A stretch of 64,000 nucleotides of DNA from an uncultured Flavobacteriales bacterium (GTDB lineage Bacteria; Bacteroidota; Bacteroidia; Flavobacteriales_E; Vicingaceae), in contig CAJXMH010000005.1 of the NCBI GenBank assembly GCA_913056345.1, positions 62,001 to 126,000 on the forward strand, in the 5' to 3' direction. Shown piece by piece: positions 1 to 64,000 of the stretch; the first letter of the stretch is position 1, and each line of letters opens with the position of its first letter. The translations under genes and the position numbers were made by a program. The notes below the pieces were generated by a model that was given only the letters and a program-made list of their open reading frames with translations, was not told the DNA's origin and did no database searches.

Positions 1-1400
1 TTGAGTTGATTCGTGCAAGCAGAACGCCGGAAGATGCGCGTGAAGGCCTTATGAGTCGATTTGAGCTTTCAGAGATCCAAGCAAAAGCAATACTCGACCT
101 ACGTTTACAGAAACTTACCGGTCTTGAAAGAGATAAGTTGAAAGAAGAGTATGCTGAGTTAATGGAATTGATTAAGCATTTGGAAGCCATTTTAGCCAAT
201 GAGGATATGCGCATGGATATCATCAAGGAAGAGTTGCAAGAGGTTAAAGATAAATATGGTGATGATAGACGCTCTGTAATTGAATATTCAGCAGAGGACT
301 TTAGTATTGAGGATATGATCCCTGATGAAGAAGTGGTAGTGACCATTTCGCATCTTGGTTACATTAAAAGAACCCAACTTTCCGAATACCGTAGGCAAAA
401 TAGGGGTGGAACAGGCTCAAGAGGAAGTTCAACTCGAGGTGAAGACTTCTTGGAGCATTTGTTTGTGGCTACAACCCACAATTACCTGCTCATCTTTACT
501 GAGAAAGGAAAATGTTTCTGGATGCGAGTATTTGAAGTTCCTGAAGGAACCAAAAACTCTAAAGGTAGAGCGATTCAAAACTTGATCAGTATTGAGCCTG
601 ATGATAATGTGAAAGCCTACATCTGTGTGAAAGACCTGAATGATGAAGAGTATATCAATAATAACTTCATTGTGATGGCGACTAAAAATGGAACCATTAA
701 GAAAACAAGCCTAGAGGCTTATTCTAGACCACGATCTAACGGTATTAATGCAGTTACCATCAAAGAGAACGACATGCTGCTTGAAGCGAAGCTGACCAAT
801 GGCTCTGATGAGATCATGTTAGCTGTTAAGAGTGGACGGGCGATTCGATTCAATGAGAGCAAGGTGCGATCAATGGGAAGAAACGCAACAGGCGTTAGAG
901 GAATCACTCTTGATGATCAAAACGATGAAGTGGTCGGCATGATCACCATTCGCGAGGCACAAGAAGAAACGGTTCTTGTGGTTTCTGAAAAAGGCTATGG
1001 AAAACGTTCTTTCTTAAATGATCCTGAAGACAATTCCGAAATCTACCGTGTCACCAACAGAGGTGGAAAAGGAGTGAAAACCTTAAGCGTAACCGAAAAA
1101 ACCGGTAGCTTGATCGCGATTAAAAGTGTTACAGATCAAAATGACCTTATGATCATAAACCGTTCTGGGGTAATTATTCGAATTGCTGCCGCTGACCTTC
1201 GTGTGATGGGAAGAGCAACTCAGGGAGTTCGCTTAATCAACTTAAAGAAAAACGATTCCATTGCAGCTGTGGCTAAAGTTGAAGTTTCAGACGACGAAGA
1301 AGAATTCCTAGAAGGTGAAGAAAACCCGGGAAATGAAGCTGAAAATCAAGACGCAGAAGGAAATGGCAAAGAATTTGATACAGACGACACAGACAAGTAA
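1..1400 (+). CDS. gyrA: DNA gyrase subunit A, C-terminal part (5' end outside window)
   Basis: Open from the left edge of the window in the frame that starts at base 3, so the catalytic N-terminal half lies upstream and is not visible. About 465 residues remain: the end of the coiled-coil and exit-gate region (AILDLRLQKLTGLE, typical of GyrA/ParC), then the beta-pinwheel DNA-wrapping domain with repeated blades. A GyrA-box-like stretch (NRGGTGSRG) and later repeats (NRGGKGVKT, MGRATQGVRL) support GyrA over ParC. The protein ends in a very acidic tail (DDEEEFLEGEE and onward), which is common in GyrA. Gyrase introduces negative supercoils in the cytoplasm together with GyrB. A TPR protein gene follows 25 bp later in the same direction. 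Confidence 0.95.
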   Translation, partial: ELIRASRTPEDAREGLMSRFELSEIQAKAILDLRLQKLTGLERDKLKEEYAELMELIKHLEAILANEDMRMDIIKEELQEVKDKYGDDRRSVIEYSAEDFSIEDMIPDEEVVVTISHLGYIKRTQLSEYRRQNRGGTGSRGSSTRGEDFLEHLFVATTHNYLLIFTEKGKCFWMRVFEVPEGTKNSKGRAIQNLISIEPDDNVKAYICVKDLNDEEYINNNFIVMATKNGTIKKTSLEAYSRPRSNGINAVTIKENDMLLEAKLTNGSDEIMLAVKSGRAIRFNESKVRSMGRNATGVRGITLDDQNDEVVGMITIREAQEETVLVVSEKGYGKRSFLNDPEDNSEIYRVTNRGGKGVKTLSVTEKTGSLIAIKSVTDQNDLMIINRSGVIIRIAAADLRVMGRATQGVRLINLKKNDSIAAVAKVEVSDDEEEFLEGEENPGNEAENQDAEGNGKEFDTDDTDK

Positions 1401-1425
1401 TTTTATAAAAAATAAAACAGTAACT

Positions 1426-2706
1426 ATGAAAGTGAAAGTATCCATCGCCGCTAGCCTTGCCATTGGTTTATTCAGTCTTAATGCGAGCGCTCAAAAAGCA
1501 AAGGTTGTGACGGCATATAACTACAATAAATCTTACGAGCAAAGCGATAAAGATGAGAAAGACTGTGAGGACTTAGCTAAAGGGGTTGAGGCAATTCAGT
1601 CAGCAGTTAAGGATGATAAAACCAAAGATTGGGCGAAAACCTGGTACTATGGTGGTAATTTGTATTTCAATGCAGCCCTTTCTGAAGATGAGGCGTGTAA
1701 AGAGATGATCAAAGAGCCCTTGGATAACACCCTTGACTTTTACCTAACAGCTTTAAAATATAACATTGAAGCAGAAGGTTCAAATGATTTGGATTTTGAA
1801 AAGCCTGCTGATCAAATGAAGTTTATGGGTTATTTAACTAATAAGGACACGAAGTTTGATGACCCAACTTACACCCAAGATATCTTAATGCGTAAGTTCC
1901 CTTACATTGCTAATGCCTTTATCAACAATGGGGTAGAGTATTTTAATGCAGGTAATTATGAAAAAGCACTTGACTACTATGGCAAATCTGTAATGGTTAA
2001 TGGAATTACAGGTAGAGTAGACACTTTAGGAATGTATAATGCAGCTCTCGCTGCTGAGCGACTAGAAAAGTACGATGAAGCATTGACCTACTACAGCATA
2101 TTAAGCCAGATCAAATACGGTGGTGCTGACATTTACCTATACATGGCGAGTATTCACCAAAAAAAGGAAGACACCGCAAGCTATATTGAAACAATTCGTA
2201 AAGGCTTAGAGGTTTATCCAAATAACACCAACTTGATTTTACAAGAGCTAAGTTATTTGATGGAAACAGGACAAGAAGAAGAGGCACTTGCAAGTTTTGA
2301 TAAAGCCATTGCCAATGAGCCTGAAAACTCTGCCTTGTATTACAACAGAGGGTTTATTTACGATCAAACAAAAAAAATTGATGAAGCCGCTTCAGATTAT
2401 TCGAAAGCCCTAGAGCTAAAGCCCGACTTTTTTGACGCGGCCTACAATTTAGGTGCGATGTATTACAATGCTGGAGTTGAGTGGAACAATAAAGCAACCT
2501 CTTATGATATCGAGGAGACGGATAAATATGATGAAGCCACTAAAAAAGCCAATGAATATTTTATGAAAGCAAAACCTGCACTTGAAAAAGCGCATGAGCT
2601 AGATGAAACTGATCAAAATACGATGGCTTCTCTTGTTAAGATCTACGCTATTTTAGGCGAGAACGACAAGTACAATAGCATGAAAACAAAGCTTCAAGGT
2701 AAATAG
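1426..2706 (+). CDS. exported tetratricopeptide-repeat protein
   Basis: 426 residues. I chose the ATG at 1426, 25 bp after the gyrA stop, because it opens directly with a signal peptide (MKVKVSIAASLAIGLFSLNASAQ, cleavage near residue 23). An upstream in-frame start would overlap gyrA. The body carries several TPR units: around residues 170-200 (YFNAGNYEKALDYYGKSV), 210-235 (AERLEKYDEALTYYSIL) and 285-345 (ALASFDKAIANEPENSALYY, then DEAASDYSKALELKPDFFD). The predicted site is the periplasm. TPR proteins are protein-interaction scaffolds; no catalytic domain is seen and the specific role is unknown. The close spacing suggests cotranscription with gyrA. The first small-RNA promoter begins only about 15 bp after its stop. 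Confidence 0.85.
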   Translation: MKVKVSIAASLAIGLFSLNASAQKAKVVTAYNYNKSYEQSDKDEKDCEDLAKGVEAIQSAVKDDKTKDWAKTWYYGGNLYFNAALSEDEACKEMIKEPLDNTLDFYLTALKYNIEAEGSNDLDFEKPADQMKFMGYLTNKDTKFDDPTYTQDILMRKFPYIANAFINNGVEYFNAGNYEKALDYYGKSVMVNGITGRVDTLGMYNAALAAERLEKYDEALTYYSILSQIKYGGADIYLYMASIHQKKEDTASYIETIRKGLEVYPNNTNLILQELSYLMETGQEEEALASFDKAIANEPENSALYYNRGFIYDQTKKIDEAASDYSKALELKPDFFDAAYNLGAMYYNAGVEWNNKATSYDIEETDKYDEATKKANEYFMKAKPALEKAHELDETDQNTMASLVKIYAILGENDKYNSMKTKLQGK

Positions 2707-2720
2707 AACACAAAGCTCTA

Positions 2721-2751
2721 TTTGCTTAATTTAAACTGTTTTGTATATTTG
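2721..2751 (+). promoter_or_regulatory. Bacteroidota-type promoter of small-RNA copy A
   Basis: TTTG at 2721-2724, a 19-base spacer, then TATATTTG at 2744-2751, an exact match to the TAnnTTTG -7 element known from Bacteroidota. Transcription should start around 2756-2758. It lies in an otherwise gene-free interval and points at the structured RNA candidate. Confidence 0.7.
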
Positions 2752-2756
2752 ACTTA

Positions 2757-2875
2757 ATTGTTTTTTCCATCACAGTTTGTATGGTTTCTTTGCAGCAATG
2801 CAATTTTATGAGAAGTCGTTTTCACCATACAGATTACCATACAAACAAGCCTCGCCACTCGGCGAGGTTTTTTTT
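2757..2875 (+). ncRNA. small structured RNA candidate, copy A
   Basis: About 119 nt from the predicted start to the end of the T-run. The outer stem is GTTTGTATGGT (2775-2785) with ACCATACAAAC (2836-2846), 11 perfect pairs. Inside are a TTGCA/TGCAA hairpin with a GCAA loop (2790-2803) and a GAGAA/TTTTC hairpin with a GTCG loop (2810-2823). The molecule ends in an intrinsic terminator. A second ACCATACAGA at 2824-2833 could compete for the same 5' arm. Copy B, 180 bp downstream, has the same promoter spacing, outer stem, GAGAA/TTTTC hairpin and terminator, and the two outer stems differ by a compensatory pair (TTTG/CAAA versus TCTG/CAGA). I cannot assign a known family; a clade-specific Rfam motif such as Flavo-1 is possible but untested. 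Confidence 0.7.
2850..2875 (+). terminator. intrinsic terminator of small-RNA copy A
   Basis: CCTCGCC (2850-2856), loop ACTC, GGCGAGG (2861-2867), then eight T residues (2868-2875). Confidence 0.85.
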
Positions 2876-2893
2876 GCCTAAATTCAAGAAACT

Positions 2894-2939
2894 TTAACAG
2901 CTGTTAAGTTTGTAGAATATGATTATTTCTTTAATATTG
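2894..2939 (+). promoter_or_regulatory. promoter of small-RNA copy B with an abutting palindrome
   Basis: TTTG at 2909-2912, a 19-base spacer, then TAATATTG at 2932-2939 (7 of 8 to TAnnTTTG), the same geometry as the copy A promoter. A perfect 14-bp palindrome, TTAACAGCTGTTAA (2894-2907), lies one base upstream of the TTTG. It could be an operator; copy A has no equivalent. Confidence 0.6.
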
Positions 2940-2944
2940 TATCT

Positions 2945-3053
2945 CCTTGCTAACACATCTGTATGGTTTTCAACGTTAGCTTGAGAAAGTCGGTTTTCAT
3001 AATTAAGTTTTGATTATACCATACAGAGAGCCCCGCACCCGCGGGGTTTTTTT
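2945..3053 (+). ncRNA. small structured RNA candidate, copy B
   Basis: About 109 nt. The outer stem is TCTGTATGGT (2958-2967) with ACCATACAGA (3018-3027), 10 perfect pairs. Inside is GAGAA/TTTTC with loop AGTCGG (2983-2998), matching the internal hairpin of copy A. An intrinsic terminator follows the outer stem within three bases. No reading frame with a plausible start fits the region. Apart from the stem and hairpin blocks, the sequence is clearly diverged from copy A, so this is an old duplication held by structure rather than a recent repeat. Function unknown. Confidence 0.7.
3031..3053 (+). terminator. intrinsic terminator of small-RNA copy B
   Basis: CCCCGC (3031-3036), loop ACCC, GCGGGG (3041-3046), then seven T residues. 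Confidence 0.85.
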
Positions 3054-3099
3054 ATGCCCTAAACCCTGAACAAAATTCTTAAATGATACTTTTACAGAC

Positions 3100-4356
3100 A
3101 TGAACTCACTAGCAGATGTAAAAATTCACATTGTAGGAGCAGGTATAAGTGGTTTGATTGCTGCAATTCAGTTAGAAGAAGAAGGGTTTTCTCCTATAAT
3201 TTGGGAACAAAACCAAGAAGTAGGTGGCCGCTTGCAAACTGAACTAATCGATGGCTATCAATTGGATCGAGGATTTCAGGTTTTACTTGACGAATATCCG
3301 ATGGCACAGAAATACCTTGATTTAGAGGCGCTACAATTGCAGAAGTTTTTACCTGGTGCTTATATCCATCATGAACAAGACCGCTCTAAGTGGGGTGATT
3401 TGAGTCGTGATCTGCAATTTTGGAGCACACCCTTTTTACTTTCAATTGCTAAGCCTAAGGATTTTTTACTCTTGAACCGCTTAAGGTCAGCCTTAAAGAA
3501 AAAGGACCTACAAAGCATATTTGAGCATAAACCCCAAACCACCCTTGATTATTTAGTGGAGTATGGCTTCAGTGATTCACTAATTAAATACTTTTTAGCG
3601 CCTTTTTATAGGGGCATTTTTCTGGAAAATGAGCTTGAAACCTCAAGCCGAATGTTTGAGTTTGTCTTTAAAATGTTTGCCAAAGGCAATGCGTGTATAC
3701 CGCGTGAAGGCATCCAAGCAATTGCTTTGCAACTAAAAGAGCGTTTGAAGAAAACTACCATTCACACAGGAGTTAGAATCGATCAAATTCAAAACCAGAA
3801 GATTATTATTGAAGGAGTTGAAGAAATAGTAGCAGAATATGTGATCGTGGCTACTGAGGCCACTAAGCTAATTGCAAACCTGAGCGGAGAAGAGCAAGCC
3901 TGGCGTAGCTGCGACAACCTTTACTTCGAAGTTGAGAAAAGGGGCTTTCAAGAACCCTTGATCGGCTTGGTAGGAGACAGAGATAAGTTGGTCAATAACT
4001 ATCATTTTCCGCAAAGTCTAAAACCGGCTAGTAAGGGCAGTAAAGAATTGCTAAGTGTAACGGTAGTTGACCGCAAAGGATTAAGTGATGATGCGCTTTA
4101 TGAGCAAGTTGAAAGAGAAGTGAAACAAGTTCTTGGCTTACGACCACTTAGGCTCTTAAAACACTACCGTATTCCCAAGGCCTTACCCGACGTTAGCAAT
4201 ATGCAATACGACTATTCTTATACCACCGCTCAATTAACGCCCAGTATTTACTTAGCAGGAGACCAACAGCTCAATGCATCTTTAAATGCAGCCATGATCA
4301 GCGGTGAGCGGGTGGCAGAAGCAGTAAGCAACCGGATAAAAGGAATCTCTACTTGA
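3100..4356 (+). CDS. FAD-dependent oxidoreductase of the amine oxidase/phytoene desaturase superfamily
   Basis: 418 residues. The N-terminus holds an FAD-binding Rossmann motif (IVGAGISGLIAAIQLEEEG, about residues 10-28), followed by the family signature EVGGRLQTE, where the GGR contacts FAD. The C-terminus has the second FAD-binding stretch (IYLAGDQQLNASLNAAMISG). There is no signal peptide, so the enzyme is probably cytoplasmic. This family oxidises amines, carotenoid precursors or protoporphyrinogen; the substrate cannot be read from the sequence. It lies between the small-RNA terminator and a Cys-rich hypothetical gene whose likely start is 35 bp downstream. Confidence 0.85.
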   Translation: MNSLADVKIHIVGAGISGLIAAIQLEEEGFSPIIWEQNQEVGGRLQTELIDGYQLDRGFQVLLDEYPMAQKYLDLEALQLQKFLPGAYIHHEQDRSKWGDLSRDLQFWSTPFLLSIAKPKDFLLLNRLRSALKKKDLQSIFEHKPQTTLDYLVEYGFSDSLIKYFLAPFYRGIFLENELETSSRMFEFVFKMFAKGNACIPREGIQAIALQLKERLKKTTIHTGVRIDQIQNQKIIIEGVEEIVAEYVIVATEATKLIANLSGEEQAWRSCDNLYFEVEKRGFQEPLIGLVGDRDKLVNNYHFPQSLKPASKGSKELLSVTVVDRKGLSDDALYEQVEREVKQVLGLRPLRLLKHYRIPKALPDVSNMQYDYSYTTAQLTPSIYLAGDQQLNASLNAAMISGERVAEAVSNRIKGIST

Positions 4357-4391
4357 TTTGATTGTCTTCACTTTGCTTAGCTTTGTTGAAG

Positions 4392-4979
4392 ATGCAATTA
4401 CCTTATCCCGAAGAAGCTTGGAAAGAAATCCCAAAGATCTTTTGGTCTGACCTGAATCAGCTTCCTTTTCAGACTTGCCTGATGTGCAATACCAATTTTG
4501 AAGAAAGCCAACAACCTTATTTGATCGAAAAGGCCGTAAAAGGAATAGTTGGGGGACAAGCACTGTCGACGGTTTTTGAGTATGCTGTTTGTTTGGGTTG
4601 TGCTGAGCAAATGAACTTAAGTCTGTCTGAATCTTCAAGGATAAAAATTGCCCAGTACTTTGAGACACACATTCATTTTAATGCACGCAGAGAAGCCTTG
4701 CAAGATGCAGAACAAAGTGAATGGATCAAAAACTGTTTGGTGAAACACAGACCGCCTAGAGAGCAGGAAGAATGTCAACTTTATGCTTTTTGCCTCGGAG
4801 ACAAAATGCTATACCATGAATTCCCTTACATGATCACCTCAGAAGCCTTAGATGAAATGCTACAGTTGCTTTCTGCCAAAACCTTGGATATTTTAAATGG
4901 CTTTAAAGACGACTTTTTTGACGGTCCTCCTGAGCTGAAAGAGTTATTAGAAAAAGGTGGTCCAAAGGTGTTACTTTAA
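4392..4979 (+). CDS. hypothetical protein with two CxxC pairs
   Basis: 195 residues from the ATG at 4392; an in-frame TTG at 4362 would add ten residues but begins only five bases after the preceding stop. Two cysteine pairs (CLMC near residue 26 and CLGC near residue 64) could form one zinc-binding knuckle. The rest is mostly helical and acidic. No signal peptide, membrane segment or recognised domain is seen. The short gap to the oxidoreductase gene suggests cotranscription. I do not recognise a function. Confidence 0.7.
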   Translation: MQLPYPEEAWKEIPKIFWSDLNQLPFQTCLMCNTNFEESQQPYLIEKAVKGIVGGQALSTVFEYAVCLGCAEQMNLSLSESSRIKIAQYFETHIHFNARREALQDAEQSEWIKNCLVKHRPPREQEECQLYAFCLGDKMLYHEFPYMITSEALDEMLQLLSAKTLDILNGFKDDFFDGPPELKELLEKGGPKVLL

Positions 4980-5028
4980 GTTTTTGAGGTGACCTTTTGG
5001 CCTTTTTACCATTAACTTAAAAAAGAGC

Positions 5029-5580
5029 TTGAAAGATCAAAAGATCATAGACTATTTCAAAAAGCAAAAAGACAGCCAAGCTTTTCGTTTGCTGCTTGAT
5101 TATTTTCCACAAGTAGAAAGCTTTATCAAAGCTCAAGGCGGAAGTAAGGCAGATGCTGAAGACCTTTTTCAAGAAGCCTTGATTGTGCTTTACCGAAAGG
5201 TGCAAAAAGATGACTTTAGCCTGAAAGCTAAACTTTCTACTTTTTTAATTGCGGTGGTTAAATACCAATGGTGGGATTTGCGAAAAAAGGCTAGCAAAGA
5301 AGCGAAAAAGGCGGCACAATGGACCGCTGAAGAATCTTTGCTAGAGGAAGAAGTGGAGCAATTGATGCTGAAAGAGCAGCGTTATATGCAAGCCGAATTA
5401 GCCTTTCAAAAGCTTGGAAAAAAGTGTCAGCGATTGCTCAACTTATTCTATTTGAAGCAGGCGTCAATGGAAGATATTGCCAAGAAATTAGGTCTACGAT
5501 CGGCTAAGGTGGCTAAAAACCAAAAGTACAAGTGCCTGAAGCAAGCTCAAGTTCATTACCAAAAAAGGGAGGAAGCATGA
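5029..5580 (+). CDS. sigma-70 family (ECF-like) RNA polymerase sigma factor
   Basis: 183 residues from a TTG start. Region 2 is visible around residues 42-62 (DAEDLFQEALIVLYRKVQ). Region 4, near residues 130-170, has a helix-turn-helix (MEDIAKKLGLRSAKVAKNQK). The size and domain order are those of an extracytoplasmic-function sigma factor directing RNA polymerase to a small regulon. Its stop codon overlaps the ATG of the next gene (ATGA), a membrane protein with a short cytoplasmic N-terminus that is the likely anti-sigma factor. No target promoter can be named. Confidence 0.85.
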   Translation: MKDQKIIDYFKKQKDSQAFRLLLDYFPQVESFIKAQGGSKADAEDLFQEALIVLYRKVQKDDFSLKAKLSTFLIAVVKYQWWDLRKKASKEAKKAAQWTAEESLLEEEVEQLMLKEQRYMQAELAFQKLGKKCQRLLNLFYLKQASMEDIAKKLGLRSAKVAKNQKYKCLKQAQVHYQKREEA

Positions 5581-7301
5581 GTTTACAAGCACAAGACACT
5601 ATTGACCGTTATTTACGAAACGGAACAGCAGCAGAAAGAAAGGAAATTGAGGCTAATCCTGCCTTGAAGGCGCAACTTGCATTTACAGAAAGCTTAATTG
5701 GTGCTGCAGAAAGACAAGTACTCAAGCAGGCCATTCAAAAAGCGAAAGCAAAACCTCAAAAAGGATTTAAGACCATGGGCTTGATCTTACTTCTCTTAAG
5801 CTCGTTGGCGGTCACTGTCTACTTTTTCAGTATTCAAAAAGAAGAACAAGCCGTAAAACGCTACCAAGCGAGCACCTTAGAGCGGCCGTTAGAGAAAGAG
5901 CAAGAAGAAAATGCGATAGATTTTACTTTTTCGCCTCAGGCAAATGAGTCCAAACCTTCAAAAGCAGATGTAAAAGCCGTATTGAAAGAAACTCAACATA
6001 AAGAGGACACCCTAACAGCCTTGCCTACTCAAGACTTTCAACTACTGAAGTTGAATAACCAAAGGCTAGACACGGTTTTTGGAAAAGAGGGTAGCTGCTT
6101 AATCTTTCAAGCCCATTCTTTTGGAAAAAAGGAAGAAGAGATCACTTTAAAGCTAACAGAATACTACAGCCAAGCCGATATACTTTTCAGTCGCTTGAGC
6201 ACCGAAACTACTGAGGGAGACTATTTGGAAAGTGGGGGAATGCTGCAATTAGAGGCTTATACGGCAAGTGGCGATACCGCTTATTTGACGAAGGACTATC
6301 AAATTGGTTTTCCTGTAAAAGGAGAGCCCAAGGCAGGTATGGCGCTTTACTATGGAAAGGAGCAAGCAGAAACCGTAAAGTGGGAAAAAGCAGGAGAGGA
6401 AAAGGCATTAGTTCAGGAGAAGGCCCTCAATGAAGTAACGGAAATATTTACCATGGTGGAGAATATGCCAAGCTTTGAGGGAGGTTCCAATCGTGATGTG
6501 AAAAGTTTAGCGGAAGAATTTCAAAAAAGAATTCAAGTTGCCACTCGGATTCCTTATACCAAAGAGCAATTGCCTGACGGAAAAGTTTACGTCAATTTTG
6601 TAGTTGATGAAAGAGGGTTGATCCAAGGGACAAGGATTTTACGTTCACTGCACCCTGTGCTGGACCAAGTTGCTATAAAGGCCATTTATAGCTTACCGCA
6701 AATGAATCCCGGAACCCAAAGAGGAGTGCCTGTAAGGGTTCAATACACGGTTCCAATAGTCTTTAAAGAAGCTGCAGGAGATCGAACATACAGTTTTGAG
6801 AAATTTGAAGCAGAGATGGAGCGGTTGAAAAAGAGGCATCAAGAAGAGGAAGCAGCTTTTGAAGCGAAACTGATGGATCAGCTTGATTCTGTAGCTGCTA
6901 ACAAAGCGCAAACAGCTTTAATCAACCACAGTCAGTATTACTTATTTGGCAGTTCTAGGCTTGGATGGATGAATTGTGACCGACTATTTCCCGGAAAAGG
7001 AAAACGAGAAAACTTTAGGGTCAATGGACTTACAAAAGGCAGCACAGTTAAGCTAATCTCTTACCGACATAAGACGCAAATTTCGAGGAACGCCAAAGGA
7101 GGAGTCTTGATCTTTAAGCGGATTCCCAATGAGGAAAAGTACCAGCTCTTTTCGATCAAACAACAGAAAGGAAAATTGCTTTATGCTTGGAAAGCTTTTG
7201 AACAGGAAAAAGCAGTCAGCCTAGATTACCAAGCCCTAACCTCAAGCCGCTTAAAAGCCATTAAGCAGCAAATGGAGGACTTAGAAAAGGGTTTTGAGTA
7301 A
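5577..7301 (+). CDS. single-pass membrane protein with internal TonB-C-like domain; probable anti-sigma/effector partner
   Basis: 574 residues from the ATG that overlaps the sigma-factor stop. Residues 1-66 are cytoplasmic and short enough to be a minimal anti-sigma segment. A membrane helix follows (about 67-85, MGLILLLLSSLAVTVYFF), then a ~490-residue periplasmic part. Residues ~294-396 resemble a TonB C-terminal domain (PDGKVYVNFVVDERGLIQGT, then GVPVRVQYTVPIVFK). In TonB this domain is at the very end; here a further ~178 residues follow, including a coiled coil (EAEMERLKKRHQEEEAAFEA). Translational coupling with the sigma gene suggests joint regulation. The anti-sigma role is inferred from context only. 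Confidence 0.75.
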   Translation: MSLQAQDTIDRYLRNGTAAERKEIEANPALKAQLAFTESLIGAAERQVLKQAIQKAKAKPQKGFKTMGLILLLLSSLAVTVYFFSIQKEEQAVKRYQASTLERPLEKEQEENAIDFTFSPQANESKPSKADVKAVLKETQHKEDTLTALPTQDFQLLKLNNQRLDTVFGKEGSCLIFQAHSFGKKEEEITLKLTEYYSQADILFSRLSTETTEGDYLESGGMLQLEAYTASGDTAYLTKDYQIGFPVKGEPKAGMALYYGKEQAETVKWEKAGEEKALVQEKALNEVTEIFTMVENMPSFEGGSNRDVKSLAEEFQKRIQVATRIPYTKEQLPDGKVYVNFVVDERGLIQGTRILRSLHPVLDQVAIKAIYSLPQMNPGTQRGVPVRVQYTVPIVFKEAAGDRTYSFEKFEAEMERLKKRHQEEEAAFEAKLMDQLDSVAANKAQTALINHSQYYLFGSSRLGWMNCDRLFPGKGKRENFRVNGLTKGSTVKLISYRHKTQISRNAKGGVLIFKRIPNEEKYQLFSIKQQKGKLLYAWKAFEQEKAVSLDYQALTSSRLKAIKQQMEDLEKGFE

Positions 7302-7340
7302 GAAGCTAGCTGATTGAATAAAGGTGTAGGGATTGGCTTT

Positions 7341-7385
7341 ATCCAGGCCTGTCCGTCTGGTAGGCAGGAAATCGCGCGGGAGCGG
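7341..7385. repeat. small GC-rich hairpin repeat between two sigma modules
   Basis: The 196-bp gap between genes holds a GC-rich imperfect hairpin (CCTGTCC, then GGCAGG at 7363-7368), followed by AATCGCGCGGGAGCGGGG. That tail resembles the end of the dispersed repeat near 14106-14130 (AATCGCGCGGCAGCTGGGG). It is probably a fragment of the same interspersed family. No coding potential is seen. Confidence 0.4.
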
Positions 7386-7497
7386 GGGCTAGTGGCCTTG
7401 TAGGAGCTAGTGTTTTGAATTCACTAACTTTCAAGCACTTTAGCTAGGGATGTAACTTTTTGCGGCGCAAGGGTACATACTAACAGAAGAACCCAAA

Positions 7498-8052
7498 ATG
7501 AAAGTGGATCAGAATAGCTTTTTAGAACTTTATAAACCCGTGCATGACGCATTTGCGCGCTTTTGTCATGCAAAGGCTTATGGTTTGGTAGAGCCGGAAG
7601 ATCTGATTTCCGAAAGCATTACCTGTGCTTTGGAACGCTTTCATACCCTTAAAAATGAAAAGGCCTTCTTAAGCTTTTTATTCTCTATTGCAAGCAATTT
7701 GGTGCACAAGCAAAACAGGAGACTAAAGTTTAGGGCAGGGGAACAGCACTTGGATGATCTTGAAAAAGCCAGCACCCAATTAGGCGGTGATGATTTGATG
7801 GACGTCAAGCTGCTGTATGAAGCCCTGGCTCAATTACCTGAAAAGGTAGAAGAGGCTTTGATCCTTTTTGAGATTAGTGGTTTTTCAATTAAAGAAGTGG
7901 CCAAAATTCAAAAAGCGGGAGAGTCTGCAGTTAAGCAGCGCTTGAAACGCGGAAGAATGAAGCTAGCTGAACTGTTGGGAGCTGACGAGCTCAAGCAAGA
8001 GTCCACTAGCAAGCGGTCACCCTATTTAATGTCTGTTTTTTTAAGCTTTTAA
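7498..8052 (+). CDS. sigma-70 family (ECF-like) RNA polymerase sigma factor
   Basis: 184 residues from an ATG. Region 2 is recognisable (EPEDLISESITCALERFHTL, then FLSFLFSIASNLVHKQNRR). A region 4 helix-turn-helix lies near residues 115-155 (FSIKEVAKIQKAGESAVKQR). It ends 3 bp before a gene for a single-pass membrane protein, the same arrangement as the pair just upstream and the pair near 27.1 kb. Only weakly similar to the other two sigma factors by eye, so this is a paralogous module rather than a recent duplicate. Confidence 0.85.
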   Translation: MKVDQNSFLELYKPVHDAFARFCHAKAYGLVEPEDLISESITCALERFHTLKNEKAFLSFLFSIASNLVHKQNRRLKFRAGEQHLDDLEKASTQLGGDDLMDVKLLYEALAQLPEKVEEALILFEISGFSIKEVAKIQKAGESAVKQRLKRGRMKLAELLGADELKQESTSKRSPYLMSVFLSF

Positions 8053-8055
8053 GCC

Positions 8056-9843
8056 ATGAGTAAGCAATCCCTACAGCAGTATTTTGAGAAGGCAAAAGGT
8101 ATTCCTTTAGCCACTTCTTATGAGTCGGTTGAAGCCCTTGTGCGCTTAAAAGGAGTATCCACGGCTCCACCTAAAAAATGGTGGTGGAACCTTAACACCC
8201 TGATTATGATGACCACAACCGCACTTTTAAGTACCCTCGCTGCTATTTATTTTATCAGTCCCACTAAAGTTAGCAGCTACCAAGCCACAGTAGTTGAACC
8301 CATGGTTCTTGAAGCAACAGCAGCAGAGGAAGAGCTGCTTATGCTCAATGTCGTGCTTGCAGCATCAGAACAACCAAGTCCCTCAAAGGATGAAAGCATT
8401 GCCTTGATGCCCAAAAAGCAAGAAAAAGTGATGCAGCAGCATTACGATCCGCTTTGGAGAAAGGCGCATTTGCCCATTCCCATGCCTGAAATAACAGAAG
8501 CTGAAAGCCCATTTGAAGCGCTTACTGAAACAATTCCTACGCAGGAAGCTGAAAGCAAACAGGAGGAAGCAGAGCTTACTTTAAAGGAAAAAGAAGAGTA
8601 TGATGGTGCCCAGAAGCAGATTGTGAAAAGCCTTTCAGCAGCAGGAGTGAAACGGTTTTTGCTCAAGAGCTATAAAAGAGATATCCGCATCCATGCTTGG
8701 GATCAGCAAGAGATCAAGCTAGTGAGCTTAGTCCAACTGAAAACCAAGAAGAAGGAAAATGAAGCTATGGCCTTGGAGGACTTTCAGCTAGAACTGAAAG
8801 AAGAAGCGGGCGTGGTAAAAGTAGAAAGCAATTGGGAAGACATTTACGCTTGCAATTGTACTACTTCAAAAAGCAAGGATGAAGTAAAGCTAGCCAATGG
8901 TGAGAAAGTAAAAGTAAAGGACTTAAAGCTTGAGTATGATGTTTATTTACCCTCGCAGATTGCACTTGAGCTTTCGACTTCTTACGGTAAGGTTGGACTG
9001 CCTGATTGGAATGCCAAGCTTAAAGTAAGGCTCTTTCATGCTGACCTGCTAGGCGGAAAGATCGAAGATTTGGAAGTTTCGGTGAATTATGGAAAACTTC
9101 AAATGAAAGACTTTAAGTCATTAAATGGCAGGCTTTTTCATGGAGGTTTAGAGTTAGATAATGGCGAGACGGTAGACCTAAAAGCAAACTACTCCAAGGT
9201 GAAGATTGGGGAAGTGGAGCAAGTTGATTTAGAAGGTTTTCACACAGATGCCAGCTTTGCGGGCATTGCAAGCGAATTAAAAACCAACTTTCGTTATGGG
9301 AAGCTTGTACTAGCCTCAGATCTTGAGCAGGCTAAGCTAAAGGGCTTTCATGCAAAAATGGAAGTTGAAAGTATAAAGCAAGCAGAAATTAGTTTCTCAT
9401 ACAGTAGTTTAAACGCAGCAGATGTGGAGCAGCTGAGTATAGAAAATGCTTTTCAATCGAAGCTGAATTTGCAGAAGGTGGGTTCTGTAAGCGGCAAGCT
9501 AAAATACACGCCCCTGACGCTTGAACACCTTGAAAATGAATTGGAACTCACGAGCTTCAGGGGCAATGTGGAAGTAGGGCGCTTGAGTCCGAAGTTGCGT
9601 CTACTCAAAATGACCGCCAAATACACCAATTTAGATTTTAAGCTAGCCGAAAACAGCAGCTATCAAATGCGCCTTCTAAGTAATTCAGCCCGCTTAGACC
9701 TGCTTGAGCTAGACAAAAGCCAAAGTCAAAACAGCGGGAACCGACAAGAGATCTTGAGCAGCCATAATCCGAAAGCGGATGGCAATTTCACCTCTCAGAT
9801 CGACCTCAATCTTTTTCAAGGGAGCTTAACCTTAAGCGAATAG
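8056..9843 (+). CDS. single-pass membrane protein with DUF4097-like repetitive beta domain; probable sigma-factor partner
   Basis: 595 residues. The first ~45 are cytoplasmic, residues ~46-68 form a membrane helix (LNTLIMMTTTALLSTLAAIY), residues ~70-190 are a charged linker, and the remainder is a repetitive beta-rich domain. Two alternating motifs recur about every 40 residues: TSYGKVGL, VNYGKLQM, ANYSKVKI, FRYGKLVL, FSYSSLNA; and RLFHADLL, RLFHGGLEL, GFHTDASF, GFHAKMEV. This resembles DUF4097-type beta-helices, which in Bacteroidota often sit beside ECF sigma genes. It lies 3 bp after the sigma gene, so the two are cotranscribed. Anti-sigma or surface-sensing function is inferred from context. 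Confidence 0.7.
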   Translation: MSKQSLQQYFEKAKGIPLATSYESVEALVRLKGVSTAPPKKWWWNLNTLIMMTTTALLSTLAAIYFISPTKVSSYQATVVEPMVLEATAAEEELLMLNVVLAASEQPSPSKDESIALMPKKQEKVMQQHYDPLWRKAHLPIPMPEITEAESPFEALTETIPTQEAESKQEEAELTLKEKEEYDGAQKQIVKSLSAAGVKRFLLKSYKRDIRIHAWDQQEIKLVSLVQLKTKKKENEAMALEDFQLELKEEAGVVKVESNWEDIYACNCTTSKSKDEVKLANGEKVKVKDLKLEYDVYLPSQIALELSTSYGKVGLPDWNAKLKVRLFHADLLGGKIEDLEVSVNYGKLQMKDFKSLNGRLFHGGLELDNGETVDLKANYSKVKIGEVEQVDLEGFHTDASFAGIASELKTNFRYGKLVLASDLEQAKLKGFHAKMEVESIKQAEISFSYSSLNAADVEQLSIENAFQSKLNLQKVGSVSGKLKYTPLTLEHLENELELTSFRGNVEVGRLSPKLRLLKMTAKYTNLDFKLAENSSYQMRLLSNSARLDLLELDKSQSQNSGNRQEILSSHNPKADGNFTSQIDLNLFQGSLTLSE

Positions 9844-9937
9844 CAATAAACTAGAAACAAGGGTAAAACAAGGGTAAAGGTAGTGAGAGTGAGAGTGAAA
9901 GATAGTCATGAGTAAATGCAGGAGTGAAGGGGGAGCT

Positions 9938-10276
9938 TTAACGCTCTTCAAGCATGGATGTCCCTTTTGATCGATCACCGGAGGTCCATTCCCATTTTTC
10001 ATGCAAACGGATTTTGCCATTTTTAAGTATCTCAGGGGTGGAGTGGCATTTCCCGGTACGTAGTTCTCCTTTGCGGTTAACTTGTTGGTATCGCATTTCG
10101 ATACAGCCTTGCTCATCTACCAAACCGATCAATTGCCCTTTCAAGATCTCACCCCCAGCATAGGTAGAAGTAAGCACCTTTCCTGCTTGTTGATAGCGAA
10201 AAACCGTTTCACTTGAGGTTTCGCCATTATCTGTATTGCTAACAGGTATAAAGGTTTTATTGTGGTAGTTGATCAT
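9938..10276 (-). CDS. conserved hypothetical protein, often misnamed N-acetylglutamate synthase
   Basis: 112 residues, no signal peptide or membrane segment. The sequence (GQLIGLVDEQGCIEMRYQQV, then GKIRLHEKWEWTSGDRSKG) matches from memory a small Bacteroidota family that databases sometimes label N-acetylglutamate synthase. It has no acetyltransferase motif, so that name should not be trusted. It probably forms a small beta-barrel. A hydrolase gene lies 42 bp upstream on the same strand, so cotranscription is possible. Confidence 0.7.
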   Translation of the reverse strand: MINYHNKTFIPVSNTDNGETSSETVFRYQQAGKVLTSTYAGGEILKGQLIGLVDEQGCIEMRYQQVNRKGELRTGKCHSTPEILKNGKIRLHEKWEWTSGDRSKGTSMLEER

Positions 10277-10318
10277 GCTTACAACTGCTTTTCTGCTTAG
10301 CCTAAAAGGGCGTAAAAT

Positions 10319-11248
10319 TTATTCGACCCAATTACTTAGGGCTTCAATAAATTGAGTTTGCTGATCGATGAACACATTGTGTGAGCAGTTTTCTAAATAC
10401 TTCAGCTTATCTGCTCCAATCATTTCTTTTAGTTCAGCAACTTGAGCTTCTGAATAGAGCCCATCTTCCTTCCCATAAATTCCATAAACCTTCATTCCAT
10501 CTCGTATAAAAGCCTGTAAATTACTTTTGAGGTCAATAGTCGTGTAGTTTTCGTTTTTCCAAAAACCCTGTGGAGCTTCATAAGTCATTTGAGCTGCATA
10601 TTTTAGCATCACACTATCTGTTTTAAGCTTATTATAGATGGCAAGCGCCTCTTCCGACAAGTCTTTAGGGGTGTAAAAGTCATTCTGCATGGCATGCATG
10701 AAACAATATGAACTGTATTGCAACGAACTATGGTCCATCTGTTCAAGCATGTTGATGTAGTTCAAGTTAACGCTATCCGCTTTGGCTTCATAGATTGATT
10801 TGGTGCTTGTGATAATGGTTTTAAAGGTTTCCTGCAAAGATACCGGTGCGCCTACCAAGATAATGGACTCCACCTTGTTCGGATGCTTTTCGGCAAACTT
10901 GCTGGCCACTATCCCACCAAAACTATGGCCAAGTAGTACCGCTTTCTTGAGTTTGTATTTTTTGTAAAGACCTAGCAGATCATCATTGGTCTGTTGGAAG
11001 GTGAATTTTGCATTATTGTCCTTGCTGCGCCCTTCACCGCGTCTATCGTAGACAATCAGGTAAAAGCCTTGGTCGGCTAATGCTTGAGCGGTAGAGCGTT
11101 CAAAATTTACACTGTTGTAGCCCGGCCCACCGTGAAGAAACACCAAAGCTTGATCTTCAGGATTGCCGTATGCCTGAGCGTATAGTTCTTGGGCACTGAG
11201 ACCATAAGTGCCAATGAAAATAAGGATAGTGGTTAGTAGTGCTTTCAT
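10319..11248 (-). CDS. secreted alpha/beta hydrolase, S33/proline-iminopeptidase-like
   Basis: 309 residues. The N-terminal signal peptide is MKALLTTILIFIGTYGLSAQ, so the protein acts in the periplasm or outside. Alpha/beta hydrolase landmarks are present: HGGPGYNS (oxyanion-hole region, as in proline iminopeptidases), YDRRGEGRS, the nucleophile elbow GHSFGG, a late acid region (YGIYGKEDGLYS) and the catalytic His in ENCSHNVFID. Substrate unknown; aminopeptidase or esterase activity is plausible. It is preceded by copy R1 of the dispersed promoter-like repeat, whose -7-like element lies about 48 bp upstream of the start. Confidence 0.85.
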   Translation of the reverse strand: MKALLTTILIFIGTYGLSAQELYAQAYGNPEDQALVFLHGGPGYNSVNFERSTAQALADQGFYLIVYDRRGEGRSKDNNAKFTFQQTNDDLLGLYKKYKLKKAVLLGHSFGGIVASKFAEKHPNKVESIILVGAPVSLQETFKTIITSTKSIYEAKADSVNLNYINMLEQMDHSSLQYSSYCFMHAMQNDFYTPKDLSEEALAIYNKLKTDSVMLKYAAQMTYEAPQGFWKNENYTTIDLKSNLQAFIRDGMKVYGIYGKEDGLYSEAQVAELKEMIGADKLKYLENCSHNVFIDQQTQFIEALSNWVE

Positions 11249-11291
11249 TTATGTGTTTAAGTCGTAGTTAATGCCTAACTAGCTTGATTAA

Positions 11292-11345
11292 AGCACCTAA
11301 ATTAGTGAAAGGAAATGATTCGTTGCAAAGCAGGAATAGGGGTGG
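11292..11345 (-). repeat. dispersed promoter-like repeat, copy R1
   Basis: Shares AGCACCTAARTTAGTGAAAG and GTTGCAAAGCAGGAAYAG with R2 (13412) and R3 (14033). On the minus strand it reads TTTG (11326-11329), a 21-base spacer and TAATTTAG (11297-11304), a promoter-like arrangement aimed at the hydrolase gene. The remaining bases of the 308-bp gap up to 11556 hold only the fic terminator. Confidence 0.6.
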
Positions 11346-11440
11346 AAAAGTACTTGCTTGAAAAAATAATGGAAATACGGCTTCTTTTAAGTCGATATGC
11401 AACGTTGAATAGTTAGAAAATCTAGGAGTAATAGAAAAAT

Positions 11441-11461
11441 AAGCCGTTCTAAAAACGGCTT
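11441..11461 (-). terminator. probable intrinsic terminator of the fic gene
   Basis: AAGCCGTT (11441-11448), loop of five, AACGGCTT (11454-11461). On the minus strand the hairpin is followed by ATTTTTC, about 95 bp past the fic stop. Confidence 0.7.
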
Positions 11462-11556
11462 AAAATAGGTTGTTTTTTGACAAAATTGGGGGTTGTGGCG
11501 CCTATGCTAAAGTTTCAGCGCAAGCATGTATCAGCTACCATTGTTGTGGGTTGTTT

Positions 11557-12672
11557 TTATACTCTTACTAGTTTTAATAATGGTTCAAATGCATAAAGAG
11601 CAGGTCTTCGCCCTGAAGATTCCTCCATCGTCCTAATGAGCTCTTTGTCAAGTAACATTCTAGTGAATCTTGCGGCTGTGGGCCCTGGTATTCCACTTTT
11701 TGAAGTAAATCTGTTGTTCCTATATATTGGGTTTGTGAAAATAAAATCTAAAGCATTAACGCTCCATTTTGATGATAACGTATCAGAAAAGATATGTTTC
11801 ATCTCTTCATAAAGGTTTTTAATATTCTCAGCGATTTCTAAATTTCTAATTGCTTGTTTATCAATTGCATTCAAGAAGAAGACGCACCATTTTTCCCAAT
11901 CATTATTTTTAGACACATTTCTCATAGTATCTATGTATTCGTCTTTGTTCTCTTCCAAGTACCCACTTATATAGAAGTGGGGTTCAGAAATTGTTCCTGT
12001 AGACCATAGGAGCAGTGTAATCAACATGCGACCGATTCTTCCATTTCCGTCTTGAAATGGATGAAGTGCTTCAAATTCTAAATGCATTAGGGCTGTTTTG
12101 ACTAAGATTGGGTCCGGGCTATTATTTATGTAGTTGAATAATTTTTCTAAACCGTCATTCAGCTTCTCGGGACTAATGGGTGTGAATAGAACTTTTTGTT
12201 TGATTTTGTCTGCTAGATAATTTTGCTCCACCTTGTATTTTCCTGGTGATTTCAGTGCACCCCTGCCAAATGATAGTAGTTGCTGGTGCATCGTTTTGAC
12301 TAGATGCTGAGAAAGAGGGTAACCATCCTTCATTCCTTTCTGAGCATTTAATAGTGCTCTTTGATAGAGAATTGTTTCGAAAATTTCGGATCGAACATTC
12401 TTAGCTTCTTCAGAATCATTGTCACTATCAGCTTCGAATTTCAGAATTTCATCCATTGTGCTGATTGTTCCCTCCATTCTTGATGAAATGACAGCTTCTT
12501 GATTTCTTAAAGGCGCAAGTAATATTTCACTGTTGTGCATATTCTTAAGCATTTGGTCATATCTGGCTAATGAGTCTGTTGCTTTCACTAAGGAATCTAC
12601 AATTAGATTATAATTTAACCCTTTTGGGGGAAATTTATCGTAATGATAATTCACTTCATTTTCAAAATCCAT
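11557..12672 (-). CDS. fic: Fic family AMP-transferase-type protein with winged-helix C-terminus
   Basis: 371 residues. The catalytic Fic motif is intact (HPFQDGNGRIGR, residues 204-215, with His204). The N-terminal domain carries the auto-inhibitory helix motif SSRMEG (about residues 63-68, S-x-x-x-E-G), which marks a class II Fic protein. The C-terminal ~70 residues (VNALDFIFTNPIYRNNRFTS, then GPTAARFTRMLLDKELI) look like a winged helix-turn-helix. Fic enzymes transfer AMP or other phosphate-containing groups to hydroxyl side chains of proteins; the target is unknown. No antitoxin gene is adjacent, consistent with built-in inhibition. The upstream region carries five regular palindromes, one covering the predicted -33 element, which suggests repression, possibly by this protein itself. 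Confidence 0.9.
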   Translation of the reverse strand: MDFENEVNYHYDKFPPKGLNYNLIVDSLVKATDSLARYDQMLKNMHNSEILLAPLRNQEAVISSRMEGTISTMDEILKFEADSDNDSEEAKNVRSEIFETILYQRALLNAQKGMKDGYPLSQHLVKTMHQQLLSFGRGALKSPGKYKVEQNYLADKIKQKVLFTPISPEKLNDGLEKLFNYINNSPDPILVKTALMHLEFEALHPFQDGNGRIGRMLITLLLWSTGTISEPHFYISGYLEENKDEYIDTMRNVSKNNDWEKWCVFFLNAIDKQAIRNLEIAENIKNLYEEMKHIFSDTLSSKWSVNALDFIFTNPIYRNNRFTSKSGIPGPTAARFTRMLLDKELIRTMEESSGRRPALYAFEPLLKLVRV

Positions 12673-12687
12673 GATTGCGTTTTGACA

Positions 12688-12716
12688 TAAAAATACGGAT
12701 TAATAATAACCTCAAA
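12688..12716 (-). promoter_or_regulatory. predicted fic promoter
   Basis: On the minus strand: TTTG (12713-12716), a 17-base spacer, then TATTTTTA (12688-12695), about 15 bases before the fic ATG. The TTTG lies inside palindrome 1 of the operator array. Confidence 0.5.
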
Positions 12717-12865
12717 TCGATTTGAGTACATTATTATTGATTATATGATAGTCAAGATGCTTTGATGTTCATTCATGTTTCTCAAGATGCTTTGATGATC
12801 AAATACGTTGAAAAATGATAATCAAAGTGGTTTGCCGCTCACGAATTTATATCAAACTGTCTTGA
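12712..12865. promoter_or_regulatory. array of five palindromic operator-like sites upstream of fic
   Basis: Five 14-bp sites of form TCAAR-N4-YTTGA: TCAAATCGATTTGA (12712), TCAAGATGCTTTGA (12752), TCAAGATGCTTTGA (12782), TCAAAGTGGTTTGC (12822, last base off) and TCAAACTGTCTTGA (12852). Start-to-start distances are 40, 30, 40 and 30 bp, so all sites lie near one face of the helix and a 70-bp super-period appears. A weaker half-matched site is at 12799. Site 1 covers the fic -33 element. The only intact gene that could be controlled is fic. Confidence 0.7.
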
Positions 12866-12907
12866 TTATCATTAGTGATAAAATTTGAAAGACAAACTAT
12901 TTTCGGA

Positions 12908-12961
12908 ATAACCTACAACGTTTCGTTTATGGTGTCGTACCATCCCGAAGGGTGCTATGCA
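12908..12961. repeat. cassette-boundary-like repeat containing an ACAACGTTT core
   Basis: Contains CTACAACGTTTCGTTTATGG, followed by an imperfect inverted stretch running into the truncated 3' end of the dehydrogenase pseudogene. A related core (AACGTTTTGRCT) recurs at 14006 and 14805, each time beside a minus-strand gene. Probably an interspersed palindromic element; identity uncertain. Confidence 0.35.
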
Positions 12962-13354
12962 CTAAACACCACTTAAGCTTGTCTTTAAATCAACATTCTC
13001 CGGAATCGGAAAAATGTTTTCCGCTGTAGTTGTGAGGTATTCAGCTTGAGAAGCCAAGCCTGAGTCTTTGAAGCCAAAAACCCGATCACCAACATTAAGC
13101 GCTTTGATCTTTTTACCAATTGAAACCACTTCTCCTGCAAAGTCTGTCCCCACTATAATTTGCTTTGGTTTAATTAAGCCAAGTACAGATCGCATAATAA
13201 AGGGCTTAGCAGTAAGGTTGGCACAATCTGTCCTGTTTACAGTAGTAGCATAAACCCTTATTAAAACCTCATGGTCTTTTGGCTTTGGTTTTTCAAGCTC
13301 CGCAATCTTTAAGTGAGTAGGTGAGCCTTAGTTTCTTCGAATAGCTGCTTTCAT
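12962..13354 (-). pseudogene. broken NAD(P)-dependent zinc-type alcohol dehydrogenase/quinone reductase
   Basis: Reading from the ATG at 13354, the frame begins MKAAIRRN, meets an in-frame TAA at 13328-13330 where relatives have a Tyr before GSP, then continues in the same frame: PKPKDHEVLIRVYATTVNRT, then IIVGTDFAGEVVSIGKKIKA and VGDRVFGFKDSGLASQAEYL. This is the N-terminal GroES-like domain of the medium-chain dehydrogenase/reductase family. The frame ends after only ~130 codons, before the Rossmann cofactor domain, next to a cassette-like repeat. A nonsense codon plus loss of two thirds of the gene makes it a relic. A start at the internal ATG (13195) would give only a 77-residue fragment. 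Confidence 0.8.
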
Positions 13355-13411
13355 TTTGTCCGTGATCATGCTTTAACAGGGTAGGTTTTGATTGGATCTT
13401 GTGATTTCGTT

Positions 13412-13500
13412 CAGCACCTAAGTTAGTGAAAGGAAATGATTAGTTGCAAAGCAGGAACAGTGGGGGAGATTTAGGTTTATCAGGTGATTCAATCGTGTGG
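13412..13500 (-). repeat. dispersed promoter-like repeat, copy R2
   Basis: Carries the same core as R1 and R3 (CAGCACCTAAGTTAGTGAAA), with the -7-like element TAACTTAG on the minus strand at 13418-13425, about 63 bp upstream of the pseudogene start. Its distal part (ATTCAATCGTGTGGTGGTGG) overlaps the last codons and stop of the neighbouring DUF6794 gene and aligns with the distal part of R3. Confidence 0.6.
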
Positions 13501-13995
13501 TGGTGGGAGACTATAGCCTTTAGGTCTTTTAGGTTTGGGTCTCGGAGTTAAATGATACCTACTTAATTGCTTATCCAAATCAATGTCTTTCCCGTTCAAG
13601 TATCTATGATAGCTGTCCAAAATAATTCCTGACATGTTATCGGGATGAGTAACTCCTAAGTCTAAAAAATATTCTCGCAGCCTAGAAGCTGACCATAAAC
13701 CCCAATTATTTCGCAGATTTCTTCCAAGTCCTATGTGATACGCAATAGGATATCTGGTTCGAAAATCTTCCTTGTTTTTTTCGGTCATCATAAGGTCAAG
13801 TTCTCTGAAACAGTCTTCGAGATTCTTGGGTATGTACACACCATCTAATGTGTCTTGTTTTATACGCCACAGTCGATGCAATCTTTCTTTTTCTGCAAGT
13901 CTTTTATTCTTTACAGCAGTTGAATCAGTAAAGCCCGATTGACAAATTCCATTTGATGAAACAAATAACAGTGTAATGAATATTATTCTGTGCAT
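13489..13995 (-). CDS. exported DUF6794-type protein
   Basis: 168 residues with a signal peptide (MHRIIFITLLFVSSNGICQS, cleavage near residue 19). The central part (IPKNLEDCFRELDLMM, GLGRNLRNNWGLWSASRLRE, then THPDNMSGIILDSYHRYL) is what I recall as the DUF6794 domain, a small helical domain common in Bacteroidota and of unknown function. The last residues (SLPPPHD) are encoded by the tail of repeat R2. The gene sits alone between repeats R2 and R3, a cassette-like setting. Confidence 0.7.
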   Translation of the reverse strand: MHRIIFITLLFVSSNGICQSGFTDSTAVKNKRLAEKERLHRLWRIKQDTLDGVYIPKNLEDCFRELDLMMTEKNKEDFRTRYPIAYHIGLGRNLRNNWGLWSASRLREYFLDLGVTHPDNMSGIILDSYHRYLNGKDIDLDKQLSRYHLTPRPKPKRPKGYSLPPPHD

Positions 13996-14032
13996 TTCAG
14001 TTTTTCAACGTTTTGGCTGGAATGTTTGAGCT

Positions 14033-14130
14033 CAGCACCTAAATTAGTGAAAGAAATGATTCGTTGAAAAGAATGAATAGGATGGAGGACTTGATTTTAC
14101 CAAGCGATTAAATCGCGCGGCAGCTGGGGA
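14033..14130 (-). repeat. dispersed promoter-like repeat, copy R3
   Basis: CAGCACCTAAATTAGTGAAA core with TAATTTAG on the minus strand at 14039-14046, about 43 bp upstream of the DUF6794 start. The repeat extends ~100 bp and ends with GATTAAATCGCGCGGCAGC. The TTTG of R1/R2 is TTTT here. Confidence 0.6.
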
Positions 14131-14167
14131 TTTAGCACACACAAATATCAATTAAAATTTTAATATT

Positions 14168-14776
14168 TTAAATAGTATAAGTAAAGAATATTTGGAAAGC
14201 TTGAGTTTTTGAAACAGGAAAACCTGCAGGTATGGATGGATCTTCACTACCATTATTTATACTAATAGTTTTAGGAAAATAATCTAATAAACTTAAATTA
14301 TTGGTTATGTCCTTTTGAAACCTACTGCCTAAAAGTAATCGATCACTAATTGAATAATTCAAACCAATAACAAATCCAATATTTGACATTGAGAAATTCT
14401 CCTTATAAATCTCAATTTCATCTACCCATTTAGCTTTAAAGATTTGAGAATATTGTGGTCCTAATTCTAAAGCGAAAGATTTAATTTTATATGACATTAG
14501 AAGTGGAACTTCAAAGGTTCTTAAAATCAATTTACTATCGTTTATTTTAGTCCCTTTATTAGAATATAATAGTTCTGGTATCAATGATATCTTTTTTGAA
14601 ATATTAATAGAATATAATACACCAATTTGAAAACTTGATAAAGACTTGTATTTAATATTTTCTAATCCATCTTGTTGATTTGATAAAATATAACCTCCTT
14701 TTATACCAAAATGATTGTCCTGATTAAATCCTAATATGGAAAGATGTAATAACAATGCTAAAATGCTATATTTCAT
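14168..14776 (-). CDS. outer-membrane beta-barrel protein, PorT-like
   Basis: 202 residues. A signal peptide (MKYSILALLLHLSILGF) is followed by alternating amphipathic strands: FGIKGGYILS, FQIGVLYSINISKKISLIPE, FALELGPQYSQIF, IGFVIGLNYSISDRLLLGSR, ending FQIFFTYTI with an aromatic-rich terminal strand. This is the eight-strand porin-like family common in Bacteroidota (PF13568-like). Function unknown. Base composition is distinctly AT-rich compared with the core genes on either side of the accessory region, suggesting acquisition. Confidence 0.75.
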   Translation of the reverse strand: MKYSILALLLHLSILGFNQDNHFGIKGGYILSNQQDGLENIKYKSLSSFQIGVLYSINISKKISLIPELLYSNKGTKINDSKLILRTFEVPLLMSYKIKSFALELGPQYSQIFKAKWVDEIEIYKENFSMSNIGFVIGLNYSISDRLLLGSRFQKDITNNLSLLDYFPKTISINNGSEDPSIPAGFPVSKTQAFQIFFTYTI

Positions 14777-14802
14777 AATGTATATTTTTAGGGCATGGTT
14801 GT

Positions 14803-14996
14803 TAACGTTTTGACTATGGCAAGTGCGTGTTAAAACCTACTTCAATATCTATTTGCATTGTCGGTAGCCAATTGCCATGGCGATTGGCTAATTTACTTTT
14901 TATAAGGCAATACGCCGCAGGCGAATTGGCGAGCAAATAGAGTGGAAGTGTCGGTTTTTGCAGTAGTAGCATTTGCTATAGTTGCTGTTGTAGCAA
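14803..14996. repeat. imperfect palindromic element between two cassette-like genes
   Basis: Begins TTAACGTTTTGACTATGGCA and ends with GCATTTGCTATAGTTGCTGT. The ends are inverted relative to each other: GACTATGGCAAGTGC pairs with GCATTTGCTATAGTT at 13 of 15 positions. The middle holds further local palindromes (TAGCCAATTGCCATGGC, GCGATTGGCTA). It resembles interspersed gene-boundary repeats of Bacteroidota and, loosely, integron attC sites, but no integrase is in the window. Confidence 0.5.
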
Positions 14997-15000
14997 GTTT

Positions 15001-15831
15001 TTATTTTATTAAACTGTCTGGTATAAAGTCCTTTGGGTTTATTTTGCTGTAATATTCAGCATGAAACTGAGCTTTACTTGAATATTTTAGTAGTAATTGA
15101 CTGTCAGAGGTTAAGAAGAAAGGTATCTTTTCTTCTTTTACAAAGAGTTCTCCGTCTTTTATTCTGACTTTGCTTATTCGTGAATTCGGCCTTTTTCCCG
15201 TCCAATAAATTGTCAATTTAACTTCTGAAGAATCATTTTCTACCTTGTCAAATTGTAAAAAGTTGTATTTGTGAATTGAAGTATAGCTTTTGTTTTCAGT
15301 AGAGTCTTTTTTCCAAAAACCTTTTAACTTAGAAAAAGGTGCAATACTGACTTCATTGCTTATTGGCTTAATTTCAATTTTTGATTCAAGAAACTCCTTA
15401 GGTTTGTCAACCCGAGATAGGTAAATTATGGAGTCAGGTTCTGGGTAGAAAACTTTTGTTGTATTGAACTTTGCTATCAAAATCAAATTATTAGGCTCTT
15501 TCTTAATTAATCGATATTCCCCAAAATTGTCAGGAAATATCAACCCACCTTCCTTTTCAGGTTCGTATGTCAAGGAAGTGTCTGTCGATTTATAGTTTTT
15601 AAATTGATTTTCATATATCCTTCCTTGTCTTTTATTTGCGGTATAAATGGTTCCTGTACCATCATTTCTGTATTGGTATACAAGTATTTTTTTATGTTCA
15701 TTTTTATGAGGGATTCTGTTAGTCGAGTCTTGCACCCAAGAGCCAATTATATAGCCGCTATTTATTTCAGACTTACTATTATCGCATCCAAATAAAAACA
15801 GCAAAGTGATAAAAAGAGAAATTATTTTCAT
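15001..15831 (-). CDS. lipoprotein of unknown function
   Basis: 276 residues from the ATG at 15831, which opens with a lipoprotein signal peptide ending in LFLFGC (lipidated Cys at residue 16). Upstream in-frame starts would run back through a perfect 12-bp palindrome and give a poor N-terminus, so I reject them. The body repeats a lipocalin-like theme twice (GYIIGSWVQDSTN near the start, then LKGFWKKDSTENKSY near residue 170), suggesting two related beta domains. It is flanked by an 11-bp inverted repeat (TGTTGTAGCAA at 14986, TTGCTACAACA at 15842). No recognised domain. Confidence 0.7.
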   Translation of the reverse strand: MKIISLFITLLFLFGCDNSKSEINSGYIIGSWVQDSTNRIPHKNEHKKILVYQYRNDGTGTIYTANKRQGRIYENQFKNYKSTDTSLTYEPEKEGGLIFPDNFGEYRLIKKEPNNLILIAKFNTTKVFYPEPDSIIYLSRVDKPKEFLESKIEIKPISNEVSIAPFSKLKGFWKKDSTENKSYTSIHKYNFLQFDKVENDSSEVKLTIYWTGKRPNSRISKVRIKDGELFVKEEKIPFFLTSDSQLLLKYSSKAQFHAEYYSKINPKDFIPDSLIK

Positions 15832-15841
15832 GTAATCGAAT

Positions 15842-15883
15842 TTGCTACAACAAGTATATATGTTGCACGAATGCAACATATAT
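15842..15883. repeat. flanking inverted repeat and perfect 12-bp hairpin upstream of the lipoprotein
   Basis: TTGCTACAACA (15842-15852) mirrors TGTTGTAGCAA on the other side of the gene. Right after it, ATATATGTTGCA (15856-15867), loop CGAA, TGCAACATATAT (15872-15883) forms a perfect stem. There is no T-run, so it is not an obvious terminator. The rest of the gap to 16096 shows no gene. Confidence 0.6.
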
Positions 15884-16096
15884 CTTTTATAGCGGTAGTT
15901 TGTATTTTCGTTATTTAGTTGACTATCAGCGATAATGCCAAGTAGTAAATGACAGTATGCATTTAATTTACAGTAAACGTTTATAAGTGTTTCTTGTCGG
16001 CTATCCTGCGGCTTTTCCATTTCCCTTGCAAAATACAAAAAATTAAGCTTCAGCAGTTTAGCTGTTAATAAGTCGTTAAAGCGGTGGAAAACAAAA

Positions 16097-16120
16097 AAGC
16101 CTGCAAGGGTTTGCAGGCTT
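16097..16120 (-). terminator. intrinsic terminator of the ABC-F gene
   Basis: AAGCCTGCAA (16097-16106), loop GGGT, TTGCAGGCTT (16111-16120). On the minus strand it is followed by TTTTGTTTTCC, 27 bp after the gene's stop. Confidence 0.8.
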
Positions 16121-16146
16121 TTGATTTATGGGTCTTGCCTCATAAC

Positions 16147-17805
<1,659 letters not shown>

Positions 17806-17860
17806 TTATAGAGATGCTTCAACCAAACTGTCGATTCTTTGTTAAGAGAAGAAAAAACGC

Positions 17861-18916
17861 ATGAGAATACTTTTTGCCTGTTGTATGTTGCTTGTTTTGA
17901 GCTGCCAAGTATCTTACAATGCCTCTGATGTATTTAAAGAAAAGGCCGAACTGCCGAAGGATGAAGCACCGCACACCAAAAACTCCTTGGAGTGGTGGTA
18001 CTTTACCGGTCATCTAGAAGATACGGTTAAAAACAAGCAGCTAGGTGTGGAATATGTGGTCTTTCATTTTAATCCCACCAATGTGAAAGGCGGTTGGTTG
18101 TTAAACATGGCGGTGAGCGATCCTGAGACAGGCGATTTTTATTACGACCATAAATTTTTCATGAAATCGAAAGAGGAGTTTGGTTCCCTGCCTTTGCAAA
18201 TGAGCTGGGATAAGGGCGGAGTAGTGAGCAGTTTTAGTGGACAAGAAGGGGTTTACCAGATCAAAGCACAAATGAGTGAGCATGAGGTGAGTTATGAATT
18301 GTCAACCCAAGCAGGAAAAGGGGTAGTGCTGCACGATGGGGTTGGTTATGAAAACTATGGCGACTATGCTAAAGCGGGTTATTACACTTATCCGCGCTTA
18401 CCCACCAAAGCCAAGGTAAAAATCGCGGATCAGTCTTATGAAATGCAAGGTGATTTGTGGTACGACCGTCAATGGAATTGCAGTGGGGTATGGGAGCGTA
18501 AAGTAGCTTGGGATTGGTTTTCCATCCAATTTGAAGAAAGTCAGTCGGAATTGATGCTATACCGCTTGTACCACATCAAAGACAGTGTGCAGTTTTTTGG
18601 TGGCACCTATACTGACAAAGCAGGCAATCGTACTGATTTAGAAGATGCGCAGATCCAAATTGAGGAAGTGGCCCATTGGCGCAGTCCTGATTCAGACGCT
18701 AAGTACCCGACAGAGTGGGAGATTAAGATCCCTGACCTAAAGTTGAGCACCAAGCTAAAAGTGGCCTTTCCCGAACAAGAATTGGCCCTGCCTTTTACGC
18801 CTTTTTCTAAGTTTTATTATTGGGAAGGAATGAGCTATGCAGAAGGTGAGATCGATGGGGTGAAAGTAAAAGGGAAGTCCTATGTGGAAATGACGAATCG
18901 GTTTCGGATTAAATAG
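17861..18916 (+). CDS. AttH/CrtC-like (carotenoid 1,2-hydratase family) lipoprotein
   Basis: 351 residues. The lipoprotein signal is MRILFACCMLLVLSC, with Cys15 as the acylation site. The mature part has the family signature HTKNSLEWWYFTGHL followed by an EYVVFHF strand, and later WYDRQWNCSG and WDWFSIQF, as in AttH/CrtC-type lipocalin-like two-domain proteins (PF07143). True CrtC enzymes hydrate carotenoids; many homologues like this one are exported and of unknown substrate. Divergent from the ABC-F gene with an ~88-bp shared upstream region. Confidence 0.8.
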   Translation: MRILFACCMLLVLSCQVSYNASDVFKEKAELPKDEAPHTKNSLEWWYFTGHLEDTVKNKQLGVEYVVFHFNPTNVKGGWLLNMAVSDPETGDFYYDHKFFMKSKEEFGSLPLQMSWDKGGVVSSFSGQEGVYQIKAQMSEHEVSYELSTQAGKGVVLHDGVGYENYGDYAKAGYYTYPRLPTKAKVKIADQSYEMQGDLWYDRQWNCSGVWERKVAWDWFSIQFEESQSELMLYRLYHIKDSVQFFGGTYTDKAGNRTDLEDAQIQIEEVAHWRSPDSDAKYPTEWEIKIPDLKLSTKLKVAFPEQELALPFTPFSKFYYWEGMSYAEGEIDGVKVKGKSYVEMTNRFRIK

Positions 18917-18957
18917 CAGTGATCGGCGAGCTTAAAGCTTAAAGCTAATTAGTCAGA

Positions 18958-18988
18958 GACCTGCTAGGTTTTTAAAACCTAGAAGGTC
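18958..18988 (+). terminator. hairpin terminator after the AttH-like gene
   Basis: GACCT-CTAGGTTTT paired with AAAACCTAG-AGGTC (18958-18988), followed by TTTATTTC. It is symmetric in sequence, so it could also be an interspersed repeat of this shape. Confidence 0.65.
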
Positions 18989-19004
18989 TTTATTTCATTT
19001 CCTA

Positions 19005-19012
19005 TAATTTAG
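19005..19012 (+). promoter_or_regulatory. -7-like element directly before the LysE gene
   Basis: TAATTTAG ends five bases before the ATG at 19018. If this is the active element, the transcript would be almost leaderless. Related TAATTTAG boxes precede other genes here (22576, 36790) and occur in repeats R1 and R3. Confidence 0.4.
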
Positions 19013-19017
19013 CTCCC

Positions 19018-19638
19018 ATGGAAATTGGTGTTTTTCTATCCTTTTGCTTGGCTTCTTTTCTCATGGCTCTATCACCCGGTCCTGATAATATTTATGTATT
19101 GACGGAAAGCTTGGCGAAAGGGGCACGCAACGGCTTGTGGATCGCTTTTGGCTTGAACAGTGGAGTAGTGGTGCACACTTTATTAGCGGCTACTGGCTTG
19201 AGTTTGATCTTGAAACAATCGGAATTGGCTTTTAGCGTCGTTTCTTACTTAGGAGCTGCTTATTTGCTCTACTTGGCTTATCAAGCTAGTCGGGAAGACT
19301 TGAGTTTTGAAACAGAAAGCGTAAAAGCGGAGAAAAATACCTCTGCTCTTAAGCTTTACCGCACCGGAGTTTTTATGAATCTGCTTAACCCTAAAGTATC
19401 GCTTTTCTTTATCGCTTTTTTACCCCAATTCTTGGGTAAAGGCAGTCTGCCCTTGTTTTGGCAAGCCTGCATTTTAGGACTGAGTTTCTTAGTGATCGGT
19501 TTTGCCACCTTTGGCAGTTTGGCCTTACTGGCTCATCAATTGCGGCGCTATTTTTTAAATCCGCGTTTTGTTAAAGGCATGAAGTGGATGAAAGTTATAG
19601 TGCTCCTTGTCTTGGCAAGCTTCTTATTCGTCACTTGA
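19018..19638 (+). CDS. LysE/RhtB family amino-acid exporter
   Basis: 206 residues, highly hydrophobic, with about six membrane helices. The N-terminus carries the family signature SLMALSPGPDN-like motif (FLMALSPGPDNIYVLTESLA) and GARNGLWIAFGLNSGVVVHT. The middle contains FMNLLNPKVSLFFIAFLPQF, the second conserved LysE block. These inner-membrane proteins export amino acids or related compounds; the substrate is not predictable. A small membrane protein gene follows 31 bp downstream. Confidence 0.9.
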   Translation: MEIGVFLSFCLASFLMALSPGPDNIYVLTESLAKGARNGLWIAFGLNSGVVVHTLLAATGLSLILKQSELAFSVVSYLGAAYLLYLAYQASREDLSFETESVKAEKNTSALKLYRTGVFMNLLNPKVSLFFIAFLPQFLGKGSLPLFWQACILGLSFLVIGFATFGSLALLAHQLRRYFLNPRFVKGMKWMKVIVLLVLASFLFVT

Positions 19639-19669
19639 GCAAATTTTTAGACTTCCTTATCTTTGGAAT

Positions 19670-19870
19670 ATGTTTGTTTTAAGTGATTTTTTGATCGGAG
19701 CACTGATTTTAGTCCCCTTTGCTATTATCCTCTATGCGCTAGCCGATGTACTTTTCAGTCATTTTGAATCGACTTTGATCAAAATTGCTTGTTTTCTTGC
19801 TATACTCGCCACTCCTTTGCTAGGCGCTATCATCTACCTCTTTATCGATAAGCGATTAAAGCAGGCTTAA
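19670..19870 (+). CDS. small PLDc_N-like membrane protein
   Basis: 66 residues from the ATG at 19670. Two membrane helices (FLIGALILVPFAIILYALAD and FLAILATPLLGAIIYLFIDK) with the pattern of the phospholipase-D N-terminal membrane domain family (PLDc_N, PF13396-like), found as stand-alone small proteins in many bacteria. It has no PLD catalytic HKD motif. It follows the LysE gene closely and may be cotranscribed. Confidence 0.65.
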   Translation: MFVLSDFLIGALILVPFAIILYALADVLFSHFESTLIKIACFLAILATPLLGAIIYLFIDKRLKQA

Positions 19871-19951
19871 GTAGTAAGTCCAAGTTTGTGGCCCTAAAAA
19901 CTCAATTACGAAGTAGCTATTCTATATGACTATATTAATTTAGTCGCTATT

Positions 19952-20686
19952 ATGGAGCAATTAAAGCTTGCATTCTCAAACCCTTACTTCTTATTTGGCT
20001 TTTCCTTTTTAACCATTATTCTTGTCTTTGTAGTAGTTCCCATGATTCGAAAGATAAAAGATCGGGAATTGTTGAATACTGTTAGTTCTTTCAAGCGTGG
20101 CACTCCATCTGAACGTGCTTTAATCATTCAATTGCTCAAAAGCGGTATACCTAAACAAACACTTTTTCATGATTTATATTTTGAGAAGAGAGATGGAGCA
20201 TATGCGCAAATTGATGCTGTTTTAGCTACCACAGAGGGCATTATAGTATTTGAAGTAAAAGATTATAGCGGTTGGATCTTTGGAGATGGGGGTAAAACGA
20301 ATTGGACTCAAGTTTTAGCTTATGGTAAAAGAAAGTACCGCTTTTACAATCCGATTAAACAGAATCTAAGTCATATTAGAAGCTTAAAGAGGCAGTTACC
20401 ACAATTTAGAAACATACCATTCTTTTCGGTCATTTTATTTTACGGAAATTGTGAATTAAAGGAAATTACTTACGTCCCTGATGGCACATATATAGCTAAG
20501 CCACATCGTTTAAGAGAGGTTATGAGAGAAATAAAACGCAACAATGTAGCTGCACCTTATACTAATAAAAGAGAAGTGGTTGAATTCCTGAAAGAAGGAG
20601 TTGAAAGAGGCGCTGATGTCGAAATTCAAGCAAGGCATAAACTAAATATAAAAGACCAGCTTGGTAAACACCGTGTTTATTATTAA
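19952..20686 (+). CDS. membrane-anchored NERD (nuclease-related) domain protein
   Basis: 244 residues. One N-terminal membrane helix (about residues 12-31), then a NERD domain with a PD-(D/E)xK-like core: AQIDAVLATTEGIIVFEVKD, with Asp88, Glu101 and Lys103 in the expected spacing, followed by KNWTQ-like WTQVLAYGKRKYRFYNP. NERD domains are thought to act on nucleic acids; activity of this one is unproven. The orientation places the domain probably in the cytoplasm. It stands alone with its own upstream gap. Confidence 0.8.
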   Translation: MEQLKLAFSNPYFLFGFSFLTIILVFVVVPMIRKIKDRELLNTVSSFKRGTPSERALIIQLLKSGIPKQTLFHDLYFEKRDGAYAQIDAVLATTEGIIVFEVKDYSGWIFGDGGKTNWTQVLAYGKRKYRFYNPIKQNLSHIRSLKRQLPQFRNIPFFSVILFYGNCELKEITYVPDGTYIAKPHRLREVMREIKRNNVAAPYTNKREVVEFLKEGVERGADVEIQARHKLNIKDQLGKHRVYY

Positions 20687-20780
20687 AATAGTAAAAAGCC
20701 TTCAAAAAGTCCTATCTTTAAAAGGTTCGAACATTTAGGTGCTTGCAAGCCTTTAAAAGCCTTATAAAAGACAAGCACCA

Positions 20781-21389
20781 ATGGCAAACACAATATCCAA
20801 AAGCATGAAAATTCTTTTAATCCTCCTCGGTATCGTATTACTTGCCTTTATTGGGGTGCAGGTGTATTTCCTCAACACCCAAAGCAAGATCGAGACCTAT
20901 CCGTTTCAGGTGGAGCAGGAGTATGATGAATTCGAGATCAGAAAGTATGAAGCCACTTTGTTTACCTCAGTAAAAGTTCCCAGCAGTGATTACAAGAAAA
21001 GCTCAGGGCAAGGCTTTTCCATTTTGGCAGGCTACATTTTTGGTCAGAATGAACAGCAGGAAAAAATCGCTATGACAGCTCCGGTAGCGATGACCTTAGA
21101 AGATTCCATGACCATGATGTTTATGGTTCCCAAGGAGCGTAAAAAAGCTAATTTGCCTGAACCTGATGATAAGCAGATCAAGTTTACCGAAGTGCCAGCC
21201 AAAAGGGTAGCGGCTATTGGCTTTGGTGGTTGGGCCAATGATGAGAAGATCAAAAAATACAAAGCCAAACTGATTGCCGCTCTGGAAGCGGAAGGCATTG
21301 AACATACCGATCGCTTTTACTTTTTGGGTTACAATGCCCCTTTTGAAGTCTTTAATCGCAAGAATGAGGTGATCGTGGATTTACCCTGA
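20781..21389 (+). CDS. SOUL family heme-binding-like protein
   Basis: 202 residues. An N-terminal membrane helix (MKILLILLGIVLLAFIGVQV, after a short basic lead) probably anchors it in the inner membrane. The SOUL domain follows: YEVRxY-type opening (EYDEFEIRKYEATLFTSVKV), the conserved EKIAMTAPVAMTL block and FMVPKERKKANLPEP. SOUL proteins bind heme or porphyrins in some eukaryotes and bacteria; heme binding here is inferred from family only. A start seven codons later (MKILL) is possible. Confidence 0.85.
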   Translation: MANTISKSMKILLILLGIVLLAFIGVQVYFLNTQSKIETYPFQVEQEYDEFEIRKYEATLFTSVKVPSSDYKKSSGQGFSILAGYIFGQNEQQEKIAMTAPVAMTLEDSMTMMFMVPKERKKANLPEPDDKQIKFTEVPAKRVAAIGFGGWANDEKIKKYKAKLIAALEAEGIEHTDRFYFLGYNAPFEVFNRKNEVIVDLP

Positions 21390-21422
21390 TGGTATGAGTT
21401 TTAGGACAATTAACTTTCTTTT

Positions 21423-22526
21423 ATGAAACGCAAAGAATTCCTCAAAGCCTGTAGTCTGTTTGGTTTAAGTTTGCCCTTTCAAAAGTTAATCGTGGCTGAG
21501 GAGTGGATTAAGGAATCGGCCACTCCATTCAAGGGGAAGGTCTTGGTGATTGGAGCAGGGGCAGCCGGTTTAGCTGCTACCTATTATTTAAAACAAAGGG
21601 GAATTACAGCAGACCTTTTAGAAGCAAGTGATACCATAGGTGGCCGCATGAAGGTCGACCGCAACTTTACCGACTTTCCTTTGCCTTTAGGAGCTGAATG
21701 GTTGGAAAGTAAGCCTACTGTTTTTGATACTTTAGTAAATGATGAGGAGGAGAAAATAGCGCTTCAGCTTGTAGCAGATGAGCCGGATTATAAGTTTATC
21801 AATTACTCTTGGCTGCAGTTTTTTGAGGATTACATTCTCCCTTCCATACACAGTCAAATCACTTTCCAACAGCAAGTTAAAAGCATTGATTACAGCGAGG
21901 CGAAAATTAAAGTAAATACCCAAGATCGAATTTGGGAAGCTGATTATTTGATCTTAGCAGTGCCGCTAAAAGTCCTGCAAGCCAATATGATTCAATTTAA
22001 GCCTCTGCTACCATCAAAAAAACGTCGGCTGATTCAAGAGGCTAAGATTTGGGATGGCTTTAAAGCTTTTGTCAAGTTCAGCAAAGGATTTTATGAAAAG
22101 GACTTTGAGTTTAAATTACAAGATGATCAAAGCGGACAAAAATTCATTTATGACGCTACCAAAGGGCAGAATAGCAAAGACTTTATCATCGGTGTTTTGG
22201 CCATGGGTAAGGCAGCTAAGGCTTATCAGGGATTGAGTGAAGACGGATTGCTTCAAAAACTCTTAACCGACTTAGACCAAAAATTTGATCAACAAGCTAG
22301 TCAACATTATTCAGCCCATTTGGTGCAAGATTGGCAAAAAGAGCCCTTTATTCAAAGTGGTTACCTGAGCGACCATGCCGATTGGCGGAAGGTAAAGCAA
22401 TTGCAAGCAAGTGTTGATGATCGGATCTTTTTTGCAGGAGGAGCCTTTACTGATGGTGAAGATTGGGTTTCGGTGCATACTGCTGCCTTCTCAGCAAAAC
22501 AGGCAGTGGATGCCATAGTTGGCTAA
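21423..22526 (+). CDS. flavin monoamine oxidase family protein
   Basis: 367 residues. After an N-terminal segment MKRKEFLKACSLFGLSLPF, which resembles a weak Tat signal (KRKEFLK), comes an FAD Rossmann motif (KVLVIGAGAAGLAATYYLKQ) and DTIGGRMKVD. The C-terminus has the closing FAD motif (IFFAGGAFTDGEDWVSVHTA). It is shorter than typical monoamine oxidases (~450), so a reduced substrate domain is likely. Location may be periplasmic if the Tat-like signal works. It is distinct from the FAD oxidase at 3.1 kb, with little similarity outside the FAD motifs. Confidence 0.8.
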   Translation: MKRKEFLKACSLFGLSLPFQKLIVAEEWIKESATPFKGKVLVIGAGAAGLAATYYLKQRGITADLLEASDTIGGRMKVDRNFTDFPLPLGAEWLESKPTVFDTLVNDEEEKIALQLVADEPDYKFINYSWLQFFEDYILPSIHSQITFQQQVKSIDYSEAKIKVNTQDRIWEADYLILAVPLKVLQANMIQFKPLLPSKKRRLIQEAKIWDGFKAFVKFSKGFYEKDFEFKLQDDQSGQKFIYDATKGQNSKDFIIGVLAMGKAAKAYQGLSEDGLLQKLLTDLDQKFDQQASQHYSAHLVQDWQKEPFIQSGYLSDHADWRKVKQLQASVDDRIFFAGGAFTDGEDWVSVHTAAFSAKQAVDAIVG

Positions 22527-22619
22527 CTTTAAGGGTTAAATAAGCTTAGCTCCTTTATTCAAAATGTAATCTTAATCCCTTAATTTAGGTTGCCAAATGT
22601 TTCATCAAGACTGTAGAAC

Positions 22620-23195
22620 ATGAAAAAGAACAATCGATTTTTATACTTTATACAAGAGGTAGCCATCGTAGTAATTGGGGTCTTGATTGCTGTCTCCATT
22701 GGTAAATACAAAGAAAATACTGAAAATGAAGCCTATGTAGAGGCAACCTTGTTAGCCATTGAAAACGAGATCAAGACCAGTCGATCAGATGTTGATACCG
22801 TACTCAACAAGCATCTTGCTTTATTTGAAAAACTTCAGACAGAAGCTTTTAATGAAGAACAGACCTTAGCAGAGTTTATAGCTTCTTCGGGAGGTTTTCA
22901 AGTTGCTTCAGTTAAGAATGTTAGTTTACGGTTTTTTATTTCCAATAAAGCAGAATTATTGGAATTTGAGATAATCTCTCAATTGTTAGACATTGAGTTT
23001 ATGTCTGATTTGCTTAAAACGAAGGTTTCTAGACTAAGCGACTTTGCCTACGACAACATCAATGAAAGAAGCGAAGAAGTGAAAATCAAATTTTCTTACT
23101 TGCTTTCTGATGTAATTGATGGAGAGCAAACGCTGCTTGCGGCTTACCAAGAATTCTTAGATCAAAACCAAGCCACTTTAAAGTCAGATCAGTAA
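22620..23195 (+). CDS. single-pass membrane protein, DUF6090-like
   Basis: 191 residues. The N-terminus (FLYFIQEVAIVVIGVLIAVS, one membrane helix) is the hallmark of a Bacteroidota family related to DUF6090, in which a short cytoplasmic lead and helix are followed by a helical periplasmic domain. The rest is helical and acidic. No function is known. A TAATTTAG -7-like box lies ~40 bp upstream. No partner gene is apparent. Confidence 0.6.
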   Translation: MKKNNRFLYFIQEVAIVVIGVLIAVSIGKYKENTENEAYVEATLLAIENEIKTSRSDVDTVLNKHLALFEKLQTEAFNEEQTLAEFIASSGGFQVASVKNVSLRFFISNKAELLEFEIISQLLDIEFMSDLLKTKVSRLSDFAYDNINERSEEVKIKFSYLLSDVIDGEQTLLAAYQEFLDQNQATLKSDQ

Positions 23196-23272
23196 GTTTA
23201 GGGAAACTCAATTTTTTCCTTAAATAAAAAAGGCAATCCTTACTTTAGCGCCCTTAAAGCGAAACCACTAGC

Positions 23273-24388
23273 ATGAATTGTCTACTAACCGGCGCAACTG
23301 GAATTTTAGGAAGCCACATTCTATTTGAGTGGGTTAGAAAAGCAGTGGTCGAACAAACGGTCGACCATCTTTTTGTGGTGATCCGCAATACCCATAAAAC
23401 TGCTCAAGCCCGCTTGGAGGAAGTTTTAACTGCCAATTCACGACCGGCTTTTTTGGATTCGCTTTCGCTGGAAACTTGCCTTGAAAAAATCACTGTCATT
23501 CCCCAAGACCTTGCTAGTTTAACTCAAGCTAGTTTGGCTCAATTTGATTTTGATACCGTGATCCATTGCGCTGGTTCAACCTCTTTGCAGCACAGCGCTG
23601 AAACTAAGGCCAAGGTGCATCAACAAAATTTCATGGTCACCCAACATTTGATTGCTCAATTGCCTCAGCAAGTGCAACGTTTTCTATACATCAGCACCGC
23701 ATATTCTTTTGGCATTCAAGCGCAGAAGGTAAACGACAAGATGGAGGAGCATCAGGTGACCGCCTTTCGAAATCCCTATGAGCAGTCGAAATACGAAAGT
23801 GAGCAATACGTTAAACAAAGCTGCAAAGCCAAGCAGATTCAAACGCAAATTTTACGACCGAGCATAATTTGTGGTCGCTTGCTCGACAAACCCTTTTTTG
23901 AAACCCCTAAGTACGATGTGTTTTATTCCTGGGCTATTTTCTTAGATAAATACGCCAAGAAATCCTTGGATCGCTTTAGAATTTGGATCGATCCTAAAAG
24001 TGGTTTGAACATTGTACCGGTTGATTTTGTGGCCAAAGCAGTGCTTTATGCTTTTGGCAAAGCAGAAATCAAGGAACTGAACATTGTAAACCCAAAACAG
24101 ATCTTGCACAAAGATTATGTGGGTAAGGTTTTGGAAGCGTTTAACATCAAGTCCTACGAATACATCGACCGAAAGCCGGAAGATCTAAGCTTTTTTGAAA
24201 GCCTTTACTACAAAAGTATTGGGAGTCTCTTTGAACAATATGTTTCCATTCCTGATTTGCAGTTTCAACCAGATCAGATCTTAACCTTGATCGACAAACT
24301 GCAATTGGATTTGACACTAGGGGTGCATGAAAACTTCATGAATTTGATCGATTATTCAGTGGCAAAACGCTTTAAGCAGAGTTATTAG
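23273..24388 (+). CDS. SDR-family reductase, NAD_binding_4 (fatty-acyl/thioester reductase-like)
   Basis: 371 residues. The N-terminal Rossmann motif is TGATGILGSHILFEW (TGxxGxxG). The catalytic YxxxK is present (PYEQSKYESEQYV, about residue 170), preceded by the Ser/Thr region YISTAYSFG. This pattern matches the extended SDR group that reduces acyl thioesters (male-sterility/NAD_binding_4). It lacks any fused adenylation or carrier domain, so it would act on acyl-CoA or acyl-carrier-protein made elsewhere. Substrate unknown. It converges on the DUF5686 gene, leaving 8 bp between stops. Confidence 0.75.
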   Translation: MNCLLTGATGILGSHILFEWVRKAVVEQTVDHLFVVIRNTHKTAQARLEEVLTANSRPAFLDSLSLETCLEKITVIPQDLASLTQASLAQFDFDTVIHCAGSTSLQHSAETKAKVHQQNFMVTQHLIAQLPQQVQRFLYISTAYSFGIQAQKVNDKMEEHQVTAFRNPYEQSKYESEQYVKQSCKAKQIQTQILRPSIICGRLLDKPFFETPKYDVFYSWAIFLDKYAKKSLDRFRIWIDPKSGLNIVPVDFVAKAVLYAFGKAEIKELNIVNPKQILHKDYVGKVLEAFNIKSYEYIDRKPEDLSFFESLYYKSIGSLFEQYVSIPDLQFQPDQILTLIDKLQLDLTLGVHENFMNLIDYSVAKRFKQSY

Positions 24389-24396
24389 GAGAAACA

Positions 24397-27027
24397 TTAT
24401 TCCACATCACCTAAGTCAATCCCGATCCGAAAGCCGAAATCTTGGTATTGATGCTCCTGAAAACTCACATAAACGCCCACATCAATTAGCAGCAAAATAT
24501 CAGTTAAGGAATAGCCGAATTCATAATAGGGGATCTCTCTTTCGGTGAAGAGATAATTAAACTCTACTTGCTCTCGCCATTCTGTCTCATTCAATAAAGG
24601 AAGGTACTTTAAGAGTAGAAAATTATTTTGCACTGCCAAGTTTGCACTGAAATAGTAATCAGCACTGTTGAAACCATTGTAGTCCAAAAGTTTAAAACTA
24701 TGCTGAGCAGAAGTTAGCATCAAGTAGGTGGGCTTGGTGTGAAAATCCTGATAATCGGCAAAAAATAAGTTATTGGTGTTTAGAAAATGTCCTGCCTCAA
24801 AGCGGTAGTTGATTTCATCGATTAGGCGGTAAGAAAAAGATTGTTCGATTGAGAAGCTGAGCTGGTCAAAATCGGTATTGCTGCCCAAAAGATCCGGAAT
24901 GCCTTTTCGGTAGCGTAGACCAAATGTGGGGAACTTAGAGTTCAGTAAGCGCTTTTCATAGCCTCTAAAAGTGTAATACTGCATGGGGGTGTACTTAAGT
25001 TCAAGTCTAGCATTTAGAGCGGTATGATCTTGAATTAAAGCTGTGTTTTGCAAAGGAGTAAGGTGATTGGGCAGGTTAGGGGTGTAGCCTTCTTCCGAAA
25101 AGGTAAACCAAGCTTGATCGGTATTATTCTGTAATTGACTTCTATCAGCGTATTTGAAGCTCAAGTCGACTTCCAAACCTGGGAGCAGGTCAATGCGGTG
25201 TCCGACTTGCCAAAAATCCTCAAGATAGAGTTTCGCGTAGTTTTCTCTAAAGATCAGGCTGGAAAAGGTGTTACCAAAACTGTTTAGCGGATAATGGCTA
25301 TTAAAATCGGTGGTTTGCCGTCCAATAGAGCCATAAAAGCCCGCTCGTTTGCGGTGGTTGTAGCGACTGTCAAAATCAAGGCTTCCCATAAATTGTTGAC
25401 GCGCAAAAGCATAGCTTACATTTGGAGTGAGTTTAAAGTAACTTCCCTTCAAATTATTGTACTCAAATTCGCCCAACTCTTTTTCCAAAAGCCAACCATC
25501 AACAGTGTTAAAAGCAGCATTTAGCCCTACAAGCAAACCACGAGGACGGTAATTGAAAAGCTTGCTTTCTCCTCTTAATGTGCCTCTAAAATTTAAAATA
25601 TTACCCACTAAACTGCGATCTTGATTGATCACCGTATCGCCACTTTGTACTTTATTTAGGGAATCTCGGCTAGTGTAAATGCTGTTTTCCTGTTCAGATA
25701 GTGGAATTTGACGAAAAGTGTTCCAACTGCTGTCTGATTGCTCAAAGGCATCCTCGGCATATTCAACCAAATAGTCTCTTTTTACTTCCAAACTTTTTTT
25801 AGCAGTGTCTTCTTTGGCTTCAGACTCTTGCTTCATTAAGCGAACGAGCTTGTAGGTTTCGCGTTTATTCAGTTCATCTTTTTGAATTAGCTGTTCGATC
25901 TTTTCTTGCCGCTTGCTGAGCTGTCTGTCTTTCTTTTTAAATTGTATGGTATCCCTTTCTGCTTTTGTTCTCTTGGTTAAATTTTGACGAATAAAGGCAT
26001 TAACGCTTGAATCTGCTTCTACCGTAAGGTCCTTTAAAGTAGCCATGTATTGCACTTCAGCTTCAAAACCCATTAAGGAAACCGTTACTTCAAGTTGGTG
26101 GTTGGTGGGCATCCAAACCAATTCCTCTACTTCATTGTAGATCTGTTTGTATTTAATGTCTGCCATGGGCTGTGAAAAAGCAACATCTACTTTATTGATG
26201 TTCCAGATTCCATCATTAATGAAAATGGTACCCTCCATCAGGTCATTGCCCTTTCGGCGCGGAATGATCTTGATCTTGTGCACTTTTTGGGCACCTTCAA
26301 AGCCCGTACTTTGGTATTCGAATTTATAAACTGTAAATGCTCCGCGACTAAGGGGATTGATCATTTGCGCTCCACCCAAATTATAAAAAGAGAGGTTGAT
26401 GTAAGAGGAGCCTGATTTAAAAGTATCCAAGCGACCGGTTTTCCGGGCAATGATCTTTTCTCTTACTTGGTTGGGACGGCGGTAAGAGTATTCAACCACC
26501 GTTTCTTCAATGTCGCCTGCTTTTAACTCAGCTAATTCATCTTCTTCGGCAAACTTTTTCGCAATCCATGGCAGGTTTGCTACATCAAAGAAATTGCGCA
26601 AGTACAAGGTAGCTTCATAGGCATTAATCTGCTTTTTGTAGTACTGCGCCATGGCAGTTGCCTTGCGAATAATGTTATAAGCAGGATCTTCTGAATTAGG
26701 ATCGACTACTACCTCATTGAGCCGATAGGTAGCGCGTTGCAACACAATCTCAAGATCTTGATAATCTTGCAGATCAACTTCCAAGGTTTGGCTTTTATAG
26801 CCCATACTTTGCACCATAAGCTTGTAGCGCTTACAGTTGAGACTAATAGAAAAATTCCCTTCAATATTGGCCATGGCACCTTCCGCTAAAGCAGGAATAT
26901 AAATACTGGTATAGGGTACAGGCTTTCCTTCTTCATCTAGCACTTGACCCGAGAGTTTACAATCTTGACTCTTGGCTAAAAGAAAGCTCAGGCAGCACAA
27001 GAAGATAAAAAGCAGTCGTTTTTTCAA
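24397..27027 (-). CDS. DUF5686 outer-membrane protein with carboxypeptidase-regulatory-like domain
   Basis: 876 residues from a TTG start (27025-27027); an in-frame stop lies just upstream and no ATG is nearer. A signal peptide (MKKRLLFIFLCCLSFLLA) is followed by a CarboxypepD_reg-like domain (CKLSGQVLDEEGKPVPYTSI, residues ~22-105) and then a long beta-rich region with alternating aromatic strands typical of DUF5686. A charged stretch (KKDRQLSKRQEKIEQLIQKD) lies mid-protein. It is predicted to be a large outer-membrane barrel of unknown function. The carboxypeptidase-like domain is also common in TonB receptors, but no TonB plug is seen. Confidence 0.8.
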   Translation of the reverse strand: MKKRLLFIFLCCLSFLLAKSQDCKLSGQVLDEEGKPVPYTSIYIPALAEGAMANIEGNFSISLNCKRYKLMVQSMGYKSQTLEVDLQDYQDLEIVLQRATYRLNEVVVDPNSEDPAYNIIRKATAMAQYYKKQINAYEATLYLRNFFDVANLPWIAKKFAEEDELAELKAGDIEETVVEYSYRRPNQVREKIIARKTGRLDTFKSGSSYINLSFYNLGGAQMINPLSRGAFTVYKFEYQSTGFEGAQKVHKIKIIPRRKGNDLMEGTIFINDGIWNINKVDVAFSQPMADIKYKQIYNEVEELVWMPTNHQLEVTVSLMGFEAEVQYMATLKDLTVEADSSVNAFIRQNLTKRTKAERDTIQFKKKDRQLSKRQEKIEQLIQKDELNKRETYKLVRLMKQESEAKEDTAKKSLEVKRDYLVEYAEDAFEQSDSSWNTFRQIPLSEQENSIYTSRDSLNKVQSGDTVINQDRSLVGNILNFRGTLRGESKLFNYRPRGLLVGLNAAFNTVDGWLLEKELGEFEYNNLKGSYFKLTPNVSYAFARQQFMGSLDFDSRYNHRKRAGFYGSIGRQTTDFNSHYPLNSFGNTFSSLIFRENYAKLYLEDFWQVGHRIDLLPGLEVDLSFKYADRSQLQNNTDQAWFTFSEEGYTPNLPNHLTPLQNTALIQDHTALNARLELKYTPMQYYTFRGYEKRLLNSKFPTFGLRYRKGIPDLLGSNTDFDQLSFSIEQSFSYRLIDEINYRFEAGHFLNTNNLFFADYQDFHTKPTYLMLTSAQHSFKLLDYNGFNSADYYFSANLAVQNNFLLLKYLPLLNETEWREQVEFNYLFTEREIPYYEFGYSLTDILLLIDVGVYVSFQEHQYQDFGFRIGIDLGDVE

Positions 27028-27125
27028 TTTCGATTTTTAGGTATGACGTTGCAAGAAGGTTAAAGTTACACTTGTCCTTAGATTTGTTACCCTTTTGTGT
27101 TATAAGTGTAGAGACAAAATTTTAA

Positions 27126-27653
27126 ATGAAGCTATCCCACTTACATCATTCAACTTCCAAGCAACTGCACGAGCGACTTTTTAAAGCCTTTGCCAAGCAA
27201 TTAGTAGGCTATGGGATCAAGACTTGGAAAGTCGAAGAAGATGTGGCTTGGGAGCTTTGTTATCAATGCCTTGATAAGGTGGTAGAAAAGCAACATTCTT
27301 TAAAGTTTAGCTCTGAAAAACAACTACAAGCTTATGTTTTCAAAGTTTATATCAACTGCCTAAAGAATCACCTTCGCAGTCAACAAGGCAAGCCAGTTCA
27401 GGATGATCAAGCGGTTGATGAACTAGCCGATAGTAAAAAAGAACCAAAGGATTCATCGGATGTAGAATGCTTGAAAAAACTACTCGATCAATTAGAAGGT
27501 TGGCAGCGTATTCTGCTATTGATGCGTGCGCAAGGTTTCTCTTACCGAGAGATTAGCAAGTATGCAGGAAAGACGCCTCAAAACTTAAAAGTCTATTACG
27601 GTCGCTTAAAAAAAGAACTTTTAGAGAAATTAAAGGAGCAAGAAAATGGATAA
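27126..27653 (+). CDS. sigma-70 family (ECF-like) sigma factor
   Basis: 175 residues. The region 2 part is diverged (VEEDVAWELCYQCLDKVVEK, then QAYVFKVYINCLKNHLRSQ). Region 4 is clear near residues 120-165 (GWQRILLLMRAQGFSYREIS, then KTPQNLKVYYGRLKKEL). It overlaps the next gene by 8 bp. This is the third sigma/membrane-partner pair in the window. Divergent from the DUF5686 gene with a ~100-bp shared upstream region. Confidence 0.8.
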   Translation: MKLSHLHHSTSKQLHERLFKAFAKQLVGYGIKTWKVEEDVAWELCYQCLDKVVEKQHSLKFSSEKQLQAYVFKVYINCLKNHLRSQQGKPVQDDQAVDELADSKKEPKDSSDVECLKKLLDQLEGWQRILLLMRAQGFSYREISKYAGKTPQNLKVYYGRLKKELLEKLKEQENG

Positions 27654-28902
27654 ATCAACTCAAAGTTTTGACGATAAATTAAATCAGGCTTTTCTTGAAC
27701 TTGATTTTGAACAAGCAGAAAATCAGTCTGTTTTGCATGCGTTTTCAACTTCAATACTCAGCAGCAAGACCCCCTTTCTATCAAAGTTTGGTAAATGGAC
27801 TTTCTTGAGCATCTTCGTAATAGTGGGGCTTTTTATGGTGATTTTTTATCATAATATCTCAATTCAAGAAGAACGCAAAACAACTAGTCTTACCGATAAG
27901 CCAACCAAACAGAAAAAAATCCAAGAGCTAGAGGTTTTACAATCTGCTTCCTACCATACGCTTAATAATGAAGCAAAAACTCCCAAACCGCTTAAAGCCA
28001 AAATGAATTCATTCCCTCTGAGTTCTGACTCCCTTTTCAGTGAAAAAGAAGAAAAGAGACAAAAGGTTAAGGTTTACCAAGGAGGCGAGGTGATTGAAAT
28101 ACCAAGTTTGACTCCTGAACAAATTAAAGCACATCAAAAAAGAAAAGCAGATTTTTTAAAAGAGCTGTTGAAGTTAAAAAAGAAAAAATTCTATGATTTT
28201 AATTATTCAGCAAAAGGCAGCGCATACAACTTAGTGGTTTGGAAGACGGAGATTTCCAATGCAGAATACCAATTATTTATCAATGATTTGCTTGTTAAAC
28301 AAGATGCAAAAACCTATCTGAAAGCAAAAGTTGATCCTGAACGCTGGACTGAAGCATTTTCCGAGTCTTACATGGAGCCAATGAAGGATCTATACCATTG
28401 GCACCCTGCGTATGAAAACTTTCCGGTTGTAAATATTAGTGCTAGCGGTGCAAACTTATTTTGTAATTGGTTAAGTGAAGAAATTAGCAAGCATGAAAAA
28501 AATAAAAATGATTTAAAGAAAGTCCGCTTAATGACTTACGATGAGTGGAAATACATTTACACAAGCGGCTACACCCAAATGCCTTATCCTTGGGGTGGGC
28601 CATACCTCAGGAACAAGGAAGGCTGTTTCTTAGCTAATTATAAACCCATGAAAAACAACTTCGTAGCTGATGGAGGACTTCAAACCGTAAAGGTTGATGC
28701 TTATGGTATCTCTAATTTTGAGCTATTCAATTTGGCAGGCAATGCAGCTGAATGGGTTGAGCTTGATGGAGGAAAGTATACTGCAGTTGGAGGCAGTTGG
28801 GCAGATGTAGCTGAAAAATTGCGTTATGATGCGGCAATAAATGACACACTCAAAGAATCTCATCCAACCATTGGCTTTAGACCCGTTATTGAAATGAAAT
28901 AA
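27646..28902 (+). CDS. single-pass membrane protein with formylglycine-generating-enzyme-like domain; probable sigma partner
   Basis: 418 residues. The first ~50 are cytoplasmic, residues 51-69 form a membrane helix (WTFLSIFVIVGLFMVIFYH), residues ~70-170 are a Lys-rich linker, and residues ~185-416 resemble the SUMF1/FGE fold: EISNAEYQLFINDL, FPVVNISASGANLFCNWLSE, RLMTYDEWKYIY, YPWGG, NLAGNAAEWVEL, GGSWAD and IGFRPV at the end. The domain is also used without enzyme activity, for example in gliding-motility GldJ/GldK. Whether the copper-binding cysteines of true FGE are present is unclear; only two Cys are visible. The 8-bp overlap with the sigma gene suggests an anti-sigma or sensor role. 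Confidence 0.72.
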   Translation: MDKSTQSFDDKLNQAFLELDFEQAENQSVLHAFSTSILSSKTPFLSKFGKWTFLSIFVIVGLFMVIFYHNISIQEERKTTSLTDKPTKQKKIQELEVLQSASYHTLNNEAKTPKPLKAKMNSFPLSSDSLFSEKEEKRQKVKVYQGGEVIEIPSLTPEQIKAHQKRKADFLKELLKLKKKKFYDFNYSAKGSAYNLVVWKTEISNAEYQLFINDLLVKQDAKTYLKAKVDPERWTEAFSESYMEPMKDLYHWHPAYENFPVVNISASGANLFCNWLSEEISKHEKNKNDLKKVRLMTYDEWKYIYTSGYTQMPYPWGGPYLRNKEGCFLANYKPMKNNFVADGGLQTVKVDAYGISNFELFNLAGNAAEWVELDGGKYTAVGGSWADVAEKLRYDAAINDTLKESHPTIGFRPVIEMK

Positions 28903-28978
28903 GCTAGTCTCAAATTGATTTAAAAAGCTTTTCAAAAGCTTAAAATAGGGCGACATTTGCAGCCGCTAAATCAGCAGG

Positions 28979-31420
28979 ATGCCATTACGTCTCTTAGTTT
29001 TCATGCTCTTCTTTACCCATTCCCTTTTCGTTCAGGCCCAAAAGGACAGCATCATGATGAAGCGTTTTGGAGTGAACATGACCAAGCAAGCGCCTGAACT
29101 TGATGGATTGTTGACAGATTCGGTATGGCTTCACACAAAACCTTTAACTGAGTTTATTCAGAATACCCCGAAACCAGGTGAGGCCTGTAGTCAGGAAACG
29201 GAGGTGCGAATGACTTATGACGATGAGGCCATTTATATTGCTGCTCGTATGTTTGAACGCAAGCCTGATAGTATCTATAACTTCTTAACTGAAAGGGATT
29301 GGTTTGGCAATGCAGATTTTTTTATTGTGGTCTTTAACTCCTACCGTGATGGGATCAATGGAGAGGGTTTTGCCATTACACCTGCGGGGGTACAAATTGA
29401 CATTAAGTATTCAACCATTGGTGAAAGTTCTGAGTGGGATGCCGTTTGGGAAAGTGCCACTCATATTGATAGTTTGGGATGGACAGCAGAATTAAAAATT
29501 CCCTTTGCTGCTTTGCGTTTTCCTGAGCTTGATGAGCAGCTATGGGGCATTAACTTTGGAAGGGAAATTCGCAGAAAGCGTGAAAGAGCTTGGTGGAACT
29601 TCATTAATCCTGCCATTGATGGCTTTTTAACCCAATGTGGACAAGTAGAAGGAATCAAAAACATTGAGCCACCCACGCGCTTGTTTTTCTTTCCTTACAC
29701 TTCGGCTTATTCCGAATACAATTCTGCGCCCAATACCACTGATGGTTACTCCTTTAATGTGGGTATGGATTTAAAATACGGCTTGAATGATGCTTTCACG
29801 CTTGACATGACTTTGATTCCTGATTTTGGTCAAACTCGCTTTGATAATCAAGTACTGAACCTCACGCCCTTTGAAGTGCAGTTTAACGAGTATCGGCAGT
29901 TTTTTACGGAAGGAGTGGAGCTGTTCAATAAGGCTGATCTTTTTTACTCCAGAAGAATTGGTGGAATCCCCATTAATCGTGGTCAAGTTGTAAATCAGCT
30001 TGATAGCACTGAGACCATCATTGACAACCCTCGTCAAGGCAGGTTAATCAATGCGAGCAAAGTCTCAGGAAGAAATAAAAAAGGTTTGGGCATAGGGGTG
30101 TTTAATGCCATTGAAGACCAAAGCCGGGCGGAAATTCGCGATACTGAAGACGGTAGCAGTCGAACAGTGCAAACCAATCCGCTAACCAATTACAATGTGA
30201 TGGTTTTTGACCAAATCCTGCGTAATAACTCTTTTGTCACCTTTACCAATACCAACGTCCTGCGGCAGGGCAGTGTGTACGACGCCAATGTGAGCCGTTT
30301 AGACTTGCAATTAGCAGATGAAAGCAACCGCTATGCGGTTTCGGGTCATGCAGCTATGAGCCACCGCTTTTTTGAAGAGCAAACCATCAGTGGAAACTCT
30401 TTCAATGCCGCTTTGGCCAAGATCAGTGGTAACTTCCGTTGGAACTTACAACAAACTGTAATTGATAAGGATTACGACATCAATGATCTGGGATTTCAAG
30501 TCATTCGCAATACCAACACCACTTACGGCTACCTTTCCTATCAAAAATTCAAACCTTTCGGGATCTTCAACCGCATGCGGCAAGAGTTAGATGCCACCTA
30601 TGAGCGTATTGCAGCAACAGGACAGTTTTTCAACCTTGCCTTTTCCTACAACAGTGTTTACACCTTGCGCAACTTCTTCACCTTCGGTTTAAACCTTGGT
30701 CTAGAGCCTATCAATACCCGCGATTACTTTGAAACTAGAACTTTCGATCAGTATTATGACTTTCCTAAAAATCAATGGATTGGCGGTTTTATTTCTTCCG
30801 ACTACAGTAAGCCTTTTGCGCTTGATGCTCGCTTCCGTTACCGAACTTTTGACGAAAGCGGAAGGAGCTTTTCCTTTTATACCATTGAACCACGCTTTAG
30901 ACCAAACGACAAGCTCTTTTTTGTACCTGGTTATTACAATGAACGACGCTTAAATGAAATGGGCTACCTCCAAACCAGGAGTGATGGTGCAATTATTTTT
31001 GGAAGGCGCAACGTGCAGATTCACGAAACCTTCCTCAACGGAAGTTACATCTTCAACAATGTGATGTCTTTATCCTTAAACCTGCGACACTATTGGTCAA
31101 CCGCCCGTTATAATCGTTTTAATCAAGTGCAAGAAGATGGAACCCTTGGACAGACCGATTATACTACCTTTAGAGCAGATAGAAGTACAGAAAATGATGT
31201 CTCTTTCAATGCATTTAACATTGACTTGATCTACCGATGGCGCTATGCTCCGGGTAGTGATTTGATCATTGCTTGGAAGAATTCCATTTTAGAGAATGGT
31301 GAGCCATTAGAGGACAATTACTTTAGAGAGTTTAACAATGTAATAAGGGGGCCACAGATCAATAATTTTTCTATTCGCTTGCTCTATTTTATTGACTACC
31401 AAAGCCTCAAAAAGTCATAG
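28979..31420 (+). CDS. DUF5916 outer-membrane protein with CBM9-like N-terminus
   Basis: 813 residues with a signal peptide (MPLRLLVFMLFFTHSLFVQA). Residues ~35-230 look like a carbohydrate-binding family-9 type domain (APELDGLLTDSVW, ETEVRMTYDDEAIYIAARMF, WTAELKIPFAALRF). The remaining ~580 residues match DUF5916, a beta-barrel-like region rich in aromatic strands (TLDMTLIPDFGQTRFDNQVL is a typical DUF5916 block). It is predicted to be an outer-membrane protein. Function unknown. It ends 4 bp from the convergent T9SS cargo gene. Confidence 0.85.
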   Translation: MPLRLLVFMLFFTHSLFVQAQKDSIMMKRFGVNMTKQAPELDGLLTDSVWLHTKPLTEFIQNTPKPGEACSQETEVRMTYDDEAIYIAARMFERKPDSIYNFLTERDWFGNADFFIVVFNSYRDGINGEGFAITPAGVQIDIKYSTIGESSEWDAVWESATHIDSLGWTAELKIPFAALRFPELDEQLWGINFGREIRRKRERAWWNFINPAIDGFLTQCGQVEGIKNIEPPTRLFFFPYTSAYSEYNSAPNTTDGYSFNVGMDLKYGLNDAFTLDMTLIPDFGQTRFDNQVLNLTPFEVQFNEYRQFFTEGVELFNKADLFYSRRIGGIPINRGQVVNQLDSTETIIDNPRQGRLINASKVSGRNKKGLGIGVFNAIEDQSRAEIRDTEDGSSRTVQTNPLTNYNVMVFDQILRNNSFVTFTNTNVLRQGSVYDANVSRLDLQLADESNRYAVSGHAAMSHRFFEEQTISGNSFNAALAKISGNFRWNLQQTVIDKDYDINDLGFQVIRNTNTTYGYLSYQKFKPFGIFNRMRQELDATYERIAATGQFFNLAFSYNSVYTLRNFFTFGLNLGLEPINTRDYFETRTFDQYYDFPKNQWIGGFISSDYSKPFALDARFRYRTFDESGRSFSFYTIEPRFRPNDKLFFVPGYYNERRLNEMGYLQTRSDGAIIFGRRNVQIHETFLNGSYIFNNVMSLSLNLRHYWSTARYNRFNQVQEDGTLGQTDYTTFRADRSTENDVSFNAFNIDLIYRWRYAPGSDLIIAWKNSILENGEPLEDNYFREFNNVIRGPQINNFSIRLLYFIDYQSLKKS

Positions 31421-31424
31421 TAAA

Positions 31425-32831
31425 TTATTGAATCACCAATTTACCGCTTTTAAGCAGGCTGTTTTCTTGTTTGTAAATTCTATAGAAATAGATTCCTCTT
31501 TTAAGGCCATTCCGATCAATTATAAGTTGTTTTTGACTTCCAAATGCTTTCGAAAAAACCAGCTTAGCTGAAGGGTCAAATAACTCCAAGAAGTAGTGGT
31601 CTGCTTCAGCTTGAGAACTGATGCTGAATACGGTTTGATGCTGCATGGGGTTAGGATGGACTGTGAGCTCAATTTCCCTTGGGTTTTTGTGTTCTGCTAG
31701 ATTAACTGACTCAATGTAACAAATGGAATCACAAGCTTTCAAGCTTGAATCTTGCACATAAATAAAAAGCTGTTCATCGTGAAAAAAGTCATTTAGCATG
31801 GTGCCTCTAGCGTAGATCGGATAAGGAGCGCAACGCGCATCACTACCATCTAAGATGTACTGCACTTCAATAGACATACTGTCGTTATTATTGCTGAATA
31901 AAGTCGTACTTAATTGAGCGGCAGGTGGTCCGCCATCCTGCAAAAAGTCAAGGGTGAATGGGGGAGGACTAACATTCACTTTTGAGAAAGTAAAACTTAG
32001 GTTTAGTGTATCACCTGCTTTTCCCCTCAGGCTTTTAGTTCCGCAACTATCCAGACTTAAGTGCGGACTGATCAACCGCATTTGAGCAGTGGAATTGATT
32101 CCTGCAACTACCTTAATCAAAAAGTCAACTGCAGTTCTACTAATCAGCATATCATCTCTATACTCCAACACTTCAGCGGTAAAGGCATAAATACCGGCTG
32201 CTGAAGGTGTCCAGCTGAATTGACCGCTTAACGTATCTAGTTGAGCTCCATTAGGTATGAAATAAGCCGGTACTGCATTGCCTGCTATACCCTTGGTGTT
32301 AGTTAAACGGTATTTTAAGAAGTCACCATCAGCATCAATGGCCGTTAAATTGATTTGAAGTTCTTTAGCTACTGCAGCGGAACTGTTAGTGCTTGCTAAT
32401 AAGGTTGGACTTTGGTTACGGAAGTTAGAATCTAATTTAACGCTTAAGGTAGTTTCAACGTAAAGAGGAACATTAGCGGAATTAGCCATATTATCAATAC
32501 CTGCTGTGCGATTGGGGTCATTAACAGAAACGGTATAATTTCCTATTTGAGAGTAGGTATGAAAAGTAACAAAGCTAGATTTCCCAATAGAGCTTCCTGC
32601 ATTAGGTGGGATAACATTCTGACGTTGTATACTATCCTGAATACCATCTCCGTAGTCAATCACAATCTCTCTTCTTTGAAAGGCAGGACTAGACACATCT
32701 TGAAATAAGGATACTTCAATTTGGTAGGTGTATTGATTGACTTGTTGATAGTGGATATAACCCCCAATGGTGTGGGTACTGAAACAGGGCAAGAGCCATC
32801 CCATCAACAAAATAAAAAGAAGTTGCTTCAT
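31425..32831 (-). CDS. T9SS-secreted surface protein with PKD/cadherin-like repeats
   Basis: 468 residues. A signal peptide (MKQLLFILLMGWLLPCFS) precedes beta-sandwich modules, e.g. around residues 165-250 with GTGxFxW-type text (LSGQFSWTPSAAGIYAFTAE), as in cadherin/putative-Ig families. The last ~75 residues are a type A T9SS sorting domain (VHPNPMQHQTVFSIS, LELFDPSAKLVFSK, LKRGIYFYRIYKQENSLLKS GKLVIQ). The protein is predicted to cross the outer membrane via T9SS and be attached to the surface. Repeated Gly/Asn-rich loops suggest adhesion or ligand binding, but no target is evident. Confidence 0.85.
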   Translation of the reverse strand: MKQLLFILLMGWLLPCFSTHTIGGYIHYQQVNQYTYQIEVSLFQDVSSPAFQRREIVIDYGDGIQDSIQRQNVIPPNAGSSIGKSSFVTFHTYSQIGNYTVSVNDPNRTAGIDNMANSANVPLYVETTLSVKLDSNFRNQSPTLLASTNSSAAVAKELQINLTAIDADGDFLKYRLTNTKGIAGNAVPAYFIPNGAQLDTLSGQFSWTPSAAGIYAFTAEVLEYRDDMLISRTAVDFLIKVVAGINSTAQMRLISPHLSLDSCGTKSLRGKAGDTLNLSFTFSKVNVSPPPFTLDFLQDGGPPAAQLSTTLFSNNNDSMSIEVQYILDGSDARCAPYPIYARGTMLNDFFHDEQLFIYVQDSSLKACDSICYIESVNLAEHKNPREIELTVHPNPMQHQTVFSISSQAEADHYFLELFDPSAKLVFSKAFGSQKQLIIDRNGLKRGIYFYRIYKQENSLLKSGKLVIQ

Positions 32832-32859
32832 CGAAAAGGTAAAAGGTTATTAGTTGGCA

Positions 32860-33099
32860 TTAAGGAATTTGTGTCGCTATAAATGCAGCGCCAATAGTTA
32901 AGGCAACAACACCGTAAGCCACAATGCCCAAAACTAACCATAACAAAGTAGCTTTAGCCCAATTGGCTTTTGAAGGCTTGGCATTCCCTCCAAAAGCCCA
33001 AACAAAAAGTAGCACCAAGCCAACAATTGGTATGGCAGTTAAAAAAATGGTCAGGAACCAATCTCTGGTTTTTATGATCCGTTCTTCTTCTAAATGCAT
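32860..33099 (-). CDS. small two-helix membrane protein
   Basis: 79 residues from the ATG at 33099 (MHLEEERIIKTRDW). An upstream in-frame start would add 32 residues of poor character. Two membrane helices: WFLTIFLTAIPIVGLVLLFV and WLVLGIVAYGVVALTIGAAF, separated by GGNAKPSKANWAKA. This shape is common in Bacteroidota small inner-membrane proteins of unknown function. It lies 28 bp upstream of the T9SS gene on the same strand. Confidence 0.65.
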   Translation of the reverse strand: MHLEEERIIKTRDWFLTIFLTAIPIVGLVLLFVWAFGGNAKPSKANWAKATLLWLVLGIVAYGVVALTIGAAFIATQIP

Positions 33100-33181
33100 G
33101 TTTAAAGGTTTATTTGGTTTGTGACTACAAGATATAAAAAAGTGTTGGCTTATCTTTAAGCCATCTAACCGACTAAGACGG

Positions 33182-33820
33182 ATGCCAAAAAACATACTTA
33201 GCTTATTCCTTTTCAGTTTAGCTTTCCAACATAGTCAGGCTCAAGAACCGGTATTTACTTTAGACCTCAAGGAGGTGCAAATAGAGGCTGATCGAAAAAG
33301 AAAGCATTTTGAGATCGGTTACTTGAAGGAGGGCTTTCTGACTCAGTACACTATAACTTCGGGAAATTTATCGATAGAATTTGCCACATTGATTGACTTT
33401 GAACAATACTCGGGTTATTATTTAAGAGGGGTAAAAACTAGAATTGCTTTAGACAGTCTTCCGGTGAATTTGATACTTCGCTTATATTCGGTAAATAAAG
33501 ATGGATACCCCGGTGAAATGATATATGAGAAAGAACAAAAATTCAATAAGAAACCCTTTTCCAACACTCTTGAATGGATTGTGGATAAAACCATAGTTTA
33601 TCCTGATAGTGGTTTGTTTGTCTCAGTTTTTTTGCCGGCTCATAGTTTTAAGTTTAATGGATTAATTGGAAAGGGAATACGTTGTACCACAAAAATTGAT
33701 GAACCGTTATCCTTTGTTAAGCTAAAAGATCGATGGCAACCGCATAGCAGGGCTTTTCAATTAGGAGAAGACCAAGAGTTTGTAAACGGAAAATTTAGTT
33801 TAGTCTTAGAGAAGCCTTAG
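33182..33820 (+). CDS. exported hypothetical protein
   Basis: 212 residues with a signal peptide (MPKNILSLFLFSLAFQHSQA). The rest is mostly beta strand, with a possible surface-binding fold (LRGVKTRIALDSLPVNLILR, then GLFVSVFLPAHSFKFNGLIG). No recognised domain and no C-terminal sorting signal. It is followed 83 bp later by the HtrA-like gene; a TACTTTAG box at about 33886 suggests the latter has its own promoter. Confidence 0.6.
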   Translation: MPKNILSLFLFSLAFQHSQAQEPVFTLDLKEVQIEADRKRKHFEIGYLKEGFLTQYTITSGNLSIEFATLIDFEQYSGYYLRGVKTRIALDSLPVNLILRLYSVNKDGYPGEMIYEKEQKFNKKPFSNTLEWIVDKTIVYPDSGLFVSVFLPAHSFKFNGLIGKGIRCTTKIDEPLSFVKLKDRWQPHSRAFQLGEDQEFVNGKFSLVLEKP

Positions 33821-33903
33821 CTTGTTGAAAAAGCTGCCTAGTTCAATCATTAATAGCACAGGGTAAATTGCAAGTTTGTTTACTTTAGACGAAAAATAAG
33901 CCT

Positions 33904-35277
33904 ATGAAATCCTTTCTCTGGATGTTTATTCTCTTCTTACCTTTTTCAACCTTAAGCGCTCAGCCTTCTGAGATTAACTTCCTAGCGCGAGGGCTTTCTA
34001 ACATGACTTTAGAGCTTGTTATAAAGGGACAAAATATAGAAAAGATTAAAAATCACGATCATTTAAAAATCCGTTTTCCCAAAAAAGGACAGTATGAATT
34101 GGTTTTCGTGCTCAATGAAGACTCTGTTCAAAGGTTAACCATTGAAATTGAAGGACAAATGAATGATCAATATTACATCATGCGTGCGCTTGATTATTCC
34201 TTTAAAAAGGTTGACTCTCTTGAATGGAAGTCGAAAGAAAATAAAATAGATCGCGAAGTAGTTTACAACTACAAAGCAAGTGAATTTGCACCAAAGCCAG
34301 AATCCAACCATTCTATGCTCTACATTTATCCAAAAGGAATAGCTGTAAACATCATGGAGGTTTTCTTGAACGATCAAAAAATAGGTTTTGTTAGTTCATC
34401 AGAGGTTCTGGCATGTAAACTATACTCCGAAGGAAGAATAAAATTGGTTTATGTGGTGGGAGGAAGTCGCTCGACAGAAATTTTAGAAGTAAAGCACGGC
34501 AAGCCTTTGTACTATGTATACTCCACCCAATGGGGACTTAAAAAAGAGTCTGATTCTGATTGGGAGTATTTGATCAATAGAAAAGAACCAGAACAAGTAG
34601 ACTATGAGGAAGATCTAACTAATCCCATTTCAGAGGATACCAAGGTATTGAGAGAGGGTCAAGGAACCGGTTTTTTGGTTCATTCAGACGGTTATATTGT
34701 AACCAACTATCACGTTGTTCAAGACGCTAGTGAAATCAAGATCAGGGGCATTCAAAACGATTACAACAGTATTTTTGAAGCCAGTGTCGTACAAGTTGAC
34801 GCCTACCTAGACCTTGCTTTATTAAAAATCAATTCATCTTTAATCAATTTCGGAGAACCACCATTTAAGTATAGAGCCTCAGCAGAAGTCAACCAAACCG
34901 AAGCGGTATATGCCTTGGGTTATCCTATTCAATCTATAATGGGAGACGAACTAAAAGTAACGGATGGTATAATCAGTTCCAAAAGTGGCATCAAGGGCAG
35001 TATCTCAAATTATCAGTTTTCAGCAAGTGTTCAAGGAGGAAACAGTGGTGGTCCTTTAATTGACCAAGAAGGGAATCTCTTGGGTGTCATTTCTTCTGGT
35101 ATCCGAAAAGACCTTGCTGACAATGCAAACTATGCTAGGAAGACAGAATTTTTAAAGCTGTTTTTAAACCAATCAGGCATCGATTTTAACTATAAGGCAG
35201 CGGCTGATTCCGAAAAGGAAGTGAGTGAGATCGTCAAGGAATATTCCAAGTACATCTATATCATTGAAGTAAAGTGA
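33904..35277 (+). CDS. periplasmic trypsin-like serine protease, HtrA/DegP family
   Basis: 457 residues with a signal peptide (MKSFLWMFILFLPFSTLSAQ). The catalytic triad is visible: His270 in TNYHVV, Asp303 in DLALLKI, Ser381 in GGNSGGPL. The protease domain spans ~255-430. There is no PDZ domain, unlike DegP; instead ~230 residues of beta-rich N-terminal sequence of unknown fold precede it. It is therefore a DegS-like or stand-alone S1C protease with a distinct sensing domain. The likely role is cleavage of misfolded envelope proteins. No transmembrane anchor is seen after the signal. Confidence 0.8.
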   Translation: MKSFLWMFILFLPFSTLSAQPSEINFLARGLSNMTLELVIKGQNIEKIKNHDHLKIRFPKKGQYELVFVLNEDSVQRLTIEIEGQMNDQYYIMRALDYSFKKVDSLEWKSKENKIDREVVYNYKASEFAPKPESNHSMLYIYPKGIAVNIMEVFLNDQKIGFVSSSEVLACKLYSEGRIKLVYVVGGSRSTEILEVKHGKPLYYVYSTQWGLKKESDSDWEYLINRKEPEQVDYEEDLTNPISEDTKVLREGQGTGFLVHSDGYIVTNYHVVQDASEIKIRGIQNDYNSIFEASVVQVDAYLDLALLKINSSLINFGEPPFKYRASAEVNQTEAVYALGYPIQSIMGDELKVTDGIISSKSGIKGSISNYQFSASVQGGNSGGPLIDQEGNLLGVISSGIRKDLADNANYARKTEFLKLFLNQSGIDFNYKAAADSEKEVSEIVKEYSKYIYIIEVK

Positions 35278-35302
35278 ATGTTGAGTAGGGTAGTCTTGAT
35301 TG

Positions 35303-35635
35303 TTAAAGGCTCCTTATATCTTGTTCATAATTGGAGGCAAATTCGGCCATACTTCCTACTAAGGGCAAGGCTTTTTTGCCCGCTTCAGTTAAACGATACT
35401 CTACTCTTGGAGGCACTTCTCCAAAATTGATGCGCTCTACTAAATAATTTTCTGTTAAGATTTTTAACTCTTGAATCAACATTTTTTCGCTGATGTCGGG
35501 TATTTTCCGCTTTAAGGCTGATAAACGAAGCTGTTGATCAGCCAAAGAGCTAATAATCACCAAACGCCATTTTCCGCCCAATAATTCTAGGGTAGTGCGA
35601 ATGGGACAACGGGGACTTAATTCAACTTTCTCCAT
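35303..35635 (-). CDS. HxlR family transcriptional regulator
   Basis: 110 residues. The family opening CPIRTTLELLGGKWRLVI is followed by winged-helix text LSALKRKIPDISEKMLIQEL and YRLTEAGKKALPLV. HxlR proteins sense small reactive compounds and usually repress a divergent gene. Here the divergent gene encodes an NAD(P)H-binding reductase, and an 8-bp inverted repeat lies between them, overlapping this gene's start codon. Confidence 0.9.
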   Translation of the reverse strand: MEKVELSPRCPIRTTLELLGGKWRLVIISSLADQQLRLSALKRKIPDISEKMLIQELKILTENYLVERINFGEVPPRVEYRLTEAGKKALPLVGSMAEFASNYEQDIRSL

Positions 35636-35673
35636 ACTTACAAAAAGGTTAGTACCCTAAAAGTAGTAAGTAT
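35634..35673. promoter_or_regulatory. candidate HxlR operator between divergent genes
   Basis: ATACTTAC (35634-35641) and GTAAGTAT (35666-35673), a perfect 8-bp inverted repeat with centres 32 bp (about three turns) apart. The left arm overlaps the hxlR ATG; the right arm lies 33 bp upstream of the reductase ATG. Confidence 0.5.
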
Positions 35674-35705
35674 TGATTGCTCAACCTAATTTTACCAAAA
35701 AAAAG

Positions 35706-36341
35706 ATGAAAATAGCATTATTAGGAGCTAGTGGTGGCAGTGGAAAAGAGTTTTTAAAAGTAGCGCTTGAAAAAGGTCATGAGGTCAAGGCTCTAGTTAG
35801 GAGTCCTGAAAAATTGAGAGACTTTCAAAGTAATCACTTAAAAGTAATTAAAGGCGATGTGCTCAATTTCGAGGATGTTAGAAACACTTTAGAAGGTGTC
35901 GAAATAGTAGTTAGTTTGTTTGGGCAAGTAAAGGGTTCGCCCGAAGACTTGCAAAGCAAAGGAACGCAGAATCTCGTAAGAGCCATGAAAGAAAACAAGA
36001 TTGAACGAATTATTTCCTTATCTGGCGGAGGATTGTCGTTCCCCGAAAAAGATAAACCCAAGTTTGTAGATCATCTGATCAGAGGCATTATGAAGTTGGC
36101 CGTTCCTAAAGTGCTAGAAGATGCAAAGCAGCATGCCAAAGTCTTGAAAAATAGCGGTTTGGATTGGACCATTGTAAGAGCCCCGCGGCTTACTCACGAC
36201 GTCGCTAAAGGAGAATACCGCATGGGTTGGGTGGGCGTAAATTCAGGCACCAAACTTTCTAGAGCAGATTTGGCTGATTTTATCATGAAAGAAGTAGAGG
36301 CCCCTCAATTCAACCAACAAATGCCTTTTGTGAGTTACTAA
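35706..36341 (+). CDS. NAD(P)H-binding protein of the atypical SDR5/NmrA-like group
   Basis: 211 residues from the ATG at 35706 (MKIALLGASGGSGKEFLKVA). Glycine motif GASGGSG is intact; LVRSPEKL and VIKGDVLNFEDV follow as in NmrA-like and flavin-reductase-like SDRs. No YxxxK catalytic pair is obvious, as usual in the atypical SDRs. It probably reduces or binds a quinone or flavin, but the substrate is unknown. Divergent from the HxlR regulator, which likely controls it. Confidence 0.8.
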   Translation: MKIALLGASGGSGKEFLKVALEKGHEVKALVRSPEKLRDFQSNHLKVIKGDVLNFEDVRNTLEGVEIVVSLFGQVKGSPEDLQSKGTQNLVRAMKENKIERIISLSGGGLSFPEKDKPKFVDHLIRGIMKLAVPKVLEDAKQHAKVLKNSGLDWTIVRAPRLTHDVAKGEYRMGWVGVNSGTKLSRADLADFIMKEVEAPQFNQQMPFVSY

Positions 36342-36378
36342 AGCGCCTAATTAGTGAGTGTAGCAAGCCTTTTCAGCC

Positions 36379-36386
36379 TACCTTTG
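36379..36386 (+). promoter_or_regulatory. -7 element of the thioesterase gene
   Basis: TACCTTTG, a perfect TAnnTTTG, 11 bases before the ATG. No clear TTTG is seen at the expected upstream spacing, so this is a partial promoter call. Confidence 0.5.
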
Positions 36387-36397
36387 CTACAAAAAAG

Positions 36398-36781
36398 ATG
36401 AACTTCCATACCAGAAAATGGGTCAAGCCGGAAGACCTTAATCCCAATAACAACCTATTTGGAGGCCGCTTGCTACAATGGATCGATGAAGAGGCAGCGC
36501 TTTATGCCATGATCCAATTAGAGAATAAAAAGATTGCCACCAAATACATGTCGGAGATCAATTTTGTTTCTTCTGCCAAACAGGGCGATATAGTAGAACT
36601 AGGTATTCAAGTAGAAAAATTTGGCAGTACTTCCGTAACCCTAAGCTGCGTTGCCCGCAACAAAATGAGTCGTAGAAACATCATTACCATCGAAAACATT
36701 ACTATGGTGAACTTAGGAGACGATGGCAAGCCCAAGCCACACGGTAAAACCAAAGTTGAATATGTGAAAGACCGATTGTAG
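36398..36781 (+). CDS. acyl-CoA thioesterase, YciA-like hotdog fold
   Basis: 127 residues. The hotdog-family core is clear: DLNPNNNLFGGRLLQWIDEE (Asn/Asp region near residues 12-31), then KYMSEINFVSSAKQGDIVEL and GSTSVTLSCVARN. These enzymes hydrolyse acyl-CoA in the cytoplasm as homo-oligomers. Chain-length preference is not predictable. The gene stands between the SDR5 protein and the S1/P1 nuclease, with its own -7 box. Confidence 0.88.
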   Translation: MNFHTRKWVKPEDLNPNNNLFGGRLLQWIDEEAALYAMIQLENKKIATKYMSEINFVSSAKQGDIVELGIQVEKFGSTSVTLSCVARNKMSRRNIITIENITMVNLGDDGKPKPHGKTKVEYVKDRL

Positions 36782-36818
36782 TTCTTTTACCCTTAATTTA
36801 GAACTCAAATTCATACTT

Positions 36819-37589
36819 ATGATTATCAGAAGTTGCATAGTAATTTGTTTCCTTTTCAGCCTTAGCACAGAGGCATTAGCCTGGGGACAAACCGGTCACC
36901 GAGTGGTGGCTGAAATTGCCCAAAATCATTTAAGTAAAAAGGCACAAAAGGCCATTCATGGTTTAATGGGGCATGAATCTTTGGTAGAAGCCTCAACTTG
37001 GATGGATGACATTAAAAGTGATGACGCCTATGACCATACCCATGCCTGGCATTATGTTACCGTTCCTGATGGGCAGAACTACCAAACTGCTGAAAAAAAC
37101 GAAAAAGGAGATGCTTATGAAGCCATTGAACGCATGATTCAAACCCTTAAGAATGAAAAAGCTGATCAACAAGCGCAAAAAGAGGCGCTACGCATGCTTG
37201 TGCACCTAGTGGGAGATATTCACCAACCCTTGCATGTGGGCAATGGAGAGGACCGTGGTGGAAATGATGTGAAGATCAAGTGGTTTTACGATCGCTCTAA
37301 TTTGCACCGCATTTGGGATAGCGAAATGATCGACAGTAAGCAGTACGCTTACAGTGAGCTTGCCTTGCAAACTGATCATCCTCATCAAGAAATGCCCGCT
37401 GAATATAGGGATACAGACAAAGACCGTTGGGTCAAGGAGGCTATGGCTTTAAGACCCCAGGTTTATGCCATAGGCGAGAAGGAGTACCTTTCTTACGAAT
37501 ACATGTATAAAAATTGGGCTACCGTAAAGGACCAACTTCATCGGGCTGGTTTACGTCTAGCTGCTATATTAAACGACATTTATGGATAA
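36819..37589 (+). CDS. secreted S1/P1 nuclease
   Basis: 256 residues with a signal peptide ending in SLSTEALA, leaving the mature N-terminus at WGQTGH, in which the N-terminal Trp and later His ligate zinc in this family. Further ligands lie in STWMDDIKSDDAYDHTHAWH and LVHLVGDIHQPLHVGNGEDR. The domain (zinc-dependent, three-metal) hydrolyses single-stranded DNA and RNA. The enzyme is likely periplasmic or extracellular, useful for nucleotide scavenging. It overlaps the next gene by 8 bp. Confidence 0.9.
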   Translation: MIIRSCIVICFLFSLSTEALAWGQTGHRVVAEIAQNHLSKKAQKAIHGLMGHESLVEASTWMDDIKSDDAYDHTHAWHYVTVPDGQNYQTAEKNEKGDAYEAIERMIQTLKNEKADQQAQKEALRMLVHLVGDIHQPLHVGNGEDRGGNDVKIKWFYDRSNLHRIWDSEMIDSKQYAYSELALQTDHPHQEMPAEYRDTDKDRWVKEAMALRPQVYAIGEKEYLSYEYMYKNWATVKDQLHRAGLRLAAILNDIYG

Positions 37590-37887
37590 GGCGAAAAACA
37601 AACAACTGCAACAATTTGCTTACATCAGCTTGGCTGAGGGGGTTTCTTTTATCTTACTGTTGGGAATAGCCATGCCTTTAAAATACCTTGCAGATATGCC
37701 GCTAATGGTAAAGTATGTCGGCTGGGCACATGGGGTTTTGTTTATGGCTTATGTTTTTCAACTCTTGTACCTTACCGCAATCCTAAAATGGAAATTTCAG
37801 CGGCTCATCACTTATTTCATTGCTGCTTTTTTGCCTTTAGCCCCTTTTTTCGTGGAGCGTCAGGTAAAGCGTATGATGACCGCTTAA
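37582..37887 (+). CDS. DUF3817 membrane protein
   Basis: 101 residues, three membrane helices (FAYISLAEGVSFILLLGIAM, YVGWAHGVLFMAYVFQLLYL, LITYFIAAFLPLAPFFVERQ). The SLAEGVSFILL and GWAHGVLF motifs identify DUF3817. Its function is unknown; it is widespread as a stand-alone gene. It shares 8 bp with the nuclease gene and converges with the NUDIX gene, overlapping it by 4 bp. Confidence 0.85.
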   Translation: MDKAKNKQLQQFAYISLAEGVSFILLLGIAMPLKYLADMPLMVKYVGWAHGVLFMAYVFQLLYLTAILKWKFQRLITYFIAAFLPLAPFFVERQVKRMMTA

Positions 37888-38405
37888 GCAAGTTGCTGCA
37901 ATTTACCTTGGGCAATCAAAGTCTTGGCATCGTAGAAAGCAGCTTTTAAAAAGTCCTGTCGCTTCATTTTGATTACTTCAATTTCTTCATGCTCTATGGC
38001 TAAACCACCGCCATCTGCTACCTGCTTGCTCACTTTAGCATAAAATAGGCTCATTTGTTCTGTCACGGGTCCCGGACAGGTATGAAATTCGCACCATAAG
38101 GTAAGTTCATCGATCTCGTAACCCACTTCCTCCATCACTTCCCTTCGCGCTGTTCGTTCGGGATCCTTATCCTTTCCTTCAATTTTACCTGCCACAATCT
38201 CCAAGAGCTCCTTCTCAGGTCCAACTCTAAACTGTTGTACCAAAACGATCTCATCATGTTGTGTATCGTGCACCAATACGCCAACCGAATTTGGAGTTTG
38301 AAACTGCTCGCGCTCCAGCTTTTCTTTTCCCTTGGCAGTCTCTAACTCAACAATATGCAAGCTGTAGTGACCTTCAAATATTTTTTCTCTTTTTATGATC
38401 TTCAT
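37884..38405 (-). CDS. NUDIX hydrolase, ADP-ribose pyrophosphatase-like
   Basis: 173 residues. The NUDIX core REVMEEVGYE is present in GKIEGKDKDPERTARREVME; the usual first Glu of the box appears replaced by Lys in the extended GKDKDPE loop. The opening and VLVQQFRVGPEKELLEIVAG resemble ADP-ribose/GDP-mannose pyrophosphatases. It acts in the cytoplasm on nucleotide sugars. Divergent from the acyltransferase gene (40-bp gap). Confidence 0.85.
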   Translation of the reverse strand: MKIIKREKIFEGHYSLHIVELETAKGKEKLEREQFQTPNSVGVLVHDTQHDEIVLVQQFRVGPEKELLEIVAGKIEGKDKDPERTARREVMEEVGYEIDELTLWCEFHTCPGPVTEQMSLFYAKVSKQVADGGGLAIEHEEIEVIKMKRQDFLKAAFYDAKTLIAQGKLQQLA

Positions 38406-38445
38406 TGAAATGGTAAATTAGTCGTTTCTAACTTAACACAAAGCA

Positions 38446-39582
38446 ATGAATTTTGATGAAATCAGACCTTATCACGATGAAGAGGTTCACGATAAAATAA
38501 AAAGTCTCTTAAAAGAAGAGCAATTCCTTGGCGTAATCCAGCAGGTTAATCCTGACATGCCCCTTGAAGATTTCAAGCAGAAAATGCAGCGCATTGAAAA
38601 TATTCGGCAGTTTCAGGCAGAAATTATTGTACCGATATTAGAGCGTTTGATCAAACTCACTACCAAGGGTGTTGACGTAGACGGATTAGAGAACCTTGAA
38701 AAAGATACGGCATATTTGTTCGTTTCTACCCACCGCGATATTGTATTGGATTCGGCCTTGATGAACTTCATCCTCTTAAAAGAAGGATTTGAAACAGCTG
38801 AAATCGCCATTGGTGATAATTTGATGAAAATTCCTTGGATTGTAGACCTAGTAAAGCTGAACAAGACCTTTATCGTAAAGCGAAATGTTGCCAAAGAAGA
38901 TAAGGTTAAAGCCTCTATGCAGCTTTCTTCTTACATCAACTACACCATAAAAGATAAGCAGAACTCCATTTGGATTGCCCAAAAAGCAGGGCGCAGCAAG
39001 GACGGTAACGATCAAACCAATCCTAGCTTATTGAAAATGTTTAGCCTAGGAGCCGAAGAAGCAACACCGCTTGAAAAGATCAAGTCCTTGAACATTTGCC
39101 CCATTTCAGTGGCCTATGAATACAATCCTTGCGATGCTCTGACCTTACCCGAATTGATGACTGTAGCCAAAGGCGAGCGTTACGAAAAACAACCAATGGA
39201 AGACCTGATGCACATGGCTGAAGGTATTCAAGGACAAAAAGGTAGGATAAATGTCAGTTTTGGCAAGCCCATTAACCAAACCCTTGACCAATTAGAAGGC
39301 ATTGCCAACCGAAATGATTTATTAGCAGCGATTTCGCGAATTATTGACAAGCAGATCCACACCACCTATCATCTCATGCCAACCAATTACATGGCCTACG
39401 ACCTGCTTTTTGAAACAACAAACTTCAGCGAGCACTACACCGAAGGTGAACTCCAAGCTTTTAAAACCTACGTAGAAGAAAAAATTACCAGCGTTGAAGG
39501 TCCGCACAATTTTGCTTACCACACTTTTTTAGAAATGTACGCCAATCCTGTGATTAATAAGTTGAAAGAGAATGGTCAATAA
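38446..39582 (+). CDS. glycerol-3-phosphate/1-acylglycerol-3-phosphate acyltransferase family
   Basis: 378 residues. An acyltransferase block is visible (YLFVSTHRDIVLDSALMNFI), then IGDNLMKIPWIVDLVKLNKT and KDKQNSIWIAQKAGRSKDGN as in PlsB-like proteins. The catalytic His and Asp are in HRDIVLD, which gives H-x5-D rather than the textbook H-x4-D. It probably transfers acyl groups to a glycerol-phosphate acceptor during phospholipid synthesis at the inner membrane. The C-terminal residues NGQ lie at the boundary of the IVS-like repeat. Confidence 0.8.
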   Translation: MNFDEIRPYHDEEVHDKIKSLLKEEQFLGVIQQVNPDMPLEDFKQKMQRIENIRQFQAEIIVPILERLIKLTTKGVDVDGLENLEKDTAYLFVSTHRDIVLDSALMNFILLKEGFETAEIAIGDNLMKIPWIVDLVKLNKTFIVKRNVAKEDKVKASMQLSSYINYTIKDKQNSIWIAQKAGRSKDGNDQTNPSLLKMFSLGAEEATPLEKIKSLNICPISVAYEYNPCDALTLPELMTVAKGERYEKQPMEDLMHMAEGIQGQKGRINVSFGKPINQTLDQLEGIANRNDLLAAISRIIDKQIHTTYHLMPTNYMAYDLLFETTNFSEHYTEGELQAFKTYVEEKITSVEGPHNFAYHTFLEMYANPVINKLKENGQ

Positions 39583-39800
39583 GTAATGAATAATGTAAAA
39601 TGAGCAATGAATAATGTAAAATGAGCAATGAATAATGTGAAATGAGTAATGAATAATGTGAAATGAGTAATGAATAATGTAGAATGAGTAATGAATAATG
39701 TAAAATGAGCAATGATTAATGAGTAATGAAAAATGGTCAATGAATCATGAGTAACGAAAAGTGGTCAATAAAGAATAGTTAATAAGCAGTGAGAAACGAT
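39573..39800 (+). repeat. left tandem-repeat arm of an IVS-like element
   Basis: About seven imperfect copies of a ~21-bp unit (AATGAATAATGTAAAATGAG), decaying towards 39800. The first copy begins inside the stop region of the acyltransferase. The inverse appears at 40249-40317, so a transcript would fold into a long stem with the four-helix-bundle gene in the loop. Not a CRISPR: no conserved spacers. Confidence 0.8.
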
Positions 39801-39830
39801 TTATAATTTATAAATGAATAATTAAAAAAA

Positions 39831-40196
39831 GTGGGTAAAAACGTTATTAAAGAAAAAAGCTTGGATTTTGCTTTAGAGATTGTTGACTTAAGCAAAAGGT
39901 TGAAGTATGTAGAAAAGGAATATGCTCTAGCGGATCAAATCATGCGAAGTGGAACGTCTATAGGTGCAAACATACGAGAGGCAGAATTCGCTGAAAGTGG
40001 AGCAGATTTTATTCACAAACTATCAATTGCTTTAAAGGAAGCAAATGAAACTGATTATTGGTTAGAGTTGATCTACAGAGGAGGTTGGATGAGTAAAGAA
40101 GAGAAGTTTAATTTTCAAGCTAAAAACACAAGCCTTATCAAATTGCTGATCAGCATAATTAAAAAACGAAAAGAAAACCTTAGAAAAAGGAGCTAA
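39831..40196 (+). CDS. four-helix-bundle protein (S23/IVS-encoded family)
   Basis: 121 residues from a GTG start at 39831; an in-frame TAA at 39819 rules out a longer start. The sequence (EIVDLSKRLKYVEKEYALAD, SGTSIGANIREAEFAESGAD, FIHKLSIALKEANETDYWLE) is the TIGR02436 family, related to proteins encoded in 23S rRNA intervening sequences and to Avd of diversity-generating retroelements. No reverse transcriptase or template repeat is nearby. Function unknown. It is bounded by inverted tandem-repeat arms. Confidence 0.85.
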   Translation: MGKNVIKEKSLDFALEIVDLSKRLKYVEKEYALADQIMRSGTSIGANIREAEFAESGADFIHKLSIALKEANETDYWLELIYRGGWMSKEEKFNFQAKNTSLIKLLISIIKKRKENLRKRS

Positions 40197-40248
40197 GTTC
40201 TTGATGAACCAAAACTGCTACGATAGCCATCTAGTTGGAATAACGCCT

Positions 40249-40317
40249 TATTCATTGTTCATTTTTCATTATTAATTATTCATCATTCATTTTACATTAT
40301 TCATTTTACATTATTAA
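40249..40317 (-). repeat. right tandem-repeat arm of the IVS-like element
   Basis: TTACATTATTCATTTTACAT and related copies, the reverse complement of the left arm. It runs into the TIGR02757 gene, whose final codons (GVNNVK) and stop are encoded by the repeat. Confidence 0.8.
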
Positions 40318-41068
40318 CCCCCATCCCAAACAATGCAAAGTCATACTTAACAGGGTCTTGAGGGTCGAATTTTCTAAGGTTTTCTGTTAGCTCTTCTACT
40401 GCTTTCCAATCGTTTTGCTTGCGTTTAAGCAATCCTAGCTTTCTGCCAACTTTAGCACTGTGCACATCAAGTGGGATCATCAATTCAGATGCTTTAATGG
40501 ATTGCCAAAGGCCAAAGTCAACTCCTGCAGCGGCATCTCTCACCATCCAACGTAAAAACATATTGAGTCTTTTGGCCGAGGATCCTTTCAAGGGATTAGC
40601 TACGTGTTTTTCGGTGCGTTTAAGGTGCTCCATTTCAAAAAACAAGCTTTTAAAAGCGGCCAAGCGCTCTGCCATACTTCCCGAGCTTTTTGAGATAGCT
40701 TGCTCTAGTCCGCCATGTTGCACGTAAATGTTTTGTAGAGCGGCTAAGAAATAGATCAGATCATCGGCATTGAAAGTCCGGTGGACAAAACCAATCGCTT
40801 TAGCACGGTCTTTTTCAGTATGGTTGACAATAAAATCATGTGGTGAATCATCCATCAGTACAAGCAAACGCCTGGCGTTGTTTAAGATGCTTTTGCGTTG
40901 TCCCCAAGCGATAATGGCCGTTAGAAAACCGCTAATTTCAATGTCTTCTTTTTTGCTAAAAGTATGCGGTATGGCAATGGGGTCTTCCTCAATAAAGCCT
41001 GAATGGTGAAAACGTTGGAAATTTTCTTCCAACAATTTTTTTAAAGCAGCTGTTTGCTTATTTTGCAT
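40301..41068 (-). CDS. TIGR02757/DUF2400 family protein
   Basis: 255 residues. Identified from memory by PHTFSKKEDIEISGFLTAII, AWGQRKSILNNARRLLVLMD and NMFLRWMVRDAAAGVDFGLW. The family is widespread, possibly related to HhH-type DNA glycosylases, with no confirmed activity. The C-terminal NNVK comes from the repeat arm of the neighbouring element, so the original terminus may have been replaced. Divergent from the small hypothetical gene at 41083. Confidence 0.8.
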   Translation of the reverse strand: MQNKQTAALKKLLEENFQRFHHSGFIEEDPIAIPHTFSKKEDIEISGFLTAIIAWGQRKSILNNARRLLVLMDDSPHDFIVNHTEKDRAKAIGFVHRTFNADDLIYFLAALQNIYVQHGGLEQAISKSSGSMAERLAAFKSLFFEMEHLKRTEKHVANPLKGSSAKRLNMFLRWMVRDAAAGVDFGLWQSIKASELMIPLDVHSAKVGRKLGLLKRKQNDWKAVEELTENLRKFDPQDPVKYDFALFGMGVNNVK

Positions 41069-41082
41069 AAGAGCGCAAAGGT

Positions 41083-41316
41083 ATGACCAAAGAAGAATTT
41101 AGAAGGTTAAAATTAAAGTCACGCTACCAGATTGTCCAAGATAAGGGCAAGTACTTGGCAGCCAGAACTCATGGCGGATTTCAGATCAAATTATACGATC
41201 TCTTTGGTTATTACGTAGAAGTATGGAAACCGATGGGCATCAATATTATTCAGTGGATCGAAGTGGTTAACCGCGACGAGATCATTGACAGTTATTTGGA
41301 AGATCTAGAGATTTAA
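41083..41316 (+). CDS. small conserved hypothetical protein
   Basis: 77 residues, no signal peptide or membrane segment. A compact alpha/beta protein (RYQIVQDKGKYLAARTHGGF, then YYVEVWKPMGINIIQWIEVV). The divergent promoter region with TIGR02757 is only 14 bp, so the start is well constrained. I do not recognise a domain; similar short proteins are common beside TIGR02757 in Bacteroidota. Confidence 0.65.
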   Translation: MTKEEFRRLKLKSRYQIVQDKGKYLAARTHGGFQIKLYDLFGYYVEVWKPMGINIIQWIEVVNRDEIIDSYLEDLEI

Positions 41317-41470
41317 TTGCGAAGCGATTTGATTAAAGGTAGAAGACAAAGGAGAGCTTAATTGTTTTTGTATTTGTTGAACGCATTGCCTATCAATCGT
41401 TCAGCTTAGGTTTTTTTATGGCTGTATAATGCAATTCAAGCTTTAATTATTTGTCAGGCAGTTCTCTTTC

Positions 41471-41551
41471 TTCTCACTTCTCAAATCTCTTTACTATCTA
41501 CTCACTACCCTGTACTCAATACTCACTACTCTATACTCTATACTCAATACT
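41471..41551. repeat. low-complexity tandem repeat (ACTC/TACTCAATACTCA type)
   Basis: Variants of CTATACTCAATACTCACT are repeated several times. No inverted partner is found on the other side, so this is a solo array. The rest of the 246-bp gap from 41317 shows no gene. Confidence 0.6.
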
Positions 41552-41562
41552 TCACCACCGCA

Positions 41563-41901
41563 CTACCCACCAACTCTTTTCACTTTATAGCCTTCTTTTT
41601 GCAGTAACTGCATTACCTTATCCCGCTTTTCACCTTGAATGATGATTTCCCCATCTTTGGCACTGCCACCAACCCCGCAGGCAGCCTTTAACTGTTTTCC
41701 AAGGCTTGTTAGGTCTGCTTCCGTTCCAACAAAACCCTTGATCAAAGTAGCTGTTTTTCCACCTCGGTTCTTTCGGTCTAAATAAACCTTAAGCTCTTGC
41801 TGAGCAGGAGGGAGGGTTGCTTGTTCTTCGTTTTCTTTTTGGTATTCAAAATCAGGGTCGGTAGAATAAACTACCCGGTTGTTTTTATTTTTTCTTCCCA
41901 T
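41563..41901 (-). CDS. SUI1/eIF1 family translation-initiation-factor-like protein (YciH-like)
   Basis: 112 residues from the ATG at 41901 ([20 protein letters not shown]); an upstream start is less plausible. The SUI1 domain is clear: [40 protein letters not shown] and [20 protein letters not shown]. In archaea/eukaryotes eIF1 aids start selection; bacterial homologues probably modulate initiation fidelity. Divergent from the riboswitch-led operon. Confidence 0.88.
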
Positions 41902-41981
41902 GCTTATTGGCTTTCGCACGAAATTAACCATGCCTGTTGATTAATTCCAATTCAATTATCTACAACTGTAAATAAATGTTT

Positions 41982-41989
41982 TACCTTTG
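41982..41989 (+). promoter_or_regulatory. -7 element of the cobalamin-riboswitch operon
   Basis: TACCTTTG, a perfect TAnnTTTG, just upstream of the riboswitch. A convincing TTTG at the usual spacing was not found. Confidence 0.55.
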
Positions 41990-41993
41990 CCTT

Positions 41994-42170
41994 GTTATTG
42001 GTTTTCTTGAATGCGTTCGAGAAATTAAAAGGGAATCCGATGAGATTTCGGAACTGTTCCCGCAGCTGTAAGCTCTAATAACCTTTTTGTACACCTTATG
42101 CCACTGTTGCAGTTGTTAGCGACGGGAAGGCCACAAAAAGGGGAGTAAGTCAGAAGACCTGCCGATAATG
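41994..42170 (+). promoter_or_regulatory. cobalamin riboswitch
   Basis: Conserved landmarks occur in order: AAAAGGGAATCCGATGAGAT, GGAACTGTTCCCGCAGCTGT, GCCACTG (42100-42106), GGGAAGG (42124-42130) and the B12-box AGTCAGAAGACCTGCC (42148-42163). Adenosyl- or methylcobalamin binding would lower expression of the B12-uptake genes downstream. In Bacteroidota these switches mostly act on translation; no intrinsic terminator is seen here. Confidence 0.93.
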
Positions 42171-42240
42171 AAAATGCTTTCGGGACAAAAGCGAAGAGTA
42201 TTATTCTATCCTAGGCGGATTCTACCCTTTGTGATTTCCC

Positions 42241-42277
42241 GGTTTAATTAATTTATGTTTAATCATGCAATTAAACC
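42241..42277 (+). promoter_or_regulatory. hairpin between riboswitch and first B12 gene
   Basis: GGTTTAATT (42241-42249) pairs with AATTAAACC (42269-42277), loop of 19 containing two ATG triplets. No T-run follows. It could be part of the riboswitch expression platform. Confidence 0.5.
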
Positions 42278-42344
42278 GAAGGAAAAAATGGCAACACCAA
42301 ACAAACTGTTGCCGACCTTTTTAATTGCAAAAAATTATTTCAAA

Positions 42345-43610
42345 ATGAAAAGAAATTATTTTTTGCTCGCTTTGTTAACCTTAACAACAGCAGCTTTCGC
42401 TCAAAAAACCATCATTTTAAATGGTGGACAATTTGGTAATCCATCTGAAAATGTCACGGTCACCCTCTACGATCCGCTGACCAAGCAAACCACGATCATT
42501 GATACCATTCAAACCCAGTCGGTGCAAGAGGTACTAATAGACCTACCGCTAGCTTTAGCTTTTGTGGCCGCGCAAGATTCTATTGTGACGTATGATCTGG
42601 TTAACCAAAGAAGGATTGCTGCTAGCAGTTTTCCAGGGCCAAGCACCAAAACCATGGCTTTTGGTCTCAATGAGCTGATAGTCGGCAATTGGTATGGAAA
42701 GAGCAGCAGTAACCTTTATTTCTACAATCTGTTTAGTTTAAACCTGGTCGATTCTGTTCCTGCAGTGAGCAAAGGAGCAAAATCCATGGTGGTGAGTGGC
42801 AACAGCCTGTATGTAGCTCAAAATACAGTGAACGCCAACTTTACCGATACCTTGGGTTACATTATAGAAGTAGATATAAGCAGCAAAACGGTTATTGATA
42901 CCATTACACATACAGGCTATACGGAAGAAATCGGAGAGTTGATCCTCAAACGAGATTTTTCAGGTTTTTACGCGGTTAATTCGGGTTCAAATACCATTCT
43001 AAGCTACGACTTTGGCAGTGGAAGTGCTACGCTTAACTCAGTTGGAGCTGACCTTAGAGTTGGCAACCGATCACAATATACTGTTCATGATGACACCCTA
43101 TTTGCAAGCATGAACAACGGGATTGGTTCTATTGACCTGAGCAGTTTTTCAGTGCTCGACAGCAATCTAATTGATACGGTGGTCACCGCTTTTACGTACG
43201 ACACTACTAATGGAACATTTTATGTAACCCAAACGGATTTCTTTAGCTTTTCAAGCGGTCGGGTTTACGATCGGGCAGGCAATCGAACGGACACTTTACA
43301 AGTGGGATTTTCTCCTGAAGTGGTGCGCATGTATTACGACCAATTTGTGGGAATTGACGAAGAAGCTGCTGCGGCAGAAGTAAACTTTTTCGTTTATCCC
43401 AATCCGGCTACTGATTTTATTCAAATAGAAAAGCAGACTAAGGGCAGTGCCAGCTTTCGGCTTTTTGATCAGCAAGGTCGCTTAGTGCAAGAAATGAACT
43501 TGATTAATCAAAGCACCACTCTTAATGTGGAAGACCTTCCTTCAGGCCTTTATTTTATCGAGCTGTCTACCCAGCAGAAGCGATTTGCCAAACCCATTAT
43601 AATCCAATAA
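42345..43610 (+). CDS. T9SS-secreted YncE/beta-propeller surface protein of the B12 locus
   Basis: 421 residues from the ATG at 42345 (MKRNYFLLALLTLTTAAFAQ, a clean signal peptide); in-frame ATGs up to 90 bp upstream, one in the hairpin loop, are less likely. The middle is a beta-propeller like the YncE family (YDLVNQRRIAASSFPGPSTK, SLYVAQNTVNANFTDTLGYI, with repeated ~45-residue blades). The last ~75 residues are a T9SS sorting domain (FFVYPNPATDFIQIEKQT, GLYFIELSTQQKRFAKPIII). First gene behind the cobalamin riboswitch, so a role in capturing B12 at the surface is inferred, by analogy to BtuG of Bacteroides. Confidence 0.8.
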   Translation: MKRNYFLLALLTLTTAAFAQKTIILNGGQFGNPSENVTVTLYDPLTKQTTIIDTIQTQSVQEVLIDLPLALAFVAAQDSIVTYDLVNQRRIAASSFPGPSTKTMAFGLNELIVGNWYGKSSSNLYFYNLFSLNLVDSVPAVSKGAKSMVVSGNSLYVAQNTVNANFTDTLGYIIEVDISSKTVIDTITHTGYTEEIGELILKRDFSGFYAVNSGSNTILSYDFGSGSATLNSVGADLRVGNRSQYTVHDDTLFASMNNGIGSIDLSSFSVLDSNLIDTVVTAFTYDTTNGTFYVTQTDFFSFSSGRVYDRAGNRTDTLQVGFSPEVVRMYYDQFVGIDEEAAAAEVNFFVYPNPATDFIQIEKQTKGSASFRLFDQQGRLVQEMNLINQSTTLNVEDLPSGLYFIELSTQQKRFAKPIIIQ

Positions 43611-43611
43611 G

Positions 43612-44595
43612 GTGAAAAGTTTCACTACCATACTTTTCCTATTGTTTGCCAATCTAGGCCTTTTGGCGCAAACTCCTTATGCAGCTGCAGCAGGTGAAGC
43701 GGGAAGTGACGCCATTCACAAAGATTCTAGTCTGATCAAAGGATGGGCAACTTCTTGCAAGCTGAAGCGAGGTTACCTCAATATTGCAGATCCTGCAGCA
43801 GGTTTTACCTCGGTTGGTGATTCAACTTCAGCCCTGGGTGAGGCTTTAAGCAATGGAGTGCTCAGTCTTGGCGATTCGGGTTATGCAACGCTTCGCTTTG
43901 ATGCTAGTTTATTCGATGGTCCCGGACCTGATTTCGCCATTTTTGAAAATGGTTTTAAAGCCCAAACAGGCGGGTATTACCTTGAATTAGCTTTTGTAGA
44001 AGTTAGTTCTGACGGTCAAAACTTTTTCCGCTTTCCTGCTCATTCTTTGACAGATACCTCAAGTGGTCTCAATAGTTTTGGAACACTTCAACCAAGGCAA
44101 CTCAATAACTTAGCAGGTAAATACCGCAGCGGTTATGGAACCCCTTTTGACCTAGCAGAATTAGCGGGCATTAATGGCTTGGACATTCAAGCAATTTCAC
44201 ACCTTCGGATTGTTGATGTTGTGGGGGCTCATTCAGGGCCACATGCAAGCAGAGATACAGCAGGTAGGGCAGTGGTGGATCCTTATCCCACAGCTTTTCC
44301 CGGTGGTGGGTTTGATTTGGATGCAGTGGCAGCCATTCACCTCAATCCAGTAGGTTTAGATGAAAACTCTTTAACCAATGTAAGGCTATATCCCAACCCG
44401 GTGCGCGATCTGCTGTACCTTAATGGAGTTGATCAGAATGCTGATTATGAGCTTGTAGACTTGAATGGTCGATTAGTGGGTGAAGGACAAATTGAAGCAG
44501 CTCAAATTGATCTTTCAAGCTTAAAAAGTGGCGTTTATTTTATAGTACTTCGAAAAGCTGCTGCGGCCAAAACCCTAAAATTGATCAAGCAATGA
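43612..44595 (+). CDS. T9SS-secreted surface protein of the B12 locus
   Basis: 327 residues from a GTG at 43612, one base after the previous stop. A signal peptide (MKSFTTILFLLFANLGLLAQ) leads into a beta-rich domain (ATLRFDASLFDGPGPDFAIF, then ELAFVEVSSDGQNFFRFPAH) of a type seen in cell-surface proteins near B12 genes. The C-terminus is a T9SS sorting domain (VRLYPNPVRDLLYLNG, SGVYFIVLRKAAAAKTLKLI). Position 2 of the operon suggests a B12-binding or scaffold role, perhaps parallel to BtuH. The link to cobalamin is from context only. Confidence 0.7.
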   Translation: MKSFTTILFLLFANLGLLAQTPYAAAAGEAGSDAIHKDSSLIKGWATSCKLKRGYLNIADPAAGFTSVGDSTSALGEALSNGVLSLGDSGYATLRFDASLFDGPGPDFAIFENGFKAQTGGYYLELAFVEVSSDGQNFFRFPAHSLTDTSSGLNSFGTLQPRQLNNLAGKYRSGYGTPFDLAELAGINGLDIQAISHLRIVDVVGAHSGPHASRDTAGRAVVDPYPTAFPGGGFDLDAVAAIHLNPVGLDENSLTNVRLYPNPVRDLLYLNGVDQNADYELVDLNGRLVGEGQIEAAQIDLSSLKSGVYFIVLRKAAAAKTLKLIKQ

Positions 44596-46493
44596 AAAGC
44601 ATAACCTACTGCCTGCTTTTATTGCTTTTAGGAAAGTCAGCTATTGCCCAAATAAAGGTCGTTGATAGTATTGCATTGAAGACTGTTTCCATTGAAGCCA
44701 ATCGGGTTTCAAGCAAACCTCAGGTGCAGCTTTTAGACAGCATGAACTTGCAGGCAGCCACTTACAAAGATCTCGGTGAAAGCTTGCAGCAAAATGCAAA
44801 TCTCTTTGTCAAATCTTATGGCATGGGAAGTGTTGCAAGCATTTCCATGCGCGGAACCAATTCGGCTCAAACCAAGCTTTTTTGGAACGATATCAGTTTA
44901 AATTCTCCCACCTACGGAGGTACTGATCTATCATTATTTCCTGCCTTTTTTATAGACGAGGCAGCCGTTGATTACGGATTAAGCAGTTTGCGCTACGGAA
45001 GCGGTGGTTTAGGTGGCTCGGTTCGTTTAAATACGACTGCCAAATTTGTGCCCAAAAAAACGCTCAGTATTACGCAAGATATAGGCAGCTTTGGTCATTC
45101 AACTACGGCAATTAAAGCAAAGTTTGGCAATGCTAAATGGCAATCGGAGAGTAAGCTCTTTTACCGCAGTGCTGCACAAGATTTTAGCTATCAAAATAGG
45201 GCAAAGGAGGGTTTTCCGGAAGAGCAAGTGCAAAATGCCGATCTACTGCAAAGAGGTTTTATGCAGTCTTTTCACTATCGGATCAAACCACAAAGTCGAA
45301 TCAACGCGCATTATTGGTTTTACGATTCTGATAGAAACTTACCACCCCTTATGACAGGCACTGCCTTTCGGGAAAGTCAAACTGATCGTTCGCATCGATT
45401 CTTAGTTGAATACCTTCACTACTTCAAAAAATCTGTGGTAGAACTAAAGGCTAGCCACCTAAACGATTTTCTGCGCTACAGCAACCAAAGAAGTGACCTT
45501 TTGAGTGAAAATAATATGTTAGCCTATAAGTTTCTTGGCAAATTGAAACACAACTGGAACAAAAAATGGGAGTGGAACAGTCGCTTAAACCTTGACCTTT
45601 ATCAATTGGAAGACCAACTTAGCTTAACGGAAAATCATCGAAATGAATTCTCTTCTTTTCACGCCCTAAGTTTTTCACCCAAGCAAAAATTCACCTTGAG
45701 TGCCCAAGTGCGTCAATTATTGGTAGACCAAGAGCAGAATTACTGGATGCCTAATTTTAAGCTTAGTTTTTTACCTGATTCAGCCCAAAGCCTTTTGCTA
45801 GCCTTGAACATTGGTCAAAATGTGAAATACCCCACATTAAACGACCTTAATCTGCAACCAGGTGGAAATCCTGATCTAGCAGCAGAGATCAGTGAAAACC
45901 TAGAGTTGAGCATACGCAAGGAATGGCGAGGAGATAAGACCGATTTATTTCGAATAGAGGCTGCTTTTTATCAAGCCAATATTGAAAATTTCATCTTATG
46001 GCAGCCAAGTATTTTTGGTTATTGGGAAGCGAGAAACATCAAGGCAGTAAGAACAAGAGGACTAGAACTAAGAGCGAAAGTAGAACGACAAATTAACCGC
46101 TTAAAGCTGCTTTTAGAAGGAAATTACACCTACAGTTCTTCAATTAAAACCGATGCCTCCTATTTTAGAGATCAGTCAATCGGAAAACAATTGATCTACA
46201 TTCCTGAACACCAGTATAATCTGCATGCAGCACTAAGCTACAACGCTTATCAAATCAGGGTGCGCAATCAATTTGTAAGTGCACGCTACACCAGCACTGA
46301 TAATGAAAACTTTTTACCTTATTACAACCTGACTGATCTTACTTTCTCTAGGTCTTTTACCTTTAAAGCTCAACAACTGCAGCTTTCCCTTTCTGCGATG
46401 AATTTGTGGGATACTGAATACCAAGCTATTCAATGGAGACCGATGCCAGGAAGAAATTACTTGATCAGGATCAATTGGAGGATCAGCTCATGA
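44592..46493 (+). CDS. btuB: TonB-dependent cobalamin receptor, BtuB-like
   Basis: 633 residues. Signal peptide (MKSITYCLLLLLLGKSAIAQ). Plug domain near residues 25-140 (NLFVKSYGMGSVASISMRGT, then DLSLFPAFFIDEAAVDYGLS, GLGGSVRLNT). The rest is a beta-barrel with an aromatic end (PMPGRNYLIRINWRIS). The ATG overlaps the preceding stop (ATGA). B12 as substrate is inferred from the riboswitch and neighbours. No carboxypeptidase-like extension is present. Confidence 0.88.
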   Translation: MKSITYCLLLLLLGKSAIAQIKVVDSIALKTVSIEANRVSSKPQVQLLDSMNLQAATYKDLGESLQQNANLFVKSYGMGSVASISMRGTNSAQTKLFWNDISLNSPTYGGTDLSLFPAFFIDEAAVDYGLSSLRYGSGGLGGSVRLNTTAKFVPKKTLSITQDIGSFGHSTTAIKAKFGNAKWQSESKLFYRSAAQDFSYQNRAKEGFPEEQVQNADLLQRGFMQSFHYRIKPQSRINAHYWFYDSDRNLPPLMTGTAFRESQTDRSHRFLVEYLHYFKKSVVELKASHLNDFLRYSNQRSDLLSENNMLAYKFLGKLKHNWNKKWEWNSRLNLDLYQLEDQLSLTENHRNEFSSFHALSFSPKQKFTLSAQVRQLLVDQEQNYWMPNFKLSFLPDSAQSLLLALNIGQNVKYPTLNDLNLQPGGNPDLAAEISENLELSIRKEWRGDKTDLFRIEAAFYQANIENFILWQPSIFGYWEARNIKAVRTRGLELRAKVERQINRLKLLLEGNYTYSSSIKTDASYFRDQSIGKQLIYIPEHQYNLHAALSYNAYQIRVRNQFVSARYTSTDNENFLPYYNLTDLTFSRSFTFKAQQLQLSLSAMNLWDTEYQAIQWRPMPGRNYLIRINWRISS

Positions 46494-47527
46494 GACGTGA
46501 TTGCACCTTCCTTTTAGCGTTCGGCCTTTTTGCTTTCATGGCTTGTGAAAAAACTGAACCCATTACACCCATAGATCCCAATCGGATAAGCGCAGCAGAT
46601 GTTGTAGTTGTAAATGAAGGAAACTTTCAATGGGGAAATGCTTCCGTAAGCCTTTACAACAGCCAAACGGATGAAGTATTAGAAGAGGTTTTCCGTAACA
46701 ACAATCAAGATGTTCCGTTAGGTGATGTATTTCAAAGTATGACTCAAATTGGTTCTACAGGCTATTTGGTAATGAATAATTCAAACCACATCAAGCTAGT
46801 GGACTTAAATACTTTTAAATCCCTAGGGAGGATCGATCAATTGAATTCTCCTCGGTATATGCTACCAATCAGTCAGCAAAAAGCCTACGTATCTGATCTC
46901 TATGAAAAAGCGATCTATGTGGTAGACCTTCAAGCTAAGCAAGTAGTTGGAAGCATTACGGCAGGAGGGCATACAGAAGAAATGATTTTACTGAACGGTC
47001 GGGCATTTGTAACACAAGTCGACAGCAATGAGGTTTTGGTGATCGACACCCAACAGGACAGTATCATCCATCGAATCAAGACAGCTGCTTCACCTAGGTA
47101 CCTTGAACTTGATAAAAACCAAAAGCTATGGGTAAGTTGCACCGGTAGAGGAGATCAGCCAAGTGCCCTGCTGCAAATTAACCCTAGCAGCCTGAACATT
47201 GAGAAGCGCCTGACAGATCAAAGCCAAGCAGGCTTTATTGGCGAAATAGAACTTAGTCCGAACAAGGAAGAACTCTACTACCTTAGCCATACAGGCCTAA
47301 AGAAAATTAGCATTACAGACAGTCTTTTAAGTGCTACGGACTTTATAAGCAGTCAAAACCGCAATATCTATGGGTTTAGTGTAAACCCTAGCAACGGAGA
47401 GATCTACCTTTGTGACGCCATTGATTTTCAACAAAACGGTAGGATATATCAATATGCTGCTAGCGGAGCTTTATTGAATGACTTTAGCGTTGGAATAATT
47501 CCTGGAGATGTTTACTTTAAACCCTGA
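46490..47527 (+). CDS. beta-propeller lipoprotein (DUF5074/YncE-like), BtuG-like
   Basis: 345 residues from the ATG at 46490, overlapping the receptor stop by 4 bp. A lipoprotein signal (MRRDCTFLLAFGLFAFMAC) places Cys19 as lipidated. The mature part is propeller-like (VVVNEGNFQWGNASVSLYNS, KAIYVVDLQAKQVVGSITAG, SPRYLELDKNQKLWVSCTGR). BtuG of Bacteroides is a surface lipoprotein propeller that binds B12 tightly and partners with BtuB; the adjacency and architecture support the same role. Orthology is not proven. Confidence 0.75.
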   Translation: MRRDCTFLLAFGLFAFMACEKTEPITPIDPNRISAADVVVVNEGNFQWGNASVSLYNSQTDEVLEEVFRNNNQDVPLGDVFQSMTQIGSTGYLVMNNSNHIKLVDLNTFKSLGRIDQLNSPRYMLPISQQKAYVSDLYEKAIYVVDLQAKQVVGSITAGGHTEEMILLNGRAFVTQVDSNEVLVIDTQQDSIIHRIKTAASPRYLELDKNQKLWVSCTGRGDQPSALLQINPSSLNIEKRLTDQSQAGFIGEIELSPNKEELYYLSHTGLKKISITDSLLSATDFISSQNRNIYGFSVNPSNGEIYLCDAIDFQQNGRIYQYAASGALLNDFSVGIIPGDVYFKP

Positions 47528-47528
47528 T

Positions 47529-48329
47529 ATGAGCTTTGAGGCAGAACGCATCGTTTGTTTAACTGAGGAACCTACTGAAACCCTTTACTTACTTGGAGAA
47601 GAAGAAAGAATTGTGGGGGTTTCTGGCTTTACGGTAAGACCCAAAAGGGCCCGAAAAGAAAAGCCCACCGTTTCTACTTTTTTAGAGGCTAAAACCGATG
47701 AGATCGTGAAGCTCAAACCTGATTTAGTGGTTGGCTTTTCTGATTTACAAGCCAACATTGCCCAAGCTTTGATCAAAGAAGGTTTAAATGTTTGGATCAC
47801 CAATCAAAGAAGCATCGCCGAGATCATGTCGACCATGGTGCAATTGGGCAGTATGGTGGGTAAAAGAGAAGCAGCTATCGAATTGGTTAGGACTTACCAA
47901 AAGCAATTTGAATCAGCTCGGACAGAAATTCAAAAATGGGAACGTAAACCTAAGGTCTATTTTGAAGAATGGTACGACCCTTTGATCACAGGAATTAGAT
48001 GGGTAAGTGAATTGATCGAGATGGCAGGAGGGAACGACCTTTACGGCCACTTTAAGACGCACAGTTTAGCCAAGGATCGGATTATTGCAAACCCTCAAGA
48101 GGTAGTAGACTTAAACCCTGATTTGATCTTAGCTTCTTGGTGCGGTAAAATGTTTAAAGAGAAAAAGATGTTTGAACGTCCCAATTGGCAAGAGATTACG
48201 GCATACCAAAACAAACAATTCTTTGAAATTCACTCTTCCATAATTTTACAACCAGGACCTGCTGCCTTGGGAGATGGTTTTGATCTCATTTTCAAGCACC
48301 TCAAAAATTGGCAAGCAAAATATGGCTAG
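47529..48329 (+). CDS. cytoplasmic BtuF-like cobalamin-binding protein
   Basis: 266 residues from the ATG at 47529, one base after the previous stop. The fold is helical-backbone metal-receptor/BtuF-like (RIVCLTEEPTETLYLLGEEE, EIVKLKPDLVVGFSDLQANI, ASWCGKMFKE), but the N-terminus is MSFEAERIVCL with no signal peptide. The protein should stay in the cytoplasm. It overlaps a DUF71 ATP-pyrophosphatase by 8 bp. It may chaperone corrinoids for salvage inside the cell rather than feed the ABC transporter; that role is inferred. Confidence 0.75.
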   Translation: MSFEAERIVCLTEEPTETLYLLGEEERIVGVSGFTVRPKRARKEKPTVSTFLEAKTDEIVKLKPDLVVGFSDLQANIAQALIKEGLNVWITNQRSIAEIMSTMVQLGSMVGKREAAIELVRTYQKQFESARTEIQKWERKPKVYFEEWYDPLITGIRWVSELIEMAGGNDLYGHFKTHSLAKDRIIANPQEVVDLNPDLILASWCGKMFKEKKMFERPNWQEITAYQNKQFFEIHSSIILQPGPAALGDGFDLIFKHLKNWQAKYG

Positions 48330-49023
48330 TTCAAAGGTTTTCTTGAATTGGAGTAGTGGTAAAGACAGCAGCTTATCCTTGCATTATTTGCATCAATCAA
48401 AGCAATATGAAGTGGCGGCTTTATTGACCACTTTAGGTCGAAAAAATCGAAGAATTGGGCTTCACGGAATCAGTGAAACCCTTTTAGATGCACAATTTGA
48501 ATCACTTAAACTTCCGGCTCATAAGTGCTACCTTCCTGAAGAGCCAAATATGGAGCAATACAATAGCTTAATGCGTCAGGCGCTTTTAAATTTTCAAGCA
48601 GAGGGAATCAATTGCGCTGCCTACGGAGATATTTTTTTGGAAGATCTTAAAGCCTATCGGGAGGAGGAATTGAAAAAAGTAGCAATGCACGGGATCTTTC
48701 CACTTTGGGGTAAAGACAGTAAAGAAATTCTTGAAGATTTTATTCAGCAAGGATTTAAAGCTATAGTTGTTTCAGCATCAGCTAAATTCTTTACTGACAA
48801 ATTCTTAGGAACTGAATTAGATCAGGACTTTATCAGTAAACTGCCCAAAGAAGTTGACCCTTGTGGGGAAAATGGAGAATTCCACACTTTTTGCTATGAT
48901 GGTCCAATCTTTGAACAGGCAGTTCGTTTTAAAAAAGGCAAGAAGGTGCTTCGTCATTACCCAAACCCAGATGGGGAGGGAGATTTAGGATTTCACTTTC
49001 TTGATCTAGAAGTCGCAGAATGA
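48322..49023 (+). CDS. DUF71/COG2102 ATP-pyrophosphatase (B12-associated, Dph6-like)
   Basis: 233 residues from the ATG at 48322. The PP-loop is SSGKDSSLSLHYL (residues ~10-22). YEVAALLTTLGRKNRRIGLH and DPCGENGEFHTFCYDGPIF are the family's conserved blocks (diphthine-ammonia ligase type). Published comparative genomics of DUF71 predicted one bacterial subgroup to act in B12 salvage, for example by amidation of corrinoids; its presence in a riboswitch-led B12 operon fits that group. Bacteria lack diphthamide, so the diphthine name does not apply. Confidence 0.82.
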   Translation: MASSKVFLNWSSGKDSSLSLHYLHQSKQYEVAALLTTLGRKNRRIGLHGISETLLDAQFESLKLPAHKCYLPEEPNMEQYNSLMRQALLNFQAEGINCAAYGDIFLEDLKAYREEELKKVAMHGIFPLWGKDSKEILEDFIQQGFKAIVVSASAKFFTDKFLGTELDQDFISKLPKEVDPCGENGEFHTFCYDGPIFEQAVRFKKGKKVLRHYPNPDGEGDLGFHFLDLEVAE

Positions 49024-49126
49024 ATGGTTTAATTAACATCGGATTCGTTAAAACCTGACGTATTTTACATGGTGGTCAATCGGTTCATTTTACGATATTT
49101 GTTAACCTTTAAAAAAAGAGGTCTTT

Positions 49127-52100
49127 TTGAAGCACTTATACAAACTCATTTCCTTAGCTGTACTGCTTTTGGCAGCACCATTGCTGCATGCCCAAAACTT
49201 TACTTTGATCATGGAAATGGTGGTTACCGAAGATGGTAAAAAGCGAGGAGGTGCAGAAGTAAACGTTTACCGAGATGGGCAATTTGTAGAAAAAGTATTG
49301 ACCGATGACCGCGGTTTGGCAGACATCCCCATGAAGCCGGGAGGAGTTTACACCATTGAAATTGGAGGAAACCAAGGCTTAATCAAGAAAAAGCTTGAAA
49401 TAAATACCAAGAATGTACCTGCTGAAGATCTTTCAGGAGAAACTTTTTTTCCTGCGGAAGTGGACATCTTTAAAAAGTTAGATGGCTTAGATTACAATAT
49501 TCTCAATAAACCCATAGGTAAGATCATGTATGATCCCTCCATTGCTGGGTTTGATGCAGATCGCGGCTACACCAAGCAGATGAAATCGCAGCTTGAAGAG
49601 TTGCAAGAGAATTACTTGGCCAAAAAAGAAGAAGAAGCTAAGCGCGAAGAGCAGAAACAAGAGCTTTATGATGAAGCGATAAAAAAGGCCGACAAAGCGC
49701 TTAAGTCAGAACAGTGGGAAGAAGCTGAAAAGTATTACAAAGAAGCGGCAGAACTCATGCCGATCGAAACCTATCCAACTTTTCAACTTGCTGAGCTGGA
49801 AACCAAGTTGATCAAGATCAGAGAAACCAATGAACGTTATGATGATGCGATTGGAAAGGCAGAAGCCGCGCTTTCTTCAAAAGACTATCAAACAGCGGTT
49901 GCAGAATTCAAAAGAGCGAGTGGCTATAAACCAGACGAAGAATATCCGCAGAATAAGTTAAAAGAAGTACAAGACCTTTTGGCTAACCAAGCTAAAGTAG
50001 AACAAAACTACCTAGCAGCGATTGAGAAAGGGGACAATGCCTTGAAGGCTAGTGATTACAACACGGCTCAAGAAGCATTCAAAGAAGCTACCGAATTGAA
50101 ACCTGAAGAATCTTATCCCAAGAATAAGTTAGCAGAGATCAAAGATGTATTAGCGAAGAGAGAGGCTAAAGAACAGGAATACCAAGAGACAATTAAAAAG
50201 GCTGATGAAGCCTTAGCAGCTAAAAATTATCCTGAGGCAAAAGCCGCTTATGAGAAAGCTAAAGGACTAAAACCCACTGAAAGTTATCCTGCTGAGCAAA
50301 TCACCAAATTGGGTGAATTAATGGCTGCGGCTGCGAAAAAAGAACAAGACTATCTTGCTGCAGTAGAAACAGCCGATAACGCCCTGCAGGCCAATAAGCT
50401 TGATGAAGCAAAAACAGCTTATGAAGAAGCAAGCAAGATCAAACCTGAAGAAGAATACCCTAAGAACAAGATCAAAGAGATCGATCAGGCGATTGCACAA
50501 AAAGAAGCCAAAGAGCAAGAATATCAAGCTAAGATCAAGGAAGCAGATCAGGCATTTGGAGATCAGCAACTAGAAGCTGCCAAAACAGCGTATCAGGCCG
50601 CATCTGCTATAAAACCCACTGAAACGTATCCACAAGAAAAAATAAGTGAGATAGATGGTTTATTGGCAGAACAAGCCAAGCAAGAAGAGGCCTATCAAGC
50701 AGCAATTGCTAAAGGTGATCAGGCCCTAAGTGCCGAAGATTATGAAGCAGCTAAAGCCGGCTACCAAGAAGCTTTAAGCATAAAAGCTGACGAAAGCTAT
50801 CCCCAAGAGAAGCTGAATGAGATTGAAGGAATCGTAGTAAAAATGCAAGCCGCTGAAGAAGAGTATAACAAAGCTATTCAAGATGGCGATGATGCTTTGG
50901 CTAATCAAGATTATGAAAAGGCTATCGAGTTTTATCAGGCAGCTTCCGCCTTAAAGGCAGAAGAGCAGTACCCTAAAGATAAAATCGCTGAAATAGAAGC
51001 CAAGCAGAAGGAATTGGCAGAAAAAGATGCTGCCTATCAAGAAGCCATTACACAAGGAGACCAAGCTTTAGAAAATGGCAAATTAGAAGAGGCTAAAACA
51101 GCTTACACTAGAGCCTTAAGCTTGAAAGCTGAAGAAAGCTATCCGCAAGAAAAGATTACAGAAATAGAAGCCAAGCTAGCGGAGCAGGCTAAACAAGAGG
51201 AAGCTTACACCGCTGCCATTGCAAAAGGGGATGAGGCTTTAAAAAACAAATCACTAGAAGATGCTAAGGCAGCCTATGAAGAAGCTTTGGAACTAAAAAA
51301 TGAAGAGCAGTATCCAAAAGATAAGATTGCAGAGATCGACGGTTTGATCGCAGCCCAAGCTGAAGCAGAAGAGAACTACAACAAGGCGATTGAAGAAGGG
51401 GACGAAGCCCTAAAGAACGAAGAATGGGAAAAGGCTAAATCGGCTTACGAAAATGCACTAAGCATCAAAGAGGATGATTATCCAAAAAGTAAAATTCAAG
51501 AAATTGAACAAAAGTTAGCCGAAATAAAGGCAGAAGAACAAGCTGCCGCGAAATTGGAGGCGGATTATCAAGCAGCCATTTCTGAAGGTGATCAGGCTAT
51601 AAGCAGTAAGGAGTATGACAAAGCATTGAGCGCTTTTGAAAAAGCATTGGCCTTAAAAGCGGAAGAGACTTATCCTGCTCAGAAAATAGAAGAAATAAAA
51701 GCCGAACAAGAAAAGTTAGCAGCAGCCAAAGCAGAAGAAGCCCGTTTAGCTAAGTTGCAAGCGCAATATGATTCTCTGATCTCTTTGGCAGATCAAGCCT
51801 ACCAAAGCAAGCAACTTGAAGATGCACGTAAAGAGTATCAAGCAGCTTTAGCGGTTAAGAGCGAAGAAAGCTACCCACAAGAAAAAATTGATGAGATCAA
51901 CGAAACTTTAGCTGATGCGGCAAAGCAGGAAGAGGCTTATCAAGCAGCAATAGAAGAAGCTGATAAGTTATTGGGTGACGAAAAATGGGAGGAAGCTAAG
52001 GCAAAGTATGCTGAGGCTTCATCCATTAAAAGTGAAGAGAGCTATCCTAAAGATAAGATCAGTGAGATTGAAGCAAAACTAGCAGAACTAGCAGCGCAGC

Positions 52101-55100
52101 AAGAAGAAATCAGAATTCAGCAAGAGAAAGATGAGCAGTATCAGGCGCTGGTAGCTGAAGCCGACAATTTATTTCAAGATGAAAAGCTCGATGAGGCTAA
52201 AGTAAAGTATGAAGAAGCTTTAAAAATAAAGGATGAGCAATATCCTAAAGATCAAATTAGTGCAATTGCAGAAAAGAAAAGAGCGCAGGCAGCGCAACAA
52301 GAGCAGGCTGAAATAGATGCTCAATATGATGCATTAATTGCAGAAGGGGACAAGTTATTTGAATCGGCTGATCTTGATCAAGCAAAGAAGAAGTATGAGG
52401 AATCCTTGAACTTAAAAGATGAGCAGTATCCAAAAGACCAGCTTGCGGCGATTGAAGAAAAGAAACAAGCCCTAGCTGAGGCAGCCGAAAAAGAAGCGGC
52501 AGCTGCAGAACAAGCCAAGATCGAAGCTGAATACCAAGCTTTGATTGCGGAGGCAGATCAATTACTAGAGGGAGAAAAGTTAGATGAAGCTAAAGCTAAA
52601 TATGAAGCGGCTATTGCGGTGAAGGAGGAGCAATATCCAAAAGATCAGATTTCGGCAATTGAGGAAAGAAAACAGGCACTCGCCTCTGAAGCGGAAAAAG
52701 AAGCAGCTGCTGCAGAACAAGCCAAAATTGATGCTGAATACCAAGCATTGATCGCAGAGGCGGATCAGCTGCTTGATGAAGAAAAGCTTGATGAGGCTAA
52801 AGCAAAGTATGAAGCAGCCATTGCGGTGAAAGAGGAGCAATACCCGAAGGATCAGATTTCGGCAATAGAAGAAAGAAGGCAAGCTTTAGCTGCTGAGGCA
52901 GAAAAAGAAGCGGCGGCGGCTGAACAAGCTAAAATTGATGCTGAGTATCAAGCTTTGATCTCGGAGGCAGATCAATTACTAGAAGGAGAAAAGTTAGATA
53001 AAGCTAAAGCAAAATATGAGGCGGCCATTGCGGTGAAGGAGGAGCAATACCCAAAAGATCAGATTACGGCAATTGAAGAAAGAAAGCAAGCTTTAGCTGC
53101 TAATGCTGAAAAGGAGGCTGCTGAAGCTGAAAAAGCAAAAAAAGAAGCCAAATTCCAAGCCTTAATTGCTGAAGGAGATGCCTTAGCTGAGGAAAGCAAA
53201 CTAGAAGAAGCTAAAGGAAAATATGAGGAGGCACTTGGCGTAATGGAAGATCCTTATCCTGCAGAGCAAATTGCTAAAATTGAAGCCCAACTTCAGAAGT
53301 TAGCTGAAAAACAAGCCGCCGAGGCGAAAGCGGCAAAGAAAGAACAAGATTACTTAGCAGCCATAGAAAAAGGAGATCAAGAGTTAGAAGCTAAAAACTA
53401 TATGGATGCATTGGTAGCCTATCAAAAAGCTTTGAAACTAAAACCTGAGGAAAGCTATCCGACTCAGAAAGTCGAAGAAATCAATGATCTTCTAGCAGAA
53501 CAAGCTTTTGAATCACAACAGAACCAGGCTGCCTACGATGAAGCCATGGCAAAAGGCGAAGAGCAATTAAGTAATGAAGCCTATTCAGAGGCTATCAGCT
53601 CGTTTAAGCAAGCACAAGCCTTAATTCCCGAGGAAACATTACCGGCTCAGAAAATTGAGGAGGCTGAAGCGGCAATAATAGCAGCTAAAGCTAAACAAGA
53701 GGAAATTCGCTTAAAGCAAGAACAGGAAGCTCAAAACGATATGGCCTATCAAACAGCCATTACCAATGCAGATAAAGCTTTTAAAGCAAAGGATTACAAT
53801 GAAGCAGAGAATGAATACCGATTAGCTAAAAGCCTAAAACCTTCCAAACCTTACCCACAAGAGCAGTTGGACCGGATAGCTGAACTTCTCCAAGCGAAGC
53901 AAGCCGAAAAACAAAAGGCAATGCAAGCTGCTCAACGCTACCAAGACTTGATTGATGAGGGAGACCAAGCCTTTAAAGGTGAGGATTATCAATCAGCTAA
54001 ATCTGCTTACCAATCAGCACTTGGAATCAAGCAGGAAGATTACCCTAAAGATCAGCTTGCCCTAATTAAAGAGAAATTAGAAGAACAAAAACTCTCTAGA
54101 GAAGAAGAGCTTAAGAAAATGGATGAGCCCATTAAAATTAAAAAAGGACCAAAGGCAACCATTGATGGTGATGCCGAAGCACGTATAGATGCCATGTATA
54201 AAGAAATGTGGGCTAAACGCAATGCTGATAAGAACGAGCTAATCGAAGAGAAACAAGAGTTAATTAAGTCATTAAGCGATGAAGAGCGAGAGAAAGAAGC
54301 GAAGAAAAGAGCTTCTGCACTTGAAGAAATCGAAAACATAAAAGTTAGTCAGCGCAAACAAGCAGAAGAAGTAGATGAATTGCACCTACAGAACTATGAA
54401 TTAGTGGTAGAAAAGGAAAAGGGTGTAAAACAAGAAGAGGAAGAAAACCGCAATGATGCTAAACGCTTGCGTGAAGATGTAATGGCTGAAAAGGAGGATT
54501 TACTTACGGAAACCAAAGCCTACAATGAAAAGAGAGGAGAAGAAATTATTGAGGGTAAAAAAGAAGCCATAGAGGAAGAACATGAAGAGATCAAGCTCAC
54601 CAATGAATACCGATACAGTAAGCAAGAAGAACGTATAAACGAGGTAAAAGAGGAAGTAGAGGATAAGAGCCAAGATATTCGAGAATTTAATCAAGATAGA
54701 AGCAGCAAATTCATTCAGGAAAATAAATCGGACCTAGATGAACGTGAAGCGGATTATCAAGAATTGATCAAAGGCTACAAAGAGCAAGACGAAAAGGCAA
54801 TTGAGACAGAAGATGAAGAGATCGAAGAAAAGCAGAAGGAGATCCGTGAATTTGAGCAAGAACGTCAGCAAAGCTCCTTTAAAGATGGTCAGGAAGAAGT
54901 TGAAGAAAAGAAAAAGAATGTACCAGACTACAATAAAGAGTTAGTGTCAGATGCCGACGAACGTATCATGAACCAGAAAGAAAAGGTTAATGATATTGCT
55001 ACAGAAGAACGACAGTTTAAAATGAACAAGCAAGATCACTTTAAAGATAATCAAGAGGCGATCGAAGAAAAAACCGTGGATCTAAAAGAAGAAGCGGAAA

Positions 55101-55384
55101 AGCTGAACCAAGAAGCAGAAAAAAGAAGACAGGATAATAAAGACAGAGAGTTTTATGAAGGTGAAGCAAAACCGCGACAAGACCCAGAGTCAGCTGACTA
55201 TCCGCAAGGAGTTACTGAGAAGATCATTGAGAATAGCAATGGAAGTACAACCATTAGAAGAATTGTAGTTGAAGGCACCCAAACAGACATTTACGAGAAA
55301 ACCTTATACACTTGGGGAGGTATTTTCTACACGAAGAACGGTGCCAACATCACCAAAGAAATTTGGGATGAGGAGAGCCGATAG
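49127..55384 (+). CDS. giant exported TPR-like repeat and coiled-coil protein
   Basis: 2085 residues from a TTG start preceded by AAAAAAAGAGG; it opens with a signal peptide (MKHLYKLISLAVLLLAAPLL, cleavage near HAQ). Residues ~25-95 look like a carboxypeptidase-regulatory-type beta domain (GKKRGGAEVNVYRDGQFVEK). From ~180 to ~1640 there are over 20 TPR-like repeats of 57-69 residues, each with YxxAIxxGDxAL, an AKxxYxxAxxIK helix and EEYPKDKIxEIE. From ~1640 to ~2000 the sequence is charged coiled coil (EEIEEKQKEIREFEQE). The end (TEKIIENSNGSTTIRRIVVE, then YTWGGIFYTKNGANITKEIW) is a small conserved-looking domain. It overlaps the downstream lipoprotein gene by 17 bp, so at least downstream cotranscription is likely. 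Function unknown. Confidence 0.8.
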   Translation: MKHLYKLISLAVLLLAAPLLHAQNFTLIMEMVVTEDGKKRGGAEVNVYRDGQFVEKVLTDDRGLADIPMKPGGVYTIEIGGNQGLIKKKLEINTKNVPAEDLSGETFFPAEVDIFKKLDGLDYNILNKPIGKIMYDPSIAGFDADRGYTKQMKSQLEELQENYLAKKEEEAKREEQKQELYDEAIKKADKALKSEQWEEAEKYYKEAAELMPIETYPTFQLAELETKLIKIRETNERYDDAIGKAEAALSSKDYQTAVAEFKRASGYKPDEEYPQNKLKEVQDLLANQAKVEQNYLAAIEKGDNALKASDYNTAQEAFKEATELKPEESYPKNKLAEIKDVLAKREAKEQEYQETIKKADEALAAKNYPEAKAAYEKAKGLKPTESYPAEQITKLGELMAAAAKKEQDYLAAVETADNALQANKLDEAKTAYEEASKIKPEEEYPKNKIKEIDQAIAQKEAKEQEYQAKIKEADQAFGDQQLEAAKTAYQAASAIKPTETYPQEKISEIDGLLAEQAKQEEAYQAAIAKGDQALSAEDYEAAKAGYQEALSIKADESYPQEKLNEIEGIVVKMQAAEEEYNKAIQDGDDALANQDYEKAIEFYQAASALKAEEQYPKDKIAEIEAKQKELAEKDAAYQEAITQGDQALENGKLEEAKTAYTRALSLKAEESYPQEKITEIEAKLAEQAKQEEAYTAAIAKGDEALKNKSLEDAKAAYEEALELKNEEQYPKDKIAEIDGLIAAQAEAEENYNKAIEEGDEALKNEEWEKAKSAYENALSIKEDDYPKSKIQEIEQKLAEIKAEEQAAAKLEADYQAAISEGDQAISSKEYDKALSAFEKALALKAEETYPAQKIEEIKAEQEKLAAAKAEEARLAKLQAQYDSLISLADQAYQSKQLEDARKEYQAALAVKSEESYPQEKIDEINETLADAAKQEEAYQAAIEEADKLLGDEKWEEAKAKYAEASSIKSEESYPKDKISEIEAKLAELAAQQEEIRIQQEKDEQYQALVAEADNLFQDEKLDEAKVKYEEALKIKDEQYPKDQISAIAEKKRAQAAQQEQAEIDAQYDALIAEGDKLFESADLDQAKKKYEESLNLKDEQYPKDQLAAIEEKKQALAEAAEKEAAAAEQAKIEAEYQALIAEADQLLEGEKLDEAKAKYEAAIAVKEEQYPKDQISAIEERKQALASEAEKEAAAAEQAKIDAEYQALIAEADQLLDEEKLDEAKAKYEAAIAVKEEQYPKDQISAIEERRQALAAEAEKEAAAAEQAKIDAEYQALISEADQLLEGEKLDKAKAKYEAAIAVKEEQYPKDQITAIEERKQALAANAEKEAAEAEKAKKEAKFQALIAEGDALAEESKLEEAKGKYEEALGVMEDPYPAEQIAKIEAQLQKLAEKQAAEAKAAKKEQDYLAAIEKGDQELEAKNYMDALVAYQKALKLKPEESYPTQKVEEINDLLAEQAFESQQNQAAYDEAMAKGEEQLSNEAYSEAISSFKQAQALIPEETLPAQKIEEAEAAIIAAKAKQEEIRLKQEQEAQNDMAYQTAITNADKAFKAKDYNEAENEYRLAKSLKPSKPYPQEQLDRIAELLQAKQAEKQKAMQAAQRYQDLIDEGDQAFKGEDYQSAKSAYQSALGIKQEDYPKDQLALIKEKLEEQKLSREEELKKMDEPIKIKKGPKATIDGDAEARIDAMYKEMWAKRNADKNELIEEKQELIKSLSDEEREKEAKKRASALEEIENIKVSQRKQAEEVDELHLQNYELVVEKEKGVKQEEEENRNDAKRLREDVMAEKEDLLTETKAYNEKRGEEIIEGKKEAIEEEHEEIKLTNEYRYSKQEERINEVKEEVEDKSQDIREFNQDRSSKFIQENKSDLDEREADYQELIKGYKEQDEKAIETEDEEIEEKQKEIREFEQERQQSSFKDGQEEVEEKKKNVPDYNKELVSDADERIMNQKEKVNDIATEERQFKMNKQDHFKDNQEAIEEKTVDLKEEAEKLNQEAEKRRQDNKDREFYEGEAKPRQDPESADYPQGVTEKIIENSNGSTTIRRIVVEGTQTDIYEKTLYTWGGIFYTKNGANITKEIWDEESR
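52493..53113 (+). repeat. three near-identical 207-bp units inside the giant gene
   Basis: Units 52493-52699, 52700-52906 and 52907-53113 each encode 69 residues (EAAAAEQAKIDAEYQALIAE, then DEAKAKYEAAIAVKEEQYPK). They are far more alike than other repeats, pointing to recent in-frame duplication. Confidence 0.85.
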
Positions 55385-56534
55385 ATCATTCATTCTTTTT
55401 ATTTGCCTCATTTATGTTTTTGCTTTCAGTGCTTGTAAAGGTGAAAATCAAAGCACAGAAAGAAAATCAGCAGAAGAGGGGTTAACTGTAGCGTTAATTG
55501 ACTCAACTGCACACTTTAAATTATACAAGGAGGGAACCAATTACCAATTACACATCCAAAATCCCTTTCCTGCTTCTAGCAAAGTAGAAGTAATTCAACT
55601 CTACACCAAAGAAAAACCCAAGCAAAGAGCTGACATTACACACCAGATCAAAGTGCCAATCAAGCGCGCTTTGATCAGTTCAACAACCCACCTAGGCTTT
55701 TTAAATGGCTTACAAAAAGCAGCATCAGTAGTGGGTGCCTCTCAATTAAACTTGTACTACGATAGTCTTTTTCAAAGAAACGTTAGGCAGGGGAAAATAG
55801 TTAGCCTTGGTCAACAAAGGTTTAACCAAGAACAAGTATTGAGTTTAAATGCAGACATTCTGTTTTCTTTTGCGGTGAGCGCAGCTGATTACAAGCAAAT
55901 AGAGCGCCTAAGAGAAATGGGTGTTAAAGTTGTTAGCATAGCTGAATACATGGAAGGTGACCCATTGAGTAAGGCCAAGTGGTTGCTAGCATTCTCCGCT
56001 TTTTTTGGTTCAGAAGCCGTTGAAAAAGCTCAACAGCAAATTTATTCAATCAAGCAGGATTATCAGAACTTGAAGGAGCTTGCTCAGAAAGCCAAATACA
56101 GACCTAAAGTATTGCTCAGTTTACCATGGAAAGGTAGTTGGTACGTTGGAGCAGGTGATTCATTTCAGGCCAAGTTTTTAGCTGATGCTGCTGCAGACTA
56201 TATTTGGAAAGATCGAGCAGGTAAGGCAAGTATTGCACTTGATATTGAGGCTGTTTTTGAAAAAGGAATAACTGCCGACTATTGGCTTAATCCGGGAAAT
56301 GTAACCTCCTACCAAGATTTATTTGAGCAAGACCAACGTTTTGAAAACTTCAAAGCAGTTAAACAAAGGCAAGTATTCAATATTTATAAAAGAGTAAACG
56401 CCGCAGGTGGAAATGATTATTGGGAGTCTGCCGTTTATCAACCTCAGTTGGTTTTAGCTGATTTAATTCATTTACTGCATCCCACACTTCTGCCTGAGCA
56501 TGAATTACACTATTACCAAGCTTTAAAAGAATGA
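55368..56534 (+). CDS. btuF: periplasmic BtuF-like substrate-binding lipoprotein
   Basis: 388 residues from the ATG at 55368, inside the last codons of the giant gene. The signal is MRRADRSFILFICLIYVFAF followed by SAC, with lipidation at Cys23. The mature part is a type III (helical-backbone) binding protein: ISSTTHLGFLNGLQKAASVV, VLSLNADILFSFAVSAADYK, GSWYVGAGDSFQAKFLADAA, ADYWLNPGNVTSYQDLFEQD. It presents cobalamin to BtuC in the inner membrane. The gene overlaps BtuC by 4 bp. Confidence 0.85.
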   Translation: MRRADRSFILFICLIYVFAFSACKGENQSTERKSAEEGLTVALIDSTAHFKLYKEGTNYQLHIQNPFPASSKVEVIQLYTKEKPKQRADITHQIKVPIKRALISSTTHLGFLNGLQKAASVVGASQLNLYYDSLFQRNVRQGKIVSLGQQRFNQEQVLSLNADILFSFAVSAADYKQIERLREMGVKVVSIAEYMEGDPLSKAKWLLAFSAFFGSEAVEKAQQQIYSIKQDYQNLKELAQKAKYRPKVLLSLPWKGSWYVGAGDSFQAKFLADAAADYIWKDRAGKASIALDIEAVFEKGITADYWLNPGNVTSYQDLFEQDQRFENFKAVKQRQVFNIYKRVNAAGGNDYWESAVYQPQLVLADLIHLLHPTLLPEHELHYYQALKE

Positions 56535-57544
56535 TGCAGAGAAGTATATTCTTTTATGCTTTATTAGTCTGCTTGGGGCTACTTTTTGCCTTGAACCTAG
56601 GCTTTGGTAGTGCAAGTATTGGTTTTGGTCATAGTCTCAAGATCTTACTAAGTGGCGCAGGCAGTGAAACTGAACAATTGATCATTTTTCAATCGCGATT
56701 ACCCAAAGCAATTACTGCTATTCTTTGCGGTGCTGCTTTGTCGGTTTCAGGCTTGTTAATGCAGACCTTGTTTCGTAATCCCTTAGCAGGCCCTTATATT
56801 CTTGGTATCAGCTCTGGAGCGGGTTTAGGTGTAGCTTTTTTGATCATGGGAGCTACTGTATTAGGAGTTAGTGTCTCCACCGGCATAAGCATTAGCGTAG
56901 CAGCCATAATTGGTGCAGTAGGAATTCTATTGATCTTGCTTTGGGTTTCACTGCGCTTAAACGATGTGATGAGCTTATTGATCTTGGGGGTTATGATTGG
57001 AGCTATTGCAACAGCTATTATTGGTATGCTGCAATACTTCAGCACCGACTTTGAATTAAAAGCCTTTTTACTTTGGACGATGGGTAGTTTAGAAGGCCTG
57101 AATTATCAGGAGGTCAGCTTGGTGGCAGGCGTTTGTCTGTTGTTGATACTTTGGGCCTTTGTAAAAAGCAAGCCCATAAATGCCTTTTTACTCGGTGAAG
57201 ATTACGCCCAAAGCATTGGTGTTAGCACCCTTGGTTTACGTATTACACTCATTCTTATAAGTGGCGGACTTGCAGGCGTGATCACTGCCTTTTGTGGACC
57301 AATTGGCTTTGTTGGAATTGTAGTACCACATCTTGCGCGTATGTTGCTCAAAACCACCAATCATTTAAAACTTATCCCCGCTTGCATGCTGATAGGAGCA
57401 AGTATTCTTTTATTGAGTGACCTACTCAGTCAAATACCGGGTAATGGACTGCTACTACCCATTAATTCAATTACAAGCTTAATCGGTATTCCCATTATCA
57501 TTTGGATTATTTTTAAGAAACGTAAACTCTCTTCAGGATTTTGA
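56531..57544 (+). CDS. btuC: FecCD-type ABC permease, BtuC
   Basis: 337 residues, about ten membrane helices. The family blocks are visible: FQSRLPKAITAILCGAALSV, TLFRNPLAGPYILGISSGAG and FCGPIGFVGIVVPHLARMLL, the coupling-helix region. It forms a dimer with two BtuD subunits. Translation is coupled at both ends (ATGA upstream, TTGA downstream). Confidence 0.9.
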   Translation: MMQRSIFFYALLVCLGLLFALNLGFGSASIGFGHSLKILLSGAGSETEQLIIFQSRLPKAITAILCGAALSVSGLLMQTLFRNPLAGPYILGISSGAGLGVAFLIMGATVLGVSVSTGISISVAAIIGAVGILLILLWVSLRLNDVMSLLILGVMIGAIATAIIGMLQYFSTDFELKAFLLWTMGSLEGLNYQEVSLVAGVCLLLILWAFVKSKPINAFLLGEDYAQSIGVSTLGLRITLILISGGLAGVITAFCGPIGFVGIVVPHLARMLLKTTNHLKLIPACMLIGASILLLSDLLSQIPGNGLLLPINSITSLIGIPIIIWIIFKKRKLSSGF

Positions 57545-58314
57545 AAAAAGAACTCTTAAACATAGAGAAGTTGAGCGTTGGATACGGCAAGGAGCAGCGT
57601 AAAGTAGTTGAAAATGCTTCCATGCATGTGGAGGCAGGTGAGATCGTTTTACTTCTTGGTGAAAATGGATCGGGAAAATCCACCCTGATCAAGACTATTG
57701 CAGGCCTTATTGAGCCCTTGTCTGGTGAATTGATGTTTCAACAAAGGGATTTGAAGCAATGGAATAGAAAGCAGCTAGCCAAAGAAATGGCTCTGGTACT
57801 TACTGATCAGAGCTATCAGGCACTTTTGAGTGTTGAAGAGTTTGTTGCTTTTGGGCGCTATCCTTTTACCAATTGGCTTGGTCAACTTAAAAAAGAAGAT
57901 ATTAAACAAATTCAGGATAGCTTGACTGCCTGTGAGTTGCAGACTTTAAGGCACAAAAAAATGGATGCATTGAGTGATGGAGAAAGACAGCGCGTTTTCT
58001 TGGCTCGTGCCATTGCACAGCAAGCCCAATTGTTGATCTTAGATGAGCCTACAACTCACTTAGATGTTAAGAACATTACTGCCCAACTGCGTCTTATTAA
58101 AAAGCTTGCCGAGGGTGAACGAACAGTGATTTTTTCTTCACATCAATTCGACTTGGCATTGCAAATAGCCGATAAAGTTTGGTTGATAGAAGATAAGAAG
58201 GTACACCAAATTACTCCCGATGACTTCTACAACGACTGTATTTATCAAGAAATTCTTCTAGGAGATGCTTACCGCTACGATCAAGCAGATAAACGTTTTA
58301 GGATCAAACTGTAG
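57541..58314 (+). CDS. btuD: cobalamin ABC transporter ATPase, BtuD
   Basis: 257 residues from a TTG start overlapping the permease stop. Walker A GENGSGKST, Q-loop region VLTDQSYQALL, signature LSDGERQRV, Walker B LLILDEPTTHLD and the switch His in FSSHQFDLA are all present. Although similar ATPases serve siderophores, the riboswitch-led locus supports B12. It ends 6 bp from the convergent small lipoprotein gene. Confidence 0.88.
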   Translation: MKKELLNIEKLSVGYGKEQRKVVENASMHVEAGEIVLLLGENGSGKSTLIKTIAGLIEPLSGELMFQQRDLKQWNRKQLAKEMALVLTDQSYQALLSVEEFVAFGRYPFTNWLGQLKKEDIKQIQDSLTACELQTLRHKKMDALSDGERQRVFLARAIAQQAQLLILDEPTTHLDVKNITAQLRLIKKLAEGERTVIFSSHQFDLALQIADKVWLIEDKKVHQITPDDFYNDCIYQEILLGDAYRYDQADKRFRIKL

Positions 58315-58320
58315 CGCTAA

Positions 58321-58554
58321 CTAATCAGGTTTAGTGCCCATTCTTTTTAACCTCTTTTTCATGGAACGCTTGTATTTTCGTTGCATTTTTTTAGAGGCTT
58401 TTTTATAATCTTCTTTTAACTCCTGACTCGGCGCTTTATTGACCTTCATCCCTTTAGGGTTTACTCCTTTCGAGCCTTTATAAGGATTGCAAGCGAAGCA
58501 AAAAAGGAGTAGGGTCAAAGTAAAAACTATATTTCTCTTACTATTTACGACCAT
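58321..58554 (-). CDS. small cationic lipoprotein
   Basis: 77 residues. The signal (NIVFTLTLLLFCFAC) places Cys23 as lipidated; the mature part is extremely basic (YKKASKKMQRKYKRSMKKRL). It overlaps the 51-residue lipoprotein upstream by 14 bp, ending the four-gene minus-strand operon. Function unknown; the basic tail might bind nucleic acid, LPS or another anionic surface. Confidence 0.65.
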   Translation of the reverse strand: MVVNSKRNIVFTLTLLLFCFACNPYKGSKGVNPKGMKVNKAPSQELKEDYKKASKKMQRKYKRSMKKRLKRMGTKPD

Positions 58555-58696
58555 GATTCTTCCTTAATTCTTTTGTTTCTGGCAGCTTGTAAGTTTTCAT
58601 TTTTGATTTCTTTACGGTTTTACAAGCGTTAGAAAACAGCATTATACAAGCTACTAACGTTAAACTAAGGATTATATTCTTGTTGTAAGATCTCAA
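58541..58696 (-). CDS. very small lipoprotein overlapping SCO1
   Basis: 51 residues from a TTG at 58694-58696 that lies inside the 3' end of the SCO1 gene. The opening is MRSYNKNIILSLTLVACIML, followed by FSNAC, a lipobox-like end with Cys25. The mature tail is short and basic (KTVKKSKMKTYKLPETKELR). An internal ATG at 58642 would lose most of the signal. The same layout as its downstream neighbour (lipobox, basic tail) supports a real gene. It overlaps the neighbours by 32 and 14 bp. Confidence 0.6.
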   Translation of the reverse strand: MRSYNKNIILSLTLVACIMLFSNACKTVKKSKMKTYKLPETKELRKNHGRK

Positions 58697-59324
58697 TGTC
58701 TTCAATTAGCTGGTCAACACTAGCTGGGTCGGTACCATCATAGAAGCCTCTTATCCTTTTCTCTTTGTCAACTAAAACAAAGTTTTCGGTGTGGATAAAA
58801 TCATCTATGCCACCATCACCTTCTGTGGTTGCAGCAAAATAGGATTTTCTCGCGAGATCATAGATTACTTTCTTATCGCCTGTCAAAAAGATCCACTTTT
58901 CGGGAATGGCTTCATAACGTGCTGCATATTCTTTCAGAACGGAAGGGGAATCGATCTTGGGCGTAACGGAATGGGAAACGATCATAAAATCTTCCGCATC
59001 AGCGTAAGCTTCTTGCACACGCATCATCTGGCTGCTCATATCCGGACAGATCGTGGGACAAGTAGTGAAGAAAAAATCAGTCACATAATACTTTCCTTCT
59101 AGGTCAGCTTGACTAAAAAGGGCACTATCTTGATCAATCAATTCAAAATCCGCGATACGGTGATTCTTTTTTACATTTTGCACAGACTCATCTACCAGCT
59201 CAGGATTGATCATCAAAGGGGAATAGATTGGTAAGCTACGATCTGCTTTGATCATCTTGTAGGCAATAGCAATGCCAACTATTAAAAGCAATCCAGGTAT
59301 GATGAGTGCTAGTTTATTCTTCAT
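58665..59324 (-). CDS. SCO1/SenC family copper chaperone-like thioredoxin-fold protein
   Basis: 219 residues with an N-terminal membrane anchor (LALIIPGLLLIVGIAIAYKM). The metal/redox motif CPTICPDM (CxxxC) and the conserved His in DFIHTENFVLV are present, the copper-binding triad of SCO proteins. SCO proteins deliver copper to cytochrome c oxidase or guard against oxidative stress. The gene overlaps the upstream redoxin by 11 bp and the tiny lipoprotein downstream by 32 bp, so it is part of one operon. Confidence 0.9.
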   Translation of the reverse strand: MKNKLALIIPGLLLIVGIAIAYKMIKADRSLPIYSPLMINPELVDESVQNVKKNHRIADFELIDQDSALFSQADLEGKYYVTDFFFTTCPTICPDMSSQMMRVQEAYADAEDFMIVSHSVTPKIDSPSVLKEYAARYEAIPEKWIFLTGDKKVIYDLARKSYFAATTEGDGGIDDFIHTENFVLVDKEKRIRGFYDGTDPASVDQLIEDIEILQQEYNP

Positions 59325-60747
59325 TCTTGTCCTTTTTATCTTTTTCTAGGTAATAGTTAAGGATTTCTTCTAACGCTTCAACGCTAACCTTCTTAGCAAT
59401 GATCTTCTTATCCTTATCAAGTAAATAAGTTTGAGGAGTACTGTACACGTCATATAAGGAACGGAAATTACTGGTAAAATCCTCTCCATCAGAACCGTTG
59501 ATCCAGTCTAACTTGTGTTTTTGAATGAAGCGTATCCATTCTTCATTTTCAAATTCATTACCCACGGCAAAAACTTCAACTCCTTTGTCTTTATAGTTGT
59601 CGTAGATCTTCTTCAATTTAGGAGTTGCTTTCTTGCAATGTCCACATTCAGGCGACCATATATAAACGATTGTATAATTAGCCTCTACATCATAAAGTTG
59701 AATAAACTTTTCCATTGCAGTGTCTTTGACCACAATGTTTGGAGCTTTCTTGCCAATCAAGAGGGGATCGAGGGCTTTTACACGTTCCTCAAGTTTCTCC
59801 AATTGCTTATCACTAAACCAAGGTTTGGCTTTTCCCTTCATAAAGTAGTTTTTGCCTAAATGAACAAAAACGGCATCCATCCCCATTTTATCAGAGCGTT
59901 CGTATTTTGATGTCATATAGCTTAAAGCATAACGAAATAGATCAGGACTTTGCTCCGCTTTTGTTAAGATCAAGTCAACAGACTCAATAATGGAGTCCAC
60001 ATTTTGGTAGGTTAATTTGTCTAGATAGTAAGTGATCTTTTCATGAAAAATAGAGGTTCTAACCAATCTGCCATCGCTGAAATCAATATTGTCAAAAAAG
60101 TGGTTTTTGAAATAGCGAAATTCAAAAGTACTGTCAATGCTTCCATCTTCGTTTTTAGGCGCTTCAGGTACCTCAGGGTAGGCAAGTCCTTTTACAAAGT
60201 TGCTTGTCAAAGTTCCCTTATGATCTTCGTGCAACCGAGCAATGTATTTTTTCACCTCAGTATCTAATTCAGCAAGCTCCTCTTTAAGCTCTGCTGCTTT
60301 TTTAGGCTTGGCAGACTTTAATTCGTCTTGCAGTCTTTTAGCTTTTAGTTGTTGCTTATTTAAATAGTGTAGATAATCAAAGAACAACTTACTTTCCTCG
60401 CTCCCTTTTACTTTAATGTTCCGCAAGTAATCGCTTGTGTCTGTTTCAAAACTCATTTCCTGACTATCAGCCATAAAGTCGAACAATTTTGTTTGCTTTA
60501 GCAGAACCGTATACATTCCGTGCTCCAAGGAATCGTCTTTTTCAAAAACCGCAAGACCTGATTCATCAAATTTTGCCGTATCGCGGTAAAATTGGCCTTT
60601 ACCGTAATAATAGGCCAAGTAAACCATCGTATCTGATAGTCCATCAACTTTTACGCTTACCGAGTAACCTTTCTTATTGTTTTCCTGCGCTGATAGCAGA
60701 CCAATAAAGCAAAATCCCAATAGGAGGGTGAAAGAAATCTTTTTCAT
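59314..60747 (-). CDS. exported redoxin/TlpA-like thiol-disulfide protein with N-terminal DUF4369-like region
   Basis: 477 residues. Signal peptide MKKISFTLLLGFCFIGLLSA. Residues ~30-300 are a helical/beta region of DUF4369/DUF5106 character (YYGKGQFYRDTAKFDESGLA, coiled coil KRLQDELKSAKPKKAAELKE). The last ~140 residues form a thioredoxin-fold domain with the active site SPECGHCKKATPKLKKIY (CxxC). It probably reduces or isomerises disulfides in the periplasm and may pass electrons to SCO1 encoded next to it. Confidence 0.82.
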   Translation of the reverse strand: MKKISFTLLLGFCFIGLLSAQENNKKGYSVSVKVDGLSDTMVYLAYYYGKGQFYRDTAKFDESGLAVFEKDDSLEHGMYTVLLKQTKLFDFMADSQEMSFETDTSDYLRNIKVKGSEESKLFFDYLHYLNKQQLKAKRLQDELKSAKPKKAAELKEELAELDTEVKKYIARLHEDHKGTLTSNFVKGLAYPEVPEAPKNEDGSIDSTFEFRYFKNHFFDNIDFSDGRLVRTSIFHEKITYYLDKLTYQNVDSIIESVDLILTKAEQSPDLFRYALSYMTSKYERSDKMGMDAVFVHLGKNYFMKGKAKPWFSDKQLEKLEERVKALDPLLIGKKAPNIVVKDTAMEKFIQLYDVEANYTIVYIWSPECGHCKKATPKLKKIYDNYKDKGVEVFAVGNEFENEEWIRFIQKHKLDWINGSDGEDFTSNFRSLYDVYSTPQTYLLDKDKKIIAKKVSVEALEEILNYYLEKDKKDKNEE

Positions 60748-60884
60748 TTTATTCAGTTTGCTTCAAAAGTAACATTAAAGGGTACTTTTTGGCTGTTAAT
60801 GCTTGTTAACTGCTATAAACAAGGATGCTAGCGAATTAAGCTTGTTTTAACTTAAAGCTTGAGAGTTTCTCGTATTTTTCAAGC

Positions 60885-61688
60885 GTGGAAGTTTTAACTT
60901 GGACTCTTCTGGTTTTACTCATCTTGGCTGGTATCATTACTGGTGTACTTTTTACTTTTTATTACCTGCAAGAGAAAATAATCTTCAATCCGATCAGGCT
61001 TCCGAAGAACTACCAATTTCCCTTTAAAGCTGATTTTGAGGAGCGTTTTTACGAAGTTGAAAAGGGTGTGAGCCTTAACACTTTACTTTTTAAGGTAAAA
61101 AAACCAAAAGGCTTGATCTTCTATATACATGGAAATGCCGATAACTTGCGCTATTGGGGTGATTTTGCTTTTTTCTTTAACCAGCAACAGTATGATGTTT
61201 TTATGTATGATTTCCGGGGCTTTGGAAAAAGCAATGGCAAAATAAAAGGGGAGAAGAACCTGCAAAGAGATGCCAAGATCCTTTATCAAAAAATGTTGGA
61301 AGAATACGAAGAGTCAAAAGTGATCATCTATGGCTTTTCAATTGGAACAGGTATAGCAGCCAGACTAGGAAGCAAAAATCAACCTAAAGCCTTGATCTTA
61401 GAAGCGCCCTATTTTAATTTTATTGAATTAGTAAAGTACCACAAGGCTTATCTCCCTGCTAAGCTGATCAGCAAATATCATTTTAGAACCAACCGTTACC
61501 TTAAAAAGGCCAGCTGTCCTTTATATATTTTTCATGGTACTGAAGATAGAAAAGTTCCTTACCACCTTGGTAAAAAGCTAGAAGGGGTGAACCCTAACAT
61601 AAGCTTTATTTCCATAGAGGGAGCTGCTCACAACGACATGCAAAGCATGCAAAAATACCGCGAGGAATTGGTCAAACTACTTGATTAG
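60885..61688 (+). CDS. membrane-anchored alpha/beta hydrolase
   Basis: 267 residues from a GTG at 60885. One N-terminal membrane helix ([20 protein letters not shown]) anchors it. Hydrolase landmarks: [13 protein letters not shown] (oxyanion region), [10 protein letters not shown], nucleophile elbow GFSIGTG and a final His in [11 protein letters not shown]. It is the BEM46/YqiA-like subfamily by overall look. Substrate unknown. Its stop overlaps the RF3 stop by 4 bp (convergent). Confidence 0.85.
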
Positions 61689-63274
61689 ACAGTTTCCTTT
61701 TTGAATTCAGAAGTAAAATGAAATTCGATATCAGGGTAATTGTCCTGCGTAATTCTTAGGATACCAGGCGTTTGAGCAAGGAAAACCAGGTGTTTATCCT
61801 TGTCATAAACGATGTAGTTGGATTTTAACCGAATAAATTCTTCCATCATTTGCTCATTGTCCGAAGTAAACCAACAGGCCTTGTAAAAATTCATGTGATG
61901 GAAACTTGCTGAGGCACCATACTCGTGTTCTAGACGGTATTTAATCACTTCAAATTGCAACTCTCCAACCGTGCCAATGTATTTTTTATTACCCATTCTT
62001 GCGGTAAACAATTGAGCAACACCTTCTTCAGTCAGTTGATGAATGCCTTTTTCAAGTTGCTTAGTTTTCATCGGATTATCGTTTACCACCTCTTTAAAGA
62101 TCTCGGGAGAGAAACTAGGAATGCCTTTAAAGGTAAAACTTTCACCTTCAGTAAGTGTATCGCCAATTTTAAAATTACCAGTATCGTACAGACCGATCAC
62201 ATCTCCAGGAAAAGCTTCATCGATCAGACTTTTATCCTTTGCCATAAAAGAGGTAGGATTACTAAAGCGCAGCTTTTTTTCTTGGCGCACGTGGTGAAAG
62301 AATTTATTGCGTTCAAACTTTCCACTGCAAACTCTCAAGAAGGCAATTCGGTCGCGATGGTTAGGATCCAAATTAGCATGAATCTTAAATACGAATCCAC
62401 TAAATTTTTTATGCTCAGGTTGAATTTCACCGTTATTCGTTGGCCGGGGCTTAGGATGGGGAGCAATTGTTATAAACTGATCGAGCATTTCTTGAATACC
62501 GAAATTATTCACGGCAGAGCCAAAGAAAACAGGAGCTACTTTACCTTCTAAATAAGCTTGCTGATCAAAGGGATCGTAGACTCCCTCAACCAATTCTACG
62601 TCTTCCCTCAATTGGTCAGCTTCTTTTCCTACTAATTCATCAAGTTTAGCATCACTCAAGTCATTGATCTCAATGCTATCGGTAGCGATTTTAGTTTTAG
62701 AAGATTGGAATAAGTTTACTTTTTGTTGGCTAAGGTTATAAACTCCTTTAAAAGTTACCCCAATACCAATGGGCCAACTCATTGGCCTAACCTTAATACC
62801 AAGCTTTTCTTCTAGCTCATCTAGGAGGTCAAAAGGATCACGCCCCTCAAGGTCTAGTTTGTTGATGAATACGATTACCGGAGTATCGCGCATCCTGCAA
62901 ACCTCCATGAGCCGCTCAGTTTGTGCCTCAACGCCTTTAACACAATCGATCACCAAAATCACGCTATCTACGGCGGTTAGGGTACGGTAAGTGTCTTCAG
63001 CAAAATCCTTGTGACCTGGAGTATCTAAAAGATTGATCAGCTTATCTTGGTACTCAAACCCCATCACCGAGGTGGCAACCGAAATCCCCCTTTGTTTCTC
63101 TATTTCCATAAAATCTGAAGTTGCGGTCTTTTTGATCTTATTATTTTTTACCGCACCAGCTGTTTGTATTGCACCTCCAAAAAGCAAAAACTTCTCTGTT
63201 AAGGTAGTTTTACCCGCATCGGGGTGCGAAATAATGGCAAAAGTCTTTCGCTTATTTATTTCTTCTGTTAGCAT
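61685..63274 (-). CDS. prfC: peptide chain release factor 3
   Basis: 529 residues from the ATG at 63274, the same length as E. coli RF3; an upstream in-frame start is unlikely. GTPase motifs: G1 [10 protein letters not shown]2/switch region [11 protein letters not shown]3 DTPGHKDF, G4 NKLD. The C-terminal domains end with [22 protein letters not shown]3 recycles RF1/RF2 after peptide release in the cytoplasm. It is a class distinct from EF-G (no domain IV loop seen). Confidence 0.93.
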
Positions 63275-63448
63275 GGCTTCTCCTAGATTTTTGGGCTGCA
63301 AAGGTAATAATTTGGACAGGCTTGAAGAATAGAAGAAAAGTCTGATTTTCAGTGATGTTTCTACAAGGCTAGAACTCGCTTGTAAAAAAAGTTAGACTTG
63401 AATGTCGAACAACTGCATCCTAAGGCAGTTTAAACTTTTAATTCTGCC

Positions 63449-63456
63449 TACTTTTG
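63449..63456 (+). promoter_or_regulatory. -7 element of the helicase gene
   Basis: TACTTTTG, a perfect TAnnTTTG, nine bases before the ATG at 63466. No good TTTG at the expected spacing. Confidence 0.45.
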
Positions 63457-63465
63457 CAAAACTCT

Positions 63466-64000
63466 ATGAGCGAAGAAAACTCCATTGACCTTACGGAAAT
63501 TGCCGAAAGTGACGAAGGAAAGGACTTGTATCCCTTTCAAAACGAAGCTATTGGTAAAATATCAGAAAAACTAAATCACTTAGAAGACAGCCATAACATT
63601 TTGTTTCAACTGCCCACAGGCGGTGGCAAAACCGTTATTTTTTCTGAGATCTCTAGGCGTTACATTAAAGCGAGCGGTAAAAAAGTCTTGATCTTGACTC
63701 ACCGCATTGAATTGTGCAAGCAAACTTCAAACATGCTAACAGAATTTGGGGTGAAGAATAAGATCATCAACAGCAAGGTAAAGGAGGTTTCTGATAATAA
63801 TGATTACCAGTGTTTTGTAGCCATGGTTGAAACCTTGAACAACCGACTACAAGATGAAAAGGTAACCATCAATAACATTGGACTTGTAATCATTGATGAA
63901 GCTCATTATAACAGTTTTAGAAAGCTGTTCAAATATTTTGAAGAAGTGAATATTCTTGGCGTTACTGCAACTCCGCTAAGCTCAAGCATAAAACTTCCGA
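63466..64000 (+). CDS. DEAD/DEAH-box helicase (3' part outside window)
   Basis: 178 residues visible from the ATG at 63466, with no stop before the window end. The ATPase core is clear: Q-like YPFQNEAIGKI, Walker A LPTGGGKTV (motif I), LILTHRIELCKQT (motif Ia), VIIDEAHYNS (motif II, DEAH) and GVTATPLSS (motif III). This order and the THRIELC block resemble Bacteroidota superfamily-2 helicases of the RadD/UvrB-like or type I restriction-like class. No nuclease domain can be seen in this part, so its pathway (repair or restriction) is undecided. Confidence 0.85.
   Translation, partial: MSEENSIDLTEIAESDEGKDLYPFQNEAIGKISEKLNHLEDSHNILFQLPTGGGKTVIFSEISRRYIKASGKKVLILTHRIELCKQTSNMLTEFGVKNKIINSKVKEVSDNNDYQCFVAMVETLNNRLQDEKVTINNIGLVIIDEAHYNSFRKLFKYFEEVNILGVTATPLSSSIKLP

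Follow-up and report, generated by a model that had tools for sequence, protein, structure and literature searches.

The window analysed here is a 64-kb stretch (G000:C5:62001-126000) of a 2.9 Mb Bacteroidota genome, placed in the class Bacteroidia by its relatives. Near the start of the window, the gene for a TPR-repeat protein (1423–2706, + strand), which itself lies 3′ of gyrA, is separated from a flavin amine oxidase gene beginning at 3100 by a gap at 2707–3099, and no ORF of 50 amino acids or more lies wholly inside this gap. An earlier note on this DNA had claimed two tandem structured small RNAs here, and these were recovered independently: a covariance model built from other genomes matches exactly two places, designated c1 and c2, both on the + strand and both upstream of the oxidase gene. 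From the model matches and the folds, the putative transcripts would be about 120 nt for c1 (2756–2875) and about 110 nt for c2 (2944–3053). The TPR-repeat protein gene, as judged from gene neighbourhoods, is the conserved upstream neighbour in each of the four genomes where the sRNA was found.

These four genomes were identified in several ways. When 60 relatives were searched at the DNA level, only G004 gave a clear match (71% identical). Because this homologue is again 3′ of the TPR gene, the sequence following that gene was read in 30 loci, which revealed a homologue after the TPR gene in G007 and another about 0.5 kb further on in G018. All three of these genomes belong to the family of the window genome (their records are named as Flavobacteriales or Bacteroidia MAGs: SAT43, Co_bin.160 and UBA5081), and each has a single copy of the homologue, in every case downstream of this TPR gene. 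A first covariance model, built from c2 and the three single-copy homologues with c1 left out of the training, matches c1 in its own genome at an E-value of 7e-9. A second, built from G004, G007 and G018 only, matches the window at 2766–2875 (57.3 bits, E 1.3e-10) and at 2949–3054 (52.7 bits, E 1.4e-9), with the next-best place in the 64-kb window at E 0.06; its alignment was drawn from a model that included c2, whose part in that source could slightly affect the three-row alignment, though not the sequences.

When the first model was run on the 46 genomes of the family and order, it yielded no further convincing member, and the same was true of 395 class genomes and of 14 near relatives searched with laxer filters; the model search scores only part of the first-pass candidates, and diverged members may be missed. 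Weak matches in G022, G014, G006, G021 and G036 and in the class genomes L086–L088 were rejected as terminators, as overlaps with coding sequence or because they have no core. A scan of 84,980 species with the exact core pattern returned the same three genomes together with matches that the model does not recognise, and there was no core match in plasmids. A viral origin was also rejected, four viral contigs with a loose form of the pattern failing to match the model. The TPR-protein tree puts the four genomes inside one 12-member clade without showing them as each other's closest relatives, and the patchy distribution within this clade is thus likely to reflect either loss in some members or poor resolution of the tree.

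Both copies had been described as having a promoter of TTTG-N19-TAnnTTTG geometry. This holds for c1 (2721–2751), where the −33 element TTTG (2721–2724) is followed after 19 nt by the −7 box TATATTTG (2744–2751), but not fully for c2 (2909–2939), in which TTTG (2909–2912) and a spacer of 19 nt lead to TAATATTG (2932–2939), one base off TAnnTTTG. With this one-base departure in the −7 box of c2, a promoter of the −33/−7 type is present just upstream of all five homologues, with spacings of 18–21 nt. The full-consensus motif occurs three times in the 64 kb, where 3.3 occurrences are expected by chance, so the promoter gains its weight from where it stands, immediately upstream of c1, and from the similar promoters at the five homologues. 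In Flavobacterium the −7 box is located at −12 to −5 (PMC9723704), and transcript starts were placed by setting the −7 boxes according to this rule. The starts inferred from the −7 box positions are A2756 for c1 and T2944 for c2, whilst the RNA would begin at the first C of CCAUCAC in G007 and one base before CCAUCAC in G018. Read in this way, c1 and c2 would most likely each be transcribed as a free-standing gene, with its own sigma-A-type promoter and its own terminator.

The outer stem that the earlier note had drawn around GTATGGT/ACCATAC can be read directly from the sequence of both copies. This stem, P1, is formed in c1 by GTTTGTATGGT (2775–2785) and ACCATACAAAC (2836–2846), and in c2 by TCTGTATGGT (2958–2967) and ACCATACAGA (3018–3027), the arms being assigned from covariation. 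The strong intrinsic terminator claimed for each copy is also present, at 2847–2875 in c1 and about 3029–3053 in c2 as judged by folding, and directly adjoins P1. Fold z-scores against shuffled controls were −7.7 (c1) and −6.4 (c2) with the terminators, and −4.4 (c1) and −3.7 (c2) without them. The compensatory change between the stems of c1 and c2 is there as well, one pair differing between them, U-A (TTTG/CAAA) versus C-G (TCTG/CAGA). The conservation of structure proposed from the two copies is upheld by the homologues from the three other genomes, with which P1 covaries at four pairs. In the alignment of the five sequences P1 comprises 10 pairs, formed in 98% of the cells, and two-sided changes are seen at four of the ten, three of them U-A to C-G and one G-C to A-U. 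When P1 and the terminator were taken together, none of 500 shuffles came up to the real alignment in percentage paired, covariation score or number of doubly changed pairs, and a shift of the partner by 1–3 columns left only 30–48% paired; terminator pairs make up three of the seven changed pairs in this control, and an alignment of five sequences is a small one. We also observed that c1 holds ACCATAC twice (2824–2830 and 2836–2842), giving the 5′ arm of P1 two possible partners. A similar alternative, CACCATA, exists in G004 and may allow two conformations.

The strongest conservation lies outside the P1 pairs, in the 5′ segment CCAUCAC, in GAGAAAGWCG and in UUUUCACCAUAAU(A)AAGUUUUGAUUA. The latter two sit inside P1 throughout the family, and GAGAAAGWCG is nearly invariant, although with only five family sequences known, part of this conservation may reflect recent ancestry. 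CCATCAC is identical in c1 (2767–2773), G004, G007 and G018, where it is predicted to be unpaired at 0.96–1.0 (0.96 in c1), and is absent from c2; AAGUUUUGAUUA is predicted to be partly unpaired (0.38–0.72). The single-copy homologues carry every conserved segment. In c1, where the conserved core (2810–2836) aligns as GAGAAGTCG-TTTTCACCATA-CA-GATTA without the AAGTTTT of the family, CCAUCAC and CACC are kept, as is GAUUA, and AAGUUUU is lost. In c2, where the core (2983–3016) is GAGAAAGTCG-GTTTTCATAATT-AAGTTTTGATTA with its final 12 nt at 3005–3016, AAGUUUUGAUUA is kept exactly, and both CCAUCAC and CACC (ACC) are lost. Thus the loops of the two copies do differ, as the earlier note had stated, partly through the loss of different conserved segments, but the most conserved letters of the family are nonetheless to be found inside P1 and in the 5′ leader. 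These patterns suggest that each copy retained a different conserved segment of a single ancestral gene duplicated in this genome. Following the differential loss, the copies have probably split or changed their targets, in a putative division of labour.

An inner hairpin, GAGAA/TTTTC, had been described for both copies. Folding predicts it for both c1 and c2, whereas the predictions for the G004, G007 and G018 homologues mostly place UUUUC(ACC) in a different helix, chiefly with an upstream GGUGG-like strand. There was no two-sided change in the hairpin across the five aligned sequences, and GAGAAAGWCG/UUUUC is therefore counted as conserved in sequence, its form as a hairpin being unproven. 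Separately, a 16-mer of c2, AATTAAGTTTTGATTA, recurs at the stop codon of an exbD-looking gene, just before an intrinsic terminator (L002:1501-1555, G000:C3:84210-84264), a recurrence that may be due to chance or to a shared RNA signal. This place (G000:C3:84210, L002) was rejected as a third copy, since what it has in common with c2 is only AATTAAGTTTTGATTA and a terminator.

We think it rather probable that c1 and c2 represent an independently transcribed, Hfq-independent base-pairing sRNA, duplicated here, the copies of which have split or changed their targets, where both transcription and pairing are inferred. An ancestral single sRNA gene would have been duplicated in this genome to give c1 and c2. 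With P1 abutting the terminator hairpin, the RNA would display the 5′-terminal CCAUCAC and, inside P1, GAGAAAGWCG and UUUUCACCAUAAUAAAGUUUUGAUUA, and one or more of the displayed segments would pair with target mRNAs near their translation starts. Pairing would occur without Hfq, as for GibS and FopS in Bacteroides; indeed, Hfq was not found in the four sRNA-bearing genomes by a search that was positive in five of 14 control genomes. Trans-acting sRNAs whose single-stranded seeds pair at start codons, without obvious Hfq, are established in the Bacteroidota (PMC7366714, PMC11697453).

Like GibS and FopS of Bacteroides thetaiotaomicron (PMC7366714, PMC11697453), c1 and c2 would be intergenic Bacteroidota sRNAs with their own promoter, an intrinsic terminator, a conserved 5′ seed predicted to be single-stranded and no obvious Hfq. 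The resemblance extends to the way in which paralogues keep one seed and lose another, GibS having R1 and R2 and FopS having R1 only. However, GibS and FopS are largely unstructured 5′ of the terminator, in contrast to the covarying 10-bp outer stem and inner core seen here. The structure of FopS was deposited in Rfam according to that literature (PMC7366714, PMC11697453); c1 and c2 are without a match to any family of Rfam 15, a release that may or may not include FopS. Rfp18 of Flavobacterium psychrophilum and Flavobacterium columnare (PMC9723704), compared by description only, is also a strongly folded, conserved intergenic flavobacterial sRNA that is thought to pair, but differs in being described as pairing via a third stem-loop and as having metalloprotease targets.

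The best target candidate was comM. AAGTTTTGATTA forms part of a perfect 14-nt complementarity over the comM start in G007, and the predicted comM duplex energies are −17 to −18 kcal/mol in G007 (L096) and G018 (L106), which belong to the same genus, and −7 to −9 kcal/mol in G000, the genome of the window, and in G004. As a target, comM is not supported, the duplex being weak in G000 and G004 and about as strong as that of G007 in G006, where no sRNA copy was found. Pairing of the sRNA with neighbouring genes, including the TPR region, was no better than that of shuffled segments.

The earlier note knew of no family name that fits with certainty and proposed a comparison with Rfam; once run, this comparison found no known family, with no match to Rfam 15 at the gathering threshold. 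Over the whole window, Rfam 15 gave only a cobalamin riboswitch elsewhere (RF00174, 115 bits, 41982–42180, + strand), and the sRNA stretch, taken to an E-value limit of 10, gave only matches well under their gathering scores, the best at E of about 0.02. Of these kinds, MicC, isrJ and amino-acid leaders were rejected because their scores fall far short of the gathering thresholds and derive mostly from the terminator. The copies therefore look like a narrowly distributed new family of a known general kind, the regulatory sRNAs. They share with 6S-Flavo (RF01685, PMC2864571) the form of a stand-alone structured Bacteroidota RNA with a closing stem, and the phylum, the presence of a promoter and the length of the closing stem would all suit a diverged 6S RNA, an RNA polymerase mimic. 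Such an identity is nevertheless barely conceivable, as no 6S match was obtained at c1 or c2 even at E 10, the copies stay below the RF01685 gathering cut-off, and G004 has, besides the sRNA, a distinct 6S-Flavo-like RNA elsewhere that is common to G014, G006, G036 and G026. The latter RNA is conserved at L110 (G004:C35:42070-42216), L111, L112, L116 and L117, and consists of GTAAACTCAAC ... GGGGTTTACTC with the closing stem CCCGTGCA/TGTGCGGG, followed by a T run. It reaches 27–34 bits against RF01685, far under the cut-off of 85, and the 6S RNA of this Bacteroidia family seems to escape the Rfam model.

Another reading is that c1 and c2 bind a protein, for titration or enzyme control, and that the conserved segments are binding sites and not antisense seeds. 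The very high conservation of the whole core, partly paired letters included, would fit with this, as would the near invariance of GAGAAAGWCG, the only partly unpaired state of AAGUUUUGAUUA, the failure to find a conserved mRNA target amongst comM and the neighbouring genes, and the presence of AAGTTTTGATTA where another gene of the same genome ends, just ahead of a terminator. We regard it as possible but rather unlikely, because c1 and c2 have lost different segments, which would hardly be tolerable for one protein site, and because pairing sRNAs typically have a conserved 5′ end that is single-stranded. A small ORF, or a dual-function RNA, has a slim chance. Although a frame of 16–20 codons starts at an AUG within or close to P1 and ends at the TGA of AAGTTTTGATTA (read by eye, MVFNVSLRKSVFIIKF in c2, MVVAVEIQRESRFHHNKF in G004, MGWIILTEKDAFTIIKF in G007 and, from another AUG, MFTWGGEILTEKDVFTIIKF in G018), the frame in which the conserved core is read differs between copies, and even the two same-genus copies are set apart by a 1-nt difference; c1 is without the stop, and in three of the four the AUG lies inside the covarying stem. 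The reading frames are thus not kept, which makes a peptide unlikely. Little credence can likewise be given to a cis element, whether a transcription attenuator or riboswitch acting on the amine oxidase gene downstream or mere terminators of the TPR gene. Terminators do precede the oxidase gene (3100), and the first one to follow the TPR gene here belongs to c1, but each copy has its own promoter. Moreover, different genes lie downstream in the other genomes, and in G004, G007 and G018 a separate terminator ends the TPR gene ahead of the sRNA promoter, two points that make a cis element unlikely.

Returning to a duplicated base-pairing sRNA, we consider the tandem pair with its complementary losses to be the interesting part, as a hypothesis based on one genome and two segments. 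It is possible, if somewhat doubtful, that tandem duplication of an sRNA with two segments was followed by a division of its pairing segments between the copies, a natural case of subfunctionalisation in which single-copy relatives with both segments persist in sister genomes. Outside Flavobacterium and the Bacteroides of the gut, few sRNAs of the Bacteroidota have been characterised, and c1 and c2 fall under no Rfam family. The position downstream of the gyrA-adjacent TPR gene provides an anchor for finding further members. Single copies with all segments in three genomes can be set against the duplicated pair here in a clean comparison, and the complementary losses predict which targets each copy should keep.
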